A stretch of 64,000 bases of DNA from an uncultured Flavobacteriales bacterium (GTDB lineage: Bacteria; Bacteroidota; Bacteroidia; Flavobacteriales_D; Parvicellaceae). This document shows, piece by piece, positions 1 through 64,000 of this stretch; positions within the stretch are counted from its first letter, which is position 1, and each line of letters opens with the position of its first letter. The notes under the pieces were generated by a model. It had not been told where the DNA came from, did not search any database, and was given only the letters and a program-made list of their open reading frames with translations. The translations under genes and the position numbers were made by a program. Where the stretch lies: assembly GCA_913030835.1 (NCBI GenBank), contig CAJWDP010000009.1:1-64000 (forward strand), read 5' to 3'.

Positions 1-141
1 ATTCCCAATTCTCTCTATCGCAAGCGTAAGATCCATATCGCCTAATCGCAAGACCCAGTCATTGGCTTCCGCATGTTCCAAAAGATACTTAACCGCACTG
101 GAAGCCGATCTGCCCGCTCCGATAAACAATATTTTTTTCAT
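1..141 (-). CDS. Saccharopine dehydrogenase-like NAD(P)-binding protein (N-terminal fragment)
   Basis: Only the first 47 codons lie in the window; the gene runs off the left edge. The protein begins MKKILFIGAGRSASSAVKYL, a Rossmann beta-alpha-beta start with a GxGxSA-type dinucleotide-binding loop. This matches the opening of the saccharopine dehydrogenase-like proteins common in Flavobacteriia. That assignment comes from memory of the family and rests on a short stretch, so any NAD(P)-binding oxidoreductase is possible. The gene is divergent from the Nramp-like gene, and the roughly 180 bp between them should hold both promoters. Confidence 0.55.
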   Translation of the reverse strand, partial: MKKILFIGAGRSASSAVKYLLEHAEANDWVLRLGDMDLTLAIERIGN

Positions 142-325
142 CGTAATTCGATTGATTATTGGATTTCGAATGTATAAAGAAGTGTATCGTTAACAATGAA
201 AATATATGATGAATTTTCAACAATACGACGAAACCAGTACCATTTAATTGCATCACTTCCCATTGTTTTCCATCACAAATAGCCTACGCAATGTGGGAAT
301 TACTTCATTTATTACTTTTGAGAGT

Positions 326-1621
326 GTGACACGAAATTTATTTAAAGCGATTGGACCCGGGATTCTATTTGCAAGTACTGCCATAGGGGTGTCCCATTTA
401 GTACAATCAACTAGAGCAGGTGCTGATTACGGGTTTGCACTAGTTTGGGCGATCTTGCTGGCCAATTTGTTCAAATACCCATTCTTTGAGTTCGGATCCC
501 GATATGCCAATGCAACAGGAAAGTCCATAATAGACGGATACAAAAACCTAGGAAAGTGGATGCTTTCTCTATACGCCTTGATTACAGTCGGCTCCATGTT
601 CTTCGTAATAGCTGCTGTTGGAGCTGTTACTGTAGGTTTTCTTCAAAATTTATTTGGAATACAGCTCAAACTATTCGGTTTTAATCCTTTTTTCAGCACA
701 GCAATTCTGGTTTTTTCACTCAGTGCCCTGATTTTAATTTTAGGGAAATACAAAGTGCTCGATAGCCTGATCAAGCTAATTGGTGCTGTATTGTTGTTCT
801 CTACATTGTCGGCTTTTTTTCTGACGCTTTCTAAAGGACCGGCTATTCAAGACCCCTCCGTTGTGCCTAAAAACATATGGACAAAAGACAATGTGGCCTT
901 TCTAATTGCCCTCATGGGCTGGATGCCAACTGCTGTAGACTTAAGCACCTGGAATAGCCTATGGACAGTTGAACGAATGAAGCAAACCGGGTATAGACCG
1001 AAATTAAAAGAAACGTTATTTGATTTTAATTTCGGATACATTGCATCAGCGCTGCTTTCTTTGTGTTTTGTAACACTGGGAGCTTACCTATTGTATGGCA
1101 CGGGTACTGCATTGGAGCAGAGTTCTGATAAATTTGCCAATCAGGTGGTTCACCTCTACACCGAATCAATTGGAAATTGGAGCTACTATATCATTTCTAT
1201 TGCTGCTTTTGCTATCATGTTTGGGACTTGCATTGCTGTTTTAGATGGTTATTCCAGAGCGATCAATAGAACATCACTACTTCTTTTTAAAACGGGGGAG
1301 AAAAAGCACACATACATAATCTGGCTCATCTTAAGTTCTTCAGGAGGATTGGCTTTGATCTATTACTATCTGGTTTACCTGCAGTCGATTGATCCGGAGA
1401 TGGGCAAAGCAGGATTCAAGAAATTAGTAGATATTGCCACAACGATTTCATTTGTTATTGCTCCATTAATTGCAATTGCAAACCTTGTATTAGTAGGAAA
1501 AAGTCACATTGGAGAAAATAGTCCACCAAAATGGCTTAAAGTTCTGAGCTACATGGGTATACTATTTCTGATCGGATTTACCCTCTTTTATTTCATCGCT
1601 CCTTATCTACTAAATAAATAG
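326..1621 (+). CDS. Nramp-like metal ion transporter with non-canonical TM1 and TM6 motifs
   Basis: This is a polytopic inner-membrane protein with about 11 hydrophobic segments and recognisable Nramp (SLC11) layout. Family homology begins at GPGILFASTAIGVSHL (TM1), and the TM6 equivalent contains ALMGWMPTAVDLSTW. Canonical Nramp proteins bind divalent metal with DPGN in TM1 and MPH in TM6. Neither motif is intact here, so substrate and coupling may differ. No ATG is suitably placed. The GTG at 326 puts the conserved region close to the N terminus; a TTG at 248 would add 26 residues. It is probably a divergent Nramp-like carrier of a kind found in Bacteroidota, with unknown substrate. Confidence 0.8.
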   Translation: MTRNLFKAIGPGILFASTAIGVSHLVQSTRAGADYGFALVWAILLANLFKYPFFEFGSRYANATGKSIIDGYKNLGKWMLSLYALITVGSMFFVIAAVGAVTVGFLQNLFGIQLKLFGFNPFFSTAILVFSLSALILILGKYKVLDSLIKLIGAVLLFSTLSAFFLTLSKGPAIQDPSVVPKNIWTKDNVAFLIALMGWMPTAVDLSTWNSLWTVERMKQTGYRPKLKETLFDFNFGYIASALLSLCFVTLGAYLLYGTGTALEQSSDKFANQVVHLYTESIGNWSYYIISIAAFAIMFGTCIAVLDGYSRAINRTSLLLFKTGEKKHTYIIWLILSSSGGLALIYYYLVYLQSIDPEMGKAGFKKLVDIATTISFVIAPLIAIANLVLVGKSHIGENSPPKWLKVLSYMGILFLIGFTLFYFIAPYLLNK

Positions 1622-1688
1622 AGAAAATGGCTTCTTCAGATGGGTTCCGACTTGGATTTTGTACCTTTAGTTTTCAACTGAAATTCTC

Positions 1689-3545
1689 ATGAGAGCAACT
1701 CTATTTATACCATTATTTTTTCTCACAATCACTTGCCTTTCGCAACATCAGCCCCTAGTAGGCAAATCGCATACAGTCAATCTCAAAAGCATTACCCAAA
1801 AGGATAAGCGCTATTTTGAAATACAACATTTGGAATCACCGGTTCCCGGAGGCGATTCTGAAAGAGATCATTTATTGAAGCTAAAACAGCAGATCTCCAG
1901 TAAGTATGGAAGGAAAAGTCATTTAATCAATCAAAAGTCCTCTTCAGCGGCTCCCGACCCAATCATTCAAAACGGATATGAAGGAAGCTATCCAACAGGC
2001 AGTGTTCCTTGCGACAACACGCTGGCCATAAGCAACTCAGGGTTGGTAATGACAGCACGAAACTCATCGTACATGATTTACGATACCCAGGCAGATTCCG
2101 CTTTGGTGGTCGGACCACTTAGAGATTTTATCCCAGGAATACCCGGATCATTAAATGACTATGACCCAAAGGTAATTTATGACCCTATGGAAGATCGGTT
2201 TGTTTTGATCTTTCTATTGGGAAATGCCCCGCCTTCAACCTATATCGTAACCTGTTTTCCGGAAACTTCAGATCCAACCGGAGACTGGAACGTTTACTTT
2301 TTAGATGGTGACCCTTTCAGTACAGGACACTGGTCGGATTATCCGGCAATTGCATTATCAGAAGAAGAGCTGTTCATTACAATCAATTTGTTGGTCCCCG
2401 GGGGATCCTGGCAAACTTCTTTCCACCAGACGCTGATTTGGCAAATTGACAAAATGGACGGCTATAGCGGAAACCCAACTCTCAATTCTGTAATATGGGA
2501 GGACAATACGGAGGGTGGAATCAAAATCAGGAATATGCACCCCGTTAGAGGAGGTATATATCCAAAAGGTCCTAATCAATTCTTTTTGTCCAATAGAAAT
2601 TTTGCCCTGGAGAGTGATTCTATATATCTGGTTGAAATTACGAATACAATTGCCAGCGGCACAGCAACGAGAAACATTACACTTTTACACTCCGGAAACA
2701 ACTATTATCTTGCTCCTAGTGCCCGACAATCCATATCAGACAGCCTCCAAACCAATGATTCAAGAGTGCTTGGAGGAATTTGGGAAAACGATGAAATTCA
2801 TTTCGTTCAAAACTGCATGGATACCGCATCAGGCAATTCAGCGGTTTATCATGGTATTATATCAGGAATTTCGAGTGGGTCTTACGTTTGTAGTGGAGAT
2901 TACGTACGTGACGCCGTGAAAGATTACGGGTATCCAAACATTGCTCATATTGGCGAAACTGCTTCCGACGATAAATACATTTTATCGTTCGAATACGTTT
3001 CCCCTGTGGATAGCGCTGGTACTGCATGTGTTTTCTATGATGGTGTAGATTACTCCAATTTTAACATGATTCGTAAGGGAGAAGGTGTTTTAAACGCCCT
3101 TTCCGGCACGCAGGAGAGATGGGGAGACTATACCGGGATTCACAAAAAGTACAATCAGCCATGTTCTGTTTGGTCCTGCGGCACTTTTGCTAAAAGCGAC
3201 AACAGCTATGCGTCCTGGGTCAGTGAAATAAGAACACAATCCGCTGACTGCTCCTCCAGTATTGGAATAGATGAAAAGCCATCAACGTTTAGTGAATTTA
3301 AATTGTATCCCAATCCATCAGCAGACCTGATAGATCTGAAATTTGTAATGGAAAAAACAGGCGATGCGTCCATATGCATCTATGATATTAGTGGAAGGCA
3401 AATTGAACAGTTGTTTAATGGTAACGTGAAGAAAGGTGAAAACCTACTTACGTTTTCCGTTAATCATCTCTCTGCTGGTTCATACCAACTAACCATAGTT
3501 ACTGATGAAGAGGAAATAGCAGTAAAATCGTTCATCCGAAAATAA
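1689..3545 (+). CDS. Secreted protein with T9SS type A sorting domain
   Basis: The 618-residue protein starts with a signal peptide (MRATLFIPLFFLTITCLSQ). It ends with a typical type A T9SS sorting domain of about 80 residues: the LYPNPSADLIDL motif, then YDISGR, and a final strand ending in Lys. The body is rich in aromatic and glycine beta-strand segments (for example DPKVIYDPMEDRFVLI and GHWSDYPAIALS), which suggests a beta-propeller-like ectodomain; no catalytic motif was recognised. It is expected to cross the outer membrane through the T9SS and be released or anchored at the surface. A weak -7 element (TACCTTTAG) lies about 20 bp upstream. Function unknown. Confidence 0.85.
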   Translation: MRATLFIPLFFLTITCLSQHQPLVGKSHTVNLKSITQKDKRYFEIQHLESPVPGGDSERDHLLKLKQQISSKYGRKSHLINQKSSSAAPDPIIQNGYEGSYPTGSVPCDNTLAISNSGLVMTARNSSYMIYDTQADSALVVGPLRDFIPGIPGSLNDYDPKVIYDPMEDRFVLIFLLGNAPPSTYIVTCFPETSDPTGDWNVYFLDGDPFSTGHWSDYPAIALSEEELFITINLLVPGGSWQTSFHQTLIWQIDKMDGYSGNPTLNSVIWEDNTEGGIKIRNMHPVRGGIYPKGPNQFFLSNRNFALESDSIYLVEITNTIASGTATRNITLLHSGNNYYLAPSARQSISDSLQTNDSRVLGGIWENDEIHFVQNCMDTASGNSAVYHGIISGISSGSYVCSGDYVRDAVKDYGYPNIAHIGETASDDKYILSFEYVSPVDSAGTACVFYDGVDYSNFNMIRKGEGVLNALSGTQERWGDYTGIHKKYNQPCSVWSCGTFAKSDNSYASWVSEIRTQSADCSSSIGIDEKPSTFSEFKLYPNPSADLIDLKFVMEKTGDASICIYDISGRQIEQLFNGNVKKGENLLTFSVNHLSAGSYQLTIVTDEEEIAVKSFIRK

Positions 3546-3629
3546 GCTCAACGCAAAATACAATAGCAAAAACAGACGGTTTCTGTCTGAGTTGATCCTG
3601 ATTAATGCTCTTTTTGATTGCTGAATTTA

Positions 3630-3662
3630 TTGGCATTTTCGACCTGAAATCGGTATCTTCGC
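3630..3662 (+). promoter_or_regulatory. Bacteroidota-type promoter of the E1 dehydrogenase gene
   Basis: ATTG at 3629-3632 is followed after 21 bp by TATCTTCGC at 3654-3662. This is close to the Bacteroidota primary sigma consensus TTTG-N19-21-TAnnTTTG. It places transcription start about 12 bp before the ATG at 3682. Confidence 0.55.
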
Positions 3663-3681
3663 AACTCGAAAAGTAAGGTAT

Positions 3682-6126
3682 ATGCCAAAAGAAAATCCAA
3701 TTGTTGCTGTTGAAAATGAGATGAGTTTTGAGGAATTTAAGTCGGAGATCTTAAACGATTTTCGAATTGCCAACATAAGCAGGGAAGCTTCCATTCTGGG
3801 CCGAAAGGAAGTTCTAACAGGAAAAGCAAAATTTGGAATATTTGGTGATGGCAAAGAGATCGCTCAGCTGGCCATGGCCAAGCAATTTAAAAACGGAGAT
3901 TGGAGATCAGGTTACTATAGGGATCAGACATTCATGATGGCCATAGACAAACTTTCCGTAAAACAATACTTCGCCGCTTTATACGCACACACAGACTTGA
4001 AACATGAACCGTCGTCGGCAGGAAGGCAAATGGGCGGTCATTATTCAACACGAAGTTTGGATGAAAACGGCAACTGGATGAATTTGATGGAACAGAAGAA
4101 TTCTTCCTCCGACATTTCACCAACAGCGGGTCAAATGCCACGTTTACTAGGGCTGGCACAAGCTTCAAAAGTGTTCAGGGAAAATGAAGCATTAAAGGAT
4201 TTTTCAAATTATTCCAACTCGGGCAATGAAGTTGCATTTGGCACAATTGGAGACGCCTCTACTTCAGAAGGGCTTTTTTGGGAAACCATAAATGCTGCCG
4301 GAGTAATGCAAGTTCCATTGGTTATGTCCGTTTGGGATGATGGATACGGAATTTCGGTCCCAAAAGAATACCAAACTACGAAAGGCTCAATTTCTGAAGC
4401 GCTTTCCGGAATGGCAATGAAGGAAGGCGACACCAATGGGTATAAAATGTTCAACGTTAAAGGATGGGACTATCAGGCATTGTGCAACACCTATGAAAAA
4501 GCTGTTTCATTTACACGAACCAATCATATTCCATCTTTGATACATGTTGAAGAGGTAACACAACCACAAGGACATTCTACTTCGGGATCACATGAACGGT
4601 ACAAATCAGCAGAGCGACTAGCATGGGCAAAAGAGTTCGACTGTATCGCGAAATTCAAAGAATGGATCCTAGACTTCGATAAAAAAACAGGAAAGACAAT
4701 TGCTACCGAAAGTGAACTGGACGAAATACAAGCAAGTGCAAAAAAGCTGGTAAAGGAGGAAAAGAATAGTGCATGGAAAGAGTTTATAAGTCCACTTAAG
4801 GAAGAATCCAAATTGGTAGCTGACTTGATTGGAAATCTAGCGGGCGGTAGTCCCAATGCTTCTTTTTTAAACAAAATCAAGGAAGACCTTCAGGTTAATA
4901 CAGAACCCATCAGAAAAGAAATTATTGCTGCAGCAAAAAAGTCACTGAGGCTGGTAATCAAAGAAGAATCTGCTGCGAAAAAGGCATTGGTCGACTGGCT
5001 TAACCATTCCGCCAATGAAAATAATATGAGGTATTCCTCACATTTATTTTCCGAATCGAACGAAAGTGTGCTTGCTGTCAAACAGGTTCCTGTAAGCTAT
5101 CCTAGTGAGCATAAAATGGTGGATGGAAGGATTATACTGAGGGACAATTTTGAAAAATTATTTGAATCCAATCCATTGATCCTGACCTTCGGAGAGGATG
5201 TAGGAAAAATAGGCGGTGTGAATCAGACAATGGAAGGAATGCAAGAAAAATTCGGTTCCATTAGAGTGTCTGACACGGGTATAAGGGAGGCTACAATTAT
5301 CGGCCAAGGAATTGGGATGTCCATGCGTGGTTTGAGACCAATAGCTGAAATCCAATATTTAGATTACTTATTGTATTGTCTCCAAATCCTAAGCGATGAT
5401 CTGGCAACTGTACAATACAGAACTAAAGGCGGACAAAAAGCACCACTAATTATTAGAACAAGAGGTCATCGTCTTGAAGGAATTTGGCATGCGGGTTCTC
5501 CAATGGCTGGAGTAATTAATTTGTTGAGGGGAATCCATGTTTGCGTGCCGCGAAATATGACAAAAGCAGCCGGATTTTACAATGCGTTATTACAAGGAGA
5601 TGATCCGGCTCTTGTCGTTGAGTGCCTAAATGGATATAGAACGAAAGAACCTGAACCAGAAAATTTAGGAGAGTTTACGACTCCATTTGGCATCCCAGAA
5701 ATAACGAAAGAAGGTGAAGACATAACGATTGTATCCTACGGTTCAACATTTAACCTGTGCACAAAAGTGGCAACAGAGCTCGAAGCACACAACATTTCAG
5801 TGGAATTAATTGATATCCAGACGTTATTGCCATTCGATATCAATCATAGTATTGTCGAATCATTGAAAAAAACCAATCGCGTTTTATTTGTGGACGAAGA
5901 TGTGCCGGGTGGAACCACTGCCTACATGATGCAGAAAGTACTGGAAGGACAAGGCGGTTACCAGTACCTGGATTCAGAACCAAAATCATTGACCGCAAAA
6001 GACCATCGTCCGGCGTATGGTTCAGATGGAGACTATTTCAGTAAGCCAAACGAAGAAGATATTTTCGAGGCCGTGTATTCCATTATGAATGAGGCAGACC
6101 CCGTAACCTATCCGGATCTTTACTAA
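3682..6126 (+). CDS. 2-oxoacid dehydrogenase E1 component, fused alpha and beta subunits
   Basis: This thiamine-diphosphate enzyme is 814 residues long with both E1 halves in one chain. Residues about 20-460 are E1-alpha, with TPP-binding GTIGDASTSEG followed by VWDDGYGIS. Residues about 480-814 are E1-beta (transketolase-like), with LTFGEDVGKIGG, the EIQYLDYL region and the C-terminal domain (ITIVSYGSTFNL, LFVDEDVPGG). E1 decarboxylates a 2-oxoacid and passes the acyl group to the E2 lipoyl domain. Fused E1 of this type in Bacteroidota is usually assigned to branched-chain 2-oxoacids; the substrate cannot be read from sequence. No E2 or E3 gene lies nearby. The subtilase gene starts 21 bp downstream. 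Confidence 0.88.
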   Translation: MPKENPIVAVENEMSFEEFKSEILNDFRIANISREASILGRKEVLTGKAKFGIFGDGKEIAQLAMAKQFKNGDWRSGYYRDQTFMMAIDKLSVKQYFAALYAHTDLKHEPSSAGRQMGGHYSTRSLDENGNWMNLMEQKNSSSDISPTAGQMPRLLGLAQASKVFRENEALKDFSNYSNSGNEVAFGTIGDASTSEGLFWETINAAGVMQVPLVMSVWDDGYGISVPKEYQTTKGSISEALSGMAMKEGDTNGYKMFNVKGWDYQALCNTYEKAVSFTRTNHIPSLIHVEEVTQPQGHSTSGSHERYKSAERLAWAKEFDCIAKFKEWILDFDKKTGKTIATESELDEIQASAKKLVKEEKNSAWKEFISPLKEESKLVADLIGNLAGGSPNASFLNKIKEDLQVNTEPIRKEIIAAAKKSLRLVIKEESAAKKALVDWLNHSANENNMRYSSHLFSESNESVLAVKQVPVSYPSEHKMVDGRIILRDNFEKLFESNPLILTFGEDVGKIGGVNQTMEGMQEKFGSIRVSDTGIREATIIGQGIGMSMRGLRPIAEIQYLDYLLYCLQILSDDLATVQYRTKGGQKAPLIIRTRGHRLEGIWHAGSPMAGVINLLRGIHVCVPRNMTKAAGFYNALLQGDDPALVVECLNGYRTKEPEPENLGEFTTPFGIPEITKEGEDITIVSYGSTFNLCTKVATELEAHNISVELIDIQTLLPFDINHSIVESLKKTNRVLFVDEDVPGGTTAYMMQKVLEGQGGYQYLDSEPKSLTAKDHRPAYGSDGDYFSKPNEEDIFEAVYSIMNEADPVTYPDLY

Positions 6127-6147
6127 TCCAATGAAGCAATTTACTGA

Positions 6148-8727
6148 ATGAGATTTTGTTTTTTCCTCCTAGCGACTGTCACAATCTTCAATTCGTATTC
6201 TCAGAAGATATCGACACGCTTGTCGGAAAGAATGGATTTGTCCCGCAAAAATGACTATCACAGAATTCGCGTAGAATTTGTCGATAATGTCAATAGTTTC
6301 TATTGGAACCAACAGTTCAAACAAAATCAGGTTCCACTAGAAGACAGGCCTAGATTAATTATTAGAAAATTGACTGATCAGGCCAAAGCTTCTCAACAAA
6401 ATTTGCTCAATGAATTAAGGGAAACCTTTTTTAATGAGATAGATGATGTACAACCGTTTTGGATTGTGAATATGATTGTGTTGCAGGCCAAACGAAATGC
6501 GATAGAGTTTATTTCGGAGTATCCTGGTGTTGCTATTGTTGATCTTGAAGAAAGCCGAATTCAGATGAACGAGTATATCCAAATATCAGAATCAAATTCC
6601 CCCAAGTCTGTTGGAGGCTCAGAACCTGGTTTAATCGCAATTAATGCACCGGCTCTATGGGCAATGGGATATACAGGAAAAGGGCAAGTAGTTTACGATT
6701 ACGATACCGGCGTATGGCCTCAGCATCCTGCATTCGCAGCTCGTTTCATGGGTAATTTTTATCCTTTAGAACAATCTTGGTTGGGTTATTATAGAGAAGA
6801 ACCAACCGGTATTTACAGCAGCCATGGAACACATACACTTGGCACTATGGCTGGGTTGGATACATCTACAAACGACACCATTGGTTGTGCTTTTAATGCA
6901 TATTGGATTGCTTGCGATCACATACGAGGCACCGTTCCGGAATTGCCTCCAATCACCGATATGGTATTGGCCTTCGAGTGGGCCTTGAATCCAGATGGAG
7001 ACCCTTCAACCACTCACGACATTCCTGATGTCATCAACAATTCATGGAGATGGTACGACAATGGGGATACAGCATATTGTGGAGGATTTGTAGTAAACCT
7101 GATGAACACAATTGAAGCTGCGGGAATTGCAAATGTCTTTTCCGGTGGAAATTTCGGGCCGTCTAATACAACTATTTCTTCACCTCAACGAATCAATACG
7201 TCAGATGTAAATACATTTAGTGTCGGAAGCGTCAATGGGAATACGTCATTCCCCTACCCGATCTCATCATTTTCTAGCAGAGGTCCCAAGCAATGTCCGG
7301 GCTCCGGATCATTGGCCATTCATCCTGAGGTTGTAGCTCCGGGACAAAACGTGAGATCGGCATGGGGAAAGGATGGGTACAATAGCATCTCCGGAACAAG
7401 TATGGCAGCTCCCCATGTATCCGGAGCTTGTTTATTGTTAAAGGAAGCATTTCCCATGGTTTCAGGAGAAGAAATACTGAGAGCTCTTTATCAAACAGCG
7501 ACAGACCTCGGCACAGTCGGTGAAGACAATACGTTTGGGATGGGAATTATTGATTGTTTGGCCGCGTTCGATCATTTGGCTCTAACGCATACTCCGGTTA
7601 ATCCGAATAATATAGCTTACGACATTGCAATAATAGAAGTGAACAACCCTTCTGATCAACAAGTAACATGTGCCAATTCGTTCACTCCGTCAGTAACCAT
7701 ACTAAATCTTGGAGACAGCACGATTACCGATTTAATCATATTGGATAGTATATTAGGGAGTGGAAACACCACTAGCTGGAGTGGAACACTTCTATCCGGA
7801 GAACAAACCACAATCAATCTACCAACAATAAATGTCTCGAATTCAGGCCCGAATGTCTATCAAGTAATTGTGTCAATAGCAGATAGCGCATCACAAGATA
7901 TTGATCTCTATAATAACCGTCGCATGGTTCGTTTTAACGTCCGACCCGAACTTTCTTTACCATTTCTTGAAAAGTTCGAAAATGGAATTACAGCTGATTG
8001 GCTGGTTCTAAATGAAGACGACCAATATGGGTGGGAAACCGACTCAACCGAAGGACTGAATTGGAACACCATTTCGGCTACTATGCAACATTTCTGGTAC
8101 AATCCAATCGGAAATCAGGTAGACGAACTACTTAGCCCTAACCTATCAACCGGAACAGGGACCAATTTGTTTCTCAAATTTGATCGAGCGTATGAAGACA
8201 TAAACAGTACCCCTAAACAAGATACGCTCGCTATTTACCTTTCAACAGATTGTGGTCAAACCTGGCCGCACAAGGTCTTCGAGAAATGGGGATCAAATTT
8301 GGCAACAATCGATACGGTCAATCTTTCATTTACTCCAACGGCAAGTCATCATTGGCAAACCGATTCCATTGACATATCGGGATTCGCATCAAGTCCTACG
8401 GTAATGATCAAATTTCAGGCAATCAATAGAAAGGGACAAAATCTGTACATCGACAATGTGAGGGTTTACGATTCCCAAGATCCAGTAAGCCTGGCTACAA
8501 CAGATATAAATGGATGGGTTGTATACCCAAATCCATCCAACGGCACTTTCTATGTTGAATTTCCTAACCAAAAAGAAAGAAGGATAGAAGTGTTCGACAT
8601 GCGAGGAAAGCTGGTGAAATCCAAGGTTGTTTTTAATAGAAAAGAACCCATATATCTGTCCGGCCATAGTTCAGGACAGTACATCATTAGATATAACAAT
8701 AATCGAACTGCAATTTTCCTAAAATAA
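6148..8727 (+). CDS. Secreted S8 subtilisin-like protease with T9SS sorting domain
   Basis: The 859-residue protein has a signal peptide (MRFCFFLLATVTIFNSYSQ), a propeptide to about residue 160, and an S8 catalytic domain at about 165-475. The triad is visible: Asp186 in YDYDTGVW, His226 in SSHGTHTLG and Ser418 in SGTSMAAPHVSG; FSGGNFG carries the likely oxyanion Asn. It is followed by a CARDB-like beta-sandwich (residues 490-600), a jelly-roll-like domain (about 610-780), and a type A T9SS sorting domain (VVYPNPSNGTFYVEF, FDMRGKLV). It probably degrades extracellular protein. It follows the E1 gene by 21 bp and precedes a methyltransferase gene by 7 bp, so co-transcription is likely although the functions look unrelated. 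Confidence 0.92.
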   Translation: MRFCFFLLATVTIFNSYSQKISTRLSERMDLSRKNDYHRIRVEFVDNVNSFYWNQQFKQNQVPLEDRPRLIIRKLTDQAKASQQNLLNELRETFFNEIDDVQPFWIVNMIVLQAKRNAIEFISEYPGVAIVDLEESRIQMNEYIQISESNSPKSVGGSEPGLIAINAPALWAMGYTGKGQVVYDYDTGVWPQHPAFAARFMGNFYPLEQSWLGYYREEPTGIYSSHGTHTLGTMAGLDTSTNDTIGCAFNAYWIACDHIRGTVPELPPITDMVLAFEWALNPDGDPSTTHDIPDVINNSWRWYDNGDTAYCGGFVVNLMNTIEAAGIANVFSGGNFGPSNTTISSPQRINTSDVNTFSVGSVNGNTSFPYPISSFSSRGPKQCPGSGSLAIHPEVVAPGQNVRSAWGKDGYNSISGTSMAAPHVSGACLLLKEAFPMVSGEEILRALYQTATDLGTVGEDNTFGMGIIDCLAAFDHLALTHTPVNPNNIAYDIAIIEVNNPSDQQVTCANSFTPSVTILNLGDSTITDLIILDSILGSGNTTSWSGTLLSGEQTTINLPTINVSNSGPNVYQVIVSIADSASQDIDLYNNRRMVRFNVRPELSLPFLEKFENGITADWLVLNEDDQYGWETDSTEGLNWNTISATMQHFWYNPIGNQVDELLSPNLSTGTGTNLFLKFDRAYEDINSTPKQDTLAIYLSTDCGQTWPHKVFEKWGSNLATIDTVNLSFTPTASHHWQTDSIDISGFASSPTVMIKFQAINRKGQNLYIDNVRVYDSQDPVSLATTDINGWVVYPNPSNGTFYVEFPNQKERRIEVFDMRGKLVKSKVVFNRKEPIYLSGHSSGQYIIRYNNNRTAIFLK

Positions 8728-8734
8728 AAAACCA

Positions 8735-9316
8735 ATGTCTTCAAAGCTGGATGCCTCTTTTTGGAATTCAAAATACAACAACAACGACATTGGTTGGGAC
8801 ATTGGATATCCGTCTCCGCCAATAGCTGAATATGCGGATCAATTGGAACGGAAAGACCTGTCGATTTTAATTCCTGGTTGTGGGAACGGATACGAGGCAG
8901 AATATCTTTGGAAGACCGGACACAAAAACGTCCATATTTTAGATTATAGTGATACTGCCCTAACCGAATTCAAAATTCGTGTGCCTGAATTTCCCGAGAA
9001 TCAAATTCATGTTGGTGATTTTTTCACACACCAAGGCAGCTATGACCTGATATTGGAACAAACATTTTTTTGTGCAATACAACCCGTACTTAGGCAGAAT
9101 TATGTTCGTAAGGTAAAGGAATTGCTGAAACCCGAAGGTAAATTGGTGGGTGTTCTTTTTAACGATGAACTCAATGAGGACAAGCCACCATTTGGGGGGA
9201 ATTCCCTCGAATACCTTGGCCACTTTCAGCCACATTTTCAACATTTATATATGAAGAGTTGCTACAATTCAATAGAGCCAAGAATAGGCAGAGAGTTATT
9301 TGTTATCTTCTCCTGA
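8735..9316 (+). CDS. TPMT-family SAM-dependent methyltransferase
   Basis: This is a 193-residue class I methyltransferase. SAM-binding motif I is LIPGCGNGYEAEYL at about residues 46-59, followed by the acidic motif II segment VHILDYSD and the motif around DLILEQTFFCAI. The W-N-x-x-Y-x-x-N-D-x-G-W-D start and the EQTFFCAI motif are typical of the thiopurine S-methyltransferase/TPMT superfamily. In bacteria such proteins often methylate halides, thiols or small toxic compounds; the substrate here is unknown. The cytoplasmic gene lies 7 bp after the protease stop and 19 bp before the phosphoribosyltransferase start. Confidence 0.85.
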   Translation: MSSKLDASFWNSKYNNNDIGWDIGYPSPPIAEYADQLERKDLSILIPGCGNGYEAEYLWKTGHKNVHILDYSDTALTEFKIRVPEFPENQIHVGDFFTHQGSYDLILEQTFFCAIQPVLRQNYVRKVKELLKPEGKLVGVLFNDELNEDKPPFGGNSLEYLGHFQPHFQHLYMKSCYNSIEPRIGRELFVIFS

Positions 9317-9335
9317 TGGGTTATTTTTACAAATT

Positions 9336-9842
9336 ATGAAAGGTGAAAAAACACTCATTTTAGATGAATTGCAGTGCAGACAAAAAATTGATCGTATTGC
9401 TCACGAGATCAATGAAAATTTTTCAGAAGCAGAGAAATTATTTGTTGTTGGAATTGCTAAAAGAGGCTACAAAATTGCAGAGCTGATCAACAAGGTCTTA
9501 GAAGAAATTTGTTCTTTCGAAACTATATTGGTTAAAATTGAGCTGGATAAAGATCATCCTCATACGAACGAAGCAAAGCTTGGTGTTCCTTTGCAGGACC
9601 TGCATGAACAATCTGTCGTTCTTGTAGATGATGTGCTTAATTCGGGTAAAACCCTCATTTACGCATTATCCCACATTCTTAAAGCCAATATCAAATTACT
9701 CAAGACCACGACATTGGTAGATAGAAGACATAGAAGATACCCGGTAAGAGCAGATTATGTAGGCCTCACCTTGTCCACTACGCTGCAGGAACACATCTCC
9801 GTTGAGATCGATGACTCAAACGTCAAGGTATACTTAAAATAG
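9336..9842 (+). CDS. PyrR-like phosphoribosyltransferase
   Basis: The protein has 168 residues from the ATG at 9336; a TTG at 9300 would overlap the previous gene and add nothing conserved. The PRPP-binding loop is VVLVDDVLNSGKTL, the type I PRTase signature, and the N-terminal helix and VVGIAKRG loop fit the PyrR/uracil phosphoribosyltransferase group. PyrR proteins bind UMP and PRPP and can regulate pyrimidine genes or act as a weak UPRTase. Bacteroidota homologues are uncharacterised to my knowledge. The last 20 bp overlap the convergent shikimate kinase gene. Confidence 0.85.
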   Translation: MKGEKTLILDELQCRQKIDRIAHEINENFSEAEKLFVVGIAKRGYKIAELINKVLEEICSFETILVKIELDKDHPHTNEAKLGVPLQDLHEQSVVLVDDVLNSGKTLIYALSHILKANIKLLKTTTLVDRRHRRYPVRADYVGLTLSTTLQEHISVEIDDSNVKVYLK

Positions 9843-10341
9843 AATTGTAAAGGCTTTCAACAGAAGGCATTTCTAAAGTCAAATCAGCGCATTTATAGAT
9901 CGATTCCCGTTTGTTAAGCTCTTCCTTTAAAAAGGATTTGAGACGATCTTTATTTAGTTGAATCAATGGCCGTTCAATCGAATTCTTAATCCTGTCGTGC
10001 AAAACATCTAAAGGCCATTCAAGATAAATAGTATAACCGCTACTCATCATTCGTTCCATATTATCTTCATAACATGGCATACCCCCTCCCGTTGCTATTA
10101 TCTTTCGATCATTGTCCTTCATGATTGAAAGAAGTGCATTTTTCTCCAGTTTTCTAAAGTGTCCTTCACCTTGGTTTTCAATCAGTTGTTTGACAGATGA
10201 TCCTTGCATCAAAGCAATATAGTCATCCGTATCGATGAATCGAATTCCTAATCTTTTTGCAACAGCAGCACCCATTGATGTTTTACCTGCTCCCATAAAA
10301 CCTAAAAGATAGATCGTATTGTATTTGTGCTCCTCTTTCAA
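9823..10341 (-). CDS. aroK: Shikimate kinase
   Basis: The 172-residue P-loop kinase has Walker A GFMGAGKTSMG, the shikimate-binding DTDD aspartates (DTDDYIA), the GGGMP glycine motif and the lid segment with R (ERPLI). It phosphorylates shikimate at the 3-OH in the chorismate pathway. Length and motif order match AroK throughout. It is convergent with the phosphoribosyltransferase gene (20 bp overlap at the 3' ends). Its start lies 27 bp from the start of a plus-strand gene, so the two divergent promoters overlap. No other aro genes are adjacent. Confidence 0.95.
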   Translation of the reverse strand: MKEEHKYNTIYLLGFMGAGKTSMGAAVAKRLGIRFIDTDDYIALMQGSSVKQLIENQGEGHFRKLEKNALLSIMKDNDRKIIATGGGMPCYEDNMERMMSSGYTIYLEWPLDVLHDRIKNSIERPLIQLNKDRLKSFLKEELNKRESIYKCADLTLEMPSVESLYNSILSIP

Positions 10342-10368
10342 ACTATTAAATTCGTAAAAAATTCTTCC

Positions 10369-11532
10369 ATGAAGCTGATTGAAGTAACGTCACAAAACGA
10401 AGTTAAATTATTTCATAAAGTTCCACGCGTAATTTACCGGTCGGATTCGAATTGGATTCCTCATATTGAATCGGATATCGAAAAGATTTTCGATCCGGAA
10501 AGAAACAAACTTTTTGTTAACGGAAAGGCCATTAGATGGGTTGCAGTGAATACACAGGGTGAGATTGTTGGAAGAATTGCTGCTTTTGTTAACCCGAAAA
10601 CATCGAACACCTTCCAACAGCCAACCGGCGGTGTTGGATTTTTTGAGTCCATTAATAATCAATCCGTTGCTAATTTACTTTTTGATACAGCTAAGACGTG
10701 GTTGCAGGATAACGGTATGGCAGCCATGGATGGACCCATTAACTTTGGAGAAAAGCAAGAATTCTGGGGACTGCTTGTAGATAATTTCACATCACCAAGC
10801 AGCTATATGATGAATTATAATCTAGAATACTATAAGGATCTATTCGAAAATTACGGATTTCAGGTATACTACTTTCAATACATTTTCAAACGAGATCTTT
10901 ATGTTCCTGCACAGCCTGTTTTTGTTAGAAAATACAATCAAATGAACAGCGATCCGAACTACAGAATCAGCAATGCGAGAAAAATGACCACTGACCAAAT
11001 TGCGGCAGATTTCAGAACGGTATACAATGGAGCATGGGGCAAACACGATAATTTCAAGGAAATGGCTGAATCCACTGCAAAAAAGGTAGCTAAATCATTG
11101 AAGCCAATCATGGATCCAGACATTGTAGTGTTTGTCTATTACAATGATGAGCCGATTGCATTTTACATCAATATACCGGAGCTCAATGAAATATTCAAAT
11201 ATGTAAACGGTAAGCTTAATCTTTGGAATAAGTTAAAAGTTTGGTATCATTTGAAAAGGAAAACGCCTAAAACCATGGTTGGAATTGTATTCGGTGTAGT
11301 GCAAGAATTTCAAGGCAAGGGAATAGAAGGTGCCATGATTAAATGGACAGAGGAAAACATTGTTACTCTAAATCGATACGACGAAACAATTATGACCTGG
11401 ATCGGAGACTTTAATCCCAAGATGATAAGAGTATGTGAAAATCTAGGTGCAGAAAAATTCAGAACTCTTGCAACGTACAGATTCTTGTTTGATCGGGAAG
11501 CCAAATTCGAGCGTTGCCCTATTGTCGAATAG
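10369..11532 (+). CDS. Uncharacterised GNAT-fold (acyl-CoA N-acyltransferase-like) protein
   Basis: The ATG at 10369 gives 387 residues starting MKLIEVTSQNEVKLF. The central and C-terminal regions resemble acyltransferase-fold proteins: EIVGRIAAFVNP, GPINFGEKQEFWGLLVDNF, and late motif GVVQEFQGKGIEGAMIKW, which looks like the acetyl-CoA-binding (Q/R)xxGxG/A loop. This matches a widespread Bacteroidota family of about 380-400 residues with no proven function that I know of. A TTG at 10327 would extend it into the divergent aroK promoter and is less likely. No signal peptide, so cytoplasmic. Confidence 0.7.
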   Translation: MKLIEVTSQNEVKLFHKVPRVIYRSDSNWIPHIESDIEKIFDPERNKLFVNGKAIRWVAVNTQGEIVGRIAAFVNPKTSNTFQQPTGGVGFFESINNQSVANLLFDTAKTWLQDNGMAAMDGPINFGEKQEFWGLLVDNFTSPSSYMMNYNLEYYKDLFENYGFQVYYFQYIFKRDLYVPAQPVFVRKYNQMNSDPNYRISNARKMTTDQIAADFRTVYNGAWGKHDNFKEMAESTAKKVAKSLKPIMDPDIVVFVYYNDEPIAFYINIPELNEIFKYVNGKLNLWNKLKVWYHLKRKTPKTMVGIVFGVVQEFQGKGIEGAMIKWTEENIVTLNRYDETIMTWIGDFNPKMIRVCENLGAEKFRTLATYRFLFDREAKFERCPIVE

Positions 11533-11581
11533 ACAAAAAAATTGAGGCAAATAACCTTTCATCCAATTTTATCTTCAACCT

Positions 11582-11613
11582 TTTGCAAATCTGTAAAATG
11601 AATATATATTTGC
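11582..11613 (+). promoter_or_regulatory. Canonical Bacteroidota promoter of tRNA-Lys
   Basis: TTTG at 11582-11585, a 19 bp spacer, then TATATTTGC at 11605-11613. This is an exact match to the TTTG-N19-21-TAnnTTTG consensus and ends 20 bp before the mature tRNA 5' end. Confidence 0.8.
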
Positions 11614-11633
11614 ACTCGCTTTGAAGCGGGAAT

Positions 11634-11706
11634 GATTCGTTAGCTCAGTTGGTAGAGCACCTCCCTTTTAAGGAGGTGGTCCTGGGTTCGAGCCCCAGAC
11701 GAATCA
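11634..11706 (+). tRNA. tRNA-Lys (anticodon UUU)
   Basis: A 73 nt cloverleaf: acceptor stem GATTCGT pairs with ACGAATC, D arm GCTCAGTTGGTAGAGC, anticodon stem CCTCC/GGAGG with loop CTTTTAA (anticodon TTT at 11667-11669), T arm CTGGG TTCGAGC CCCAG and discriminator A. The 3' CCA is not encoded. A canonical promoter lies upstream and a strong hairpin terminator directly downstream, so it is a single-gene transcription unit. Confidence 0.98.
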
Positions 11707-11709
11707 CAT

Positions 11710-11739
11710 AAAAGCCATTACATATGTAATGGCTTTTTT
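11710..11739 (+). terminator. Rho-independent terminator after tRNA-Lys (perfect 28 bp palindrome)
   Basis: Positions 11710-11737 form a perfect inverted repeat with GCCATTAC arms, flanked by A-run and T-run (six T at 11734-11739). It sits 3 bp after the tRNA. Because it is symmetric it can also end the minus-strand adhesin transcript, whose stop is at 11771. Confidence 0.85.
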
Positions 11740-11770
11740 GGTTTAGTTACTTAAGATTGTTTCCATTAAA

Positions 11771-14700
11771 TCAGCGAACCAAAGTTACGTGACCTTGGAA
11801 GGTATGGTCCATATTCGTTGCTTCAGCACGCATCGTTATTTTCCAAACATATACCTCTGACGGGGCTAATGTACCATCCACAGTTCCATCCCAACCCAAA
11901 CTAGTGTGTTGAGACTGAAAAATAATTTCACCCCAACGATTAAAAATCAATAATTCGTAGGAGGTATCAATATGGCCTAAAATACTAGGCATGAATACAT
12001 CATTCACATTGTCACCATCCGGCGTAAAAGCATTTGGAGTATATACAATGAGCTCTGGACCTATAACCAAAGGATAGGATATAGAATCAGCGCAACCTTC
12101 ATCAGAGATAGCTAACAATTCAACTACATAAACCCCAGTATCAGGAAAAGTATATAAACCATCGTAATCACTGCTTTGATCCAATCCTGCATAATCCCAT
12201 AAGAATTGTGTCCCACCTGCACTCATATTTGTGAATTCGATCGTAGAGTTCAGTATCGTCGTCGGTTGGGGGCCGAAACTAAAATCGGCTGTCGGATATG
12301 CAAAAGCATTGATCACGTTCATCGAGTCAAGTGTATTCATGCATCCATTCGCATCCGTGATGGTTAATGACACATCATAGCTGCCTAAATTGTATGTAAC
12401 CGTTGGCCCTGTGCAATCGGTTGATGTTCCACCAATTCCAAAGTCCCAAAAGCAGCTCACTGAACCAGCGGAGGTATTGCTAAAGTTGGCGGTTACGGGC
12501 TCACATCCGGAAGCTTGATCAACAGAAAAAGAAACATCAGGCAGAGGATTAATGATCACGTTTGTCGTGTCAGAAGATCCACATCCACCAGGAATAGTAT
12601 AAATAACAACGGTAGTTCCTGAACCGGCCACGGAAGGATCAAATGTTCCTGTAGCAGGATCTGTAATTCCTGTTCCTGACCATGATCCTCCAGGATTAGC
12701 GGCAGACATAGTGATTGCTGTTGCATCCACACAAAATGGTCCAACAGGGTCAATAGCCGACGAGGTATTGGGAATTACAGTGATCTCTGTTGTCCCTGTG
12801 TCACCGCACATACCTGAAATCTCGTAGGTAACCGTCCAGTTTCCTACTCCGGCTGTTCCAGGATCAAATGTACCCAAAACAGGATCTAGAATTCCATTCC
12901 CACCCCAAGAACCGCCTCCGTCGACAGCACTCAGGTAAACCACCGGCTCACCAACACAATATGGACCAACAGGAGCAATCGTGGCATCCATGTTGGGATT
13001 TATGGTAATATCAAACGTTTTAGTATCTCCACAGGTTCCGGAAATATCATACGTTATCGTATGTGTACCCGTGCCTGCTGTTAAAGGATCAAAGGTTCCT
13101 AAACCAGGATCTGTTATTCCATTTCCACTCCATAGGCCACCCGGATCAACAGCCGTCAAGTTCAAGATTGGATCCAGCTCACAGAATGGCCCTACTGGAG
13201 CAATAGTGGCATCCTGTTGAGGCAATACCAAAATGTCTTCAGTATCCGTATCGCCACATGCACCTGAAATTGTATACGTCAACGTATGTGTTCCAGGACC
13301 TGCAACCAAAGGGTCGAAAATTCCGAGTGCCGGATCTGTTATGCCTGTTCCAGACCATGTACCACCGGCTTCGGCAGCTACTAGTGTGGTAGCAACCGCA
13401 TCATCGCAATATGGTCCAGCAGGTGTAATTGTAGCATCTCCATCAGCAATCACCATAATATCCTCTGAATCCGTGCTTCCACAAGAGCCAGGAATTGAGT
13501 ACGTAATTGTCCATGTGCCTGCACCTGCAACCGAAGGGTCAAAAGTACCCAAGGCAGGATCTGTTATTCCTGCACCCGACCAAGTACCACCGGGATCAGT
13601 TGCTGTAAGATTGACAGCTATGTTACTCTCACAAAATGGAGGTACCGCAGATATAGTGGCATCGAGAAAAGCATTTACAACAACATCATACGTGCTGACA
13701 TCAGGACAACTGCCACCTATACTATAGGTAATTGTATGTGTACCCGAACCGGCAACAATAGGATCAAATAACCCAGCAATCGGATCTGTAATCCCTACTC
13801 CACTCCAGGTTCCACCCGGGTCTGCTCCTGAAAGATTAACCGCAGCATCATTTGAACAAAATGGTCCTGCCGGCAGAATTGTTGCATCTGCATCAGAATT
13901 TACTAAAAAATCTTCTGTATCCGTTGATCCGCAAGCACCCGAAATCGTATACGTTACGGTATGAGTTCCAGGACCTGCTGTAGATGGATCGAAAGTACCT
14001 AAAGCTGGATCTATAATACCCATTCCGCTCCAAACTCCGCCCGGATCGACCGACATCGCATTGATCGCTGGATCACTTTCGCAAAATGGTCCGGCAGCAG
14101 AAATTGTAGCATCTGCCATTGAATTGACAATTACATCTATGGTTTGAACATCAGGACATACACCTCCAACGCTATAGGTAATCGTGTGGGTTCCTGAGCC
14201 CGCCGATGCAGGATCAAACGACCCCAATAAAGGATCTGTAATCCCAGTTCCACTCCAGGTACCTCCCGGATCTGCTCCTACCATAATAACAGCCGGGTCA
14301 ATCGTACAATAAGGTCCTACAGGTGTAATGGTCGCATCCGCATCTGCATTTACCGTTATGCTTTCCGTGTCAGAGCTACCGCAAGAACCGGGAATCGTGT
14401 AAGTGATTACAAAGGTTCCTGCGCCCGCAGAAGACGGGTCAAAAGTACCTGCAAAAGGATCCGTAATTCCTGCGCCCGACCAAGTGCCACCAGGATCGAC
14501 TGCAGTCAACGTTACGGGTATATTACTCTCGCAAAATGGTCCGGCCGGTGCAATAGTGGCATCAAAACTGGAATTAATCTGCACATCAAATGTTTGAATA
14601 TCCGGGCAAGCACCTCCTACACTGTATGTAATCGTGTGTGTGCCAGATCCAGCCGTAGATGGGTCAAATGAGCCAGTCGCGGGATCTGTGATACCCGTTC

Positions 14701-16243
14701 CACTCCAGGTTCCACCAGGATCTGCTCCTACCATCGTGACCATAGGATCCCCTGGGCAAAAAGGTCCAATTGGCGTAATTGACGCATCAGCATCAGAATT
14801 AATGGTAATCGATGTTGTTCCTACATCTCCACACGCCCCCGAAATGGAATACGTAATTGTATGAACACCTGAACCAGCAGTCGCAGGATCAAAGGTGCCT
14901 GCAGCGGGATCAGTTATACCCGTGCCCGACCATACACCTCCGGGATCTGCTCCCACAAGACCAATACTTGGGTCACTTTCACAAAACGGTCCAACCGGGG
15001 TTATCGTCGCGTCTAACGTGCTATTTACAGTAATTGAGGTTGTTTGCACATCAGGACATAATCCGGATATAGAATACGTAATCGTGTGCGATCCTGGGCC
15101 TGCAATAGCAGGATCAAATGTGCCAGCCGTGGCATTCGATATGCCGGTTCCTGACCACGTCCCTCCCGGATCAACCGCTACCAGTGTAACTGCAGGATCT
15201 CCTGTGCAAAAAGGTCCGACGGGAGTAATTGTAGCATCGGAATTTGCTATGACGTCAATCGTTTCGGTATCTGTTGCCCCACAGGGCCCAGAAATGGTGT
15301 ATGTGATAACATGAGAACCCACACCTGCAGTTACAGGATCAAATGTTCCTGCAGCAGGATCAATTATTCCTGTTCCGGACCAGGTTCCACCTGGATCCAC
15401 AGCAGTAAGTGTTGTAGGGGACGACGATTCACAATATGGCCCTGCCGCTGAAATAGTAGCGTCTGCCAAAGCCCCTCCGCTAGTAACGGTAACAGTTGCT
15501 GTTGACACGCAACCCGTATTATCTGTAACCTGCACCGAGTATGTTCCGGCACAAAGCCCAACTGCGGTTTGTGTTGTTTGACTCCCCGCAGCAGCATCCC
15601 ATAAATAAGAATATGGCGCAACACCACCTGCTCCAACCGTAGCAGTCGCGGTTCCATCACATGCACCTGAGCATGATTCAATCGCCATGCTCATTGTTGG
15701 TGGCAAACAACAGCTAGTCGCACAGGAGTACCATACGGTAACATTTGGCACCCTCGGAGTAAAGCTCATTCCAAAAGGATAGGCTTTTCCTGTACCCTCC
15801 AATATTTGAATGTTGGCATCCGCAACAATTACATTTCCAACTGCAGTACCATTCGAATAATTACCTCCTGTGGTATTGCTTGCGGTTATGTAGAAACCGG
15901 CAACATCACCTGCACATAGAAATTCGGAAAAGGTGATAGGAATAACGGTATTCGTTCCTGCAGTAAATGTAACGCTGTTCGCTGTTCCCAGAAGTGTCCA
16001 TGCCGCCGCATTCGTTTCGTTACCTACATGTGTGCCGCCAATCGAATAGATTTCCATATCGTAGGTGCCATTGTCATAGTCCATCGCCAGCTGTGTAATA
16101 TTTACAGAGGTGATCGCAACAATATCGAACATGATACCGCTCTGTCCATTGTTGGTAAATTGAGGCGTAGACAGAGGTCCACACTGTGCCATAACGCCAA
16201 ATTGTACTAGAAGAAAAAGTAAAAGTGTAAAACCATTTTTCAT
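11771..16243 (-). CDS. Giant repeat adhesin: SprB repeat, 13 x 75-residue repeats, PKD, T9SS type B C-terminus
   Basis: The 1490-residue surface protein has a signal peptide (MKNGFTLLLFLLVQFGVMAQ), an N-terminal beta domain, then a SprB-type repeat at about 190-257 (SYLWDAA, GTYSVQVTDNTGC). Thirteen tandem units of about 75 residues follow (residues 260-1234), each with DATI, GPFC, DPGGTWSGTGI, GTFDP, ITYSI and C(G/P)D. Next are a PKD-like region (FWDFGIGG) with a second beta-sandwich, and a gliding-motility-associated C-terminal domain (TPNAFTPDGDNVNDVF, FNRWGEIIF), the type B T9SS signal. Two Cys per unit suggest disulphides. The likely role is a filamentous adhesin. Its ATG overlaps the upstream small gene's stop (ATGA), implying coupled translation. 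Confidence 0.93.
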   Translation of the reverse strand: MKNGFTLLLFLLVQFGVMAQCGPLSTPQFTNNGQSGIMFDIVAITSVNITQLAMDYDNGTYDMEIYSIGGTHVGNETNAAAWTLLGTANSVTFTAGTNTVIPITFSEFLCAGDVAGFYITASNTTGGNYSNGTAVGNVIVADANIQILEGTGKAYPFGMSFTPRVPNVTVWYSCATSCCLPPTMSMAIESCSGACDGTATATVGAGGVAPYSYLWDAAAGSQTTQTAVGLCAGTYSVQVTDNTGCVSTATVTVTSGGALADATISAAGPYCESSSPTTLTAVDPGGTWSGTGIIDPAAGTFDPVTAGVGSHVITYTISGPCGATDTETIDVIANSDATITPVGPFCTGDPAVTLVAVDPGGTWSGTGISNATAGTFDPAIAGPGSHTITYSISGLCPDVQTTSITVNSTLDATITPVGPFCESDPSIGLVGADPGGVWSGTGITDPAAGTFDPATAGSGVHTITYSISGACGDVGTTSITINSDADASITPIGPFCPGDPMVTMVGADPGGTWSGTGITDPATGSFDPSTAGSGTHTITYSVGGACPDIQTFDVQINSSFDATIAPAGPFCESNIPVTLTAVDPGGTWSGAGITDPFAGTFDPSSAGAGTFVITYTIPGSCGSSDTESITVNADADATITPVGPYCTIDPAVIMVGADPGGTWSGTGITDPLLGSFDPASAGSGTHTITYSVGGVCPDVQTIDVIVNSMADATISAAGPFCESDPAINAMSVDPGGVWSGMGIIDPALGTFDPSTAGPGTHTVTYTISGACGSTDTEDFLVNSDADATILPAGPFCSNDAAVNLSGADPGGTWSGVGITDPIAGLFDPIVAGSGTHTITYSIGGSCPDVSTYDVVVNAFLDATISAVPPFCESNIAVNLTATDPGGTWSGAGITDPALGTFDPSVAGAGTWTITYSIPGSCGSTDSEDIMVIADGDATITPAGPYCDDAVATTLVAAEAGGTWSGTGITDPALGIFDPLVAGPGTHTLTYTISGACGDTDTEDILVLPQQDATIAPVGPFCELDPILNLTAVDPGGLWSGNGITDPGLGTFDPLTAGTGTHTITYDISGTCGDTKTFDITINPNMDATIAPVGPYCVGEPVVYLSAVDGGGSWGGNGILDPVLGTFDPGTAGVGNWTVTYEISGMCGDTGTTEITVIPNTSSAIDPVGPFCVDATAITMSAANPGGSWSGTGITDPATGTFDPSVAGSGTTVVIYTIPGGCGSSDTTNVIINPLPDVSFSVDQASGCEPVTANFSNTSAGSVSCFWDFGIGGTSTDCTGPTVTYNLGSYDVSLTITDANGCMNTLDSMNVINAFAYPTADFSFGPQPTTILNSTIEFTNMSAGGTQFLWDYAGLDQSSDYDGLYTFPDTGVYVVELLAISDEGCADSISYPLVIGPELIVYTPNAFTPDGDNVNDVFMPSILGHIDTSYELLIFNRWGEIIFQSQHTSLGWDGTVDGTLAPSEVYVWKITMRAEATNMDHTFQGHVTLVR
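12543..15466 (-). repeat. Thirteen 225 bp tandem coding repeats in the adhesin
   Basis: Thirteen in-frame units average 225 bp (75 residues) with no spacers. Units 2, 4, 6 and 8 carry the CPD variant near the end of the unit; the others carry CG. Units 2-5 resemble 6-9 position by position (3 and 7 share CESDP and GGVWSG; 5 and 9 share CESNI, SGAGITDP and PGSCGS), which indicates a four-unit block duplication. Confidence 0.85.
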
Positions 16244-16593
16244 CGCTTCACCTTCCCTTCCGTTTTTGTATTTCTAACTGTTGTTACATACCATTTCGCG
16301 TCAAAAAATTGATCTGACAATAGCGTAATGGTTTCAGTAGCAGCGTCATAAGTAGCTCTTGTTACTCCTCCTTGATTTCTTAGTTGATGCAAAACTTTGT
16401 CAATTTGATCAGTCTGTTTTATAGGTTGCGTATCCTTAATTTGAGGATTATCTGAAACGTTAGTTTTGACACGAAGTGTATGCGCTACCAATTCTTTCCC
16501 CAATTGATTGGAGGCAACCCAAGACAATTCCTGTCCAAAGGACATATTCGTGAAAAATAAGAAGCAAAAGCTAAAAGATATAAGATGTTTCAT
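16240..16593 (-). CDS. Small secreted protein coupled to the adhesin
   Basis: The 117-residue protein has a clear signal peptide (MKHLISFSFCFLFFTNMSFGQ). The mature part contains a lysine/aspartate-rich segment and ends near TYDAATETITLLSDQFFDAK then TKTEGKVKR. I do not recognise the family. Its TGA overlaps the adhesin ATG in an ATGA arrangement, so the two are almost certainly translated from one transcript, with this gene first. It may be an accessory or chaperone-like partner of the adhesin (inference). The 189 bp upstream to 16782 holds divergent promoters and nothing else seen. Confidence 0.75.
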   Translation of the reverse strand: MKHLISFSFCFLFFTNMSFGQELSWVASNQLGKELVAHTLRVKTNVSDNPQIKDTQPIKQTDQIDKVLHQLRNQGGVTRATYDAATETITLLSDQFFDAKWYVTTVRNTKTEGKVKR

Positions 16594-16771
16594 AGGCAGA
16601 ATAAATCAGTGTATCACTTAATTTACAGGACGAAGAAATTTTGTAATGGTTGTCAATCGGCAATGTTGTATGCAAAATAATATTTTTATCGAAACCATTG
16701 TTCGGGTGAAGTAAAAATGCGCACATTGTTAGAATATAAAACAGATTAACTCAAGGTTACGTCATTTTTTC

Positions 16772-16779
16772 TATATTCG
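16772..16779 (+). promoter_or_regulatory. Probable -7 element of the SiaC-like gene
   Basis: TATATTCG at 16772-16779 ends 3 bp before the ATG at 16783 and is one mismatch from TAnnTTTG. No clear TTTG was seen at the right distance upstream. A transcript from it would have almost no leader. Confidence 0.3.
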
Positions 16780-16782
16780 ATT

Positions 16783-17163
16783 ATGCAAAAGTTGTTTATT
16801 CAAGGGTCCAAAATCACTCCGGAAATTTCCGGTGATCCGGAATCCGGCCAAATTCAAATTATTGGTCGATCCATTCCCGAGAACGCAACAGGTTTTTATA
16901 AACCATTACTAGATTGGATCAATTCCTACAAGAAAGAACCAAACAGCAAAACTCAGCTCTCTTTTCATTTAGACTATTTGAACTCGATTTCCCAAAAGAT
17001 CATCTATGATATTTTAGAGCAAATGGTCGAAGTCAACTCAAAAAGTGAGCTTATCGTATTGTGGAAATACGACGAAGATGATGAAGAAATTCTCGACGAA
17101 GGCAAAGTATTCAAATCTAGATTTGATCTTGATTTTCAATTGGTCGAAGTTCCTGATAATTAA
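16783..17163 (+). CDS. SiaC-family regulatory protein (DUF1987)
   Basis: The 126-residue protein starts MQKLFIQGSKITPEISGDPE and contains GQIQIIGRSIPENATGFYKP and a DYLNSISQKI segment, all diagnostic of the DUF1987/SiaC family. Pseudomonas SiaC is a STAS-like protein whose phosphorylation state, set by SiaB kinase and SiaA phosphatase, controls a diguanylate cyclase. The phosphosite there lies in the segment equivalent to LNSIS, where serines are available. No SiaA, SiaB or cyclase gene is adjacent. A paralogue lies at 54093-54485. The promoter of the following tRNA-Leu begins just after this stop. Confidence 0.85.
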   Translation: MQKLFIQGSKITPEISGDPESGQIQIIGRSIPENATGFYKPLLDWINSYKKEPNSKTQLSFHLDYLNSISQKIIYDILEQMVEVNSKSELIVLWKYDEDDEEILDEGKVFKSRFDLDFQLVEVPDN

Positions 17164-17166
17164 TTC

Positions 17167-17175
17167 TATATTTGC
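17167..17175 (+). promoter_or_regulatory. -7 element of tRNA-Leu
   Basis: TATATTTGC at 17167-17175 is a perfect TAnnTTTG(C) match, 17 bp before the tRNA. The best upstream candidate is ATTG at 17139-17142, with a 24 bp spacer inside the SiaC-like coding region, longer than the usual 19-21. Confidence 0.6.
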
Positions 17176-17192
17176 CATCCGAAACAAGCGCT

Positions 17193-17276
17193 GCCCAAGT
17201 GCTGGAATTGGTAGACAGGCATGGTTGAGGGCCATGTGTCCGTACGGGCGTGAGGGTTCGACTCCCTCCTTGGGCA
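17193..17276 (+). tRNA. tRNA-Leu (anticodon GAG)
   Basis: An 84 nt class II tRNA. Acceptor stem GCCCAAG pairs with CTTGGGC, the anticodon stem is CATGG/CCATG with loop TTGAGGG (anticodon GAG at 17227-17229), followed by a long variable arm (TGTCCGTACGGGCG), T loop TTCGACT and discriminator A. The 3' CCA is not encoded. Confidence 0.97.
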
Positions 17277-17322
17277 CTTTAGCACACCCTTTTCGATTCA
17301 GGTAGTTTTCAATTTCCTTTGG

Positions 17323-18618
17323 CTAATCGAACAAACTGATACGCTTTTCGCTTTCCAGGTAGATAGTTGGTGTTGATCCCATCTTAGCAACTTTCCCTTT
17401 CACAACTATTTCTTTTCCATCAAAGTAAGTTACAGGATCATATGGAAAATTTACAAGATGCTCTTTCCTTATAAAAATGGTAAATATCTGATTGGGGTAT
17501 TTGCGATCCAGATTGATCAAAGCGTTTCCCTTCCTACTTTTCCTTGCACTGACAACAGTACCCACAACTTGAACCGTACTTCCATCTTGCATAAAGTTCT
17601 TTGCGTCTATTGTGTTGAAGTGACCTTTGGGTAGGTCGGGTGCTGATTTCGGAATGACATCTCCTTGTTGAATTGAATTTGACCAATGAAGCGGTTCATA
17701 GCCATTCTTGACCGAATCAACAGGATAGTTTGGGAAAAATGTAAATCCAGTTTCTTTTTCGACTGATTCAACACTCATCATATAAGACTCAATAGGATAC
17801 TGAAGGTGTTCTTTATGCGGCAAAATAAATCCGACAGCTCTTCTCATTTTAGGGTCCAGCGCAACTTTAAAAAATCGGGTGGGTATAGCGACTTTGTTTT
17901 TACTCCTGCTTATGTAATTGGTATCTCCATCGAATATTGGGCCGGTTACTACGATTAAGCTGCTTTCATCATTCGACACAATATAGTTTCGTAAATAATT
18001 CTCTAGATCTGCCCATTTTTCACGATTGAAACCAGGAAGTTGTGGAGACATATTTGAATAATAATACGATTCAGAAAGCGCAGACCTTGACCACCTGAAA
18101 TCGGCCGATGGAGCAAGATGACCGCGATCGTAACCAAAACCATCGTACTCAACATCTCCGTCAGAATTTCGAGTTTTAATAAAATAATCCTCTTCCTCTG
18201 CAGAACCGGATTGAATAAGAGTATCAATTCGAAAATCATTGGTCCTTCCTACAGTCCCGTCTTTAATTTCCGATGAAATAATATGCATCACCCAGATTGC
18301 TTGTTCGACCTCTTCACCATAAGCCAATGAAAAGGCCTTGTGACGAATCACATGGTCATTTGAAGGAAAGCCAATTTCTTCTAGTTCTGCGCTCAAGATG
18401 TTTAACTTAACCTGCTCTATTTTTTTATCTATTTCAACCATTGTCGATGCTACCCGCCCTTTGGAATTTTCCAATTCGCCTAGCTCGTACCTCAATTTAT
18501 CAATGGATTGAGCATAGCAATCAGGTGAACAAAGAATGAAAGAAAGTATCACTATACAATTGCAATACAATAGAGAATTCAAATTCAATTTTGAAAATCG
18601 ACTGCTCTTGTTAGTCAT
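17323..18618 (-). CDS. Secreted DNA/RNA non-specific endonuclease with C-terminal OB-like domain
   Basis: From the ATG at 18618 the protein has 431 residues. A hydrophobic signal segment ends near SPDCYAQ. A short coiled coil follows (LRYELGELENSKGRVA), then the NUC1/NucA-type nuclease domain with the catalytic DRGH motif in GYDRGHLAPSADF and the downstream Asn-containing SNMSPQ metal-site segment. The last roughly 90 residues (VQVVGTVVSARKSRKGNALI to VVKGKVAKMG) look like an OB fold and could bind nucleic acid. It cleaves DNA and RNA without sequence preference, probably in the periplasm or outside. It lies 16 bp after the MscS-like gene and shares its operon. A TTG at 18642 is a less likely start. 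Confidence 0.88.
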   Translation of the reverse strand: MTNKSSRFSKLNLNSLLYCNCIVILSFILCSPDCYAQSIDKLRYELGELENSKGRVASTMVEIDKKIEQVKLNILSAELEEIGFPSNDHVIRHKAFSLAYGEEVEQAIWVMHIISSEIKDGTVGRTNDFRIDTLIQSGSAEEEDYFIKTRNSDGDVEYDGFGYDRGHLAPSADFRWSRSALSESYYYSNMSPQLPGFNREKWADLENYLRNYIVSNDESSLIVVTGPIFDGDTNYISRSKNKVAIPTRFFKVALDPKMRRAVGFILPHKEHLQYPIESYMMSVESVEKETGFTFFPNYPVDSVKNGYEPLHWSNSIQQGDVIPKSAPDLPKGHFNTIDAKNFMQDGSTVQVVGTVVSARKSRKGNALINLDRKYPNQIFTIFIRKEHLVNFPYDPVTYFDGKEIVVKGKVAKMGSTPTIYLESEKRISLFD

Positions 18619-18634
18619 GAAATTCCATCTACAA

Positions 18635-19390
18635 TTATTCAAAATACTTCTTAATTTTTGGGATATAATTTAAATCAAGTGTGTAACCGGATATGGTCAA
18701 TTCTTTTGATAATTCGTTATACGAAACTCGGGGTGTTTGATCGGAAATGATCCACGGACAGGACAGCGCAATATGCTTTACATGCTCAATGTCCGTTTTT
18801 TCTTTTATCAACGTAAAAGAAAATTGTTTCAAGCGTTCCTGCGTAGATGGCTTTCGTATGATCTGATTGGCAAACTCAGAATATGGAATATAGATTAGCT
18901 CGCCATTATCTGCTTCCAACTTTACGTGAGTATTCAATAGTTCATTGATCACTCCAGAATTGGCATTCAATTGCACCCGCTGGTTCACCCCATAATTGTT
19001 CTGAACCTTGAAAACCAATCCGGCAATAAAGTCCTTGAGAAAACGCCAAAATCCTAGTAATACAATTAGCACTACCACAATACCAACGAGAGGATATGGT
19101 TTAATGAAAATATAGGCGACGCGAATGAAATAAAGCAACCAAAATGCGGAAGTAACAATGGGAAAATACCTTTTTGCTGAAATTCTCGCCTTTCTACTCT
19201 GAATTACATCAATGACATATTTTTGAATAAGATAAAACCCGATATAAAGAAAAACAGCAGTTGCTATCAACCAAAATACAGACCAAAAGGATAAATCGTA
19301 AGAAACTTGATCTACATCCTTAATTAAAGGAGCCGAAAACATCTCAAAAGTATCTAGAGAATCTGCTGATATCGCCACATCTTCCATCAT
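18635..19390 (-). CDS. MscS-like mechanosensitive channel protein
   Basis: The 251-residue protein has three hydrophobic segments at about 33-55, 72-92 and 95-118. The last leads into the MscS pore-helix/beta junction (LLGFWRFLKDFIAGLVFKVQ) and a beta domain (NNYGVNQRVQLNANSGVINE, ADNGELIYIPYSEFANQII). MscS proteins gate under membrane tension to release osmolytes. Its ATG overlaps the stop of the upstream transporter gene (ATGA), so translation is coupled and a joint role in ion or volume homeostasis is likely. The pore-lining glycine/alanine pattern is weak, so conductance properties may differ. Confidence 0.8.
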   Translation of the reverse strand: MMEDVAISADSLDTFEMFSAPLIKDVDQVSYDLSFWSVFWLIATAVFLYIGFYLIQKYVIDVIQSRKARISAKRYFPIVTSAFWLLYFIRVAYIFIKPYPLVGIVVVLIVLLGFWRFLKDFIAGLVFKVQNNYGVNQRVQLNANSGVINELLNTHVKLEADNGELIYIPYSEFANQIIRKPSTQERLKQFSFTLIKEKTDIEHVKHIALSCPWIISDQTPRVSYNELSKELTISGYTLDLNYIPKIKKYFE

Positions 19391-22300
19391 CGTATTAGTC
19401 CATTTTCTATTAGTATTTGCTGTACGTACATTTCAGCGAAAGGATTGATCACGAACGTATTGCTTGATTCAATAACCAGACCACACCTTTTCAAACTCTG
19501 GAACACTTGATAGATCTCTATGCCTGTTTCCGACCTAAATATGACCTGAGCCGTTTCAATTGTTAACACCTTATGAATTAGTAATTCATTCAAAGCTACT
19601 AACCAATCCGAATTACTAATGATCGGGAGGTTCAATGCTGTTGGACTTCCCATAATTATAGTTTCCTTCTTTACATCGCTAATGTTTGCCAACCACAAAT
19701 GCTGAATCGCTCCTAAATTCCCGTTAGAAATACTGTGATATTTTCTAAACAAACGATTGGTGTTTCTCCTTCCTAATTGTTCAAAGCTTTTACCCGCTAT
19801 GACTGTTTTCATTCCACCAGACTGATGTCTATGCTCAACCTCTCGAATAGCTGTATTTAATGAGATCGGGGCAATTATGATGGTCGATTGCAAAACACCA
19901 TCAAAAGAAATTAGCTGTTTTATAAACTTGTAGAATTCAATGTTACAGGATAAGCAGATTTTTAATTTGCCACTATAGGTTCTGATAAACGAAATTAATT
20001 GGTCGAAGGCTTCGTTTTCCCCACCTTTTAAAAACCACAATTCAATGTTCTTAAAATAAACTCGGTCTCCAGGGTTCATTTTTGTTTTGTACTCAGGCCA
20101 ATTCTGCACTTCTGCACTCGAAAACAAAGCATTCTCCCATATTTCATTGCTAAGATCAGCAGTCCGATCGGGACACTCAACTTTGTAAAAACTTCCTCCC
20201 TCCAGACCGGAAACCAAAGCTTCGGCCTCAGCTAAGTAACACGAGCCTTCGTTACCCGTAATTAGAATAGCTCCATCCATACCAGACTCATTCCTTTGAA
20301 TTGCTTTATCAAATTGAACCTTACCGTTATTATTTTCTCGGTCGGAAGTCATAAGTCCATACCGACCAAGGAACAGCTGTTTATAATAGAAAGGAAGCAA
20401 TTCTTCTACTTGAGGCTTAATGGTGATCTGATCTACAAAGTCCTTTACAATTCCATGTAAATTTTGGTCAGATTCATGTTTAATAGAAAACTGAGCATTT
20501 GACAGCTCATCCCTTTTGTTAATATATCCTTGTGCAATTTGAGTGTAAATCCCTTGAACCAAACGCGACAATTGTTTCGTAGAATTTTTCCACCCTCGTC
20601 TTGAAGATTCTCTTTTGATATACCGATCCAACTTGCCTGCCCGAGTAATAAGCGATTTAAAGTCCAAAAGCTCATCAACCTGAGTGAGATTCTCCCTGAT
20701 ATCTGATTTGAGTTTTTCCTGTAAAGAATCAACTTTAACAATAGCAGATTCTAGCTCTTTCTTGGATTTTTGCAATACTTCGTTTACCTGAGCATTGGTT
20801 ACATCCGGGTTCTGACAGGTATATGTTACCAACTTCGCACCATTTTCGAGTTGCTGTTTTACCTTTTGCGTTTCCGAAACTATTGAAGAAACTGTCAATT
20901 CAATTTCTTCCGACAGTTTGGATTCCAGCAGATATCCTACCAGTTCATTCAATTTAATCGCAGACTTTTTACTACTTCCGAAGTTTCTACCGTTGGGATC
21001 CAATCCTTCAATATCAACAACTTCCAAAATGTCCGGAATTTCAGTTGAAATCTTCTCAATTAAATTAATGTTAGAACTGATGATATCATCGTAAGAAAAG
21101 CTGCTTGAAGCATTGAACTCTAATCCACCAATCTGTTGTAGATCATTAGCACTTTGTATGCCTTCTAACTTTTCCTGATATGAATTCAATTCAAATTTCA
21201 CCTTCATGAAAATTCCTAAATCCATTCGTGCAATGCTCCTTTCAATAATGGGCTTAATTCCCGACTTAACTCTTTGCAGGTAATAGTCCAACAACAGATT
21301 GTTGTGCATCAAGTTCTGAAAATCGAGCCATTTCCCAGGAAATCGGCTTATAGCAAGTAAATCAGACTTCAGTTTTCTTGTTGACCGATTTTCTACTCGC
21401 TCATCCAGACGCAAATTCACGTCTACACGATCGGCATCTTGAATCAATGTGTTCACATACTTAGCGGTGAGCGTATTAACGCTTTCAGCCATAAGCTTCG
21501 GGTGCTTCTCCAAATCCGAAATAAATAGTGCCAACCGTTGATCAAATTTTTGAAGCAACGGATCAATATTATCCTGCGTTACCCGGTCTGGTAATTCCTC
21601 AATTGCCTGATTAAATTCATTGTAAAGTGAACTTAGATCGTCAATTATATGGTACCCCGACGAAGCGTATTGACTTATCACATTTCTCAATTCTGGTATA
21701 AACCCATAATCATATCGATACACACTTAACTCCTTAAATCTGATATTAATTCTGGGTTTTAGGCCTATTTTGAGTAACCTCCTCTTTGCTTTTTTTGCTC
21801 TCGAAATTTTATAATCCTCCTCCTCAACAATAGCCAAATCCTCCAGCTCCAATCTTCGCAAGATTCTGCTGTCTAGCGAATCGATTACGGCTTTGTGCTC
21901 GACAATCAAATTTTCTAAACTTTGAGATAATGCTCGAGCCGCTGTAATCAATTGTTCACGCGCTAGCCCGTCAATTGATTCTTTAAACAGCTTTCCTGTT
22001 TCCTTTTTAAGTTGTGATTTAGACCCTTTAAATCCGGATGTAACTCCTTTAATTTGATCTTGTAAATACGTCAGTTTACCTGAATAAACGGATTGTATTC
22101 CTTTAAATCCCTTATGGGCAAAATTCGTATTAATATCACTGAATTGTGTAACGATAAGATTCACCTGATTTTGTACCTGAGGAATTTCTGATCCAGTTAT
22201 TTCTATATGCTTTGACGGCGCAAATTCATTATCGCTTCTTTTTTCCTGATTGAAGACTTCAATTTTCTTAAGATCAATCGTTAGATCATCAAAATGCGAG

Positions 22301-24465
22301 GAGGCTCTAACAAGTAATGCAGTACCAATTATTCCAACCAATTCGTCTGTTGATCGAACGAAATCACTTTCCTTCCCTTTACCTAATTCGGGAATTGGAA
22401 GAAAGACCAAATCAGCATCAAATGAATGCGTTTTAACTATTTCATATTCCGACTTCTTGTTAACAGAATTGTTGATCACTTTAGTGGTAGCCTGAATTCT
22501 AAGCTCACTCAATAATTCATCAATCTGCTCTTCTACGGCCAATCTCTGCTCATTTTCATCGTTGATCAGCAATATTCTAAACTCCGCATTTCGCCAATCA
22601 TTTGAAGTCTGAATGAGCTTAATCAGACTGAGCATAAACTCACATTCTTTTGATAAACTGCTCCACCACAGGTCCACCTTATTGTAATTTCCGAATCCTC
22701 TTTTCTGATCATAATCAAGGTAGAGGACATTGTAATCCAGATCTGACAGCCTTGTTGTCATCTCATAGAATGATTTCGGATCTTTTGTGTTTCGTCCCCA
22801 CCCCATTAAAACCGTATTCGGATCAATTCCCGAGAATCCATAGGTTGAAGCAATCATTTCAACTCCTTGAAATATATTTCTGCATTCCTGACGTCTGGCA
22901 AAAATGCCCTGTTCAGCAATTTCATTGTCTCGAATGGATTGCAAATGTTTGGGGAAAAGGACTTTAGAGTCGGGGGTTTCCACCAAATCAAAATTTGATA
23001 TCATACCCAAGCGACCCGCCAAAACTTTTGAAAACTCAATTAGATGAGGACGATCATCGGTTTCTCCTGAGAACAAAAGAATATTGGGTTCCCAGCTCCT
23101 TTTGTGCATCTCTTTCTGGTCCATTCGCTTTAGACCAGCTTTAACCACAGAAGACCAAACAGATTGCCAAACGTCGCCCGACCCCAATGTTAGCTGCTTC
23201 CGGGTTAGAAAGACAAAAATTCCTCCAATAACGATCAGAGCTACAACCATGGCAGCAACATTCAACATTACCATAACGTAGCCGGTTGCAATAAAACCAA
23301 TCAGCCCAAACCATTTCGATATTTTGAACGATGGGAGATAATCTGAGCTTGCCCACGATTCAAGGAATTGTGCCAAATTGATAAAGCCGTAAGCCGCCAG
23401 GAAAAACATAGAAACAATTTCTGCTATGGTATTTAGCTCTCCGATGAGAATCCCAACTTCTGCTAGTAAAAATGTGAGAATCAGAGCATTCCTAGGTTCA
23501 TTTTCCGGCCCCACACCTTTTGCAAAAACTCGTGGTCCGATCTTATCCATTGACATGGCTTGGAGAATTCTGGGGGCTCCAAGTAAGCTCCCTATAGCTG
23601 AGGACAAAGTCGCACCCCAAATACCCGCAACAACCAATACTGGTATCCACGCGTATTTTTTCAACACATTTTCATCGGTAATCAAAACATCTTCCGGAAT
23701 ACTAAAAGCAATGAATATGGCAAGCGAAAGGTATACTATCAAACCAGTTGCAATGGACAATATCGTACCGTTAGGAATGGATTTCTTCGGATCTTTTAGG
23801 TCACCCGACATTGCCACACCTGCCGTAAATCCGGTCACAGCGGGAAAAAATATCGCAAATAGGTTGAACCACCCGCTTTCCGTTTTTTCTGATAGCAAGA
23901 CTGGATCTACAGGAGCCGTATTTGACCAATCTCCGGCAAAGATGGATACCAAGGACAGAGCAATCGCCGCCAAAATGAAAAATTGAACTTTTAAGGCAAT
24001 ATTCGTACTGATATAGGCAACGAGGGTAATCAGAATCAATGCACAGGTAGCAACAAGACGAATCAAGTTGAGCATGGACATACCGTAATTCGAAGCACCA
24101 CTTGAACCACCAATTACATCAATAAACGATTCGGAAAAACCCACCAGATATAACGAGATTGCGAGTGCAGTCCCCACAAAAAGAGTTACACCAATCGCTC
24201 CCCCGATAGGTAATCCAAGACTTCTTGAAAGAATATAATAGATCCCTCCGGCCTCTATTTTCCTATCCGTGGCAATTGAAGATACACCCAATCCGGTCGT
24301 GATTGAAATAACGTGCGCTGTGAGAACTATACCTATAGTACTCCACATACCGGCATTTCCAACCACGTAACCCATTCTGAGGTACATGATTACACCTAAA
24401 ATGGTCAGTACAGAAGGCGTATACACCCCTGCAAAAGTCCCAAACTTCCTGATCGATTCGTTCAT
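19387..24465 (-). CDS. SLC12-like cation-chloride cotransporter fused to a ~960-residue extension with a degenerate AAA+-like domain
   Basis: The protein has 1692 residues. Residues 1-440 are a 12-TM APC-superfamily transporter (TPSVLTILGVIMYLRMGYVV is the SLC12 TM1 signature). Residues 460-730 match the SLC12 cytosolic domain (PNILLFSGETDDRPHLIEF, LMGWGRNTKDPKSFYEM). The rest is unusual: helical coiled-coil-like sequence to about 1380, then a region with AAA+-like order: ILITGNEGSCYLAEAE in the P-loop position without the Walker lysine (about 1397), RVYFKNIELWFL in the Walker B position (about 1465), KICLSCN in the sensor 1 position, and a winged-helix-like end. Bacterial SLC12 relatives are usually far shorter. 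It is probably an ion symporter with a regulatory C-terminal module. It is first gene of the operon with the MscS-like gene. Confidence 0.85.
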   Translation of the reverse strand: MNESIRKFGTFAGVYTPSVLTILGVIMYLRMGYVVGNAGMWSTIGIVLTAHVISITTGLGVSSIATDRKIEAGGIYYILSRSLGLPIGGAIGVTLFVGTALAISLYLVGFSESFIDVIGGSSGASNYGMSMLNLIRLVATCALILITLVAYISTNIALKVQFFILAAIALSLVSIFAGDWSNTAPVDPVLLSEKTESGWFNLFAIFFPAVTGFTAGVAMSGDLKDPKKSIPNGTILSIATGLIVYLSLAIFIAFSIPEDVLITDENVLKKYAWIPVLVVAGIWGATLSSAIGSLLGAPRILQAMSMDKIGPRVFAKGVGPENEPRNALILTFLLAEVGILIGELNTIAEIVSMFFLAAYGFINLAQFLESWASSDYLPSFKISKWFGLIGFIATGYVMVMLNVAAMVVALIVIGGIFVFLTRKQLTLGSGDVWQSVWSSVVKAGLKRMDQKEMHKRSWEPNILLFSGETDDRPHLIEFSKVLAGRLGMISNFDLVETPDSKVLFPKHLQSIRDNEIAEQGIFARRQECRNIFQGVEMIASTYGFSGIDPNTVLMGWGRNTKDPKSFYEMTTRLSDLDYNVLYLDYDQKRGFGNYNKVDLWWSSLSKECEFMLSLIKLIQTSNDWRNAEFRILLINDENEQRLAVEEQIDELLSELRIQATTKVINNSVNKKSEYEIVKTHSFDADLVFLPIPELGKGKESDFVRSTDELVGIIGTALLVRASSHFDDLTIDLKKIEVFNQEKRSDNEFAPSKHIEITGSEIPQVQNQVNLIVTQFSDINTNFAHKGFKGIQSVYSGKLTYLQDQIKGVTSGFKGSKSQLKKETGKLFKESIDGLAREQLITAARALSQSLENLIVEHKAVIDSLDSRILRRLELEDLAIVEEEDYKISRAKKAKRRLLKIGLKPRINIRFKELSVYRYDYGFIPELRNVISQYASSGYHIIDDLSSLYNEFNQAIEELPDRVTQDNIDPLLQKFDQRLALFISDLEKHPKLMAESVNTLTAKYVNTLIQDADRVDVNLRLDERVENRSTRKLKSDLLAISRFPGKWLDFQNLMHNNLLLDYYLQRVKSGIKPIIERSIARMDLGIFMKVKFELNSYQEKLEGIQSANDLQQIGGLEFNASSSFSYDDIISSNINLIEKISTEIPDILEVVDIEGLDPNGRNFGSSKKSAIKLNELVGYLLESKLSEEIELTVSSIVSETQKVKQQLENGAKLVTYTCQNPDVTNAQVNEVLQKSKKELESAIVKVDSLQEKLKSDIRENLTQVDELLDFKSLITRAGKLDRYIKRESSRRGWKNSTKQLSRLVQGIYTQIAQGYINKRDELSNAQFSIKHESDQNLHGIVKDFVDQITIKPQVEELLPFYYKQLFLGRYGLMTSDRENNNGKVQFDKAIQRNESGMDGAILITGNEGSCYLAEAEALVSGLEGGSFYKVECPDRTADLSNEIWENALFSSAEVQNWPEYKTKMNPGDRVYFKNIELWFLKGGENEAFDQLISFIRTYSGKLKICLSCNIEFYKFIKQLISFDGVLQSTIIIAPISLNTAIREVEHRHQSGGMKTVIAGKSFEQLGRRNTNRLFRKYHSISNGNLGAIQHLWLANISDVKKETIIMGSPTALNLPIISNSDWLVALNELLIHKVLTIETAQVIFRSETGIEIYQVFQSLKRCGLVIESSNTFVINPFAEMYVQQILIENGLIR

Positions 24466-24564
24466 AACAAAATCAACTTCTTTAGACGCAATCTAGCGGA
24501 AAAGGTTATACATTTAATCCACTACCATCCCACGATGGTCAGATTCGTATTCAAAGTTAACAGT

Positions 24565-25644
24565 ATGCAAGAAGATCTTACGCATTTTTTCAATGACCTG
24601 AATGTAGTTGAATTGTCAAGTGTACTAGCAGGACCCTCGGTAGGTATGTTTTTCGCAGAAATGGGTGCAAACGTAACCAAAATTGAAAATGAGAGAACGG
24701 ATGGGGACGTAACCCGAAAATGGCGAACCAAGAGCGACCACAGAAAAATTTCATCGTATTTCGCTTCAGTCAATTACGGTAAAAAATATGTTCAGCTTAA
24801 TTTACTGCAATCTGATGATAAAAAGCGGTTGCAGGAATACGTCAGCTCAGCGGACGTAATACTCACCAATTTAAAGTTGGGAGATGACAAAAAGCTAGGG
24901 ATTACCTATGAATTCTTCAAGTCGATAAAAAATGACATTATCCAATGCCAGCTATATGGATTTGAATCAGACAAAAGCAGACCAGCCTTCGACGCTGTAT
25001 TGCAAGCAGAAACCGGATTTATGTCCATGAATGGTCACCCGAATTCGCCCCCAACAAAATTCCCTGTAGCCCTTATCGATCTTTTTGCAGCGCACCAAAT
25101 GAAAGAAGCGATTCTAATCGCCCTGCTGAAAAAAGCAAGAACAGGACTGGGTAGCTATATAGAAGTTTCATTGGAAAAGGCGGGGCTGGCTTCACTAGCG
25201 AATCAAGCTACCAATTGGTTGATGAATCGCGCGATCCCTGGACGGATTGGCTCTATTCATCCTAGCATTGCCCCGTATGGTGAAACTTTTCAGTGCAAAG
25301 ATGGGATTTGGGTGGTTCTGGCGGTCGGAACGGATCGACAATTCAAGGAAATGATGAGCTTGTTGAACTTACAAGAGATGATTACTCATCCGAATTACTG
25401 CACCAACGAACAACGAGTGATGCATAGAAAACAGTTAGCCGAACTATTGAGCAATTCTTTCGCTCAGCAAGATAGCAATTCAATATGCACCCAATTGAAA
25501 ACAGCAGGAGTACCTTTCGGAAAGGTGAAAAATGTAAAGGATGTTTTAGAAAGTGAAGTTGCTCAAAGCATGACTCTCATGGAGCGAATTGATGGCGATG
25601 AGACCGCACGACTCAGCTCGATTGGTTTTCGGTTTTTAGCTTAG
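24565..25644 (+). CDS. CaiB/BaiF family (class III) CoA-transferase
   Basis: The ATG at 24565 gives 359 residues starting MQEDLTHFFNDLNVVELSSV. The class III CoA-transferase N-terminal signature is clear: ELSSVLAGPSVGMFFAEMGA then VTKIEN. The catalytic aspartate is in RPAFDAVLQAETGFMSMNG, and LIDLFAAHQ is also typical. These enzymes move CoA between acyl groups through an aspartyl anhydride. The acyl substrate is unknown and no fatty-acid or carnitine genes are adjacent. An ATG at 24535 would add 10 unconserved residues. The 3' end overlaps the convergent membrane-protein gene by 32 bp. Confidence 0.88.
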   Translation: MQEDLTHFFNDLNVVELSSVLAGPSVGMFFAEMGANVTKIENERTDGDVTRKWRTKSDHRKISSYFASVNYGKKYVQLNLLQSDDKKRLQEYVSSADVILTNLKLGDDKKLGITYEFFKSIKNDIIQCQLYGFESDKSRPAFDAVLQAETGFMSMNGHPNSPPTKFPVALIDLFAAHQMKEAILIALLKKARTGLGSYIEVSLEKAGLASLANQATNWLMNRAIPGRIGSIHPSIAPYGETFQCKDGIWVVLAVGTDRQFKEMMSLLNLQEMITHPNYCTNEQRVMHRKQLAELLSNSFAQQDSNSICTQLKTAGVPFGKVKNVKDVLESEVAQSMTLMERIDGDETARLSSIGFRFLA

Positions 25645-26218
25645 CCTTTTCCACCTGATTTTGATGTTTTGTCTGCTGTTTTTGAATCAAGCGAATCAAA
25701 TCTTTACATTCCTTCTCACTTAGCTGACGACCTATTTTATATTGCTTATTTCTATACTCAAACTGAATCTTTTCTCCCCCAACAAACCAAAATGAATCTT
25801 CAATATTGACCGCAAAAGATTTACTTACATCCTTGTCTGTACGGAATGGTCCCATGGAATCAAAATAAAACCTGCTGGCTTTACCGAATCGTCCAACTGA
25901 TCTTTTATAACTAAACTCTTCATCGTCTACCCGCATGAATTCCATACCCCACTTTCGCCAAAGAAAAACTCTTGTTATTCTGTACTCAAAATACACCCAA
26001 AAAGAAATGAAAATAAACAGTCCAATCTGCATTTTGTCATCGTGATTCCCTGTTACCAATTCATAAACCAGATAAATACCACATGCCGACCAGCACAATA
26101 TCCAAAACAGAAGCATCGTTTCTTTTAAACGGTTAATTTTAGACGAAATGACAATGGAGGTGCTGGTTCCATGATCAAAAAAACTAATCCGATCCGAAAT
26201 GTACTTTTCGTTTTTCAT
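25613..26218 (-). CDS. Uncharacterised membrane protein with two TM segments and a soluble beta-rich domain
   Basis: The 201-residue protein has two hydrophobic helices at about 33-55 and 67-85. A soluble domain of alternating aromatic and charged strands follows (RFYFDSMGPFRTDKDVSK, IQFEYRNKQYKIGRQLSE), reminiscent of bacterial PH-like domains found after two TM helices. It ends in a Lys/Gln-rich helix. I do not recognise a named family. Its last 32 bp overlap the convergent CoA-transferase gene, whose C terminus is conserved, so both ends appear real. It is probably an inner-membrane protein. Confidence 0.6.
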   Translation of the reverse strand: MKNEKYISDRISFFDHGTSTSIVISSKINRLKETMLLFWILCWSACGIYLVYELVTGNHDDKMQIGLFIFISFWVYFEYRITRVFLWRKWGMEFMRVDDEEFSYKRSVGRFGKASRFYFDSMGPFRTDKDVSKSFAVNIEDSFWFVGGEKIQFEYRNKQYKIGRQLSEKECKDLIRLIQKQQTKHQNQVEKAKLKTENQSS

Positions 26219-26358
26219 TTGCCCTACAAAAGTAAAATGTTCTAAGGATTCCAGCGTATTTTGAAGCCAGGATTATGAAGAACGATAGCTTTAAACCGAG
26301 TTTTGCTTAACTTTAGGCATGTATTTTGCAAAATGTTGATTCAACTAAACGTTTGGAA

Positions 26359-27129
26359 ATGAAAAAAACTACCGCATTTGTCTTTTTGTTTGCTACCCTG
26401 CTGCCTTTACAAATAATTAGTCAGGAATATGCTGACCTCCTTTCATTACTTGTAAGTGAAGAATACGAGAAAGTGCTTAGAAAAGCCAGCAAATACCACG
26501 GCAATGACAACACAAAAAAAGACCCTTTGCCCTACCTCTATTATTCTGAGGCATCGTATAAAATGTCGATGGATCATAAATACCAAGAGCTCTATCCAAA
26601 ATCGTACAAATCAGCTATAAGCTATGCCATCAAATTCAGAAAGAAAGACAAGGAAAATGCATATGCTGAAGACGCATTAGAATATTTTGAGGAGCTTAGG
26701 CTAGTCATGGCTGAAGAAGTGGAAAATTATCTCGCTGAAGACTCCGAAAAAGGGATAAAAAAAGCCTTAGGTCTAATGAAGAAAATGGCGGGTTTCAGTC
26801 CTGAAGACAGAGGTGTGGAGCTATCCCGATCCTTGCTGGAAATCCTTTCAGGAAACAAATCTGAAGGGCGTAAAATGCTTGCTACAGCATGGAAAAGAGT
26901 TCAAGAAATTGGCAGCGACAATTTGAAGTTTGAAGAAATGACGGAGCAAACACAATACAATTTGAGATTTGCTTTGATGCTCTATGCAAACTATGCAAAG
27001 AGGAGCGACATCGTCAAAGCACAAAACATTATCGCTTTTGGCCACCAGTATTTTTACGGGGAAAACGAAGATTACGAGAAAGAATATACCGAAGACTACA
27101 AGGAGCTTTACGACGAATTACACAGTTGA
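26359..27129 (+). CDS. Secreted alpha-helical protein, TPR-like
   Basis: From the ATG at 26359 the protein has 256 residues with a signal peptide (MKKTTAFVFLFATLLPLQIISQ). The mature part is strongly helical and charged, with SEEYEKVLRKASKYHG, PYLYYSEASYKMSM and YAEDALEYFEELRLV suggesting two to four TPR-like hairpins. A TTG at 26326 would put residues before the signal peptide and is unlikely. The family is not recognised. It may be a periplasmic scaffold. Its stop lies 4 bp from the convergent bioA stop. Confidence 0.7.
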   Translation: MKKTTAFVFLFATLLPLQIISQEYADLLSLLVSEEYEKVLRKASKYHGNDNTKKDPLPYLYYSEASYKMSMDHKYQELYPKSYKSAISYAIKFRKKDKENAYAEDALEYFEELRLVMAEEVENYLAEDSEKGIKKALGLMKKMAGFSPEDRGVELSRSLLEILSGNKSEGRKMLATAWKRVQEIGSDNLKFEEMTEQTQYNLRFALMLYANYAKRSDIVKAQNIIAFGHQYFYGENEDYEKEYTEDYKELYDELHS

Positions 27130-27133
27130 CACA

Positions 27134-28402
27134 CTAAAGGTCGGTGATAAACGATCGAATCTGTTCGTACACGTAGTGCAAGTCTTCTTCACAAATGCAA
27201 TACGGAGGCATTACAATCAACACATTTCCTAACGGACGCATGATGATTCCACGCTCCAGAAAATACTCATAAGCTCTACTACCTAGTTCGCTGTAATATC
27301 CCGCAGTTTCAACTGTCTTTAGCTCAATTGCTAATATTGCTCCCTGCTGCCTGGCATCCAGCACCTTCGGGTTGCCTTCCAATTCAATACGAAACTTAGT
27401 CTGACAGCTGATCAATCTTTCCAAATCTGATTTTACATCATCGGATTCCAGTAAATCTAAATTCGCACATGCTACGGAACAAGCAAGTGCGTTCCCCGTA
27501 AACGAATGACCATGAAGAAAAGCCTTCGACCGATCGTCAGAGTAGAAGCCATCGTAAATTTCATCGGTACAAGCCGTAATTGCCAATGGCATAACTCCGG
27601 CTGTTAACGCCTTTGATAAAGTAACAATATCTGGTTTAGCATCAATCTGATCAGATGCAAATAAAGTCCCTGTTCTTCCGAATCCGGTCATAACCTCATC
27701 GGCAATGCACAGCACATTGTATTTTTTGGCAATGCAGAGTAGCGCATTCAAGTGCTCCGAACTGTGCATCACCATTCCCCTAACTCCCTGAACCAGTGGC
27801 TCATATATAAATGCAGCCACCTGCCCACCTGCCACCATATTTTCAAAAGATTCGCAAACTGAGTTTAAATTCTCAACAGAAGGAACCGGAATATAATCTG
27901 TTTCAAATAAGTGTTCCGAAAATGGCTTTGAAAAAGTGGAACGTGCACTAACACTCATACCACCGAATGTATCGCCATGATAAGATCCTTCAAAAGCAAT
28001 CAATCTATTTTTTTCTATTCCTTGATTGTGCCAAAATTGAAGTGCCATTTTCAAGGCAATTTCGTTAGCAGTTGACCCATTGTCGGAATAAAATACTTTA
28101 TTGATTTCCTGCGGAAGTTTACTGGTCAATCTGTTGGCCAGCTCAACTGCCTTTGGATGAGTTAATCCCGCAAAAATGATGTGATCCAAATCGTTGAATT
28201 GGCGTTGAAGTACTTCACCGATATAAGGATTGGAATGACCATGAATTTTAACCCACCAACTGGAAACAGCATCGATGTACTTTTTACCTTCTTCATCGAT
28301 AAGAAACACACCTTCACCTCTAACTATAGGGGTGATTTTAGCCCCTTTCATTTGCGTGAAAGGATGCCAAACGTATTGTTTATCTAAGCTAGCTAAACTC
28401 AT
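27134..28402 (-). CDS. bioA: Adenosylmethionine-8-amino-7-oxononanoate aminotransferase
   Basis: The 422-residue class III PLP aminotransferase starts with QYVWHPFTQMKGA, the BioA-specific N-terminal signature. It has the PLP aspartate in CIADEVMTGFGRTGTLFA and the Schiff-base lysine in TLSKALTAGVMPL. It converts 7-keto-8-aminopelargonate to 7,8-diaminopelargonate using SAM as amino donor. It is the last gene of the bioB-bioF-bioD-bioA operon; its ATG overlaps the end of bioD by 14 bp, which suggests translational coupling. Confidence 0.97.
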   Translation of the reverse strand: MSLASLDKQYVWHPFTQMKGAKITPIVRGEGVFLIDEEGKKYIDAVSSWWVKIHGHSNPYIGEVLQRQFNDLDHIIFAGLTHPKAVELANRLTSKLPQEINKVFYSDNGSTANEIALKMALQFWHNQGIEKNRLIAFEGSYHGDTFGGMSVSARSTFSKPFSEHLFETDYIPVPSVENLNSVCESFENMVAGGQVAAFIYEPLVQGVRGMVMHSSEHLNALLCIAKKYNVLCIADEVMTGFGRTGTLFASDQIDAKPDIVTLSKALTAGVMPLAITACTDEIYDGFYSDDRSKAFLHGHSFTGNALACSVACANLDLLESDDVKSDLERLISCQTKFRIELEGNPKVLDARQQGAILAIELKTVETAGYYSELGSRAYEYFLERGIIMRPLGNVLIVMPPYCICEEDLHYVYEQIRSFITDL

Positions 28403-29024
28403 TGGTTAACTGTTTTTTATGATTGATAGAAAGTTCTCTTACTTGCTGAGAACTCACCTCTTCTAACAAAGGAATTCGCACTACCGCTCCGGGTTTAGCG
28501 ACATCGATAATAATCTTTTCCGTTGCTTCATTTGACTCTCCGTTAAAAACAAGTAAATCGATTTCAATTCCACGACTTTTTAGCACCTCAAAAGCCGAAA
28601 GGGTGTGATTGATACTACCTAGATAATTCTTGGAAACCAACACAACCTTGGTAGCCGTCTTTTTAACGACATCAAGAATCATATCTCCACCCTCATTTAT
28701 TGGCACCATCAATCCTCCAGCACCTTCAATGACTAAAAGATTTGAGGTTTGTGGAGCATGGATACCATCCATACTAATTTCAATACCGTCTAGCAATGCA
28801 GAGTAATGAGGAGACGCCGGTGTTTTCAAGCGATACGATTCTTCAAAAAATCTAGAATTCGAATTGGAAACCAGCTCCTTCACTTTCATGGTGTCAGAAT
28901 AATGCAGATCGCCTGACTGGATCGGCTTCCAGTAATCGGCTTCCAGTGCTTCAACTAATATGGCTGACACGATTGTTTTCCCAATTTCCGTATCAATTCC
29001 AGTTACAAATATTTTTTCACTCAT
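28389..29024 (-). CDS. bioD: Dethiobiotin synthase
   Basis: From the ATG at 29024 the protein has 211 residues. The P-loop is FVTGIDTEIGKTIVS and the second substrate/Mg2+ motif is VIEGAGGLMVPINE; KPIQSGD is the other conserved element. It carboxylates 7,8-diaminopelargonate and closes the ureido ring with ATP and CO2. A GTG at 29027 is one codon earlier. It overlaps bioF by 8 bp and bioA by 14 bp. Confidence 0.96.
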   Translation of the reverse strand: MSEKIFVTGIDTEIGKTIVSAILVEALEADYWKPIQSGDLHYSDTMKVKELVSNSNSRFFEESYRLKTPASPHYSALLDGIEISMDGIHAPQTSNLLVIEGAGGLMVPINEGGDMILDVVKKTATKVVLVSKNYLGSINHTLSAFEVLKSRGIEIDLLVFNGESNEATEKIIIDVAKPGAVVRIPLLEEVSSQQVRELSINHKKQLTNEFS

Positions 29025-30144
29025 CACAAATGCATTTAATTAATTTTTCTACTTCACTTCTCGTATTGAATTCATGCAAACAAATCCTGATGCGCTCCTT
29101 ACCTTCCGGAACGGTTGGACTTAGTATTGCCTTCACCCAAAATCCCTTTGAGAACAGTTTTTGCTCCATCATTTTCGCCCTGGAGTTTCCCGGAATCAGA
29201 ATGGAACGAATCGCCCCAGCTGAAGGAATCGCCTGCAAACCTGCGTTCCCTGCCCCATCATTAAATACTTGTAACAGTCTAAATAAATTCAACTGCTTAA
29301 AGTTAAGGGCTCTTAATTTTTTCAATCCGAGATGCACTGCTTTCTGATCATGTATTGATAAGGCAGTAGTGTATATGAAGGGACGGGCAAAATTGATCAT
29401 GTACGACCTTAAATCTCGACTTCCCACAATGACTGCACCGTGACAACCCAGAGCTTTTCCGAAAGTGATAATGCGTGCATACGTTTTATGCTCTAGCTTC
29501 AAATCCGAAACCATGCCTCTGCCATTCTCTCCTATCAATCCAAAACTGTGCGCCTCATCTACAACTAGATGCAAGCCATTATCGAAACAGTAATTCGCAA
29601 AACGAATCAGATCGGGAGAATCACCATCCATTGAATAGATGGATTCGACCACAACAAAAACAGACCCGGAAGGGCTTATTGTAGCTATTTTACTCTTTAA
29701 ATCTTCAATACTATTGTGGTTGAACGAATACGATCGCGCCAACCCTAATTTAATTCCATCCCGAATAGATGCATGTATCAATTCATCATAAAATACCACG
29801 TCGCCTCTTTGTGGAACGCAACCGAAGAAACTTAAGTTAGCAGAATATCCTGAGTTAAAAATTAATGCATCCTCTGCAGCTACAAATTCAGCAACTTCTG
29901 ATTCAATACGCTCAATAAGGTGATTATTTCCGCTAATTAATCGAGAGGCGCCTGAACCAACCAAATTAATCACTCCATCAACCTTGGCTGAAACAATCTG
30001 TTCGGCTAGTTTTTCAGACCGTGCAAAACCCAGATAGTCGTTAGAACAAAAGTCGATTAGCCCATCGGCAACTTGCAGCTCCCTGAGCAAATTCCCTTCT
30101 GATCGCTGAAGGAGCTTTTCACGAAGAGTCTTGTCATGATTCAT
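29017..30144 (-). CDS. bioF: 8-amino-7-oxononanoate synthase
   Basis: The 375-residue alpha-oxoamine synthase has DFCSNDYLGFARS near the start, the PLP-binding DEAHSFGLIGENGRG, and the Schiff-base lysine in ITFGKALGCHGAVIVG. It condenses a pimeloyl thioester with L-alanine to form 7-keto-8-aminopelargonate. The length matches the family. It overlaps bioB by 11 bp at its start and bioD by 8 bp at its end, consistent with one tight operon. Confidence 0.95.
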   Translation of the reverse strand: MNHDKTLREKLLQRSEGNLLRELQVADGLIDFCSNDYLGFARSEKLAEQIVSAKVDGVINLVGSGASRLISGNNHLIERIESEVAEFVAAEDALIFNSGYSANLSFFGCVPQRGDVVFYDELIHASIRDGIKLGLARSYSFNHNSIEDLKSKIATISPSGSVFVVVESIYSMDGDSPDLIRFANYCFDNGLHLVVDEAHSFGLIGENGRGMVSDLKLEHKTYARIITFGKALGCHGAVIVGSRDLRSYMINFARPFIYTTALSIHDQKAVHLGLKKLRALNFKQLNLFRLLQVFNDGAGNAGLQAIPSAGAIRSILIPGNSRAKMMEQKLFSKGFWVKAILSPTVPEGKERIRICLHEFNTRSEVEKLIKCICDE

Positions 30145-31273
30145 CTACTGAAGAAACTGAAGATACCTTTCTCGGTTCAAAACCATCTTTCTTTCTGGCT
30201 TCTTTGGCTTTGTTTTTCGCCTCTTCATTCCTCTCTATGGTATGTCCCGGCCTACTCCATTTGGTCTTTTCGGAATTTTCGGGCCGCTCTTTATACGATT
30301 CGTCAATACTTGGCTTATCTCCTTTTTTATATGCCTTTTGAGGAATTAACCCTAACGTATCAAATAAATCCTGATCCGTTTTGCAGTCCGGATTTGGCGT
30401 TGTCAACAATTTATCTCCAGCAAAAATTGAACTTGCGCCAGCCATAAAGCAGAGTGCTTGTCCTTCAGGGCTCATTTCTGTTCTTCCCGCCGACAATCTC
30501 ACCGTGGTTTTAGGCATAACAATTCTGGTTGTTGCCACCATTCTGACCATTTCCCAAATACTTGCGCTTTTCTGATCTTCAAGCGGGGTTCCTTCTACAG
30601 CAACCAACGCATTGATAGGAACAGATTCAGGCTGAGGATGAATGGAGGCTAATGCAGCAAGTAAACCTATACGATCTTCCGCATTCTCACCCATACCAAT
30701 GATGCCACCAGAACACAGCGTAAGCTTTGCATTCCTTGCATTTTCCAGCGTATCCAGACGATCTTGATATCCACGGGTTGAAATCACCTCTTTGTAATAT
30801 TCCTCTGAAGAATCAAGATTATGATTGTAGGCATAGAGTCCTGCTTTGGCTAGCCTTTTCGCCTGATTTTCAGTAACCATACCAAGTGTTGCACAAACCT
30901 CCAAACCCAATTCGTTAACTGCTCTAACCAGTTCAAGTACATGGTCAAAATCATCATCATCTTTTACGTTTCTCCAAGCAGCACCCATACACAACCTCGA
31001 AGAACCAGATTCCTGAGCATCTTTTGCTGCTGTCTTCACTTGCTCCAAAGACATCAAATCATTTGCCTCTATATCCGTATGGTAGCGGGCCGCTTGTGGG
31101 CAGTACCCACAATCTTCAGGGCATCCACCAGTTTTTATAGACAATAAAGTGCTTACTTGCACTTCCCGTGGGTCGTGATATTCGCGGTGAACCGTTGCTG
31201 CTTCAAATACCAGCTCAATAAGCGGTTTATTGTATATGTTGCGAATTTCTTCGAGTTTCCAGATCTTCTCCAA
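30134..31273 (-). CDS. bioB: Biotin synthase with charged C-terminal tail
   Basis: The 379-residue radical-SAM enzyme has the cluster-binding Cys triad in GGCPEDCGYCPQAARY, the [2Fe-2S] ligands in LCMGAAWRNV and related segments, and GTPLEDQ. It inserts sulfur into dethiobiotin. Homology ends near DTLGLIPQKAYKKG. The last roughly 65 residues form a highly charged tail (RNEEAKNKAKEARKKDGFEP) absent from E. coli BioB (346 residues). No ATG is available: the frame is open only back to an in-frame TGA upstream, and TTG at 31273 fits best. It is first gene of the bio operon. Confidence 0.93.
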   Translation of the reverse strand: MEKIWKLEEIRNIYNKPLIELVFEAATVHREYHDPREVQVSTLLSIKTGGCPEDCGYCPQAARYHTDIEANDLMSLEQVKTAAKDAQESGSSRLCMGAAWRNVKDDDDFDHVLELVRAVNELGLEVCATLGMVTENQAKRLAKAGLYAYNHNLDSSEEYYKEVISTRGYQDRLDTLENARNAKLTLCSGGIIGMGENAEDRIGLLAALASIHPQPESVPINALVAVEGTPLEDQKSASIWEMVRMVATTRIVMPKTTVRLSAGRTEMSPEGQALCFMAGASSIFAGDKLLTTPNPDCKTDQDLFDTLGLIPQKAYKKGDKPSIDESYKERPENSEKTKWSRPGHTIERNEEAKNKAKEARKKDGFEPRKVSSVSSVDES

Positions 31274-31293
31274 ACCAAATTGTTTTAATCGGT

Positions 31294-31303
31294 GTCAAAG
31301 ATA
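31294..31303 (-). promoter_or_regulatory. Probable -7 element of the biotin operon
   Basis: Read on the minus strand, TATCTTTGAC at 31303-31294 matches TAnnTTTG about 20 bp before the bioB TTG. The expected upstream TTTG is poor (CTTCG at about 31320-31325). No BirA-like inverted repeat was seen. Confidence 0.45.
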
Positions 31304-31352
31304 ATCAGAGCATAAATACGGCGAAGTTAATAGCGCTTATTTTTTACACAAT

Positions 31353-31535
31353 TTACAAGCAGAGGTGAATCCACCCTTTCGATTTGGGTTTAAACTGATC
31401 CGCTTTGCTCAAGAAGAAAAGCCCGAAAATTCCCTGCTTCCTGTTTTTCAAGTCATCTTCGACAAGAATGCGTTCAAACATTTCATCTCTTACAGATCGG
31501 GTCATATGTTTATCATTCACCATAAAGAACAACAT
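31353..31535 (-). CDS. Possible small protein, perhaps frameshifted at its 5' end
   Basis: This 60-codon frame (MLFFMVNDKHMTRSVRDEMF to PKSKGWIHLCL) has a protein-like composition and lies in the 372 bp gap between bioB and trmD. A short frame in another phase, starting ATG at 31576, reads MTNPFVKPIKAGKL and runs into it. Joining the two by a single-base shift near 31535 gives one continuous basic protein of about 75 residues. I do not recognise the family with certainty. It could be a real small gene, a pseudogene with one indel, or chance. The rest of the gap holds only promoter-like sequence. Confidence 0.4.
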   Translation of the reverse strand: MLFFMVNDKHMTRSVRDEMFERILVEDDLKNRKQGIFGLFFLSKADQFKPKSKGWIHLCL

Positions 31536-31645
31536 AATTTACCTGCTTTTATCGGTTTAACAAAAGGATTCGTCATATTTTTCCGATGTTTCGTCTAAAA
31601 TCAGTACAATAATGGGTATTTGGATAAAGGAATTATCTTTACCGA

Positions 31646-32323
31646 ATGAGAATTGACATCATAACAGCGCTTCCATCGCTATTGGAAAGCCCATTTAACG
31701 ACTCAATTTTAAAACGTGCGCAAGACAGAGGTCTGGTTGAGATTCATGTACATGATCTTAGAAAGTATTCTGAAAACAAACAAAAAAGTATTGACGACTA
31801 TGCTTTTGGTGGAGGCGCAGGAATGGTTCTGACCATTCAGCCAATAGACAAGTGTATTTCTCAGCTGCAGTCAGAAAGAGATTACGATGAAATCATCTAC
31901 CTAACGCCGGATGGTGATCTGCTCAATCAGCAAATCTCAAATCAAATTTCAACTTTAAAGAATCTGATACTGCTTTGTGGTCATTACAAAGGAGTGGACC
32001 AACGAGTGAGGGATCACCTCATTACACGAGAAATAAGCATTGGTGACTACGTACTATCCGGTGGAGAGCTTGGTGCCGCAGTTCTCGCAGACAGTGTAAT
32101 TCGTTTACTACCGGGAGTGCTCAACGATGAAACATCTGCATTGACGGATTCTTTTCAAGACAATTTACTTGCTCCTCCGGTGTACACAAGACCTTCGGAA
32201 TATAAGGGAATGAAAGTTCCTGAAATTTTGACTTCCGGCAACCTAAAAGCCATTGAGGATTGGAGAATGGATCAGGCATTCGAACGAACCAAACTAAAAC
32301 GACCAGACCTCCTTAAGGATTAA
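31646..32323 (+). CDS. trmD: tRNA (guanine-N1)-methyltransferase
   Basis: The 225-residue SPOUT methyltransferase starts [17 protein letters not shown]. It has the conserved [13 protein letters not shown], the SAM-knot segment [13 protein letters not shown] and the [12 protein letters not shown] loop, and ends with the PDLL motif. It methylates G37 of tRNAs with G at position 36 and prevents frameshifting. In many bacteria trmD adjoins rplS; here rplS lies about 2.25 kb downstream with an OmpA-family gene on the opposite strand between them. Confidence 0.97.
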
Positions 32324-32333
32324 ATACCGCGAT

Positions 32334-34448
32334 TCATTTTTTTGTAATCCTGAATTCCACCCTCATATTTTGCATCTTGTGTGAATCCGCAACTCCCAAA
32401 TTTATCGGGTTGTTGTATCCGCAACCCGTTGCTGTAACTCGATTTTCATCAATACCTTTTTGGAGTATATAATCTCGGACCCGGTCCGCCCTTCGCTGCG
32501 ACAACTCACGATGAAATTTTTCAGTTGCCTTGCTTGGGTTGGTATGACCCAAAATTTCTATTTCCATTGTTTTACTGCCTGCCATTAAAGCCACCAGTTT
32601 GTCTAGTTCCGGTTCACTCTTACCTAGCAAATTTGATTTATTCGGCTCAAAAAATACGTTGTTCAAAACCACTTTTGCATTCAATTCTACAGGTGTTAGA
32701 AAAAGGTCTTGCTCTATTTCTTTGTATGCTCCAATCTCATTAAAATCCATGTGATACCTCAACGAGATATACTTGTCGTTTTTTGCATAAAAACCATATT
32801 CTCTACCCTCAGTTAACACAATTCTGTACTTTCCTGTTTTTGGATCTGACAGAGCATGTCCCAAATCCCGATCAGACTCCAATTCCCGATACGTTATTGA
32901 GGCTTCCACTGGACGACCCGACTTACTATCCAGCACCCTACCACTCAAGATAACAACAGGGTCAGGCTTCATTTCTTCTTTTAAACGGATACTGAAAATA
33001 TCACCGCTACCCAGAGAATTTGAATACGAAGTTAAAAATGCCCTCTCTCCCGAAGCCTCCACCGAAAAATTACCATCCCATCCTACTGTATTTACTGATC
33101 GTCCGAGATTAAGCGGCTCAGACCATTTCAACCATGTATCATCCAACCTCTTCGACACAAAAATATCTGCTCCTCCGTATCCGGGATGACTTTGAGAAGC
33201 AAAATACAAAGATGTTCCATCTGCTGCTAGAAAAGGTGAATACTCATGATCGAATCCATTGACAACACCCCCAAGATTCACCGGTTTAGACCAGCTTTCA
33301 TCGCTTTGAACAAAGCTGACATATAAGTCATTTACTCCTTTACTGTCTTTATCCTGCAATGTCAAGATCACTACATTCCCATCCGGAGATAAAGCGGCAC
33401 CGCCATATTCTCCATCATTCACATATTCTTCTATTTGAATCGATTTGGGCAATTGCCATTTCGAACCTGTCCAGTGCGAAATGGAATAACCATTACCACC
33501 AGAGGTCCCATCATCATTGTAGATATTCGAAATAACAAGTGTGTTACGATCAGGAGAAATGGATACAATGTAGTTGTTCCCTGCATTATTGATCGGGCTC
33601 CCAATATTAACGGGCGTGCCCCACTCACTATTCTTCCATTCCGAAAACCACACATCATCATTTTCACTCGAAGGATAGCGGTTGCCTGGATGATTATCAC
33701 GATTCAATACAAGTAATTTTCCATCGTGAGCCACCAAGCAAGAAACTTCTGAATATTTCGTATTGACCGGTTTGCCCAGATTTTGTTTTTTGTAAGGGGA
33801 GATGGTTTTAGAAGCTACATGAACCGATCTGGGTTGCTCAACAACAAGGTAATCGGATTCTATCGTACATACGTTCTTTATTTTGTAACCAATGTTATTT
33901 CCATACAAAGGCCAGTACGAGCTCACATACACTTGTTCATTATTAATTGTAAACTCGTATTTGAATCCTGTTTTTCTGATTTCAATTTCATTCCATTGTC
34001 CATTCGGTCGAATTGCATTGGATCTGGACCAGTTCTTAGGTATCAGCTGTACACCGTTTTTTTCTTTTAAAATTCTAAAAAATCCATCTTTGCCAATCAC
34101 AAAATCAAAGTGATTGTCCACATCTTTATATCCCCATACCAATCCATAATATGCATCATCTTCCCCCTCTGTAAATCTGATTTTTGACCTAATTAAAAAA
34201 TCCTGGCCAGGATTGATATTAACTTGATGGTACTTAGTATGGTAATATTTGTGCGTTTTGTGACTTAGCATGTAAGAGCCATTTGCAACTACACCAATCA
34301 AATCATCACTTTCGCTTGAAATAAAATGAGGATTTTCTCCATCAAAGTGATCTTCCCACAGTAATTCTACGCGTTCATACCTACCCTGAGACCAAATAGG
34401 AGCACAAAAAGAAAAAATGCATATAAATCCGACAATCAATAATTTCAT
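32334..34448 (-). CDS. OmpA-family protein with ConA-like N-terminal domain and PD40 propeller
   Basis: From the ATG at 34448 the protein has 704 residues with a signal peptide (MKLLIVGFICIFSFCAPIWSQ). The N-terminal roughly 200 residues look like a LamG/ConA-like jelly roll (GLVWGYKDVDNHFDFVIG). Next come PD40/WD40-like blades (SISPDRNTLVISN, AALSPDGNVVILT, LAADGTSLYFASQSHPGYGG), a carboxypeptidase-regulatory-like domain (VILSGRVLDSKSGRPVEASI) and a C-terminal OmpA peptidoglycan-binding domain (IEILGHTNPSKATEKFH, LSQRRADRVRDYI). It is periplasmic and probably peptidoglycan-anchored. It resembles the PorE class except that the jelly roll replaces the TPR. It is convergent with trmD (10 bp gap). 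Confidence 0.85.
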   Translation of the reverse strand: MKLLIVGFICIFSFCAPIWSQGRYERVELLWEDHFDGENPHFISSESDDLIGVVANGSYMLSHKTHKYYHTKYHQVNINPGQDFLIRSKIRFTEGEDDAYYGLVWGYKDVDNHFDFVIGKDGFFRILKEKNGVQLIPKNWSRSNAIRPNGQWNEIEIRKTGFKYEFTINNEQVYVSSYWPLYGNNIGYKIKNVCTIESDYLVVEQPRSVHVASKTISPYKKQNLGKPVNTKYSEVSCLVAHDGKLLVLNRDNHPGNRYPSSENDDVWFSEWKNSEWGTPVNIGSPINNAGNNYIVSISPDRNTLVISNIYNDDGTSGGNGYSISHWTGSKWQLPKSIQIEEYVNDGEYGGAALSPDGNVVILTLQDKDSKGVNDLYVSFVQSDESWSKPVNLGGVVNGFDHEYSPFLAADGTSLYFASQSHPGYGGADIFVSKRLDDTWLKWSEPLNLGRSVNTVGWDGNFSVEASGERAFLTSYSNSLGSGDIFSIRLKEEMKPDPVVILSGRVLDSKSGRPVEASITYRELESDRDLGHALSDPKTGKYRIVLTEGREYGFYAKNDKYISLRYHMDFNEIGAYKEIEQDLFLTPVELNAKVVLNNVFFEPNKSNLLGKSEPELDKLVALMAGSKTMEIEILGHTNPSKATEKFHRELSQRRADRVRDYILQKGIDENRVTATGCGYNNPINLGVADSHKMQNMRVEFRITKK

Positions 34449-34533
34449 ACGAGGCAAAACAAATCTTTTGGTATCGATTGAATAAAAATAAAACTTATAC
34501 GACGTTCACTACCATTTTTTAAAATAATATTCG

Positions 34534-34542
34534 TAATATTGC
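34534..34542 (+). promoter_or_regulatory. Probable -7 element of rplS
   Basis: TAATATTGC at 34534-34542 is one mismatch from TAnnTTTGC and lies about 34 bp before the rplS ATG. A T-run at 34515-34520 stands at the -33 distance but has no G. Confidence 0.4.
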
Positions 34543-34576
34543 ACCCCAATTTTAGGGTCATTTAACAACGAAAGTT

Positions 34577-34936
34577 ATGGATGTAGTTAGAGAAATTGCA
34601 GATAGTCTAGTGGAAAAGAGAGATCTACCGGAATTCAAATCTGGGGATACCATTACCGTTCACTACAAAATTAAGGAGGGGAACAAAGAAAGAATTCAGC
34701 AATTCCAAGGAGTTGTATTGCAAAGAAGAGGAACGGGAAGTACAGAGACCTTCACGATAAGAAAGATGTCGGGAAGCCACGGTGTTGAGCGTATCATTCC
34801 TATTAACTCACCATTTATCGACCGCATTGATATAAATAAGTTAGGATCCGTTCGCAGAGCAAGGATCTTCTATTTAAGAGAGCGTAGCGGTAAAGCAGCA
34901 AGAATTAAAGAGAAAAGAACATTTTCTAAAAAGTAA
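34577..34936 (+). CDS. rplS: 50S ribosomal protein L19
   Basis: The 119-residue protein has the L19 hallmarks: [40 protein letters not shown], the central [16 protein letters not shown] and the C-terminal [20 protein letters not shown]. It sits at the 30S-50S interface. It is a single gene with its own promoter and a strong terminator 16 bp after the stop. Confidence 0.99.
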
Positions 34937-34952
34937 TTTAGAATTCCGAAAG

Positions 34953-34978
34953 AAAAAGGGGCTCGTGCCCCTTTTTTT
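34953..34978 (+). terminator. Bidirectional Rho-independent terminator after rplS
   Basis: The stem AAAAAGGGGC pairs perfectly with GCCCCTTTTT around a TCGT loop, followed by more T. The A-run on the other side makes it usable for the convergent minus-strand amidotransferase gene, whose stop is at 34977. Confidence 0.9.
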
Positions 34979-35540
34979 ATGTCTTTGAAATCCAGTTGTG
35001 GATGATTGTCCTGCCCTGGTTTGTCATAATTGATTCAGGATGGAACTGTACGCCACAGACATCAATTTCCGGGTGTGCTAAGGCCATTATTCTTCCGGCT
35101 TCATCTACCGCTATCGTATCCAAAATTGAATTTGATTGATGCTGCAGGTACCAAGAATGATACATTCCGGCTGAAAATTGAACCGGTATACCTTGGAACA
35201 AATAATGTCTTCCGGTTTTTATAATTGTGTGCTCCACGCCGTGATGCACTTCACTTAAATTAAGCAGTTCCATGCCGTAATGAACTCCAATTGCTTGCAG
35301 CCCAAGACAAACCCCAAGAATTGGCTTAACACCAACAAAATTGGCAATTACATCCATTAACGAGTTCGAATCTGAAGGTAAGCCCGGTCCGGGAGACAAT
35401 ACAATTTTGTCACAAGAATGAACAGACTCGATATCTACCTCATTGTTTCTGTTTACAATTACCTCCGCACCTTCTCCATTCAAATAATGCACAAGATTAT
35501 AGGTGAATGAATCGTAATTATCCAGAACGAAAACTTTCAT
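34977..35540 (-). CDS. Glutamine amidotransferase subunit of anthranilate or aminodeoxychorismate synthase
   Basis: The 187-residue class I glutamine amidotransferase has LDNYDSFTYNLVHYL at the N terminus, the oxyanion strand LSPGPGLP, the nucleophile Cys in LGVCLGLQAIG, the HHGVEH segment and the catalytic FHPESI. It supplies ammonia to the chorismate-binding subunit. TrpG and PabA cannot be told apart by motif. It stands alone with no trpE or trp genes beside it, which favours PabA (folate) but leaves dual use possible. Confidence 0.9.
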   Translation of the reverse strand: MKVFVLDNYDSFTYNLVHYLNGEGAEVIVNRNNEVDIESVHSCDKIVLSPGPGLPSDSNSLMDVIANFVGVKPILGVCLGLQAIGVHYGMELLNLSEVHHGVEHTIIKTGRHYLFQGIPVQFSAGMYHSWYLQHQSNSILDTIAVDEAGRIMALAHPEIDVCGVQFHPESIMTNQGRTIIHNWISKT

Positions 35541-35651
35541 TATTGCAAATCTACAAGTAATGCAATGTAAACACCCGAATGGTTGGAAAAACTTCTTTAA
35601 TCAAATCCAATGTTAATCACGCATTGTATTTTTACATAAAATGGTTTCACA

Positions 35652-36461
35652 ATGGAAAAAATAACAGAGTCTACTTCGAATTATGATGACCTTGAGCTAA
35701 TGTCGACAGGTGAAATTCTTACCAGCATGAACAAGGAAGATCAAAAAGTTGCCGTTGCTGTGGAAAAAATTATACCTGAAATTGAGGCATTTGTCGACCA
35801 GCTAACACTAAAAATAAGGGAGGGTGGAAGATTATTTTACGTAGGTGCAGGAACAAGCGGAAGGCTGGGCATTGTCGATGCATCAGAATGCCCGCCAACA
35901 TTCGGTGTTCCTCACGGATTGGTTATTGGAATGATCGCAGGAGGAGACTCAGCCATAAGAAAAGCGGTAGAATTTGCTGAAGATGATACCAATCGTGGGT
36001 GGCAAGACCTAAACGAACATCAGATCGACAATAAGGACTGTGTAATTGGTATAGCTGCTAGCGGAACTACTCCATATGTGGTTGGAGCACTTGAAAAGTC
36101 TATGGCAAGCGGAATTTTAACTGCAGGAATAACATGTAATCCGGGCAGTCCTGTAGCTCTGAAATGCGACCATCCTCTAATACCTATTGTTGGACCCGAG
36201 TTTGTTACGGGCAGCACAAGACTGAAATCGGGTACAGCTCAGAAATTAATTCTCAACATGATCACAACCGCTTTGATGATCAAGCTCGGACGGGTAAAGG
36301 GAAATAAAATGGTGGACATGCAGCTGTCAAACAATAAATTAGTTGAACGAGGAACAAGGATGGTTATGAATGCTCTATCCATAAACCATAAAGAAGCACA
36401 GGAGCTTTTGATGAATCACGGATCAGTCAGAGGAGCTATACAATCACAACAAAATCAATAG
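35652..36461 (+). CDS. murQ: N-acetylmuramic acid 6-phosphate etherase
   Basis: The 269-residue SIS-domain protein starts with the MurQ motif (TESTSNYDDLELMSTGEILT). The sugar-phosphate loop is YVGAGTSGRLGIVDASECPP, and the second half has VIGIAASGTTPYVVGAL and GSTRLKSGTAQKLILN. It cleaves the lactyl ether of MurNAc-6P during peptidoglycan recycling. It is slightly shorter than E. coli MurQ (about 298) at the C terminus, as is common in Bacteroidota. Its last 7 bp overlap the convergent lipoprotein gene. No murK or anmK adjacent. Confidence 0.96.
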   Translation: MEKITESTSNYDDLELMSTGEILTSMNKEDQKVAVAVEKIIPEIEAFVDQLTLKIREGGRLFYVGAGTSGRLGIVDASECPPTFGVPHGLVIGMIAGGDSAIRKAVEFAEDDTNRGWQDLNEHQIDNKDCVIGIAASGTTPYVVGALEKSMASGILTAGITCNPGSPVALKCDHPLIPIVGPEFVTGSTRLKSGTAQKLILNMITTALMIKLGRVKGNKMVDMQLSNNKLVERGTRMVMNALSINHKEAQELLMNHGSVRGAIQSQQNQ

Positions 36462-38032
36462 CTAAAGATGGCTTCAAACATGGAATCCACAAAAGTTCCT
36501 AACGAGTTTTTAGCTTTCTCCTTCATAACAATTCTCAAGTTCATGCGATTCGGGTCACCTGAAAGTGTAATTTTTTCAGCCATCCACAATTTTCCAATTC
36601 CACTTTCCGTGAGACGATCATTGAGCAACATTAATACATCGTTTGAATATGAGCCGTAATTCGTGTTAAAATTACCATAAAGAGGACCCTTAACCTCTTC
36701 TTCAGTCACATCCAGTTCTCCATCAAAAAGCTGCTCTCCAAGTGCAACTTTTTTTGCCAATTCAAAATTTTCCGTCAGCATGATTTTTCCTGATTGTTCA
36801 ATGAGGTACCAGCCAGAAATCTCAACTACCCCCTCCTTGTTACTTAAACCAGGAACTCCTTCCAGCAAATCAGCAAGTCCCTTTCCATCGGAAACTCCTA
36901 ACCCTATGATCAATTCCGGATCAATATTGATACTTTCTATCAAACCATAGTAGCTGTCCTCCTGAAAAAAATCAATTTCCTCCGGAACTGTTGCAGACTT
37001 CAAATTGACAACTGAAATTCCAACCTCACCCGACAGCATTTCTTCAAAATCACCAATGCTAATACCACTCTCAATTATTGAATTCAGCAGATTCCCGTTT
37101 TCAAACTCGATATTCTTCATCAAATCAATTAAGTGATCCACTTTTAAATAAGCCACACCAACATTGATCGACTCGTCCGTCGTTACAAACTCAATCATCT
37201 CTTTCGAAACCGATTGGTCTGCAAATACATTGAACTGACTTTCTACCAACTTATCTGCATTCAGCTCCATAGTGAAATTGATTTCCCCATTGGTAAAATT
37301 CGCACGTCCGATGGCGTGCCCTCCGTGATAAGCAGTAATTAAATTTTCATTCACCGAAAGCTGCCCCATTTCCTTACTCATTTTAATTGATTTTTCAAGA
37401 TCTATAAAACAATTAAAATCATCTTCCGAACCTAGGTATTTGCGAACAGATTCATTTTCTTCGGCATCTATATACCTATTGTCTAAAACAGTGGTAGCCA
37501 GAGTAATCAATTCATTCTGTTTGTTTTCACGATCACTAAACAAAATTACCAGATGGCGGTCGTCCCAAGCGGCCACTGTCCCGCTAGCAGACAAGTAGGT
37601 ATCGTATTGCCCTTCCGATCCGTGCTTTCCAGAGGTGATGAAACCCAAAGTTGATTTCAATGTTGCATATACCTTGCTTCGATCGACCACCGGATAAAAA
37701 GTAAACGAATAATCAAAGTTAAATTGTTCGTCATGCTTTATCGCAAAGTATGAATTGTTGGAAAAGTCGACACCACCTAATGCTGTATCTGATATTTTTT
37801 GAACCAAACCATCTACAACCAAACCTGCCATTCCGAGATCCAATTGTTGAACTCCTGATTTGTCAATTACTTCTAAAATATCAACAGACCAAATTGCTGA
37901 CGTATTGTTATCAGCAAGAAGCATATTGTATTCCGGACTATTTAACAGCTGATCACCACTGTTTTGATTACAACCAACAAGAAAAATGGTTGCCAAGGCT
38001 ACTGTAGTGGCTATTGCTACTTGAAGTTTCAT
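36455..38032 (-). CDS. DUF4836-like lipoprotein
   Basis: The 525-residue protein has a lipoprotein signal (MKLQVAIATTVALATIFLVGC; lipobox LVGC with Cys21). The body resembles the DUF4836 family of Bacteroidota lipoproteins: an early SPEYNMLLADNNTSAIWSVD segment, AYLKVDHLIDLM, a middle FEEMLSGEVGISVVNL and a late GKLWMAEKITLSGDP-type end. It is probably a periplasmic-facing or surface lipoprotein of unknown function. The gene is monocistronic. Assignment to DUF4836 is from overall look rather than one decisive motif. Confidence 0.75.
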   Translation of the reverse strand: MKLQVAIATTVALATIFLVGCNQNSGDQLLNSPEYNMLLADNNTSAIWSVDILEVIDKSGVQQLDLGMAGLVVDGLVQKISDTALGGVDFSNNSYFAIKHDEQFNFDYSFTFYPVVDRSKVYATLKSTLGFITSGKHGSEGQYDTYLSASGTVAAWDDRHLVILFSDRENKQNELITLATTVLDNRYIDAEENESVRKYLGSEDDFNCFIDLEKSIKMSKEMGQLSVNENLITAYHGGHAIGRANFTNGEINFTMELNADKLVESQFNVFADQSVSKEMIEFVTTDESINVGVAYLKVDHLIDLMKNIEFENGNLLNSIIESGISIGDFEEMLSGEVGISVVNLKSATVPEEIDFFQEDSYYGLIESINIDPELIIGLGVSDGKGLADLLEGVPGLSNKEGVVEISGWYLIEQSGKIMLTENFELAKKVALGEQLFDGELDVTEEEVKGPLYGNFNTNYGSYSNDVLMLLNDRLTESGIGKLWMAEKITLSGDPNRMNLRIVMKEKAKNSLGTFVDSMFEAIFSY

Positions 38033-38141
38033 TTGTGCTCCTAAATTACACTAATAAACCGACCGATTGTACAAGCCCGACTAAATTTTAGATTTTTTAA
38101 TTAATCCTGACAATATTATCAAAATCGGGGTAAATTTATAT

Positions 38142-38726
38142 ATGCACAACATCGAACCATATTACGGATGGCGTGATCTTTATCTAAGTGAAGAAGATCC
38201 CCTTTCATCCTTTTATGGCAGCGAGCACAGCGAGTTTTTCTTTCAAGATAAAATTTACGACCATTACATTCATCCCCAATGGGACAACATGGGATCATCC
38301 ACCCTTTTTCTCAAAATTATTTTTGCCGATTACGACGATGGCTATGCATTTATTGAATTACTCGGCGAATGGAATGACATTTTATACAACGACATCATGT
38401 TCTTGAAGCGTGATATTGTGGACAGCTTAATCGAAAATGGAATCGACAAGTTCATTTTAATTGGTGAGAATGTATTGAACTTTCATGCGGGTGATGACTG
38501 CTATTACGAAGAGTGGGCAGAAGACATCCCAAACGGATGGATCGCGCTATTAAATTTTCGAGAGCACGTTCTAAACGAGATGCAACAAGCAAGCATTACA
38601 AATTACTTTGTTCAAGGTGGCGACCTCGATCAACTCGACTGGAGAACCTATCGCCCACTACCTCTATTCCAGATCATCGAGCAGCGTGTAACAAAGAAAT
38701 TAGAACCGATCAGGAGAATTTCATGA
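38142..38726 (+). CDS. Conserved hypothetical acidic protein
   Basis: The 194-residue cytoplasmic protein has no signal peptide. It is rich in Asp, Glu, Tyr and Trp: WRDLYLSEEDPLSSFYG, SEFFFQDKIYDHYIHPQWD, and the central IELLGEWNDILYNDIMFLKR then FILIGENVLNFH. The overall look recalls a family of uncharacterised proteins conserved as single copies in Flavobacteriia and Cytophagia. No catalytic motif was recognised. A weak -7 element (TAAATTTAT) precedes the ATG. Confidence 0.7.
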   Translation: MHNIEPYYGWRDLYLSEEDPLSSFYGSEHSEFFFQDKIYDHYIHPQWDNMGSSTLFLKIIFADYDDGYAFIELLGEWNDILYNDIMFLKRDIVDSLIENGIDKFILIGENVLNFHAGDDCYYEEWAEDIPNGWIALLNFREHVLNEMQQASITNYFVQGGDLDQLDWRTYRPLPLFQIIEQRVTKKLEPIRRIS

Positions 38727-38770
38727 CAATACCATACCTCAGTCAGCCATCACATTTCATTCAATCGCCG

Positions 38771-39214
38771 TTAATTTCTTTCATCCAACAACCTATTCAC
38801 AACCAATTTATCAATTGGAAAGGTGAACAGTTCAGAATTTAGATCTTCAATTTTAATCCAACGAAAACATTGTTGATTGTTCCCTACTCCTTCAAAAGGG
38901 ATTTCGACTGTGTTTATTTTTTCCGGTTCCTTCAGCTCAATTGAATAGTAGACACTAATTAACTGATCACTGGAATTAAACGCAGACCTTTGAAAGTGTT
39001 CCGTTGTATAGAAATGAGAAAAGTTGATGATCTCGGCATTGCACTCCTCTATAAACTCTCGTGCTAATGCATCAGAAATACCCTCTCCCCACTCGAGACC
39101 ACCACCAACAAATTTGGTCATACGAACCCCCTTCACTATTTCATCGGTAACCAAAAAAGACTTTTGATACTCACAAATTCCATAAACCCTTATGTTGAAC
39201 CTTTTGTTTGTCAT
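38771..39214 (-). CDS. Nudix hydrolase
   Basis: The 147-residue protein has a Nudix box: GGLEWGEGISDALAREFIEE, with the metal-binding REFIEEC glutamates. The usual Gly after EEx is Asn (ECNAE). The substrate (nucleotide diphosphate derivative) is unknown. Its ATG overlaps the stop of mnmD in an ATGA arrangement, so the two are translated together, though no functional link is evident. Confidence 0.88.
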   Translation of the reverse strand: MTNKRFNIRVYGICEYQKSFLVTDEIVKGVRMTKFVGGGLEWGEGISDALAREFIEECNAEIINFSHFYTTEHFQRSAFNSSDQLISVYYSIELKEPEKINTVEIPFEGVGNNQQCFRWIKIEDLNSELFTFPIDKLVVNRLLDERN

Positions 39215-39876
39215 ATCTTTTTACCTCTCAACATCTCTCGCTTGCCAGGTGGTCCCGGAAGCCTTTCTACTTGGAAACCAACATGTTCAAGATCTCTGCG
39301 CACCTGACCTTTCGCACAATACGTTACAAATATGCCGTTTAGATCCAAAGCTGCATACATTTTTTCGAATAGAATCGCATCCCACAGCTCTCCTTGCGCT
39401 CTTGGCCCAAATGCATCAAAATAGATGATATCGTACGTTTCTGACACGTTCAAATCCTGAATCAACATCCTGTCTTTGTACAATTCAAAGTTGGGTGTAA
39501 TTTGAACCAGCTTCTGCCACGGGCACTCGTGAATTTTCCGGAACACATTTTCTTTATCTTCTGTCTCTTCAGAGTAATTCAATTCAGCAAGTATTTCATT
39601 TTGAACAGGGAATGCTTCTATCCCGTGGTACTTGATATTTTTATCCGTCATACAGCTGAGCATTGCATTTAATCCTGTACCCAATCCCATTTCCAATACT
39701 CGAATTGGATCTGCCGTGCAAAAGTTCAATCCATTTTCAATAAATACATGGCGAGCTTCGAGAATCGCACCATGAACCGAATGATAATGCTCATCCAGCT
39801 CTGCTACAAAAACAGACTTTGAACCATCTTTCGTTGTGACAATTTCTCGCGAATATTTCTTCTGATCCTGCTTCAT
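39211..39876 (-). CDS. mnmD: tRNA 5-methylaminomethyl-2-thiouridine methyltransferase (MnmD)
   Basis: The 221-residue protein matches the methyltransferase half of E. coli MnmC. It has LDEHYHSVHGAILEARHVFI near the start, SAM motif I LEMGLGTGLNAML, the catalytic-loop YFDAFGPRAQGELW and the C-terminal LPGPPGKREMLRGKK. It makes mnm5s2U34 in the wobble position of Lys, Glu and Gln tRNAs. The FAD domain of MnmC is absent, as is usual in Bacteroidota. The Nudix gene is coupled downstream. Confidence 0.92.
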   Translation of the reverse strand: MKQDQKKYSREIVTTKDGSKSVFVAELDEHYHSVHGAILEARHVFIENGLNFCTADPIRVLEMGLGTGLNAMLSCMTDKNIKYHGIEAFPVQNEILAELNYSEETEDKENVFRKIHECPWQKLVQITPNFELYKDRMLIQDLNVSETYDIIYFDAFGPRAQGELWDAILFEKMYAALDLNGIFVTYCAKGQVRRDLEHVGFQVERLPGPPGKREMLRGKKI

Positions 39877-39941
39877 TAGACTAAATTCTAAATTACAGGA
39901 AATGAATTGAACTTCCGATAATTAATGACCAGTAAAGTTTA

Positions 39942-41609
39942 CTAGAAAGGTTTGGCTATAACCCGAAATCCTATATAAGGACTAGGCTGAACCATCTCTT
40001 CTCCAGTTTTTATCCCGACGGAATAGATCAAACTTCCCCAAGATCCGCCTTTCGCAATTTTCTTATCTACAACTATTTCAGCAACATTGCCACAAGCATT
40101 TTTGACCCCAAAAGCATTTGGATAGTACGAATCCACAGGTGCTGTAATCAATGCTCCATCCTGACCTCCGGCGGCCTGAATCTGTTCTTTTGTTAGTCCA
40201 CTCACTAGATATGAACTGTCTTTAAAATCCAATACCCACCTTTCCTGAACCGTATTAATATTACAAAGCCATGCACCTGTCGCATTCCTTGCGTATGCGC
40301 CGCCCCATGGAAATCTGTGTTGATTTATTCCCCCAGAAGCCATATGTTCCCATTCCCTTTCCGTAGGTAGATTAAATTTCAAGGCTGGATATTTTCTTCT
40401 TGGGAGCTCATTGTACTTATCAGTCAACCACTTACAAAAAAGTAGCGCTTGTTCGATGTCAATGTTAACCACCGGGTGTTTTTTATAATCACTGTGTGTG
40501 CTGTAGTCATTCTTTAAGCGACGGGCATATGCTATGGTTCCGATCCACATATCATCGTTCGGTTTATTTTCACTCGTAGTTTCACGAACAAACTCTGAAT
40601 ACCATTCATTGGAAATTTCAAATTTCCAAACTAGAAGTGAATCCTTAACTACATCCACCAGCATTTTTTCAATCCGTTTCGCCGTAATCCTTTTCGTCCG
40701 CTGTTCCTTGCAGTCTCTCCGATCAATGACCTCAACGAAATAGCGAAATCCAATTTCAGGAGATGGTTTAGAAAATCCATAATACGGATCGATTCCAGAA
40801 ATTTCAAGATATGGAGCCCTGCTCGCCCAACTTCCTCCCCTTGTTCTCCCCTCCTCTTGCACCATTTCTGCGACATTACCAGCCATATTGTACAACCCAA
40901 ATCCATTTGGCCAATAGGATTGCACCGGAGCAGTTATATCCGCACCATCATTTAAGCTTCCTGCAACACCCATGTAATCTCCTCCGCCGCGAGTGAAATT
41001 GGCCATAAACTGACCTTTGAATTTATCGGTTGTATTTCTCAATCCCAAACCCGGCCAGGGAAAAATTGCATTTTCGTCGCCACCTCTGGCGGCCTCCTGC
41101 CATTCTCTATCCGAAGGCAATCGTACGTCAATCGATACAATAGACTGATCGGTTGATTTCGCATACTGTACATTCAACTTGCTCTCTAACCAATTGCAAT
41201 ATGCTTCCACTTGTTTTTTGGTCAGATTCACCACCGGATAGTTTCGATATGCCGGATGTCTGAAATAGTGTTCTTGATATGGCTCGTTGAATCTACCCGG
41301 GGTATTCCATTGAGCTGTATCAGGAAGTAAGGTTAAATACCGTTCGTAACCGTAATTCTTATACTCATCGGCCAAAAACAAAAGATATTGACCATTGGTA
41401 ACTTCAGTTTCAGCTGCAAATAGATAATTACCCTTAACCGGCTTACAATTTGGAACAAGTAGTCGTTCAGCACCTATACAATCCAATAATTGTAGAAGTG
41501 TTACCGAAAATAAAATGATTCGTTTCAAAAGATTTTTAGTCGTATAACTAAGATAGAAAGCTTTGGTTACGTAGCATCCCAATTCTACTTGGAATAGGAT
41601 ATTGCCCAT
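39942..41609 (-). CDS. Twin FGE/SUMF1-fold protein, GldJ/GldK-like
   Basis: The protein contains two formylglycine-generating-enzyme-like domains. The first (about 60-290) has AAETEVTNGQYLLFLAD, DVRLPSDREWQEAARGG and GFGLYNMAGNVAEMV. The second (about 320-555) has KFEISNEWYSEFV, FNLPTEREWEHMASGG, AFGVKNACGNVAEIV and YIGFRV. The Cys pair needed for FGE catalysis is not evident, so it is probably structural, as in the gliding/T9SS lipoproteins GldJ and GldK, although no lipobox was seen. ATG at 41609 leaves 27 residues before the hydrophobic signal; a TTG at 41528 (MKRIILFSVTLLQLLDC) gives a more normal signal peptide. Confidence 0.8.
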   Translation of the reverse strand: MGNILFQVELGCYVTKAFYLSYTTKNLLKRIILFSVTLLQLLDCIGAERLLVPNCKPVKGNYLFAAETEVTNGQYLLFLADEYKNYGYERYLTLLPDTAQWNTPGRFNEPYQEHYFRHPAYRNYPVVNLTKKQVEAYCNWLESKLNVQYAKSTDQSIVSIDVRLPSDREWQEAARGGDENAIFPWPGLGLRNTTDKFKGQFMANFTRGGGDYMGVAGSLNDGADITAPVQSYWPNGFGLYNMAGNVAEMVQEEGRTRGGSWASRAPYLEISGIDPYYGFSKPSPEIGFRYFVEVIDRRDCKEQRTKRITAKRIEKMLVDVVKDSLLVWKFEISNEWYSEFVRETTSENKPNDDMWIGTIAYARRLKNDYSTHSDYKKHPVVNIDIEQALLFCKWLTDKYNELPRRKYPALKFNLPTEREWEHMASGGINQHRFPWGGAYARNATGAWLCNINTVQERWVLDFKDSSYLVSGLTKEQIQAAGGQDGALITAPVDSYYPNAFGVKNACGNVAEIVVDKKIAKGGSWGSLIYSVGIKTGEEMVQPSPYIGFRVIAKPF

Positions 41610-41633
41610 TTAAATTTCAGCGTGTACATTTGC
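41602..41633 (+). promoter_or_regulatory. Promoter of the sortilin-like propeller gene
   Basis: TTG at 41602-41604, 20 bp spacer, then TACATTTGC at 41625-41633, an exact TAnnTTTGC. It lies 15 bp before the ATG at 41649 and overlaps the 5' end of the divergent FGE-fold gene. Confidence 0.7.
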
Positions 41634-41648
41634 CGTAATCTAGTTGTT

Positions 41649-44600
41649 ATGAAATATATTTTATTGCTCTCATTATTCGTAATTCCTATTGCCCATCAAT
41701 CGCAGGAATGGGTTTCAAAAATGCAGGATCCGAATGTAAACTTCTACGAGGTACAAGAAGCCTTCAATTCGTATTGGCAAGGGCGCACGATTGATCGAGG
41801 AAGAGGTTACAAGCAATTCAAGCGATGGGAATATTTTATGGAACCTAGAGTATTTCCTTCAGGAAACAGACCATCTCCTTTCACTAATTATCAAGAGCGA
41901 TTGAAGTTCGACGCAAAGTATGCCACGTCACAAGCCAAATCAGGCAACTGGATACCACTTGGACCGAGTTCATGGACCAATCCAACAGGATGGAACCCCG
42001 GTAATGGACGGATAAATTGCGTTGCGGAAGACCCAACAGACCCGAATACCTTGTATGTAGGATCACCATCAGGAGGAATCTGGAAAACTACGGATTCCGG
42101 AAATAGCTGGTCTCCGCTGTCCGACGATTTTGTTTCCATGGGTATTTCTTCCATCGTGATCAGCCAGACCAATCCGAATTTGTTGTACGCCGCGACAGGG
42201 GATGCGGACGGCAGTGATACCTACAGTATTGGGGTAGTAAAGTCCGTTGATGGCGGTATCAACTGGAATACAACCGGGTTGAATTACCTGGTAACTGAAT
42301 CAAAGAAGATTCATAAGCTCCTGATCCACCCAGCCAACGATGATATCTTATGGGCAGCAACCAACAATGGATTTTATAAAACTGAAGATGGAGGAGATTC
42401 CTGGGTAAAGAAAAATAACTACGTTATTCGAGACATTGAGCTGAACCCACAAAATCCCAATACCATTTATGCAAGTGGAAAAGCCATATTTTATTCGCAC
42501 GACGGAGGCGATACGTTTACTTCTAGCACAGGATTACCTAGTACATCATTGGTTGGAAGGATTGCTATTGCGGTAACCGAGGCTGACTCAAATTATATCT
42601 ATGCCGTTGCTGCAAGTGAAAGCGATAATGGGTTACTCGGCATCTATCAATCCACCGATGGAGGAGCCTCATTTACTTTAAAGCACGACACGACCAATCT
42701 TTTGGGATACTCTGAAGATGGAACCAGTACTGGCGGTCAAGGTTGGTACGATCTGGCAATCGCTTGCAGCCCAACCAATAGAAACAGAATATTGGTGGGT
42801 GGCATCAACGTCTGGAGATCACTGGATGGAGGAAACACATTTTCTATCGTATCGCATTGGGTACATCCGTCTTCTGTGGGTTACACTCATGCCGATATTC
42901 ATTCTCTTGATTTTATTGGTTCAACTTTATATTGCGGAAGCGATGGCGGTATTTTTAGATCCTTCAACAGCGGCAGCTCGTGGACGGACCTTTCCGAAGG
43001 CCTTGAAGTGAGTCAATTTTACAAGATGGGTATTACCGAACAAAATTACGATCTGATAATCGGCGGATTGCAAGACAACGGGACGTTTATCCATAAAACC
43101 ACCGGTTGGGAACACATCAGAGGTGGCGATGGAATGGAAGCGATTATTGATCCTACGAACCAAGACGTCTGGTATACGTCGTATCAAAACGGATCTCTAA
43201 ACAAAACTACCGATGGAGGGGCATCATACTTCGGCATATCAGATAGTATTGATGACAGCGGCGGATGGGTAACTCCATATGTAATCAATCCAAGTAACAC
43301 GGATGTGCTGTACTCAGGATACTCATCTATCTGGAAAACCTACGATGGCGGTTTGGACTGGGAACGCATCTCTACTCCCGGATCGACGATACGTTATATT
43401 GACATTTCAAAGTCCAATCCTGATGTTGTTTACTATTCCAGCTACGACGAAATATGGAGAACCGATGATGCCGGAGTGACGTGGATCAATTGCACGTCCA
43501 ATCTTCCAGTAGGAGCATCCATATCCTCTTTTGCTATCAGCCCTACTGACCCGACCATTGTATATCTCACCTTATCCGGATATTCCATTGGAAGCAAAGT
43601 TTTTGTAACCGGTAATTCTGGCGCATCGTGGGAAAACCTTTCTGGCAACCTACCCAACGTACCGGTAAATTGTGTGGTATATGAAGAAGGAAGCTATGCC
43701 GGAATTTATGTAGGTACCGACAACGGTATTTACTACAAAGACAGTAACCTTGTAAATTGGCAGGCCTTTGATAATGGTTTGCCAAACGTTATTGTAAATG
43801 AGCTAAACATTCACAATACAACCGGGACCATAAGAGCGGCAACATATGGAAGAGGTATTTGGGAATCACCGGTTAGAGGACCTCTCGCTCCCCCCACTGC
43901 CGATTTTTCATCCAACTTTACAACCGTATGTCCAGGACAGGAAATTCACTTCTTGGATGAGTGCTACAATCATGGACCTTATTGGTCATGGAGCTTTCCC
44001 GGAGGAATACCATCAACAAGCACCGATCAAAATCCAGTCGTTACCTATCCGTCAGTCGGGACATATGATGTTCAATTGGTTGTCTCAAATGCCGCCGGTA
44101 GCGATTCGGTTATACGCACGAATCACATTTCGGTGGAATCGCCATCGGTGAATCTGTTAAATATTGAGGAGGACTTTGAATCCGGAATCAATCCACAATG
44201 GGTAATCAACAATTACGATGCTGCTCAAACCTGGGCTATTGTGCCTTATGGAGCATACGGCCTCAGTGATTCCTGTGTCGCTATCAACAACATTGATCAG
44301 ATAACTCTAAGTAACGATGAATTGTTTAGTGAAGCCTTCGATGCAAGCAGCGAAACAGAAGTATGGTTGCAATTTGATTACGCTTATGGCAGAAACAGCG
44401 GAATTAAAAAAGATTCACTGGCCATCTACACTACGTCAAATTGTGGAATAAGCAATACCCACATTTGGCAAGAAGGGGGATATAATTTATCTACTGCAAG
44501 TGGTCTGTTTACCGGACCTTTTTATCCTACATCATCTCACTGGACCACAGTTACACTTGACATTAGTCATGTTGCAGGCGATAGTAGCGTAAAAGTTCTC

Positions 44601-44912
44601 TTTTCGAACATAGGCAAGCAAGGCAATTGGTTGTACCTGGACAACATCAACATAACCAACTATCAACCTGCGACAACGATTCAGGATGTGAATATCCCTG
44701 AAGTTTCAGTTTTTCCGAACCCAAGCTCAGGTATTTTTACGATCTCAGGATTACCGAAAGGCATCTATTATGAGGTATATGACATTACAGGAAGATTGAT
44801 TATTGAGTCCAACAAAGAAGAGCTGAATCTAATCAACCACAATTCAGGAGTGTACCTTTTGAAAATAATAATAGAGGGGCAATCTCAAGTTATAAGGCTG
44901 AGCAAACAATAA
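41649..44912 (+). CDS. Secreted sortilin/VPS10-like beta-propeller protein with PKD and T9SS sorting domain
   Basis: From the ATG at 41649 the protein has 1087 residues with a signal peptide (MKYILLLSLFVIPIAHQSQ). Residues about 100-750 hold many BNR/Asp-box blades of the form (S/T)xDGGxxW: GGIWKTTDSGNSWSPL, FYKTEDGGDSWVK, IYQSTDGGASF, IWKTYDGGLDW. A PKD domain follows (WSWSFPGGIPSTSTDQNPVV), then a jelly-roll-like region (about 860-1000) and a type A T9SS sorting domain (VSVFPNPSSGIFTISG, YDITGRLI). It is probably a surface or released glycan- or protein-binding propeller. The GTG at 41622 is upstream of the signal peptide and was not used. Confidence 0.9.
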   Translation: MKYILLLSLFVIPIAHQSQEWVSKMQDPNVNFYEVQEAFNSYWQGRTIDRGRGYKQFKRWEYFMEPRVFPSGNRPSPFTNYQERLKFDAKYATSQAKSGNWIPLGPSSWTNPTGWNPGNGRINCVAEDPTDPNTLYVGSPSGGIWKTTDSGNSWSPLSDDFVSMGISSIVISQTNPNLLYAATGDADGSDTYSIGVVKSVDGGINWNTTGLNYLVTESKKIHKLLIHPANDDILWAATNNGFYKTEDGGDSWVKKNNYVIRDIELNPQNPNTIYASGKAIFYSHDGGDTFTSSTGLPSTSLVGRIAIAVTEADSNYIYAVAASESDNGLLGIYQSTDGGASFTLKHDTTNLLGYSEDGTSTGGQGWYDLAIACSPTNRNRILVGGINVWRSLDGGNTFSIVSHWVHPSSVGYTHADIHSLDFIGSTLYCGSDGGIFRSFNSGSSWTDLSEGLEVSQFYKMGITEQNYDLIIGGLQDNGTFIHKTTGWEHIRGGDGMEAIIDPTNQDVWYTSYQNGSLNKTTDGGASYFGISDSIDDSGGWVTPYVINPSNTDVLYSGYSSIWKTYDGGLDWERISTPGSTIRYIDISKSNPDVVYYSSYDEIWRTDDAGVTWINCTSNLPVGASISSFAISPTDPTIVYLTLSGYSIGSKVFVTGNSGASWENLSGNLPNVPVNCVVYEEGSYAGIYVGTDNGIYYKDSNLVNWQAFDNGLPNVIVNELNIHNTTGTIRAATYGRGIWESPVRGPLAPPTADFSSNFTTVCPGQEIHFLDECYNHGPYWSWSFPGGIPSTSTDQNPVVTYPSVGTYDVQLVVSNAAGSDSVIRTNHISVESPSVNLLNIEEDFESGINPQWVINNYDAAQTWAIVPYGAYGLSDSCVAINNIDQITLSNDELFSEAFDASSETEVWLQFDYAYGRNSGIKKDSLAIYTTSNCGISNTHIWQEGGYNLSTASGLFTGPFYPTSSHWTTVTLDISHVAGDSSVKVLFSNIGKQGNWLYLDNINITNYQPATTIQDVNIPEVSVFPNPSSGIFTISGLPKGIYYEVYDITGRLIIESNKEELNLINHNSGVYLLKIIIEGQSQVIRLSKQ

Positions 44913-44915
44913 AAA

Positions 44916-47030
44916 TTACTTGCTTAATATCTTGAATTCTGTGCGTCTATTCTGTTGGTGACCTTCTTCTTTGTCTTCTTTGGTTTCCATTTTGGCTATT
45001 TCCTCATCTGAAATAATGGGTTTTTCTTCCCCATAACCTGCATACACCAGACGACTACCGGCTATTCCTTTTTTCTTCAAATACTCAACAACGGCTTTCG
45101 CTCTGTTTTCCGATAATGTTTTGTTGTGAGAAGAGGAACCGCGGGTATCTGTATGGCCCGAAAGCTCAATTTTCAACGTAGGGTTTTCAACCATCAGTTT
45201 ATTTAATCTCTCCAATTCCGTTTTCGATTCAGGACGCAGGTCGTACTTGTCCAGATCAAAAAAGATATTTCTCAGCACGATTGCTTTACCTACTTCTATC
45301 TTTTTCAAATCCACGTTTTTTTCATACTCTCTATATCCTGAAGCTTTTGGAATGTCAAAATTTTCAGAGTGGAAGAGATAACCAGTGGATTTTACCGCAA
45401 TCCCATAATTTTTGCCTGATGGTAATGAAACCAGATACCTTCCAGAGGCAGGATCCGACTGAAATGTTTGAATTACCAAACCACTAAGATTATCCACCAG
45501 CTCAATAGACGCCATCAATGGTTTTTGAGTTTTTTCATCTTTTACAACTCCTTTAAGAATCGCCAGATCTGATTGTTGAACCTGCACCTTTGGCATAACT
45601 ACCTTCTCTGTAACAGGCTTGGCAACCATAGCCAGCAGGTTATCTTCGGCATTCATCAGTGGAATCTTTTCTTCACCCAAAAATGTGATCAGATAAATGT
45701 CTTTTTCACCAAAACCATCTTGTTTAAAAGATGAATAATAGCCATGACGGCCATTTCCTGCCATTACAAAGTGAACGTCATCATCAGGAGTATTCACGGG
45801 GAATCCAATGTTCTCAGGGGTCGAGAATGTCCCATCATCATTCTTGATTGTTTTGAAAATATCAAAACCTCCCATGGAATTATGTCCTTTTGAAGAGAAA
45901 TAAAATGTTTTTCCATCCGGATGAACAAAGATTCCAACTTCATCGTATTCTGTATTGATTACGGAGCTCAAGTTGGTTGCTTCTCCCCAGCGTTTCTTCA
46001 CCTCATCCCAACGACTCATCCAAATATCCCGGTCTCCCTTTCCCCCATCACGGTTGGAAACGAAATACAGCGTTTTTTTATCAAAGCTGATCGACGCTCC
46101 TGTTTCCCAAGTGTCCTTATTGTTGATGTTCTTACCCAAATCCTCCAATTTGGACCATCCGTCAGCTTCTTTGGTGGAATAAAATAGATCTCCTTTGTTT
46201 TTTCCGCTGTCGTAATAGGTAAAAAGCATTTGACCATCATTGGAAAGACCGACGGTCGCATCATGATTTTTGGTGTTAATTCGTTCTGAAATGCCATTCG
46301 CAGGACTCCAGCTCTCACCGACCTTTTCCGAGATATAAATATCTTCCATGTATTGACCATTTACTTCCTGCTCCCCGGTACTCCCCTCCCTTCTGGAAGT
46401 GTAAATAATTACGGATTCGTCTGCAGATATCACAGCAGCATACTCAGGATATTTTCCATTGATGTTGTTTCCCAAGTTGTCAATCCATACTCTTACTGGT
46501 TCTTCCAGTAACTCGATCCCACTCTCGCACTCCTTTATCCTCTTATTCACCATAGCAAATTGATCACTCTGTTCTTTTGGACTAAGTGCGTTTCTGAACA
46601 ATTTATACTCATAAAGCGCCTCTTCAAAAGCATATTGAAGCTGTTTTGAATAGCCTAAATAATAGTGAATCATGCGGTCTACGTTCGGCTTTAATTCATA
46701 TGCCTCCTGAAAAAAATGCAGCGCATCAAATTTATATGGACTATTGATTTCACAGATACCTATTTTAAAGCATAAATCGGCGCTTTTAGGGTTAAAGTCG
46801 TACGCCTTTTTCAGCAAAGGAATTGCTCCTTGATAGTTGGGGTAATAGCCTTCAGGAACATCGATAAGCGCTAATCCATCCTGCAACCATTTTTTAGCCT
46901 CTTTGAACTCCGCTTTATTTTCTTTGAAGTACTCTTTCTCAAAAGGTATATCTCCTCCTTTTTGTCCGAATGCAGAAACAATCGAAACGATAAGGACCAA
47001 CATCAGTGTTGTTAAGTTTTTCATTTTCAT
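44916..47030 (-). CDS. PorE-like T9SS-associated OmpA family protein
   Basis: The 704-residue protein has a signal peptide (MKMKNLTTLMLVLIVSIVSAFGQ). TPR-like helices follow at about 45-165 (AIPLLKKAYDFNPKSADLCF). A PD40 propeller occupies about 190-440 (AAVISADESVIIYTSRREG, ISFDKKTLYFVSNRDGGKG, FVHPDGKTFYFSSKGHNSMG). A carboxypeptidase-regulatory-like domain (LKGVVKDEKTQKPLMASIEL) and an OmpA C-terminal domain (IELSGHTDTRGSSSHN, LSENRAKAVVEYL) complete it. This TPR-propeller-CRD-OmpA order is that of Porphyromonas PorE, a T9SS component that binds peptidoglycan. Assignment is by architecture; several paralogues of this layout usually exist. It is 9 bp after the TPR gene in one operon. Confidence 0.85.
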   Translation of the reverse strand: MKMKNLTTLMLVLIVSIVSAFGQKGGDIPFEKEYFKENKAEFKEAKKWLQDGLALIDVPEGYYPNYQGAIPLLKKAYDFNPKSADLCFKIGICEINSPYKFDALHFFQEAYELKPNVDRMIHYYLGYSKQLQYAFEEALYEYKLFRNALSPKEQSDQFAMVNKRIKECESGIELLEEPVRVWIDNLGNNINGKYPEYAAVISADESVIIYTSRREGSTGEQEVNGQYMEDIYISEKVGESWSPANGISERINTKNHDATVGLSNDGQMLFTYYDSGKNKGDLFYSTKEADGWSKLEDLGKNINNKDTWETGASISFDKKTLYFVSNRDGGKGDRDIWMSRWDEVKKRWGEATNLSSVINTEYDEVGIFVHPDGKTFYFSSKGHNSMGGFDIFKTIKNDDGTFSTPENIGFPVNTPDDDVHFVMAGNGRHGYYSSFKQDGFGEKDIYLITFLGEEKIPLMNAEDNLLAMVAKPVTEKVVMPKVQVQQSDLAILKGVVKDEKTQKPLMASIELVDNLSGLVIQTFQSDPASGRYLVSLPSGKNYGIAVKSTGYLFHSENFDIPKASGYREYEKNVDLKKIEVGKAIVLRNIFFDLDKYDLRPESKTELERLNKLMVENPTLKIELSGHTDTRGSSSHNKTLSENRAKAVVEYLKKKGIAGSRLVYAGYGEEKPIISDEEIAKMETKEDKEEGHQQNRRTEFKILSK

Positions 47031-47039
47031 ATCAAATCT

Positions 47040-48119
47040 TTACTTGACACAAGTCACTCTTCTGTATTCTGCTGCTACTTCTACTCCAAGGATTTCCGCT
47101 TTCTGCCAATCGGCACACGCATCATCCAATTCTCTGAGCATTTCTTTTGCAATTCCTCTGTTGTAATAGGCATAAGCATAATCAGAATTTTTCCCGATAG
47201 CCAAATTGCAATCCTCCACAGCTTCCTTGTACTTTTCCAATCTGATCAATGCCGATGCTCTATTGTTCAGTGCATAAGCGTAATCCGGTTTAATTTTTAT
47301 TGCCTTGCTGAAATCGGAAACAGCACCTTCATAATCCTCTAGCTCATATTTTGCCATACCGCGATTGTTATACGCTATGTAATAATCATCCTTCAAACGA
47401 ATGGCTTGATTGTATTCAGAGATAGCCCCTTTGTAATCCTTATTCTGACGTTTTGCTGAACCAAGGTTATTGTAGGCAAAAGACAAACCTGGATCACTTT
47501 TAACCGCCATCGTATAATCCGCTATAGCACCAGTTAAATCATCCAACTTGCGTTTAGCACTGCCTCGATCGTTGTAAGCGTATGCATAATTATGTTTTAA
47601 CCGTATGGCTTCATCGTAATCCTTAATAGCTGATTTGTAATCAGTTTTCTGAAAATACAGCATACCTCGATAGTAATAATACTTGGCTTCCTTTGGCTCC
47701 ATTTGAATTGCCATTGAAAATGACTCATATGCAGCATTCGGATCAGCTTTTTCCAATTTGGCCCTGCCGATTTGAAAATGTGCCTCATGATAAGTTGAAT
47801 CCCTCTTCAGCGTGCCTTTAAAATCTCCGATTGCTTTATCGTATTGTTTCATTGACATAAAGCACATTCCACGGTTGAAAACCGCTTTAGAAAAATCCTG
47901 TAATACATTCAACGCCAAATCAAATTCAGAAATGGCCTGTGAGAATTTATCTTGTTCCATCAAGGTCACTCCCTTATTGTAATGGCGTTCTGCCTCAGCT
48001 ACCTGATATAGACTATCATTCTGTATCAATGAGTCCTTTTTAGCTTGGAGCTCTTCATCTTGAGCAAATGCATTAGTGAAAACGAATAGAATGGAAAAGA
48101 ATGATAATAATACCTTCAT
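47040..48119 (-). CDS. Secreted tetratricopeptide repeat protein
   Basis: From the ATG at 48119 the protein has 359 residues with a signal peptide (MKVLLSFFSILFVFTNAFAQ). It contains about nine TPR units of 34 residues, with repeats such as AVFNRGMCFMSMKQYDKAIG, AYNDRGSAKRKLDDLTGAIA and AYYNRGIAKEMLRELDDACA. A C-terminal DACADWQKAEILG followed by a Cys-containing end is common to Bacteroidota TPR proteins. It lies 9 bp upstream of the PorE-like gene, so it may act as a periplasmic scaffold with it (inference). A TTG at 48152 is less likely as a start. Confidence 0.88.
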   Translation of the reverse strand: MKVLLSFFSILFVFTNAFAQDEELQAKKDSLIQNDSLYQVAEAERHYNKGVTLMEQDKFSQAISEFDLALNVLQDFSKAVFNRGMCFMSMKQYDKAIGDFKGTLKRDSTYHEAHFQIGRAKLEKADPNAAYESFSMAIQMEPKEAKYYYYRGMLYFQKTDYKSAIKDYDEAIRLKHNYAYAYNDRGSAKRKLDDLTGAIADYTMAVKSDPGLSFAYNNLGSAKRQNKDYKGAISEYNQAIRLKDDYYIAYNNRGMAKYELEDYEGAVSDFSKAIKIKPDYAYALNNRASALIRLEKYKEAVEDCNLAIGKNSDYAYAYYNRGIAKEMLRELDDACADWQKAEILGVEVAAEYRRVTCVK

Positions 48120-48181
48120 TTTACTTAATTTACGCGGAAAACGAATGTACAAAAATTATACCCGTTAATTGAACCCATTTT

Positions 48182-49267
48182 ATGGCGAAAAAGAAAATAA
48201 TTACTAAGAAATCAGAGGGCTTTTTAGAGAAATACCTGAATAACCCTTCCCCCACAGGATTTGAGTCTGCAGGTCAGAAAATTTGGCTCGATTACATAAA
48301 AAACTACATCGATGATTATTTTGTCGACACCTATGGAACAGTAGTTGGGGTAATTAATCCAAAGGCACCGTATAAAGTGGTCATTGAGGCACATGCAGAT
48401 GAAATCTCTTACTTTGTTCACTACATTACCAAAGATGGGTTTATCTATTTGAGAAAAAATGGAGGTTCTGACCATCAGATCGCACCATCAAAACGTGTTA
48501 ATATTCATACGGCTTCCGGAATGGTAAAGGCAGTATTTGGTTGGCCCGCTATCCATACCCGGAGACCGAAAGAAGAGAGTCCTACGCTAAAGAATATCTT
48601 TCTTGACTGCGGTTGCACGACAAAAAAGGAAGTTGAACAGCTTGGAATACATGTTGGTTGTGTGGTAACCTATGAAGACCAATTCATGGTTTTAAATAAA
48701 GACAAATATGTTGGGAGAGCACTAGACAACAGAATGGGAGGGTTTATGATTGCGGAGGTTGTACGGAAATTAAAAGAAAATTCTATTAAGTTGCCATTTG
48801 GATTATACATTGTTAATGCGGTACAAGAAGAAGTAGGGTTAAGAGGTGCACAGATGATCGCTGAGAGAATAAAGCCAGACGTTGCAATTATCACAGATGT
48901 GTGCCATGATACGCAAACTCCAATGATCAATAAAATTGTTCAAGGCGACCTAAAAATGGGAGATGGCCCTGTATTGAGTTACGGACCTGCAGTTCAAAAC
49001 AATCTATTAAATAAGGTAATTGATGTTGCACAAAAAAATGAGATTCCGTTTCAGCGACTTGCCGCCTCTCGTGCAACAGGAACAGATACAGACGCTTTCG
49101 CATATTCTAATGAAGGAGTTGCCAGCTGTTTGATTTCACTTCCACTACGATATATGCACACCACTGTCGAAACCGTTCATAAATCAGATGTTGAAAATGT
49201 AATTCGACTAATCTACGAGGTGCTGCTCAGTATTGAAAAGAATGAAGACTTTAGATATCTAAGTTGA
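48182..49267 (+). CDS. M42 family metallopeptidase (aminopeptidase)
   Basis: The 361-residue cytoplasmic enzyme has the M42 metal ligands and base: EAHADEISYFV, ALDNRMGGFM, VQEEVGLRGAQ, TDVCHDTQTP and the final HTTVETVHKSDV. M42 enzymes form self-compartmentalising dodecamers that trim peptides after the proteasome or other proteases. The gene starts with ATG at 48182, divergent from the TPR gene, and ends 8 bp from the convergent secreted gene. Confidence 0.92.
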   Translation: MAKKKIITKKSEGFLEKYLNNPSPTGFESAGQKIWLDYIKNYIDDYFVDTYGTVVGVINPKAPYKVVIEAHADEISYFVHYITKDGFIYLRKNGGSDHQIAPSKRVNIHTASGMVKAVFGWPAIHTRRPKEESPTLKNIFLDCGCTTKKEVEQLGIHVGCVVTYEDQFMVLNKDKYVGRALDNRMGGFMIAEVVRKLKENSIKLPFGLYIVNAVQEEVGLRGAQMIAERIKPDVAIITDVCHDTQTPMINKIVQGDLKMGDGPVLSYGPAVQNNLLNKVIDVAQKNEIPFQRLAASRATGTDTDAFAYSNEGVASCLISLPLRYMHTTVETVHKSDVENVIRLIYEVLLSIEKNEDFRYLS

Positions 49268-49275
49268 TTCCTTTG

Positions 49276-50265
49276 TTAATCGGTGACCAGAACTTTTTCT
49301 GTGAAAGATTCTTGTCCGGATTTTGCAAGCACTACATAAATTCCGGGGGTAAGATTGTTTGTCTTGTCTATTTTGATGTCAAAAGAACCATCGAAATTTC
49401 TAGTGTCATACATCTCGTGTACAATATTACCGGTAGCGTCAGTGAGCATAATTTGAATTTGTGCTTCACCTAATTTACATTCTGTAAGCTTGGCCGAACA
49501 ATTTCCAGGACAAGGATTTGGGTACACCGTGAGTACACACGTACCATCATCAAGAAAGTAACGATCAACAGCGATAGGAGAAAACATTTCAGATTTCCCA
49601 TCAAAGTCAGTCTGCTTCAGTTTATAGTAAGATATGTTTTCCAGTGGATTTTTGTCCTCAAATCTGTACACTGAAGTGACACTTGTTGTGCCTGATCCGT
49701 CTACTCGGCCAACCACTTCGTAAGTAAGTCCATTTTGACTCCTAAGTATTTCAAAGTAGTCGTTGTTTTCTTCAGAGCTGGTTGTCCATTGTAAGGTGAC
49801 ATTTTCATTATAAATTTCCGCAGTAAAATCTGTAAGCTGAACGGGCAATGGAGTTCCGAAAACAAAATATCCTTCTACCTCGCCATCTCCTGAATTCCAT
49901 ACTTCCGCATTGCAGATATAAATCTTTTTACTCGATCCTCCCCCACCTGCATCTTCAATTATCCCACCAACTTCAACTGTTATTGAAGAACCACAGCCCA
50001 GCCATAATTTAGCGCCATTGTCAAAACGAAGCTCACCTTCGATATATAAATGGGTTGCAGGCGCATCATTGCAGGTAACATTGTTTGTTGTTACCTCAAC
50101 ACGATGCGAGCTTTGTATTATGATAATATCTCCATTAGTTGGAACCCTTCCTAAATCCCAAGTTGTCGGATCTTCCCAGTCTCCGTCTGTTGTGGAAGTT
50201 ATGGTCGCACCTAAAACAAGATTACTTATAACGAGCAGAAAAAGGGTGTAAATAAAAGTCCTCAT
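49276..50265 (-). CDS. Secreted G8-like protein with T9SS sorting domain (tandem copy 1)
   Basis: The 329-residue protein has a signal peptide (MRTFIYTLFLLVISNLVLG). It has a G8-like right-handed beta domain (GDWEDPTTWDLGRVPTNGD and LYIEGELRFDNGAKLWLG), a FN3-like segment (LPVQLTDFTAEIYNENVTLQ, SEENNDYFEILRS) and a T9SS-type C terminus (LTVYPNPCPGNC, MLTDATGNIV). The sorting domain has an unusual Cys pair directly after YPNP. It is a clear paralogue of the next gene. Function is unknown, possibly a surface structural protein. Confidence 0.85.
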   Translation of the reverse strand: MRTFIYTLFLLVISNLVLGATITSTTDGDWEDPTTWDLGRVPTNGDIIIIQSSHRVEVTTNNVTCNDAPATHLYIEGELRFDNGAKLWLGCGSSITVEVGGIIEDAGGGGSSKKIYICNAEVWNSGDGEVEGYFVFGTPLPVQLTDFTAEIYNENVTLQWTTSSEENNDYFEILRSQNGLTYEVVGRVDGSGTTSVTSVYRFEDKNPLENISYYKLKQTDFDGKSEMFSPIAVDRYFLDDGTCVLTVYPNPCPGNCSAKLTECKLGEAQIQIMLTDATGNIVHEMYDTRNFDGSFDIKIDKTNNLTPGIYVVLAKSGQESFTEKVLVTD

Positions 50266-50426
50266 TGATATTGATTTTCTTTTTATTCTTCTATTGTTAG
50301 ATGCAAAATTATACTCAAAAATAGAATCCTTGTTCCCCCGTTATGATAAGTAGTCTGATTATATGGATGGAACTCATTATAACCAAGATTAAAGATTCTC
50401 ATTAAACCTGGTCTTTTTAATCAAAA

Positions 50427-51419
50427 CTACTGACGAATAATCTTTTGCGTGAAATTCTCATCTCCACTTATCGCCGAAATTACATACACTCCTGGTTTTA
50501 AATTGTTGGATTTGTCAAGCAATAAATCAAATGATCCATCAAAATTTCTAGTATCATATAGCTCACTAACCATGTGACCAGAGGCATCCGTCATCATCAA
50601 TCTAACCTGAGGATCTCCTTTTGGGCAGTCGCTCAATTTCGCTCTGCAATTGCCCGGACAAGGATTGGGGTAAACAGTCAAAACACAGCTACCATCTGAC
50701 ATTTTTAACATTTCAACAGCGATGGGATCAAACGTTTCTGATTCACCATCGAAATCCGTTTGTCTCAACTTGTAATAAGACAATCCTTCTAAAGGGTTAT
50801 AATCTTCGAATTCATACACCATCGTATTGTTCGTTGTTCCTGCGCCGGATAACTGCCCTACCACTTCATACGTTAAACCATTGGTACTTCTTAAAATCTC
50901 GAAGTAGTCGTTATTTTCTTCTGCAGCTGTTTCCCATTGAAGAACAATTGATTCATCCTGAACCTCCGCTGAAAAATCAGTTAATTCAACCGGTAAAGTA
51001 GTTCCAAAAACAAAGAACCCAGGGACATCCGGATCGTGCGAATTCCAGACCTCTGATTCACAGAGATACAATTTCTTACTGGCTCCACCGCCCGATCCAC
51101 CTGAGATCAGTCCACCGATTTCGACTGTTACTGAAGAAGAACAGCCCAACCGCAATTTTGACCCATTTGTAAATGTCATCGTCCCTTCTATGTACAAATG
51201 CGTATCCGGTGCGCCGTTGCATGTTTCATTATTTGTGGTAACCGTCACCGTATGAGACGCTGTAATTACAACTATGTCACCATTGGTTGGCAATCTACCA
51301 AGATCCCAAACTGTAGCATCTTCCCAATCCCCACTTTTAACTGAAGTTATGGTTGTTGAGGCCTGCATTCCGAAAACTCCAACAAGCATTAGTGCCAATG
51401 TTATTAGTAACTTATTCAT
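50427..51419 (-). CDS. Secreted G8-like protein with T9SS sorting domain (tandem copy 2)
   Basis: The 330-residue protein starts MNKLLITLALMLVGVFGMQA and shares the full layout with the neighbouring copy: GDWEDATVWDLGRLPTNGD, LYIEGTMTFTNGSKLRLG, LPVELTDFSAEVQDESIVL, LTVYPNPCPGNC and MMTDASGHMVSELYDTRNF. It is about 160 bp upstream of copy 1 on the same strand, so this is a tandem duplication. The intervening stretch has no gene; its promoter was not resolved. Confidence 0.85.
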   Translation of the reverse strand: MNKLLITLALMLVGVFGMQASTTITSVKSGDWEDATVWDLGRLPTNGDIVVITASHTVTVTTNNETCNGAPDTHLYIEGTMTFTNGSKLRLGCSSSVTVEIGGLISGGSGGGASKKLYLCESEVWNSHDPDVPGFFVFGTTLPVELTDFSAEVQDESIVLQWETAAEENNDYFEILRSTNGLTYEVVGQLSGAGTTNNTMVYEFEDYNPLEGLSYYKLRQTDFDGESETFDPIAVEMLKMSDGSCVLTVYPNPCPGNCRAKLSDCPKGDPQVRLMMTDASGHMVSELYDTRNFDGSFDLLLDKSNNLKPGVYVISAISGDENFTQKIIRQ

Positions 51420-51450
51420 ATTCGTCTGTTTTAAATCTTTGAATTAGCAA

Positions 51451-52299
51451 TCAGTGAAAACAATTTTCTTTCACCGCTAGTAATTCATTGACCAGTTTAT
51501 CTTTATTTTCTTCAAAATTGACAGAGCTATCCGCAGATGTTGCCCACTCCTCGTAACTTGTAAAAGCCAATTTTAATGAATTTGCAATTTCCATATTTAG
51601 CTTCATTGATTCTTGATCTTCATACCGTTTCATGATTACTTCAAGGCCACGAGCATATTTTTTTTGCTGACTGAAATACGTGAAATAAACATTATCGTGA
51701 AACGGTTCCAGGTCCTTGGACAAAAGGATTGAGCTTTCTAATGCCGTTCCAGAAAGAATTGAAATACCCAACTCTTCCTTATCCGAATCTTTGAAATACT
51801 GAGTACTCTTTTCAAACGCACTCAAAACATAATATGATAAAGAATCCGGATCTTCCATATTTCTCTCCAATCGCTGCAGAAAATCCTCATCTTTTGGAAT
51901 ATCAATTCCTAGCTCGTCCATAAGCTTGAGGCAATTTTCGAGCTTTTCCTGCGCCAATATGTGGTCCTTGTTAACACCAGCATAAGAAAAGTCAACAATG
52001 CTTATTCCTAAACCGATTGCTTTCAAATTACTGGTAGTAGATTTTTCCAACAACTTATCATAGGATATGTGTTCAGGATTATACGAACAATTAGAATGAA
52101 TGAGAATCGTTGGCGTTTGAACCGGTGTTGGTATCAGAACAAGTTCTACTTCGTCGTTTACAACCTCCGGCATGGATTCAGTTATTGGATTATCAATTGG
52201 AATGTCAACTTGTAACTCTTCCGAACATCCCGCAAGAATACAAACGAGCAAACAGGAAATACTTGATTTAATCCAATTCTTCTTCAATGAAATATTCAT
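51451..52299 (-). CDS. Lipoprotein of unknown function
   Basis: From the ATG at 52299 the protein has 282 residues with a lipoprotein signal (lipobox LAGC at about residues 22-25, SSISCLLVCILAGC). The mature part begins with an acidic stretch, followed by helical segments (KLLEKSTTSNLKAIGLGISI, ALESSILLSKDLEPF). I recognise no family. The 31 bp gap to the G8-like gene downstream suggests that they could be co-transcribed. A TTG four codons earlier is not needed. Confidence 0.7.
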   Translation of the reverse strand: MNISLKKNWIKSSISCLLVCILAGCSEELQVDIPIDNPITESMPEVVNDEVELVLIPTPVQTPTILIHSNCSYNPEHISYDKLLEKSTTSNLKAIGLGISIVDFSYAGVNKDHILAQEKLENCLKLMDELGIDIPKDEDFLQRLERNMEDPDSLSYYVLSAFEKSTQYFKDSDKEELGISILSGTALESSILLSKDLEPFHDNVYFTYFSQQKKYARGLEVIMKRYEDQESMKLNMEIANSLKLAFTSYEEWATSADSSVNFEENKDKLVNELLAVKENCFH

Positions 52300-52426
52300 A
52301 TAATTCGACAAAGTTTAAGTTGTAAAGGGATACAATTTATTACGTGTACTTATAACAAATATACACAAGCCTTATTTAAATGGCCGATTTAATCTGATTA
52401 ATACAGGCTTTGAACTTATGAAATAA

Positions 52427-52978
52427 TTAATTCGCAGAAAAGTTTAACCTACCTTGGTACATCTCTTTATATCGAAGGGCAATATGCGAAAGCAAATTTG
52501 AAAATGATGTGAAAGCTTCTTCGGAAGAATCAGAAATTCCTACCTTCTTTAACTTGAGCAAAAGTTTTGCATAGAGCGCATTCAGACAGATCAATATATC
52601 GGAAACGCCCTCATCTTTTGACTTCATTCTATACTCCTCAATGAACGGATTTACCTCCTCGTAAAGCTTTTTGTATTTATCGTCGTTCAATTGCTGCAAC
52701 AACATACCATGCAGCAACGTTAATTCTTGCACTTTTGACAGCACATCGCTAACTATTCCTTTCACCCGCAATCCCTCTTTGTCCATTTGACCGATCAAAT
52801 CGTTGTACCAGGTCATAATTTGTTCTTCCTGGTCTTTAGAAGTGGCCATAGGGCTCGCTAATTTTTCCCGTATAGCATTTTCTTCAAAATTTAAACCCCG
52901 AAGCATGTCATGCAACTGAAACATATACAAAATGTATTCAACAATATTTTCTTCTTGCTTGGCCTGTGCGATTAACAT
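52427..52978 (-). CDS. Uncharacterised helical protein in the Skp-like operon
   Basis: The 183-residue cytoplasmic protein is almost wholly alpha-helical, with EENIVEYILYMFQLHDMLRG, YNDLIGQMDKEGLRVKGIV and ILICLNALYAKLLLKLKK. This matches the look of an uncharacterised DUF-type family found beside OmpH-like genes in Flavobacteriia (from memory; name not certain). Its ATG overlaps the Skp-like stop by one base (TAATG), so the operon is tightly coupled. No enzymatic motif. Confidence 0.65.
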   Translation of the reverse strand: MLIAQAKQEENIVEYILYMFQLHDMLRGLNFEENAIREKLASPMATSKDQEEQIMTWYNDLIGQMDKEGLRVKGIVSDVLSKVQELTLLHGMLLQQLNDDKYKKLYEEVNPFIEEYRMKSKDEGVSDILICLNALYAKLLLKLKKVGISDSSEEAFTSFSNLLSHIALRYKEMYQGRLNFSAN

Positions 52979-53667
52979 TATTCCGTTTTTGATGCGTAAG
53001 CTTCGTTCAGTTTGATGGTCACATAATCTGTAATGTCAAGGTCAGGATTTGCAAATAGAACGATTTGATTCGATTTTGAATAGGTCATCACATAATCATA
53101 ACCCAGTTCTTTACCGATCTCATTTAAGTATTCTGCTGTCTCGTTAATAACTTTCAGTGTTACTTCGTACTCAACATTTGCCAGTTTGGCCTGTAACTCC
53201 TGAGCCTCCTGACCTAGTTTCATTTCTTCTTCCTGCAACTTGGCGGCCTCAGCTTGGATTTCATCGTTCCACATCTGACCAGATTGAGCTTTCTTCTCCA
53301 ATTCCGCATATTTCTTTATCAAGGAATTTTGTTTCCCTTTTATCCTACCCTCCGCTTTAGCCAATTCAAGACCAATTTCAGACTTCGCATCCTCGAAGTA
53401 TTTATAGTTTTTATTTAAACTATCCGAATTCACAAATGCGATTTTTAAGCCTTCACTGAAAGTCGGCAATTCAATTTTGGCTGTATCCGGATCCAATTCT
53501 AGTTTACTATCAGCATCATCCAGAGTATCGGACTCTTCAACCGTTGCTGCCGGCTTTGTTTCATTCACGTCAACTTCCGATTCTCCTTCAGTGAAATGAA
53601 GGACAAAAAGTATGGTCACTGCCAAAAGAAGAATGATATTGATCGTTGTAGCTAACTTGTTTTTCAT
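52978..53667 (-). CDS. OmpH/Skp-like protein with uncleaved membrane anchor
   Basis: The 229-residue protein has one N-terminal hydrophobic helix (INIILLLAVTILFVLHF) and no AxA cleavage site. An acidic linker and a Skp-type domain follow (IAFVNSDSLNKNYKYFEDAK, then a long coiled coil around residues 110-175 and GKELGYDYVMTYSKSNQIVL). Skp chaperones hold unfolded outer-membrane proteins in the periplasm; this version looks tethered to the inner membrane. It overlaps neighbours by 4 bp (upstream, ATGA) and 1 bp (downstream, TAATG). Confidence 0.82.
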   Translation of the reverse strand: MKNKLATTINIILLLAVTILFVLHFTEGESEVDVNETKPAATVEESDTLDDADSKLELDPDTAKIELPTFSEGLKIAFVNSDSLNKNYKYFEDAKSEIGLELAKAEGRIKGKQNSLIKKYAELEKKAQSGQMWNDEIQAEAAKLQEEEMKLGQEAQELQAKLANVEYEVTLKVINETAEYLNEIGKELGYDYVMTYSKSNQIVLFANPDLDITDYVTIKLNEAYASKTE

Positions 53668-53915
53668 TTTGTTTGATTTACCCTTTTGAATGCGTCAGAA
53701 AAACTGCTTCGCATACCTTTGAATTGCTCCATTGCCTCTTGGAGGAAACATGTGTCGATACACTCTACCAAATCATCAAGCCCATCTACATCCGTATGTC
53801 GAACCTTATATACTTGTTCAAACTGACCTATTTCCAATTTTAACAAATACTTATCGTTCCAGGAAAAAATGGTGATTTTAAATTGATCATGTGGTATCTG
53901 CTTAACTATTCTCAT
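53664..53915 (-). CDS. Small conserved protein, first gene of the Skp-like operon
   Basis: From the ATG at 53915 the protein has 83 residues, starting MRIVKQIPHDQFKITIFSWN and containing LLKLEIGQFEQVYKVRHTDV. This resembles a small Bacteroidota family of about 80 residues without known function. The longer frame to 53975 starts with an unlikely hydrophobic extension. Its TGA overlaps the Skp-like ATG (ATGA), so expression is linked. Confidence 0.75.
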   Translation of the reverse strand: MRIVKQIPHDQFKITIFSWNDKYLLKLEIGQFEQVYKVRHTDVDGLDDLVECIDTCFLQEAMEQFKGMRSSFSDAFKRVNQTK

Positions 53916-54092
53916 AAACTTCGGTAAAAATAGAACAAAAACCGAACAAAGATTCATGTTATAGTGATGGCGCAAAAATAGTATCCAAACTACTTAGTAA
54001 TAACAATGGGATCAATGAACAGCAGCAGATTGATTCAACCTTAACACTTCCATGAATTAGTGCGTGTGAATGAAATTAACAGATGTCAATTA

Positions 54093-54485
54093 TCAGGCTA
54101 TCGCCTTTGTCCGAATGGCACTGAATTCAAAAGGTATACTTACCATAAAAGAATAATCCTGACCGACTTCAAACATATCATCGTCGCTTTCTTTATATAC
54201 CCACGTTACTTTAACATTTTCCCCTCTTTCAACCAGGTCATTCAGTTTATACATCAAAAAGAGAATTCTTTTTGAAGAAGAAATATTAAAAAACTCCAGC
54301 TCGATGCGCATATGTATTGCGCCAACCTTAAGTTTAGCAAATTCATCAAACCATTCAAGTATTGGCTTGTAAAAGGCATCTGCATCCTCAGGAATAGATT
54401 TACCAACAATATTAAAAATTCCAGATTCCGGAGAGAAGTTTACTTCAGGTGTATTTTCAGTTCCCTGTATATATAATTGGTGCAT
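54093..54485 (-). CDS. SiaC-family regulatory protein (DUF1987), second paralogue
   Basis: The 130-residue protein has the same signatures as the copy at 16783: MHQLYIQGTENTPEVNFSPE, GKSIPEDADAFYKPILEW and a EFFNISSSKRI segment equivalent to the SiaC phosphosite loop. It lies about 105 bp downstream of the LytTR regulator gene on the same strand, perhaps in the same transcript. No SiaA or SiaB homologue is in the window. Confidence 0.85.
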   Translation of the reverse strand: MHQLYIQGTENTPEVNFSPESGIFNIVGKSIPEDADAFYKPILEWFDEFAKLKVGAIHMRIELEFFNISSSKRILFLMYKLNDLVERGENVKVTWVYKESDDDMFEVGQDYSFMVSIPFEFSAIRTKAIA

Positions 54486-54590
54486 GCTCTACGTTTGATA
54501 CTCCAATATCTCAATAATAGTTATAAGTTTTACAAAAATTCTACAAACCAAAAAATGTAGAAGATAAATCGAATTAAATATCCGATTAAC

Positions 54591-55325
54591 CTACAAACTC
54601 TTAACCTCTTTAAACTTAGAGGCTTGTCTTCTTGATACTTCTATTTTTCGACCATCGTCCAATGTCAACTGCAGCCCACCATTGAACCAATTCTCTATTT
54701 TTTCAATACAGTTTAAATTAACAATGTATTTTCGATTAGCTCTAAAGAAATAATCCGGATCGAGACGATCATTCAGCTTATTTAAAGACTTAAGAATTAG
54801 AGGTTTACAATCATCAAAAAACACACGGACATAATTACCGTGAGACTCGAACAGCCGTACATCAGCTAATTTTACAAACCAACATTTCTCCCCATCCTTT
54901 AAAAATATCTGATCAGTGATCCTCAATAATTTACCATTTTGTTCAGGTGCATTGATTTGTATGTCCTCCGGGGGTTCTGAAGACTCTCCAAGTTTCTCAA
55001 TTGCTGACTCAAGTCTATCCAATTCCACCGGTTTAAGAAGATAATCCAACGCATTAACTTCAAACGCTTTAATGGCATATTCATCGTAGGCTGTAACAAA
55101 AATTACTTTAGGAGCGGTTTCCAATTCTTCAAGCAAATCAAACCCTGATTTTTCAGGCATATTGATGTCCAAAAACAACAGGTCCGGATTATTCTTCTCA
55201 ATGCTGATCAACGCTTCATCAACGTTTGAACACATGTCAACTACTTCTATTTCATTGAACCCCTCAAGCAATTTATTCAGCTCTTTTCTGGCCAAGCGTT
55301 CATCATCTATAATGATTGTTTTCAT
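54591..55325 (-). CDS. LytTR-family response regulator
   Basis: The 244-residue protein has a receiver domain with Asp53 in LLFLDINMPEKSG, Lys in DYLLKPVELDRL, and a C-terminal LytTR DNA-binding domain (LADVRLFESHGNYVRVFF, YFFRANRKYIVNLNCIEKIE, VSRRQASKFKEV). LytTR proteins bind short direct repeats upstream of envelope or exopolymer genes. It is one base after the kinase stop, a tightly linked pair. Target genes are not known; a possible one is the adjacent SiaC-like gene. Confidence 0.95.
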   Translation of the reverse strand: MKTIIIDDERLARKELNKLLEGFNEIEVVDMCSNVDEALISIEKNNPDLLFLDINMPEKSGFDLLEELETAPKVIFVTAYDEYAIKAFEVNALDYLLKPVELDRLESAIEKLGESSEPPEDIQINAPEQNGKLLRITDQIFLKDGEKCWFVKLADVRLFESHGNYVRVFFDDCKPLILKSLNKLNDRLDPDYFFRANRKYIVNLNCIEKIENWFNGGLQLTLDDGRKIEVSRRQASKFKEVKSL

Positions 55326-55326
55326 A

Positions 55327-56400
55327 TCAGTTCATTTTATCCAAAGGTATTTCAATTTGCGTTTTTACGAAGCCATTTTCATTTCCAATGGTCATCGTCG
55401 CATGGCTACCAAAAATTATATTCAATCTTTTTTTGGAATTTTCAAGTCCAATCCCCGTTGATCTTTTTTGCTTATCTGGGCGATACGTTCCCGAATTGAG
55501 TACCTCTATTACCAGTTTTTCACTTCGAACATCCCCTGAAATAATGATTTGTCCTCCCTCACTGAGATTTGAAATTCCGTGCTTCACAGCATTTTCAGCA
55601 AGAGTTTGAAGTAATAAAGGAGGGAATTGTTTTGTCAATAATTCAGGCGTTATTTTTATGTCATAATTCAACCGTTCTTCGAACCTAATTTTCTCCAAAT
55701 CGAGATAATCCCTTACAATTTCTACTTCCTCACCAAAAGTTTGCAGGTGCTTTTTACCCGACAGAAGTGTGCTCCTTAGCAATTTCGACAATTTCGTTAT
55801 GGCCGATTTAGCTCGGTCGGGATCCTCATCTATAAGTGCTCTGATGCTGTTCATTGAATTAAACATGAAATGGGGATTTAATTGTGCCCGAAGATTGAGC
55901 AATTCAATTTCGTTTTTTGAAGAACTTAACTTTATATTCTTGATCTCCTGATCCCGAGCCCTCTCGAAAAAATGGAATCCAAAATAAATGACCGACCAAA
56001 AGAAAAAATAAATACTGAAACTAAATAACTGTTTCAAATTGACCGACAATACGCCACCGAATAGATCGCTTTGACCACGGAAAAAATCAATTGTCAATTC
56101 AACAGTCAAAAATAGAGCTCCCATCAATATACTGGACAAAAGCACTAATGGAATTAAAGGTAAAACTTTCAACTTCAGCCAATTCAACTTTAGAATTATG
56201 AACCGTAGAATCTGTGACAATCCTATTCCCGTAATAAAAAATCCGGCAGCCTCTGCAATTGTAATCCAGCTCACTTCCTCCTGTTGGAAAAGCAACCCCA
56301 TAGTAATCAGCGCTCCCCAGCCTACACTCTGCGCAATCCAATATGAAATAATCTTGTTCAACCTTTTGTCTTTTGCTCTAGGCAGAGTTCCAAATAACAA
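55327..56400 (-). CDS. LytS-type sensor histidine kinase
   Basis: The membrane-bound kinase has about four hydrophobic segments (residues 18-165) and a His_kinase domain with the phospho-acceptor in LNLRAQLNPHFMFNSMNSIR, followed by an HATPase with ENAVKHGISN and STGIGLENSKKRL. No ATG exists before the first TM. The frame offers TTG at 56400 (an in-frame TGA lies 5 codons earlier) or TTG at 56361 (MNKIISYWIAQSVGWG), which looks more like homologues. It pairs with the LytTR regulator directly downstream. Confidence 0.92.
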   Translation of the reverse strand: MLFGTLPRAKDKRLNKIISYWIAQSVGWGALITMGLLFQQEEVSWITIAEAAGFFITGIGLSQILRFIILKLNWLKLKVLPLIPLVLLSSILMGALFLTVELTIDFFRGQSDLFGGVLSVNLKQLFSFSIYFFFWSVIYFGFHFFERARDQEIKNIKLSSSKNEIELLNLRAQLNPHFMFNSMNSIRALIDEDPDRAKSAITKLSKLLRSTLLSGKKHLQTFGEEVEIVRDYLDLEKIRFEERLNYDIKITPELLTKQFPPLLLQTLAENAVKHGISNLSEGGQIIISGDVRSEKLVIEVLNSGTYRPDKQKRSTGIGLENSKKRLNIIFGSHATMTIGNENGFVKTQIEIPLDKMN

Positions 56401-56549
56401 TGTACGTGATATTCAAAATATCACCCTATACTTTTGTCTAGAAATCCTACATCCGTAAATAAATAAGTTCGATTCACTCGTTAATTTAAATATATTGAGA
56501 CTAGATTGTATACGAATTACACAAACGGTTTATATTCACCATATACCAT

Positions 56550-57143
56550 ATGAATTATCTTGCACACCTGGTATTAAGTCGTCACGATCCGAAATGTTTA
56601 TTGGGCAATTTTATTGGGGATGAAGTAAAAGGTAAGGCCTACCAAAACTATCCTAATGACATAGCTTTAGGGATTAAGATGCACAGGGCAATAGACAATT
56701 TTATGGATTCTCATCCGGTTGTAAAAGAGAGTAAAACCAGAATCAGGCCGTCGCAGGGAAAATTTTCGGGAGTTGTTCTTGATGTCTTCTATGATTATTT
56801 ATTGTGCAAAAACTGGAATAGGTATATCGATCAAGAATTCGGTGACTTTATTGAAGACATCTATTCTCAGCTTCGTCAGCAAAAAGATCTAATGCCCCGC
56901 TTTTCTCAGCTAATCATAGAGAAAATGGTTGAGGGCGATTGGCTTGGAAACTATCAAAAGATAGCTGGAATTGAACGTGCATTGACAGGGCTGTCCAGGC
57001 GAACTCCATACAAGAATAATATGTCGAGCGCCGCTACTTTACTTGAACAACAAGAGCAGCAATTCAGTCAGGAATTCAATATTTATTTTCCACAGGTAAT
57101 CGATTTCTGTGCACTATTTTTATCCGAACATGGCCAAGCTTAA
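56550..57143 (+). CDS. acpH: Acyl carrier protein phosphodiesterase
   Basis: The 197-residue protein starts MNYLAHLVLSRHDPKCLLGN with the family's FIGDEVKG, the HRAIDNFMDSHPVV segment with the metal-binding His/Asp, and VVLDVFYDYLLCKNW. This is the AcpH (DUF479) HD-like fold that removes 4'-phosphopantetheine from ACP. A near-consensus -7 element (TATATTCAC at 56531) precedes the gene. Its end overlaps the Smr gene by 14 bp. Confidence 0.93.
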   Translation: MNYLAHLVLSRHDPKCLLGNFIGDEVKGKAYQNYPNDIALGIKMHRAIDNFMDSHPVVKESKTRIRPSQGKFSGVVLDVFYDYLLCKNWNRYIDQEFGDFIEDIYSQLRQQKDLMPRFSQLIIEKMVEGDWLGNYQKIAGIERALTGLSRRTPYKNNMSSAATLLEQQEQQFSQEFNIYFPQVIDFCALFLSEHGQA

Positions 57144-57384
57144 ACTCGATCTTCACGACATCTACAACAAAGGGAATTTAATTGATGAATCTCTCGAACA
57201 AATTATAGAAGAGGCAATTGACAAAAAAATTAAGCTTGTAGAAATAATACCTGGTAAGGGTTCAGGACAATTAAAAAAGAGGGTATTGCGTTTCTTAGAA
57301 AAGAAAGAAATTAAGCGGAAATACCACAGATTGGAAAAAGATTCCAAAAACTGGGGACGCTTGTTTATTCATTTCAGGCATTAA
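57130..57384 (+). CDS. Small Smr-domain protein
   Basis: From the ATG at 57130 the protein has 84 residues: a lone Smr domain with the LDLHDIY motif at the start and IIPGKGSGQLKKRVLRFLEK, the conserved G-K-G-S-G loop. Smr domains are often nucleic-acid nicking or binding modules, here likely RNA- or ribosome-related. It overlaps acpH by 14 bp, suggesting co-expression. Confidence 0.88.
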   Translation: MAKLKLDLHDIYNKGNLIDESLEQIIEEAIDKKIKLVEIIPGKGSGQLKKRVLRFLEKKEIKRKYHRLEKDSKNWGRLFIHFRH

Positions 57385-57448
57385 TCGTATAAATCAGTTA
57401 AATAGTAATATTTTTAGACACTTTTATGGCTTTTTGAACCATACCTTG

Positions 57449-57457
57449 TAAATTTGT
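57449..57457 (+). promoter_or_regulatory. Possible -7 element for the downstream secreted-protein gene
   Basis: TAAATTTGT at 57449-57457 matches TAnnTTTG and ends 5 bp before the preferred GTG start at 57463. No TTTG lies at 19-21 bp upstream. Confidence 0.3.
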
Positions 57458-57462
57458 TGTCA

Positions 57463-58281
57463 GTGAAACCACTTTTTCAAATAATTATCTTGTTCGCTGT
57501 GTGCCTATTTATGTCATTCAGTCCTCCCATCAATGATACTGGTGATAGAGAGGGAGTAATCATATTGGAAGGCAAGTATCAAAACAGGAATATTTACGTG
57601 GCTAATCCATACCCGGAAAACGGCGTGGGTTATTGCACTTATGAAGTTAGAGTAAACGGAGAGATCATTCCGGATGAAGTCCATGGTAAAGCGTTTGAAA
57701 TTGACCTCAAACAATTCAAATTTAAGACTGGAGAAAAGGTCGTTATTGAAATAAAACATAAGAATGGATGTGCACCCAAAGTGCTGAACCCTGCAGGATT
57801 AAAGCCGAAGCCAACCTTTAACATTGAAAGCATAAACCTAGATTCCACAGGAGTATTGACATGGAAAACCTCTAACGAATCAGGCGCGCTTGACTACATT
57901 GTCCAGCAATTTAAATGGAACAAATGGGTGGATGTAGGGCAAATTGCAGGAATTGGTAATCCTCAGATTCACGATTACTTGTTTAAGGTTCAGTTAATTT
58001 CTGGAAATAACAAGTTCAGAGTTATTCAACGTAACTACGAAGGGAAAATAAAAAAGAGTGTATCGGTCACTCTAGAATCAGAAATACCAAAACTTACCTT
58101 TGTTTACAACAAGCGAACAAAAGAAGTTGTCTTCTCGCTCCCAACTCAATTCGAAGTTCACGACGTTTATGGAAGGTTGGTGAAGAGAGGATACGGTGAT
58201 GTTGTCAGCGTGTCCAACTTAGAGAAAGCAGAATATTACCTTAGCTATGATAATACCACGGATATCTGCAATCTGAAATGA
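57463..58281 (+). CDS. Secreted protein of unknown function
   Basis: The GTG at 57463 gives 272 residues starting MKPLFQIIILFAVCLFMSF, a signal peptide; TTG at 57454 is 3 codons upstream. A Cys-containing N-terminal domain (GVGYCTYEVRVNGEIIPD, VIEIKHKNGCAPKVLNPAGL) is followed by a fibronectin-like segment (LTWKTSNESGALDYIVQQFK). The C-terminal stretch (SLPTQFEVHDVYGRLVKRG) resembles a degenerate sorting-domain core, but its YPNP motif is missing. It is a probable periplasmic or outer-membrane-associated protein. It is followed 10 bp later by a lipoprotein gene. Confidence 0.75.
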   Translation: MKPLFQIIILFAVCLFMSFSPPINDTGDREGVIILEGKYQNRNIYVANPYPENGVGYCTYEVRVNGEIIPDEVHGKAFEIDLKQFKFKTGEKVVIEIKHKNGCAPKVLNPAGLKPKPTFNIESINLDSTGVLTWKTSNESGALDYIVQQFKWNKWVDVGQIAGIGNPQIHDYLFKVQLISGNNKFRVIQRNYEGKIKKSVSVTLESEIPKLTFVYNKRTKEVVFSLPTQFEVHDVYGRLVKRGYGDVVSVSNLEKAEYYLSYDNTTDICNLK

Positions 58282-58291
58282 TTCATTTCCT

Positions 58292-58951
58292 ATGCGAAGA
58301 TGCCCTTTACGTTTTATTATTACCGTACTTCCCTTTTTGTTATTAGTAAATTCTTGTAAAAAGAACAATCAGGCAACCATCACTATTTCAGGTACAATCT
58401 CAGATTCTGCGGGAACAATTGCGGCAGCAAATGTGCAGTTGTCTGTAAACGAGATAAAAAATGGAACGTATTCCAATTCATTCGAAACGTTTTATTCTGG
58501 CACAACCGGTTCCGACGGATTTTTTAGCCATACGTTCGACACGTATAACGCTATTGAATATAAAATTGATGTGATATCCGAAAACAGATTCGATCAATCA
58601 TTGACTATTGATCCAGATGACTTAGACATTAATCAGGTGAACACCTATAATTTCTATCTCGATCCGCAAGCATGGTTTAAGGTGAACTTGCAAAATACAA
58701 GCCCCGTTGATTCGAATGATTTTCTTCTTTTTCAAATTACATCTCCTCAACCTTCTTGCTCTGGATGCTGCAACAATCTTGTACTTCCGTTCCCCGGAGA
58801 ATTTATTGACACCACACTGAAGTGCATGGCCGCAGGAAATGATGTGCTGCACTTGTCATGGACGGTGACCAAGTTTGGGTTCCCGAATCAGTTTGAAGAT
58901 TCACTCTATTGTGCTACTGGAGATACCGCTGAATACAGCATTTCTTATTGA
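58292..58951 (+). CDS. Lipoprotein with carboxypeptidase-regulatory-like domain
   Basis: The 219-residue protein has a lipoprotein signal (lipobox VNSC; RFIITVLPFLLLVNSC). A CRD-like beta-sandwich follows: ITISGTISDSAGTIAAANVQ, TTGSDGFFSHTFDTYNAIEY. A Cys-rich patch (SCSGCCNNL) may bind metal or form disulphides. It lies 10 bp after the previous secreted gene and probably shares its transcript. Function unknown. Confidence 0.75.
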   Translation: MRRCPLRFIITVLPFLLLVNSCKKNNQATITISGTISDSAGTIAAANVQLSVNEIKNGTYSNSFETFYSGTTGSDGFFSHTFDTYNAIEYKIDVISENRFDQSLTIDPDDLDINQVNTYNFYLDPQAWFKVNLQNTSPVDSNDFLLFQITSPQPSCSGCCNNLVLPFPGEFIDTTLKCMAAGNDVLHLSWTVTKFGFPNQFEDSLYCATGDTAEYSISY

Positions 58952-58962
58952 TCGGCTCATTA

Positions 58963-60735
58963 CTACTTTACCATTAAACCGGCTGAACGGACGCTATCCT
59001 CGGTCACTAATACAATCTGATATGCACCAGAGCTATAATCGGTCACATCTAAGAAATATTTCCGTGAATTACCTATGAACTTTCCTGTGTGGATTGTCTC
59101 TATTTCCTTTCCTAAAACATCGTATACTTTTAATTGTCCATTAAATTCATTCGAGTTATTTATCTCGATGCACGTCAAGCCCGAAGATGGATTTGGAAAT
59201 ACACGACCCAATTCAATATCATCATCAATTACCTCCGCAGCTCCGTCAACAAGGAAATGAAAATACCCTTCCGGCGCAGGCATGGGCCTAACCTGTGACT
59301 TTCCGGAGTTCGCATTTGCCTGGATGTAATAATACACTCTAGTACCCGCCGGCTGAGCAGGAATGTCTGCGGTCCAAGTATCAGTAGAAGAATTGGCCAT
59401 TGAAACTGCGGTGTAGGTGCCTGCAAAGTCAGTTTTATAGTAAAGAGTAGCATCAGAAATACCCGACCGATGCATAATCAAGGCCTCTACCGAATAAGGT
59501 ACAGTCGTATTTGCCGTGTTGGGTAATTCCTGATGTGATATGAGCAGTGGATCCTCTACCCCAATTGCTTTAGTTATACAATGAATTGCTCCTCCCGATC
59601 CAATGATGTTAGCACCGGAATTGTCACAATCAATTCCAATCACCTCATATCCAGGCATAGATTCCCGTAAAATTCTTAGTCCAATGGAATCATATTCCTC
59701 TCTGTAAGTAGGAACCAACACTTTGTTATTCACTATTAAGTTGTTCGCATACGTTCGATAATATGCGCCACTCCAGGTTCCATTTGGATATCCACCGGAG
59801 GTGCTGGGAACCATCGGAATTCGAACAATCTTGTAAGGAGTACCGAAAACAGAGACATAATTGTCCTGGATATATTGAATGTTCATTTCAATTTGCGGTC
59901 CGTCCGAAACACCTATTGGAAATTCTCCTACTAGTAGCGTTTCTTCATCCAACAACTTCATGTGCATATCAATGTGGTGAATATCATCAAATGGCAAAGT
60001 AGTCATCTTTACATACGTGTCAATTCCCATCCAATCAGACATCAACTGATCCACCTCAGCTGGCGTTTTAATGGTCAGATTGTATGCTCCTCCACTTCCA
60101 TTTTCTTCATCTACTAATAGCGAAGAAAAACCGGTACCAAATCCATCGGCCATAAAATTGCCCCCGGTATGCACCAGATCAGTACCTGACTGCGACATTT
60201 CATAGACCGGAATTCCTTTGTAATTTCCGATTGCTTCTGGTGCGGTATTGTCATCCGGACGGCTCCTGTTGTAAATCCAATCAACCAGTATAAGAGAATC
60301 CACGTAATCTTTGTAAACCGTATTTCCCCCGTAATCCCTCATCCAAATTGAATTGTAATCATCAGCAACGAACGTAACATTCGTTAATGAAACCCCATAT
60401 CCCAATAACTCGCTCTGTGCAGTAGCAGCATTATCACACAGGATCAGCACTTCACACTCCGTCTGCGCTTCCTCCACAATTTGCGCAAGAATACTCTTGT
60501 AGCTGGTCCATGTGATACAAATAGACTGTACTTCTTCCCACTCTGCCATTGTTCGCAAATTACCTGTGGGCTGTGTTGTAATTACAGTCTTCTGACTGTG
60601 CGCATATGAATTTCTGTATTCTATAATTGCTTCCTTATCCTGCTCTGCTTCAGTGGAGTGGATTGGAGTTATCTCCTGAGCATTGATGTGCAGTACATAG
60701 AGGATTGAAGAAAATAGTATTAGTAAATGTTTCAT
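58963..60735 (-). CDS. T9SS-sorted peptidylarginine/agmatine deiminase-like enzyme
   Basis: The 590-residue protein has a signal peptide (MKHLLILFSSILYVLHINAQ). The guanidino-group-modifying catalytic domain spans about 65-400, with Asp134 in SIWMRDYGGNTVY, His254/Asp256 in DDIHHIDMHMKLL and nucleophile Cys386 in GSGGAIHCITKAIG. This is the active-site set of Porphyromonas PAD. An Ig-like domain follows (about 410-500), then a type A T9SS sorting domain (VFPNPSSGLTCIEI, YDVLGKEIE). It probably deiminates arginine residues or agmatine-like substrates outside the cell. P. gingivalis PPAD has the same layout and export route. The gene stands alone. Confidence 0.88.
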   Translation of the reverse strand: MKHLLILFSSILYVLHINAQEITPIHSTEAEQDKEAIIEYRNSYAHSQKTVITTQPTGNLRTMAEWEEVQSICITWTSYKSILAQIVEEAQTECEVLILCDNAATAQSELLGYGVSLTNVTFVADDYNSIWMRDYGGNTVYKDYVDSLILVDWIYNRSRPDDNTAPEAIGNYKGIPVYEMSQSGTDLVHTGGNFMADGFGTGFSSLLVDEENGSGGAYNLTIKTPAEVDQLMSDWMGIDTYVKMTTLPFDDIHHIDMHMKLLDEETLLVGEFPIGVSDGPQIEMNIQYIQDNYVSVFGTPYKIVRIPMVPSTSGGYPNGTWSGAYYRTYANNLIVNNKVLVPTYREEYDSIGLRILRESMPGYEVIGIDCDNSGANIIGSGGAIHCITKAIGVEDPLLISHQELPNTANTTVPYSVEALIMHRSGISDATLYYKTDFAGTYTAVSMANSSTDTWTADIPAQPAGTRVYYYIQANANSGKSQVRPMPAPEGYFHFLVDGAAEVIDDDIELGRVFPNPSSGLTCIEINNSNEFNGQLKVYDVLGKEIETIHTGKFIGNSRKYFLDVTDYSSGAYQIVLVTEDSVRSAGLMVK

Positions 60736-60864
60736 TTGTAAATCTAAACTTGATGCGATTTAAATTTACAATTAATCCGTCATAACCATAAATAATTGTA
60801 GCGAACTGTCCTGGCATGGACCACTTTATGGAAATATCAATACTTTTGATACAGACCTGTGTTT

Positions 60865-62280
60865 ATGAAAAAAATACTCTTTTCCGTTTTCACGCTTATT
60901 TCTATCGGGATGTTCGCACAGAAACTGGATGTGCGTTGGTCTACATTAGTGGAGCCCGGAGTGGGAAAAAGTCAGCATTTTATTCCCTTAGGGCAGTCCG
61001 ATGAAGAATCTTTTGTAGGAACCATTTCAAATTCAAAAGGAACAATTACTGAATTGGTTAAAATCGATTCAGATTTGAACAATAACATCAAAATTAAACT
61101 TGATTTTGAGGAAGAAACTACCGAAGCCTCCTTCATTTTGCATGGGCGAGTTGTCGTTTTCACTTCCAAAACAGAAGGCAATTACAAAACTATTTACGCG
61201 CGCTTTGCAGAAGGGAATAATCTTAGCGAACCGAGGGTAATTATTAAAAACAGCATAAAGGGTAGCAAATTTCATTTTTCAGCTGCACCTAATGGCAAAT
61301 ACTTAGGTATTATCTCGGATGCTCCTTATTTAAAAGGCAAAAATGAGGAAATACTTACCTGGATATTGGATGACCAATTGAACGAAAAGCGGTTTTATAA
61401 GCTGGCCTTGACCAACAAAAATATGAAAGTCAAAATCAATGTCCCCGTTATGTCGAATTCAGGAGATCTATACATCATTAAACGATATAAAAACGGATCT
61501 GATAACAATTATTATGTTTTTTCCATAAATGAAGCCTCGGAGAGACATCAACGAAAGACGCTAACTCTAATGGGTAAAAGGATTGCCGATCTGGTCTATG
61601 CACTCGACTATTCCAATCATCTTCGCATTGCAGGGTTCTATTCTTCTCATAGTTATAACGTTTATGAAGGAGACTTCTATTTTGAGCTGGACAATACAAC
61701 CAAAGCGGTTCAATTTCAGCAAAATAGTTTTGATGGTTCATTTTTAATTGAAGCGGAGGGTAAAAAGAACTATAAAAAGTATGGGGGGCTAATGAATTTC
61801 AAAATCAATGAAATGTTGCTACTTGATGATCATGTTTACTTCACGGCAAACCATCAGAAAAGAATAAAATTGGATGAAGGCAAAGGTGAAACCATGCAAT
61901 ATGTAAAAAACAAAATGGTTGTGATCTGTCTGAAAAAAAATGGCGAACCATCGTTCTACAAAACGATTACTCTTAATCAGGAATCAACAGGAGATTATGG
62001 GTTTTGGAATCAGAATAAAATGTTGGTTTTGGGCGATACGCTTTCCGTATTAACCAACCATAAAGTCAATGGAAAAATAGTGTTGAAACAAACCACGATT
62101 TCGAAGGATAAATCAGTTCAAACGATAGAACTATCTGACATTTTCTTATTGAAAGAACAACCAATGGGAATTGATCTTAAAAATATAAAGGCACTGAAGG
62201 ATGGGTTCATCGCACCGGGTTGGAATATTCATAGAAATAAAGCAACAATCGGACTGATCAGCACATCAGCAAAGGAATGA
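60865..62280 (+). CDS. Secreted protein of unknown function, propeller-like
   Basis: From the ATG at 60865 the protein has 471 residues with a signal peptide (MKKILFSVFTLISIGMFAQ). The mature part is a series of beta-rich blades with Lys-rich loops (EEETTEASFILHGRVVVFTS, LRIAGFYSSHSYNVYEGDF, NKMLVLGDTLSVLTNHK), suggesting a propeller. The family is not recognised and no C-terminal sorting domain was seen. GTG at 60859 is not needed. Confidence 0.75.
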   Translation: MKKILFSVFTLISIGMFAQKLDVRWSTLVEPGVGKSQHFIPLGQSDEESFVGTISNSKGTITELVKIDSDLNNNIKIKLDFEEETTEASFILHGRVVVFTSKTEGNYKTIYARFAEGNNLSEPRVIIKNSIKGSKFHFSAAPNGKYLGIISDAPYLKGKNEEILTWILDDQLNEKRFYKLALTNKNMKVKINVPVMSNSGDLYIIKRYKNGSDNNYYVFSINEASERHQRKTLTLMGKRIADLVYALDYSNHLRIAGFYSSHSYNVYEGDFYFELDNTTKAVQFQQNSFDGSFLIEAEGKKNYKKYGGLMNFKINEMLLLDDHVYFTANHQKRIKLDEGKGETMQYVKNKMVVICLKKNGEPSFYKTITLNQESTGDYGFWNQNKMLVLGDTLSVLTNHKVNGKIVLKQTTISKDKSVQTIELSDIFLLKEQPMGIDLKNIKALKDGFIAPGWNIHRNKATIGLISTSAKE

Positions 62281-62300
62281 AGTGATACAAGATTCTGCTT

Positions 62301-63152
62301 TCAACCCCAGATGAGTCGTAAAAACAAACTATGCTGAACTCCTCGCTCCTTAAAAACAGAATCGTAATCCGTTAGCTTGATGGTCGTATAGATCAAGTTA
62401 TAGCCGAGATCAAAAACAAATTGCTCATTGAATTTAAATTTAACTCCACCTCCGATCAATCCACCATAACCCGTTCCTCCCGGCCTGGTTCTACCGCGAT
62501 CATTGATCACCGTTCCGTTGTTCGGATTCACAGATCCAATCCATAGGGGATCACCCACATAGTAGTCGGGCAGGTTTCTTACCTTCAAAGTATTACCAAC
62601 AAATCGGGTAGATGTAGCATTAAACGCCATCGACCAATACACAAACGTGTTGTTTTCCTGGCTCAAATAATTCTGAAAGCCAAAATTAAAGTTCAACCGC
62701 TTTTCTTCCCCTAAAATCGGCATGGTCTCAATCGTAGGCTCCGGCAAACCATTGTTCGGGTCATCAATTAAAAAAGTAACAAAATCCTGGGCTTTTAAAT
62801 TTATGATATCAACATCACCAATCAATGCAAACCCATCGCTGAGATGGTAGCCTAGATGCACACCAAGCTGCAATGCTACACTATACCTCATTTGCTCTGG
62901 AAATTCACCAAAATACCAATCGTATGCCAGTTCCTGGTCTATCTGATCCCTGTATACGGTAGTATTCAACACTCGAGATAACCCATTTGCATCTGCACCA
63001 TTGTAAAAGTTGGCAGTTTTCTTATTTCCTAGGTATCCTCCCGCATTAACTCCTATGAAGAACTTCTTCAATTCCAATGATGATTTCCCCAATTCTTGCG
63101 AATGAGAAATTACAATAGACAAGACGCAAAAGACAGTAGCAATTCTTTTCAT
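62301..63152 (-). CDS. Outer membrane beta-barrel protein
   Basis: The 283-residue protein has a signal peptide (MKRIATVFCVLSIVISHSQ). It contains alternating amphipathic strands (KFFIGVNAGGYLGN, RYSVALQLGVHLGYHLSDGF, FVFDLGYNLIYTTIKLTD) and ends with the aromatic strand LFLRLIWG typical of barrel proteins inserted by BAM. It lies 3 bp after the dehydrogenase E1 gene, though no functional link is apparent. Substrate unknown. Confidence 0.8.
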   Translation of the reverse strand: MKRIATVFCVLSIVISHSQELGKSSLELKKFFIGVNAGGYLGNKKTANFYNGADANGLSRVLNTTVYRDQIDQELAYDWYFGEFPEQMRYSVALQLGVHLGYHLSDGFALIGDVDIINLKAQDFVTFLIDDPNNGLPEPTIETMPILGEEKRLNFNFGFQNYLSQENNTFVYWSMAFNATSTRFVGNTLKVRNLPDYYVGDPLWIGSVNPNNGTVINDRGRTRPGGTGYGGLIGGGVKFKFNEQFVFDLGYNLIYTTIKLTDYDSVFKERGVQHSLFLRLIWG

Positions 63153-63155
63153 ACG

Positions 63156-64000
63156 CTAATAATTGAGCAATTCGATGAGTTGATCAACGAATCGATCTTT
63201 CGGTAAAAAGTTATTCTCCAGATTGGCTGCAAATGGAACGGGAGTATCCAAACTTGCAGAACGAACAACCGGAGCATCCAGATACTCAAAACAGTGTTCA
63301 TTGATCAATGCCGACAGCTCACCCCCTATTCCACCGGTTAGACAATCTTCATGTAATATAATTGCCTTACCTGTTTTTCTAACTGAGTTGAATATAGTCT
63401 CTTTATCTAAAGGCAATAAAGTTCTTAAGTTCACTAAATCTGCCGAGACATCCGGCTGGTTATTCAATGCATCCAGTGCCCAATGCACACCCATTCCATA
63501 TGTAATAATGGAAATGTCTTCGCCCTCTCGAACCAAAGCTGCCTTACCAATTTTCGTGGTGTAGTAATCATCATGTACTTCCTCAGAGATGCTTCTATAC
63601 AAGGCCTTTTGCTCAAAAAACAGAATCGGATTTGGATCTTCAATAGAAGCGGCAAGTAATCCTTTCGCCTCACCGGGAAAAGCCGGATACACAACTTTTA
63701 GTCCGGGTGTGTGTGTAAACCATGCTTCATTGGATTGTGAATGAAAAGGTCCTGCACCCACACCCGCGCCGGTAGGCATGCGAATGACCACATCTGCATT
63801 TTCTCCCCATCTGTAATTCAATTTCGCAAGGTTGTTTACAATTTGATTGAATCCACAAGTGACAAAATCCGCAAACTGCATTTCCATAACGGATTTATAT
63901 CCATTAATAGAGGCCCCCAGTGCAGCTCCTACTATGGCAGATTCACAAAGAGGGGTATTTCTAACACGTTCTTTACCAAATTGGTCCACGAAGCCTTCCG
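63156..64000 (-). CDS. 2-oxoacid dehydrogenase E1 beta region (partial, 5' end beyond window)
   Basis: About 281 C-terminal residues are present; the gene runs off the right edge. Reading begins GFVDQFGKERVRNTPLCESA and includes the transketolase-pyrimidine-domain segment RMPTGAGVGAGPFHSQSNEA, TPGLKVVYPAFPGEAKGLLA, the C-terminal SIITYGMGVHWAL and LHEDCLTGGIGGE. It is a second E1 type, distinct from the one at 3682. The closest look is the fused or split E1 found in Bacteroidota that is often tagged pyruvate/branched-chain E1. Whether the alpha half is fused cannot be told. Confidence 0.85.
   Translation of the reverse strand, partial: EGFVDQFGKERVRNTPLCESAIVGAALGASINGYKSVMEMQFADFVTCGFNQIVNNLAKLNYRWGENADVVIRMPTGAGVGAGPFHSQSNEAWFTHTPGLKVVYPAFPGEAKGLLAASIEDPNPILFFEQKALYRSISEEVHDDYYTTKIGKAALVREGEDISIITYGMGVHWALDALNNQPDVSADLVNLRTLLPLDKETIFNSVRKTGKAIILHEDCLTGGIGGELSALINEHCFEYLDAPVVRSASLDTPVPFAANLENNFLPKDRFVDQLIELLNY

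Follow-up and report, generated by a model that had tools for sequence, protein, structure and literature searches.

SLC12 cotransporters (KCC, NKCC and NCC; TC 2.A.30; prokaryotic MaCCC) combine a transmembrane domain with a cytosolic C-terminal domain and are usually viewed as being set by phosphorylation in animals. MscS channels, for their part, are usually viewed as self-contained tension valves. AAA+ proteins of the Cdc6/Orc1–STAND neighborhood (Pfam AAA_16 and AAA_22) form a further described group, in which an AAA+ core is followed by a winged helix. Here we analyze a locus in which all three meet: a bacterial protein that shares the full transmembrane and C-terminal domains of SLC12 cotransporters but has ~960 extra residues with an AAA+/winged-helix domain and is encoded together with an MscS-like protein, features that eukaryotic SLC12 proteins and 730-aa bacterial relatives lack. 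What is new here is the regulatory module and the partner channel on a transporter of the known SLC12 type. In the open-access literature, we found no description of the AAA+/MscS/SLC12 combination or of bacterial SLC12 relatives with it.

A complete SLC12-type transporter with a long soluble extension

The window that we analyzed is a 64,000-nucleotide stretch of a contig from an uncultured Flavobacteriales bacterium (CAJWDP010000009.1). Positions 19387–24465 of its minus strand, stop codon included, are a single uninterrupted open reading frame of 1692 aa, which encodes a complete SLC12/CCC transporter and a soluble extension of ~960 residues. The original prediction, made from the sequence without database searches, had given these bounds exactly but without a strand, and its claim of a chimeric SLC12 transporter holds, with the transporter matches and the AAA+/winged-helix extension in one frame. 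The features of the locus, from the transporter N-terminus to the downstream gene, are as follows.

23176..24465, minus strand: SLC12/CCC-type transmembrane domain, residues 1–430 (AA_permease, TIGR00930 and KCC4 matches)
22291..23175, minus strand: CCC-type cytosolic C-terminal domain, residues 431–725 (phmmer against KCC C-terminal domains)
20461..22248, minus strand: long helical region, residues 740–1335 (AF2; soluble)
19612..20454, minus strand: AAA+ domain, residues 1338–1618 (AF2, Foldseek and VIA; catalytic motifs degenerate in the window's genus)
20233..20256, minus strand: degenerate Walker A GNEGSCYL, residues 1404–1411 (Tyr replaces the Lys of most relatives)
20035..20061, minus strand: degenerate Walker B strand VYFKNIELW, residues 1469–1477 (relatives mostly (N/D/E)D(L/I)ELWW)
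19390..19611, minus strand: C-terminal winged helix, residues 1619–1692 (AF2 secondary structure HHH-beta-beta; profile matches)
18635..19390, minus strand: MscS-like channel gene, 251 aa (downstream; 4-nt overlap with the stop of the transporter gene)

The transporter part matches Pfam AA_permease over residues 1–433 (4e-43) and the CCC subfamily model TIGR00930 over residues 4–679 (2e-115, under the model's strict subfamily cut-off), and Pfam SLC12 matches the cytosolic CCC domain at 2e-5, also under cut-off. The best PDB match of the first 745 residues is KCC4 (E 2.7e-79), a match that runs through the transmembrane domain and on through the cytosolic CCC domain, and a phmmer alignment to KCC C-terminal domains runs on to about residue 694–711. 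For the TM8 segment AGIWGATLSSAIGSLLGAP, NKCC1 scores above NCC and KCC, and the ATLSSA motif within it is identical to that of NKCC1. Tyr106 aligns with the KCC Tyr and is invariant across ten aligned fused relatives. We take Tyr106 (TM3) to correspond to the NKCC1 K+ site and the Ser pair in ATLSSA to the NKCC1 Na+ site; on these alignments, Na+ and K+ sites look present, and ion specificity is a prediction. The SLC12 family includes human kidney and nerve transporters related to the window protein.

An assembly artefact or gene-prediction error is ruled out as the source of the fusion, as dozens of genomes have the same fused open frame of 1630–1750 aa.

The extension ends in an AAA+/winged-helix domain

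Residues ~730–1692 have no confident match in Pfam or NCBIfam, and we found no transmembrane segment in them; we therefore take the extension to be cytosolic, like the CCC C-terminal domain that precedes it. An AF2 model of residues 728–1345 (pLDDT 85.4) is nearly all helix, with helices of up to 77 residues, and a Foldseek search of this helical region against the PDB returned nothing at E ≤ 0.001. Isolated weak Pfam matches (DUF445, OPA1_C and others) were not usable, and the VIA matches to designed bundles and bacterial dynamin (Z up to 13.4) lie within the helical-bundle background. Because the helical region has no recognizable fold, its role is unconstrained.

For residues 1338–1692, AF2 with 46 relatives in the input predicts an AAA+ core followed by a winged helix (pLDDT 93.9). 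In a Foldseek search with this model, 598 matches in the PDB reached E ≤ 0.001, the best being Cdc6/Orc1 (6e-8), and VIA gives a Z of up to 13.9, to NSF D2. Pfam AAA_16 is matched individually by 37 of the 47 aligned family members. The STAND models nSTAND3 and nSTAND1 are matched by 14/47 and 3/47 members, respectively (E ≤ 0.01), fewer than match AAA_16 and AAA_22, and we saw no sensor repeats. By profile, the C-terminal end matches the archaeal/MarR-type winged helices of 1uly and 2d1h, and the AAA+/winged-helix part of the window protein carries a net charge of −4. The AAA+ domain with a winged-helix-like end that had been predicted is thus borne out by AF2, Foldseek and the family alignment, with residues ~1390–1690 matching AAA+ structures. 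The domain shares with the Cdc6/Orc1–STAND neighborhood the same core followed by a winged helix and, in most members, the P-loop, Walker B and sensor 1 Asn; in contrast to those proteins, the module described here is associated with membrane transporters and MscS genes rather than with replication origins.

The P-loop Lys is lost in the window's genus but present in most of the family

The motif positions proposed in the original prediction were correct: they align with the intact Walker A, the Walker B strand and the sensor 1 (LSCN in the window protein, residues 1505–1508) of its relatives. The window protein lacks both the Walker A Lys, which is replaced by Tyr, and the acidic residues of Walker B, which reads KN. 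The P-loops of two genus mates are GCMGSGYS and GCLGSGYS, so that none of the three genus members has retained the Lys. Aligned relatives have intact Walker A motifs, such as GDPFSGKS, GESGSGKS and GDSLSGKT, and the P-loop is intact (GExNSGKS/T) in most copies of the fusion. In an alignment of 132 AAA+ domains, which includes a few duplicates, 111 have the P-loop Lys and 110 have an Arg-His pair in the lid region. These intact P-loops, together with the AF2 and Foldseek results, rule out a chance motif match.

Because most domains retain the P-loop Lys, the ancestral module was probably a working NTPase with an intact P-loop, whose site was lost in the window's genus. The idea of an inactive ATPase used as a scaffold fits that genus. 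The degenerate domain is not decaying: between the two genus mates that share the Lys loss (L032 and L033), dN/dS in the AAA+ region is ~0.08 at a dS of 0.75, and all parts of the extension are under purifying selection in this comparison (dN/dS 0.08–0.17). These values come from the one measurable pair, the window sequence being too diverged, with saturated dS. The extension diverges much faster than the transmembrane part (mean identity ~0.2 versus ~0.6).

An MscS-like channel gene adjoins the module

The 251-aa product of the downstream gene matches Pfam MS_channel_2nd, the MscS beta domain, above cut-off (8.6e-6), and 39 of the 42 members of the partner-gene family have a match to this model. 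A profile of this family aligns with MscS residues 30–240, and also with MscM/MscK, at ~1e-18, covering the near-whole core, and the MscS core (TM3, beta domain and alpha/beta domain) is present in the partner gene. The partner differs from described MscS channels in being short (217–269 aa in SLC12 operons) and in being encoded directly alongside an AAA+ protein.

Of the 124 distinct AAA+ loci that extend far enough to show a neighbor, 117 have an MscS-like gene on the same strand within 300 nt, downstream of the AAA+ gene in 110 cases, and the junctions are mostly 4-nt overlaps or gaps of <15 nt. No MscS gene was found near the AAA+ gene in L088, L090, L098, L185 and L205. Module-bearing genomes have ~5.7 MscS-domain genes each (mean of 59 genomes), which puts chance adjacency at well under 1%. 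By contrast, no MscS-like gene lies in the sequence fetched around any of 19 extension-less transporter relatives, which indicates that the MscS gene tracks the extension and not the transporter. Judged from sequence, the transporter gene and the MscS-like gene are one operon. A single AAA+–MscS open reading frame in L081 was set aside as a likely frameshift error, given that the near-identical L034 has two separate genes.

The module is widespread and occurs in several architectures

Of 60 related genomes, 35 contain a match to residues 730–1692, nearly always within open frames of 1630–1706 aa, and all near-complete transporter orthologues of >43% identity in these genomes carry the extension. 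Same-order homologues at ~30% identity are 732–755 aa long, and in Flavobacteriaceae the transporter (~51% identity to the query of that search) stops near 730 aa. Across GTDB species genomes, full fusions of 1630–1750 aa occur in Flavobacteriales, Bacteroidales, Cytophagales and Saprospiraceae, as well as in MAGs labeled Marinimicrobia, Myxococcota, SAR324, Gemmatimonadetes and Calditrichota, some of which labels may be unreliable. The isolates Mangrovivirga halotolerans, Fulvivirga sp. M361 and Labilibaculum filiforme carry the fusion, which confirms its presence in Bacteroidota. By genome comparison, the module that forms the extension is old and widespread and not peculiar to the window genome. 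The original prediction had named a known ubiquitous family as a competing outcome; the module is indeed widespread, but our searches of Pfam, NCBIfam and PADLOC turned up no family describing it.

Elsewhere in Bacteroidota, the extension profile finds stand-alone proteins of ~400 or 1000 aa beside MscS genes, and proteins of ~1500 aa with MscS genes adjoining. In four of the latter, the N-terminal part matches the Pfam Na+/H+ exchanger domain over cut-off (7e-19 to 3e-22), and two proteins (L182 and L209) have no Pfam match of their own and group with these CPA2 antiporter fusions. TrkH and TrkA-like genes lie near one CPA2 fusion (L170) and one related protein (L188), whose N-terminal part could be assigned to no family. 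The CPA2 fusions resemble the SLC12 fusions in ending in the same helical-AAA+/winged-helix module and in having the same MscS-like gene adjoining, whereas their transporter domain is unrelated and their AAA+ domains form a separate clade (midpoint-rooted tree, moderate support). Nested inside the SLC12-fusion clade is a stand-alone protein, L039, which retains the MscS gene; a search of its genome for the transporter gave no match.

Discussion

The module is joined to two unrelated monovalent-ion transporters and kept beside an MscS-type channel, and on these grounds we propose that an AAA+ regulator couples ion transport to the channel in turgor control, a reading to which we give even chances and in which we infer the contact, the regulation, the osmotic role and the ion specificity. 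The cytosolic tail of the SLC12-type cation–chloride cotransporter would comprise a long helical stalk and then the AAA+/winged-helix domain, and the AAA+ module would be a physical and regulatory partner of the small MscS-type channel. From the cytosolic side, it may sense ATP level or crowding, or assemble as a ring, and would change how active the channel and any fused transporter are, or how they assemble. Ion uptake and emergency release would be set jointly, in one unit for turgor and ion balance. Where the ATPase site has decayed, in the window's genus, the domain would probably be a nucleotide-independent scaffold. Several points count against coupling: the operon linkage could mean a shared stress response and not a complex, a few loci showed no MscS gene nearby, the helical region has no recognizable fold, and the fast divergence of the extension, as estimated from the alignments, is unusual for a core catalytic partner.

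A broader formulation, which we hold tentatively and rate slightly short of an even bet, is that of an undescribed two-gene system in which a helical AAA+/winged-helix NTPase controls a dedicated MscS-type channel, either alone or fused to an SLC12- or CPA2-type transporter, as an ATP-responsive unit that would govern both uptake and pressure release, with a pseudo-ATPase scaffold in the window's genus. It may well be that the AAA+/MscS pair is by itself a system not described before. The original prediction had foreseen the chimera and its degenerate AAA+/winged-helix domain but not the old module with an intact P-loop, its linkage to MscS genes, or its stand-alone and CPA2-fused forms.

Other functions can be imagined for a fold of this kind. 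The AAA+/winged-helix part could be a one-component transcription regulator tethered to the transporter, with the winged helix binding DNA, the AAA+ domain switching with transport activity and the MscS gene among its targets. Its closest fold, the Cdc6/Orc1-type AAA+ domain with a DNA-binding winged helix, and the profile matches of its C-terminal end to archaeal regulators are what such a protein should show, but the domain of the window protein is not positively charged overall, winged helices of STAND and ORC proteins often serve as protein-contact lids, and the linkage to the adjoining MscS gene is far tighter than regulation requires; we consider this function unlikely. We attach similarly little weight to an AAA+ assembly or quality-control factor, a chaperone-like protein that, instead of sensing, would put together or take apart the transporter and the MscS-like channel. 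The top VIA matches are NSF-D2-type domains, but at this level every AAA+ domain resembles the others; the long helical stalk might extend to clients in the membrane, and the repeated loss of the P-loop Lys suggests that ATP turnover is sometimes dispensable.

Pore effectors under NTPase control are a known theme in defence, and some members weakly match nSTAND-type Pfam models, which would be consistent with a defence or cell-suicide system in which a STAND/AAA+ sensor controls an MscS-type pore. We strongly doubt this. PADLOC models match neither the extension nor the MscS partner in the window (one weak mads_8 match, 2e-4, is to a CPA2-fused relative), the locus is single-copy in a neighborhood conserved across the family, with, for example, a CoA-transferase gene upstream, and the module is fused to two unrelated ion transporters, with Trk genes adjoining in some relatives. 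Least credible is that the extension is carried along as an inert passenger by an ordinary permease for amino acids or cations, with an incidental MscS neighbor. The quick divergence of the extension and the existence of close transporter relatives without it agree with such a passenger, and length and AAA+ motifs conserved across phyla do not; the purifying selection on every part of the extension and the MscS adjacency at nearly all loci make it very unlikely.

The coupling model is directly testable in the cultured carriers Mangrovivirga halotolerans, a Fulvivirga strain and Labilibaculum filiforme. If it is true, bacterial relatives would be available for studying the regulation of SLC12 transporters, and bacterial osmoregulation would gain a new level of control, through a conserved AAA+ partner that joins an MscS-like channel with transporters of SLC12 or CPA2 type.

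Genes flanking the transporter and MscS-like genes

The SLC12/CCC transporter gene and the overlapping MscS-like gene are flanked in the window by the following:

24535-25644 (+), CaiB/BaiF-like CoA-transferase gene, divergent to the transporter gene
17323-18642 (-), gene for a DNA/RNA non-specific endonuclease whose N-terminus is signal-like

The CoA-transferase gene recurs beside the transporter gene in many genomes of the family. The endonuclease gene directly follows the MscS-like gene in the window's genus, and this position is not kept in other genera. The window also encodes a repeat-rich protein:

11771-16243 (-), secreted protein of 1490 aa with numerous diverged repeats

These repeats, of the type DATI.P.GPFC..DP..VGADPGGTWSGTGITDP..GTFDP...GTHTITYSI.G.C, precede a gliding/T9SS-like C-terminal domain; because they diverge too far at the DNA level, TRF is unsuited to them.

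Gene arrangements around the AAA+/WH module in relatives

Among loci of relatives carrying the AAA+/WH module, two that encode its fusion to a CPA2 antiporter (CPA2-AAA+) have a conserved protein of 414-422 aa, without a Pfam match, encoded directly upstream:

L170 10688-11956 (-), membrane-like protein
L173 11380-12624 (-), membrane-like protein

In two further loci the module and MscS domains are arranged as follows:

L174 2779-6917 (-), three MscS-domain genes spanning ~4 kb, adjoining one stand-alone AAA+/WH gene
L081 10594-12702 (+), single ORF of 702 aa spanning AAA+/WH and an MscS-like domain

The single ORF of L081 probably reflects a frameshift error, because the almost identical L034 holds the two domains as separate genes. 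In L177, L181, L184 and L202-L204 the order is reversed, with the MscS gene before the AAA+ gene instead of after it, and the P-loop Lys is frequently replaced by Arg or another residue.
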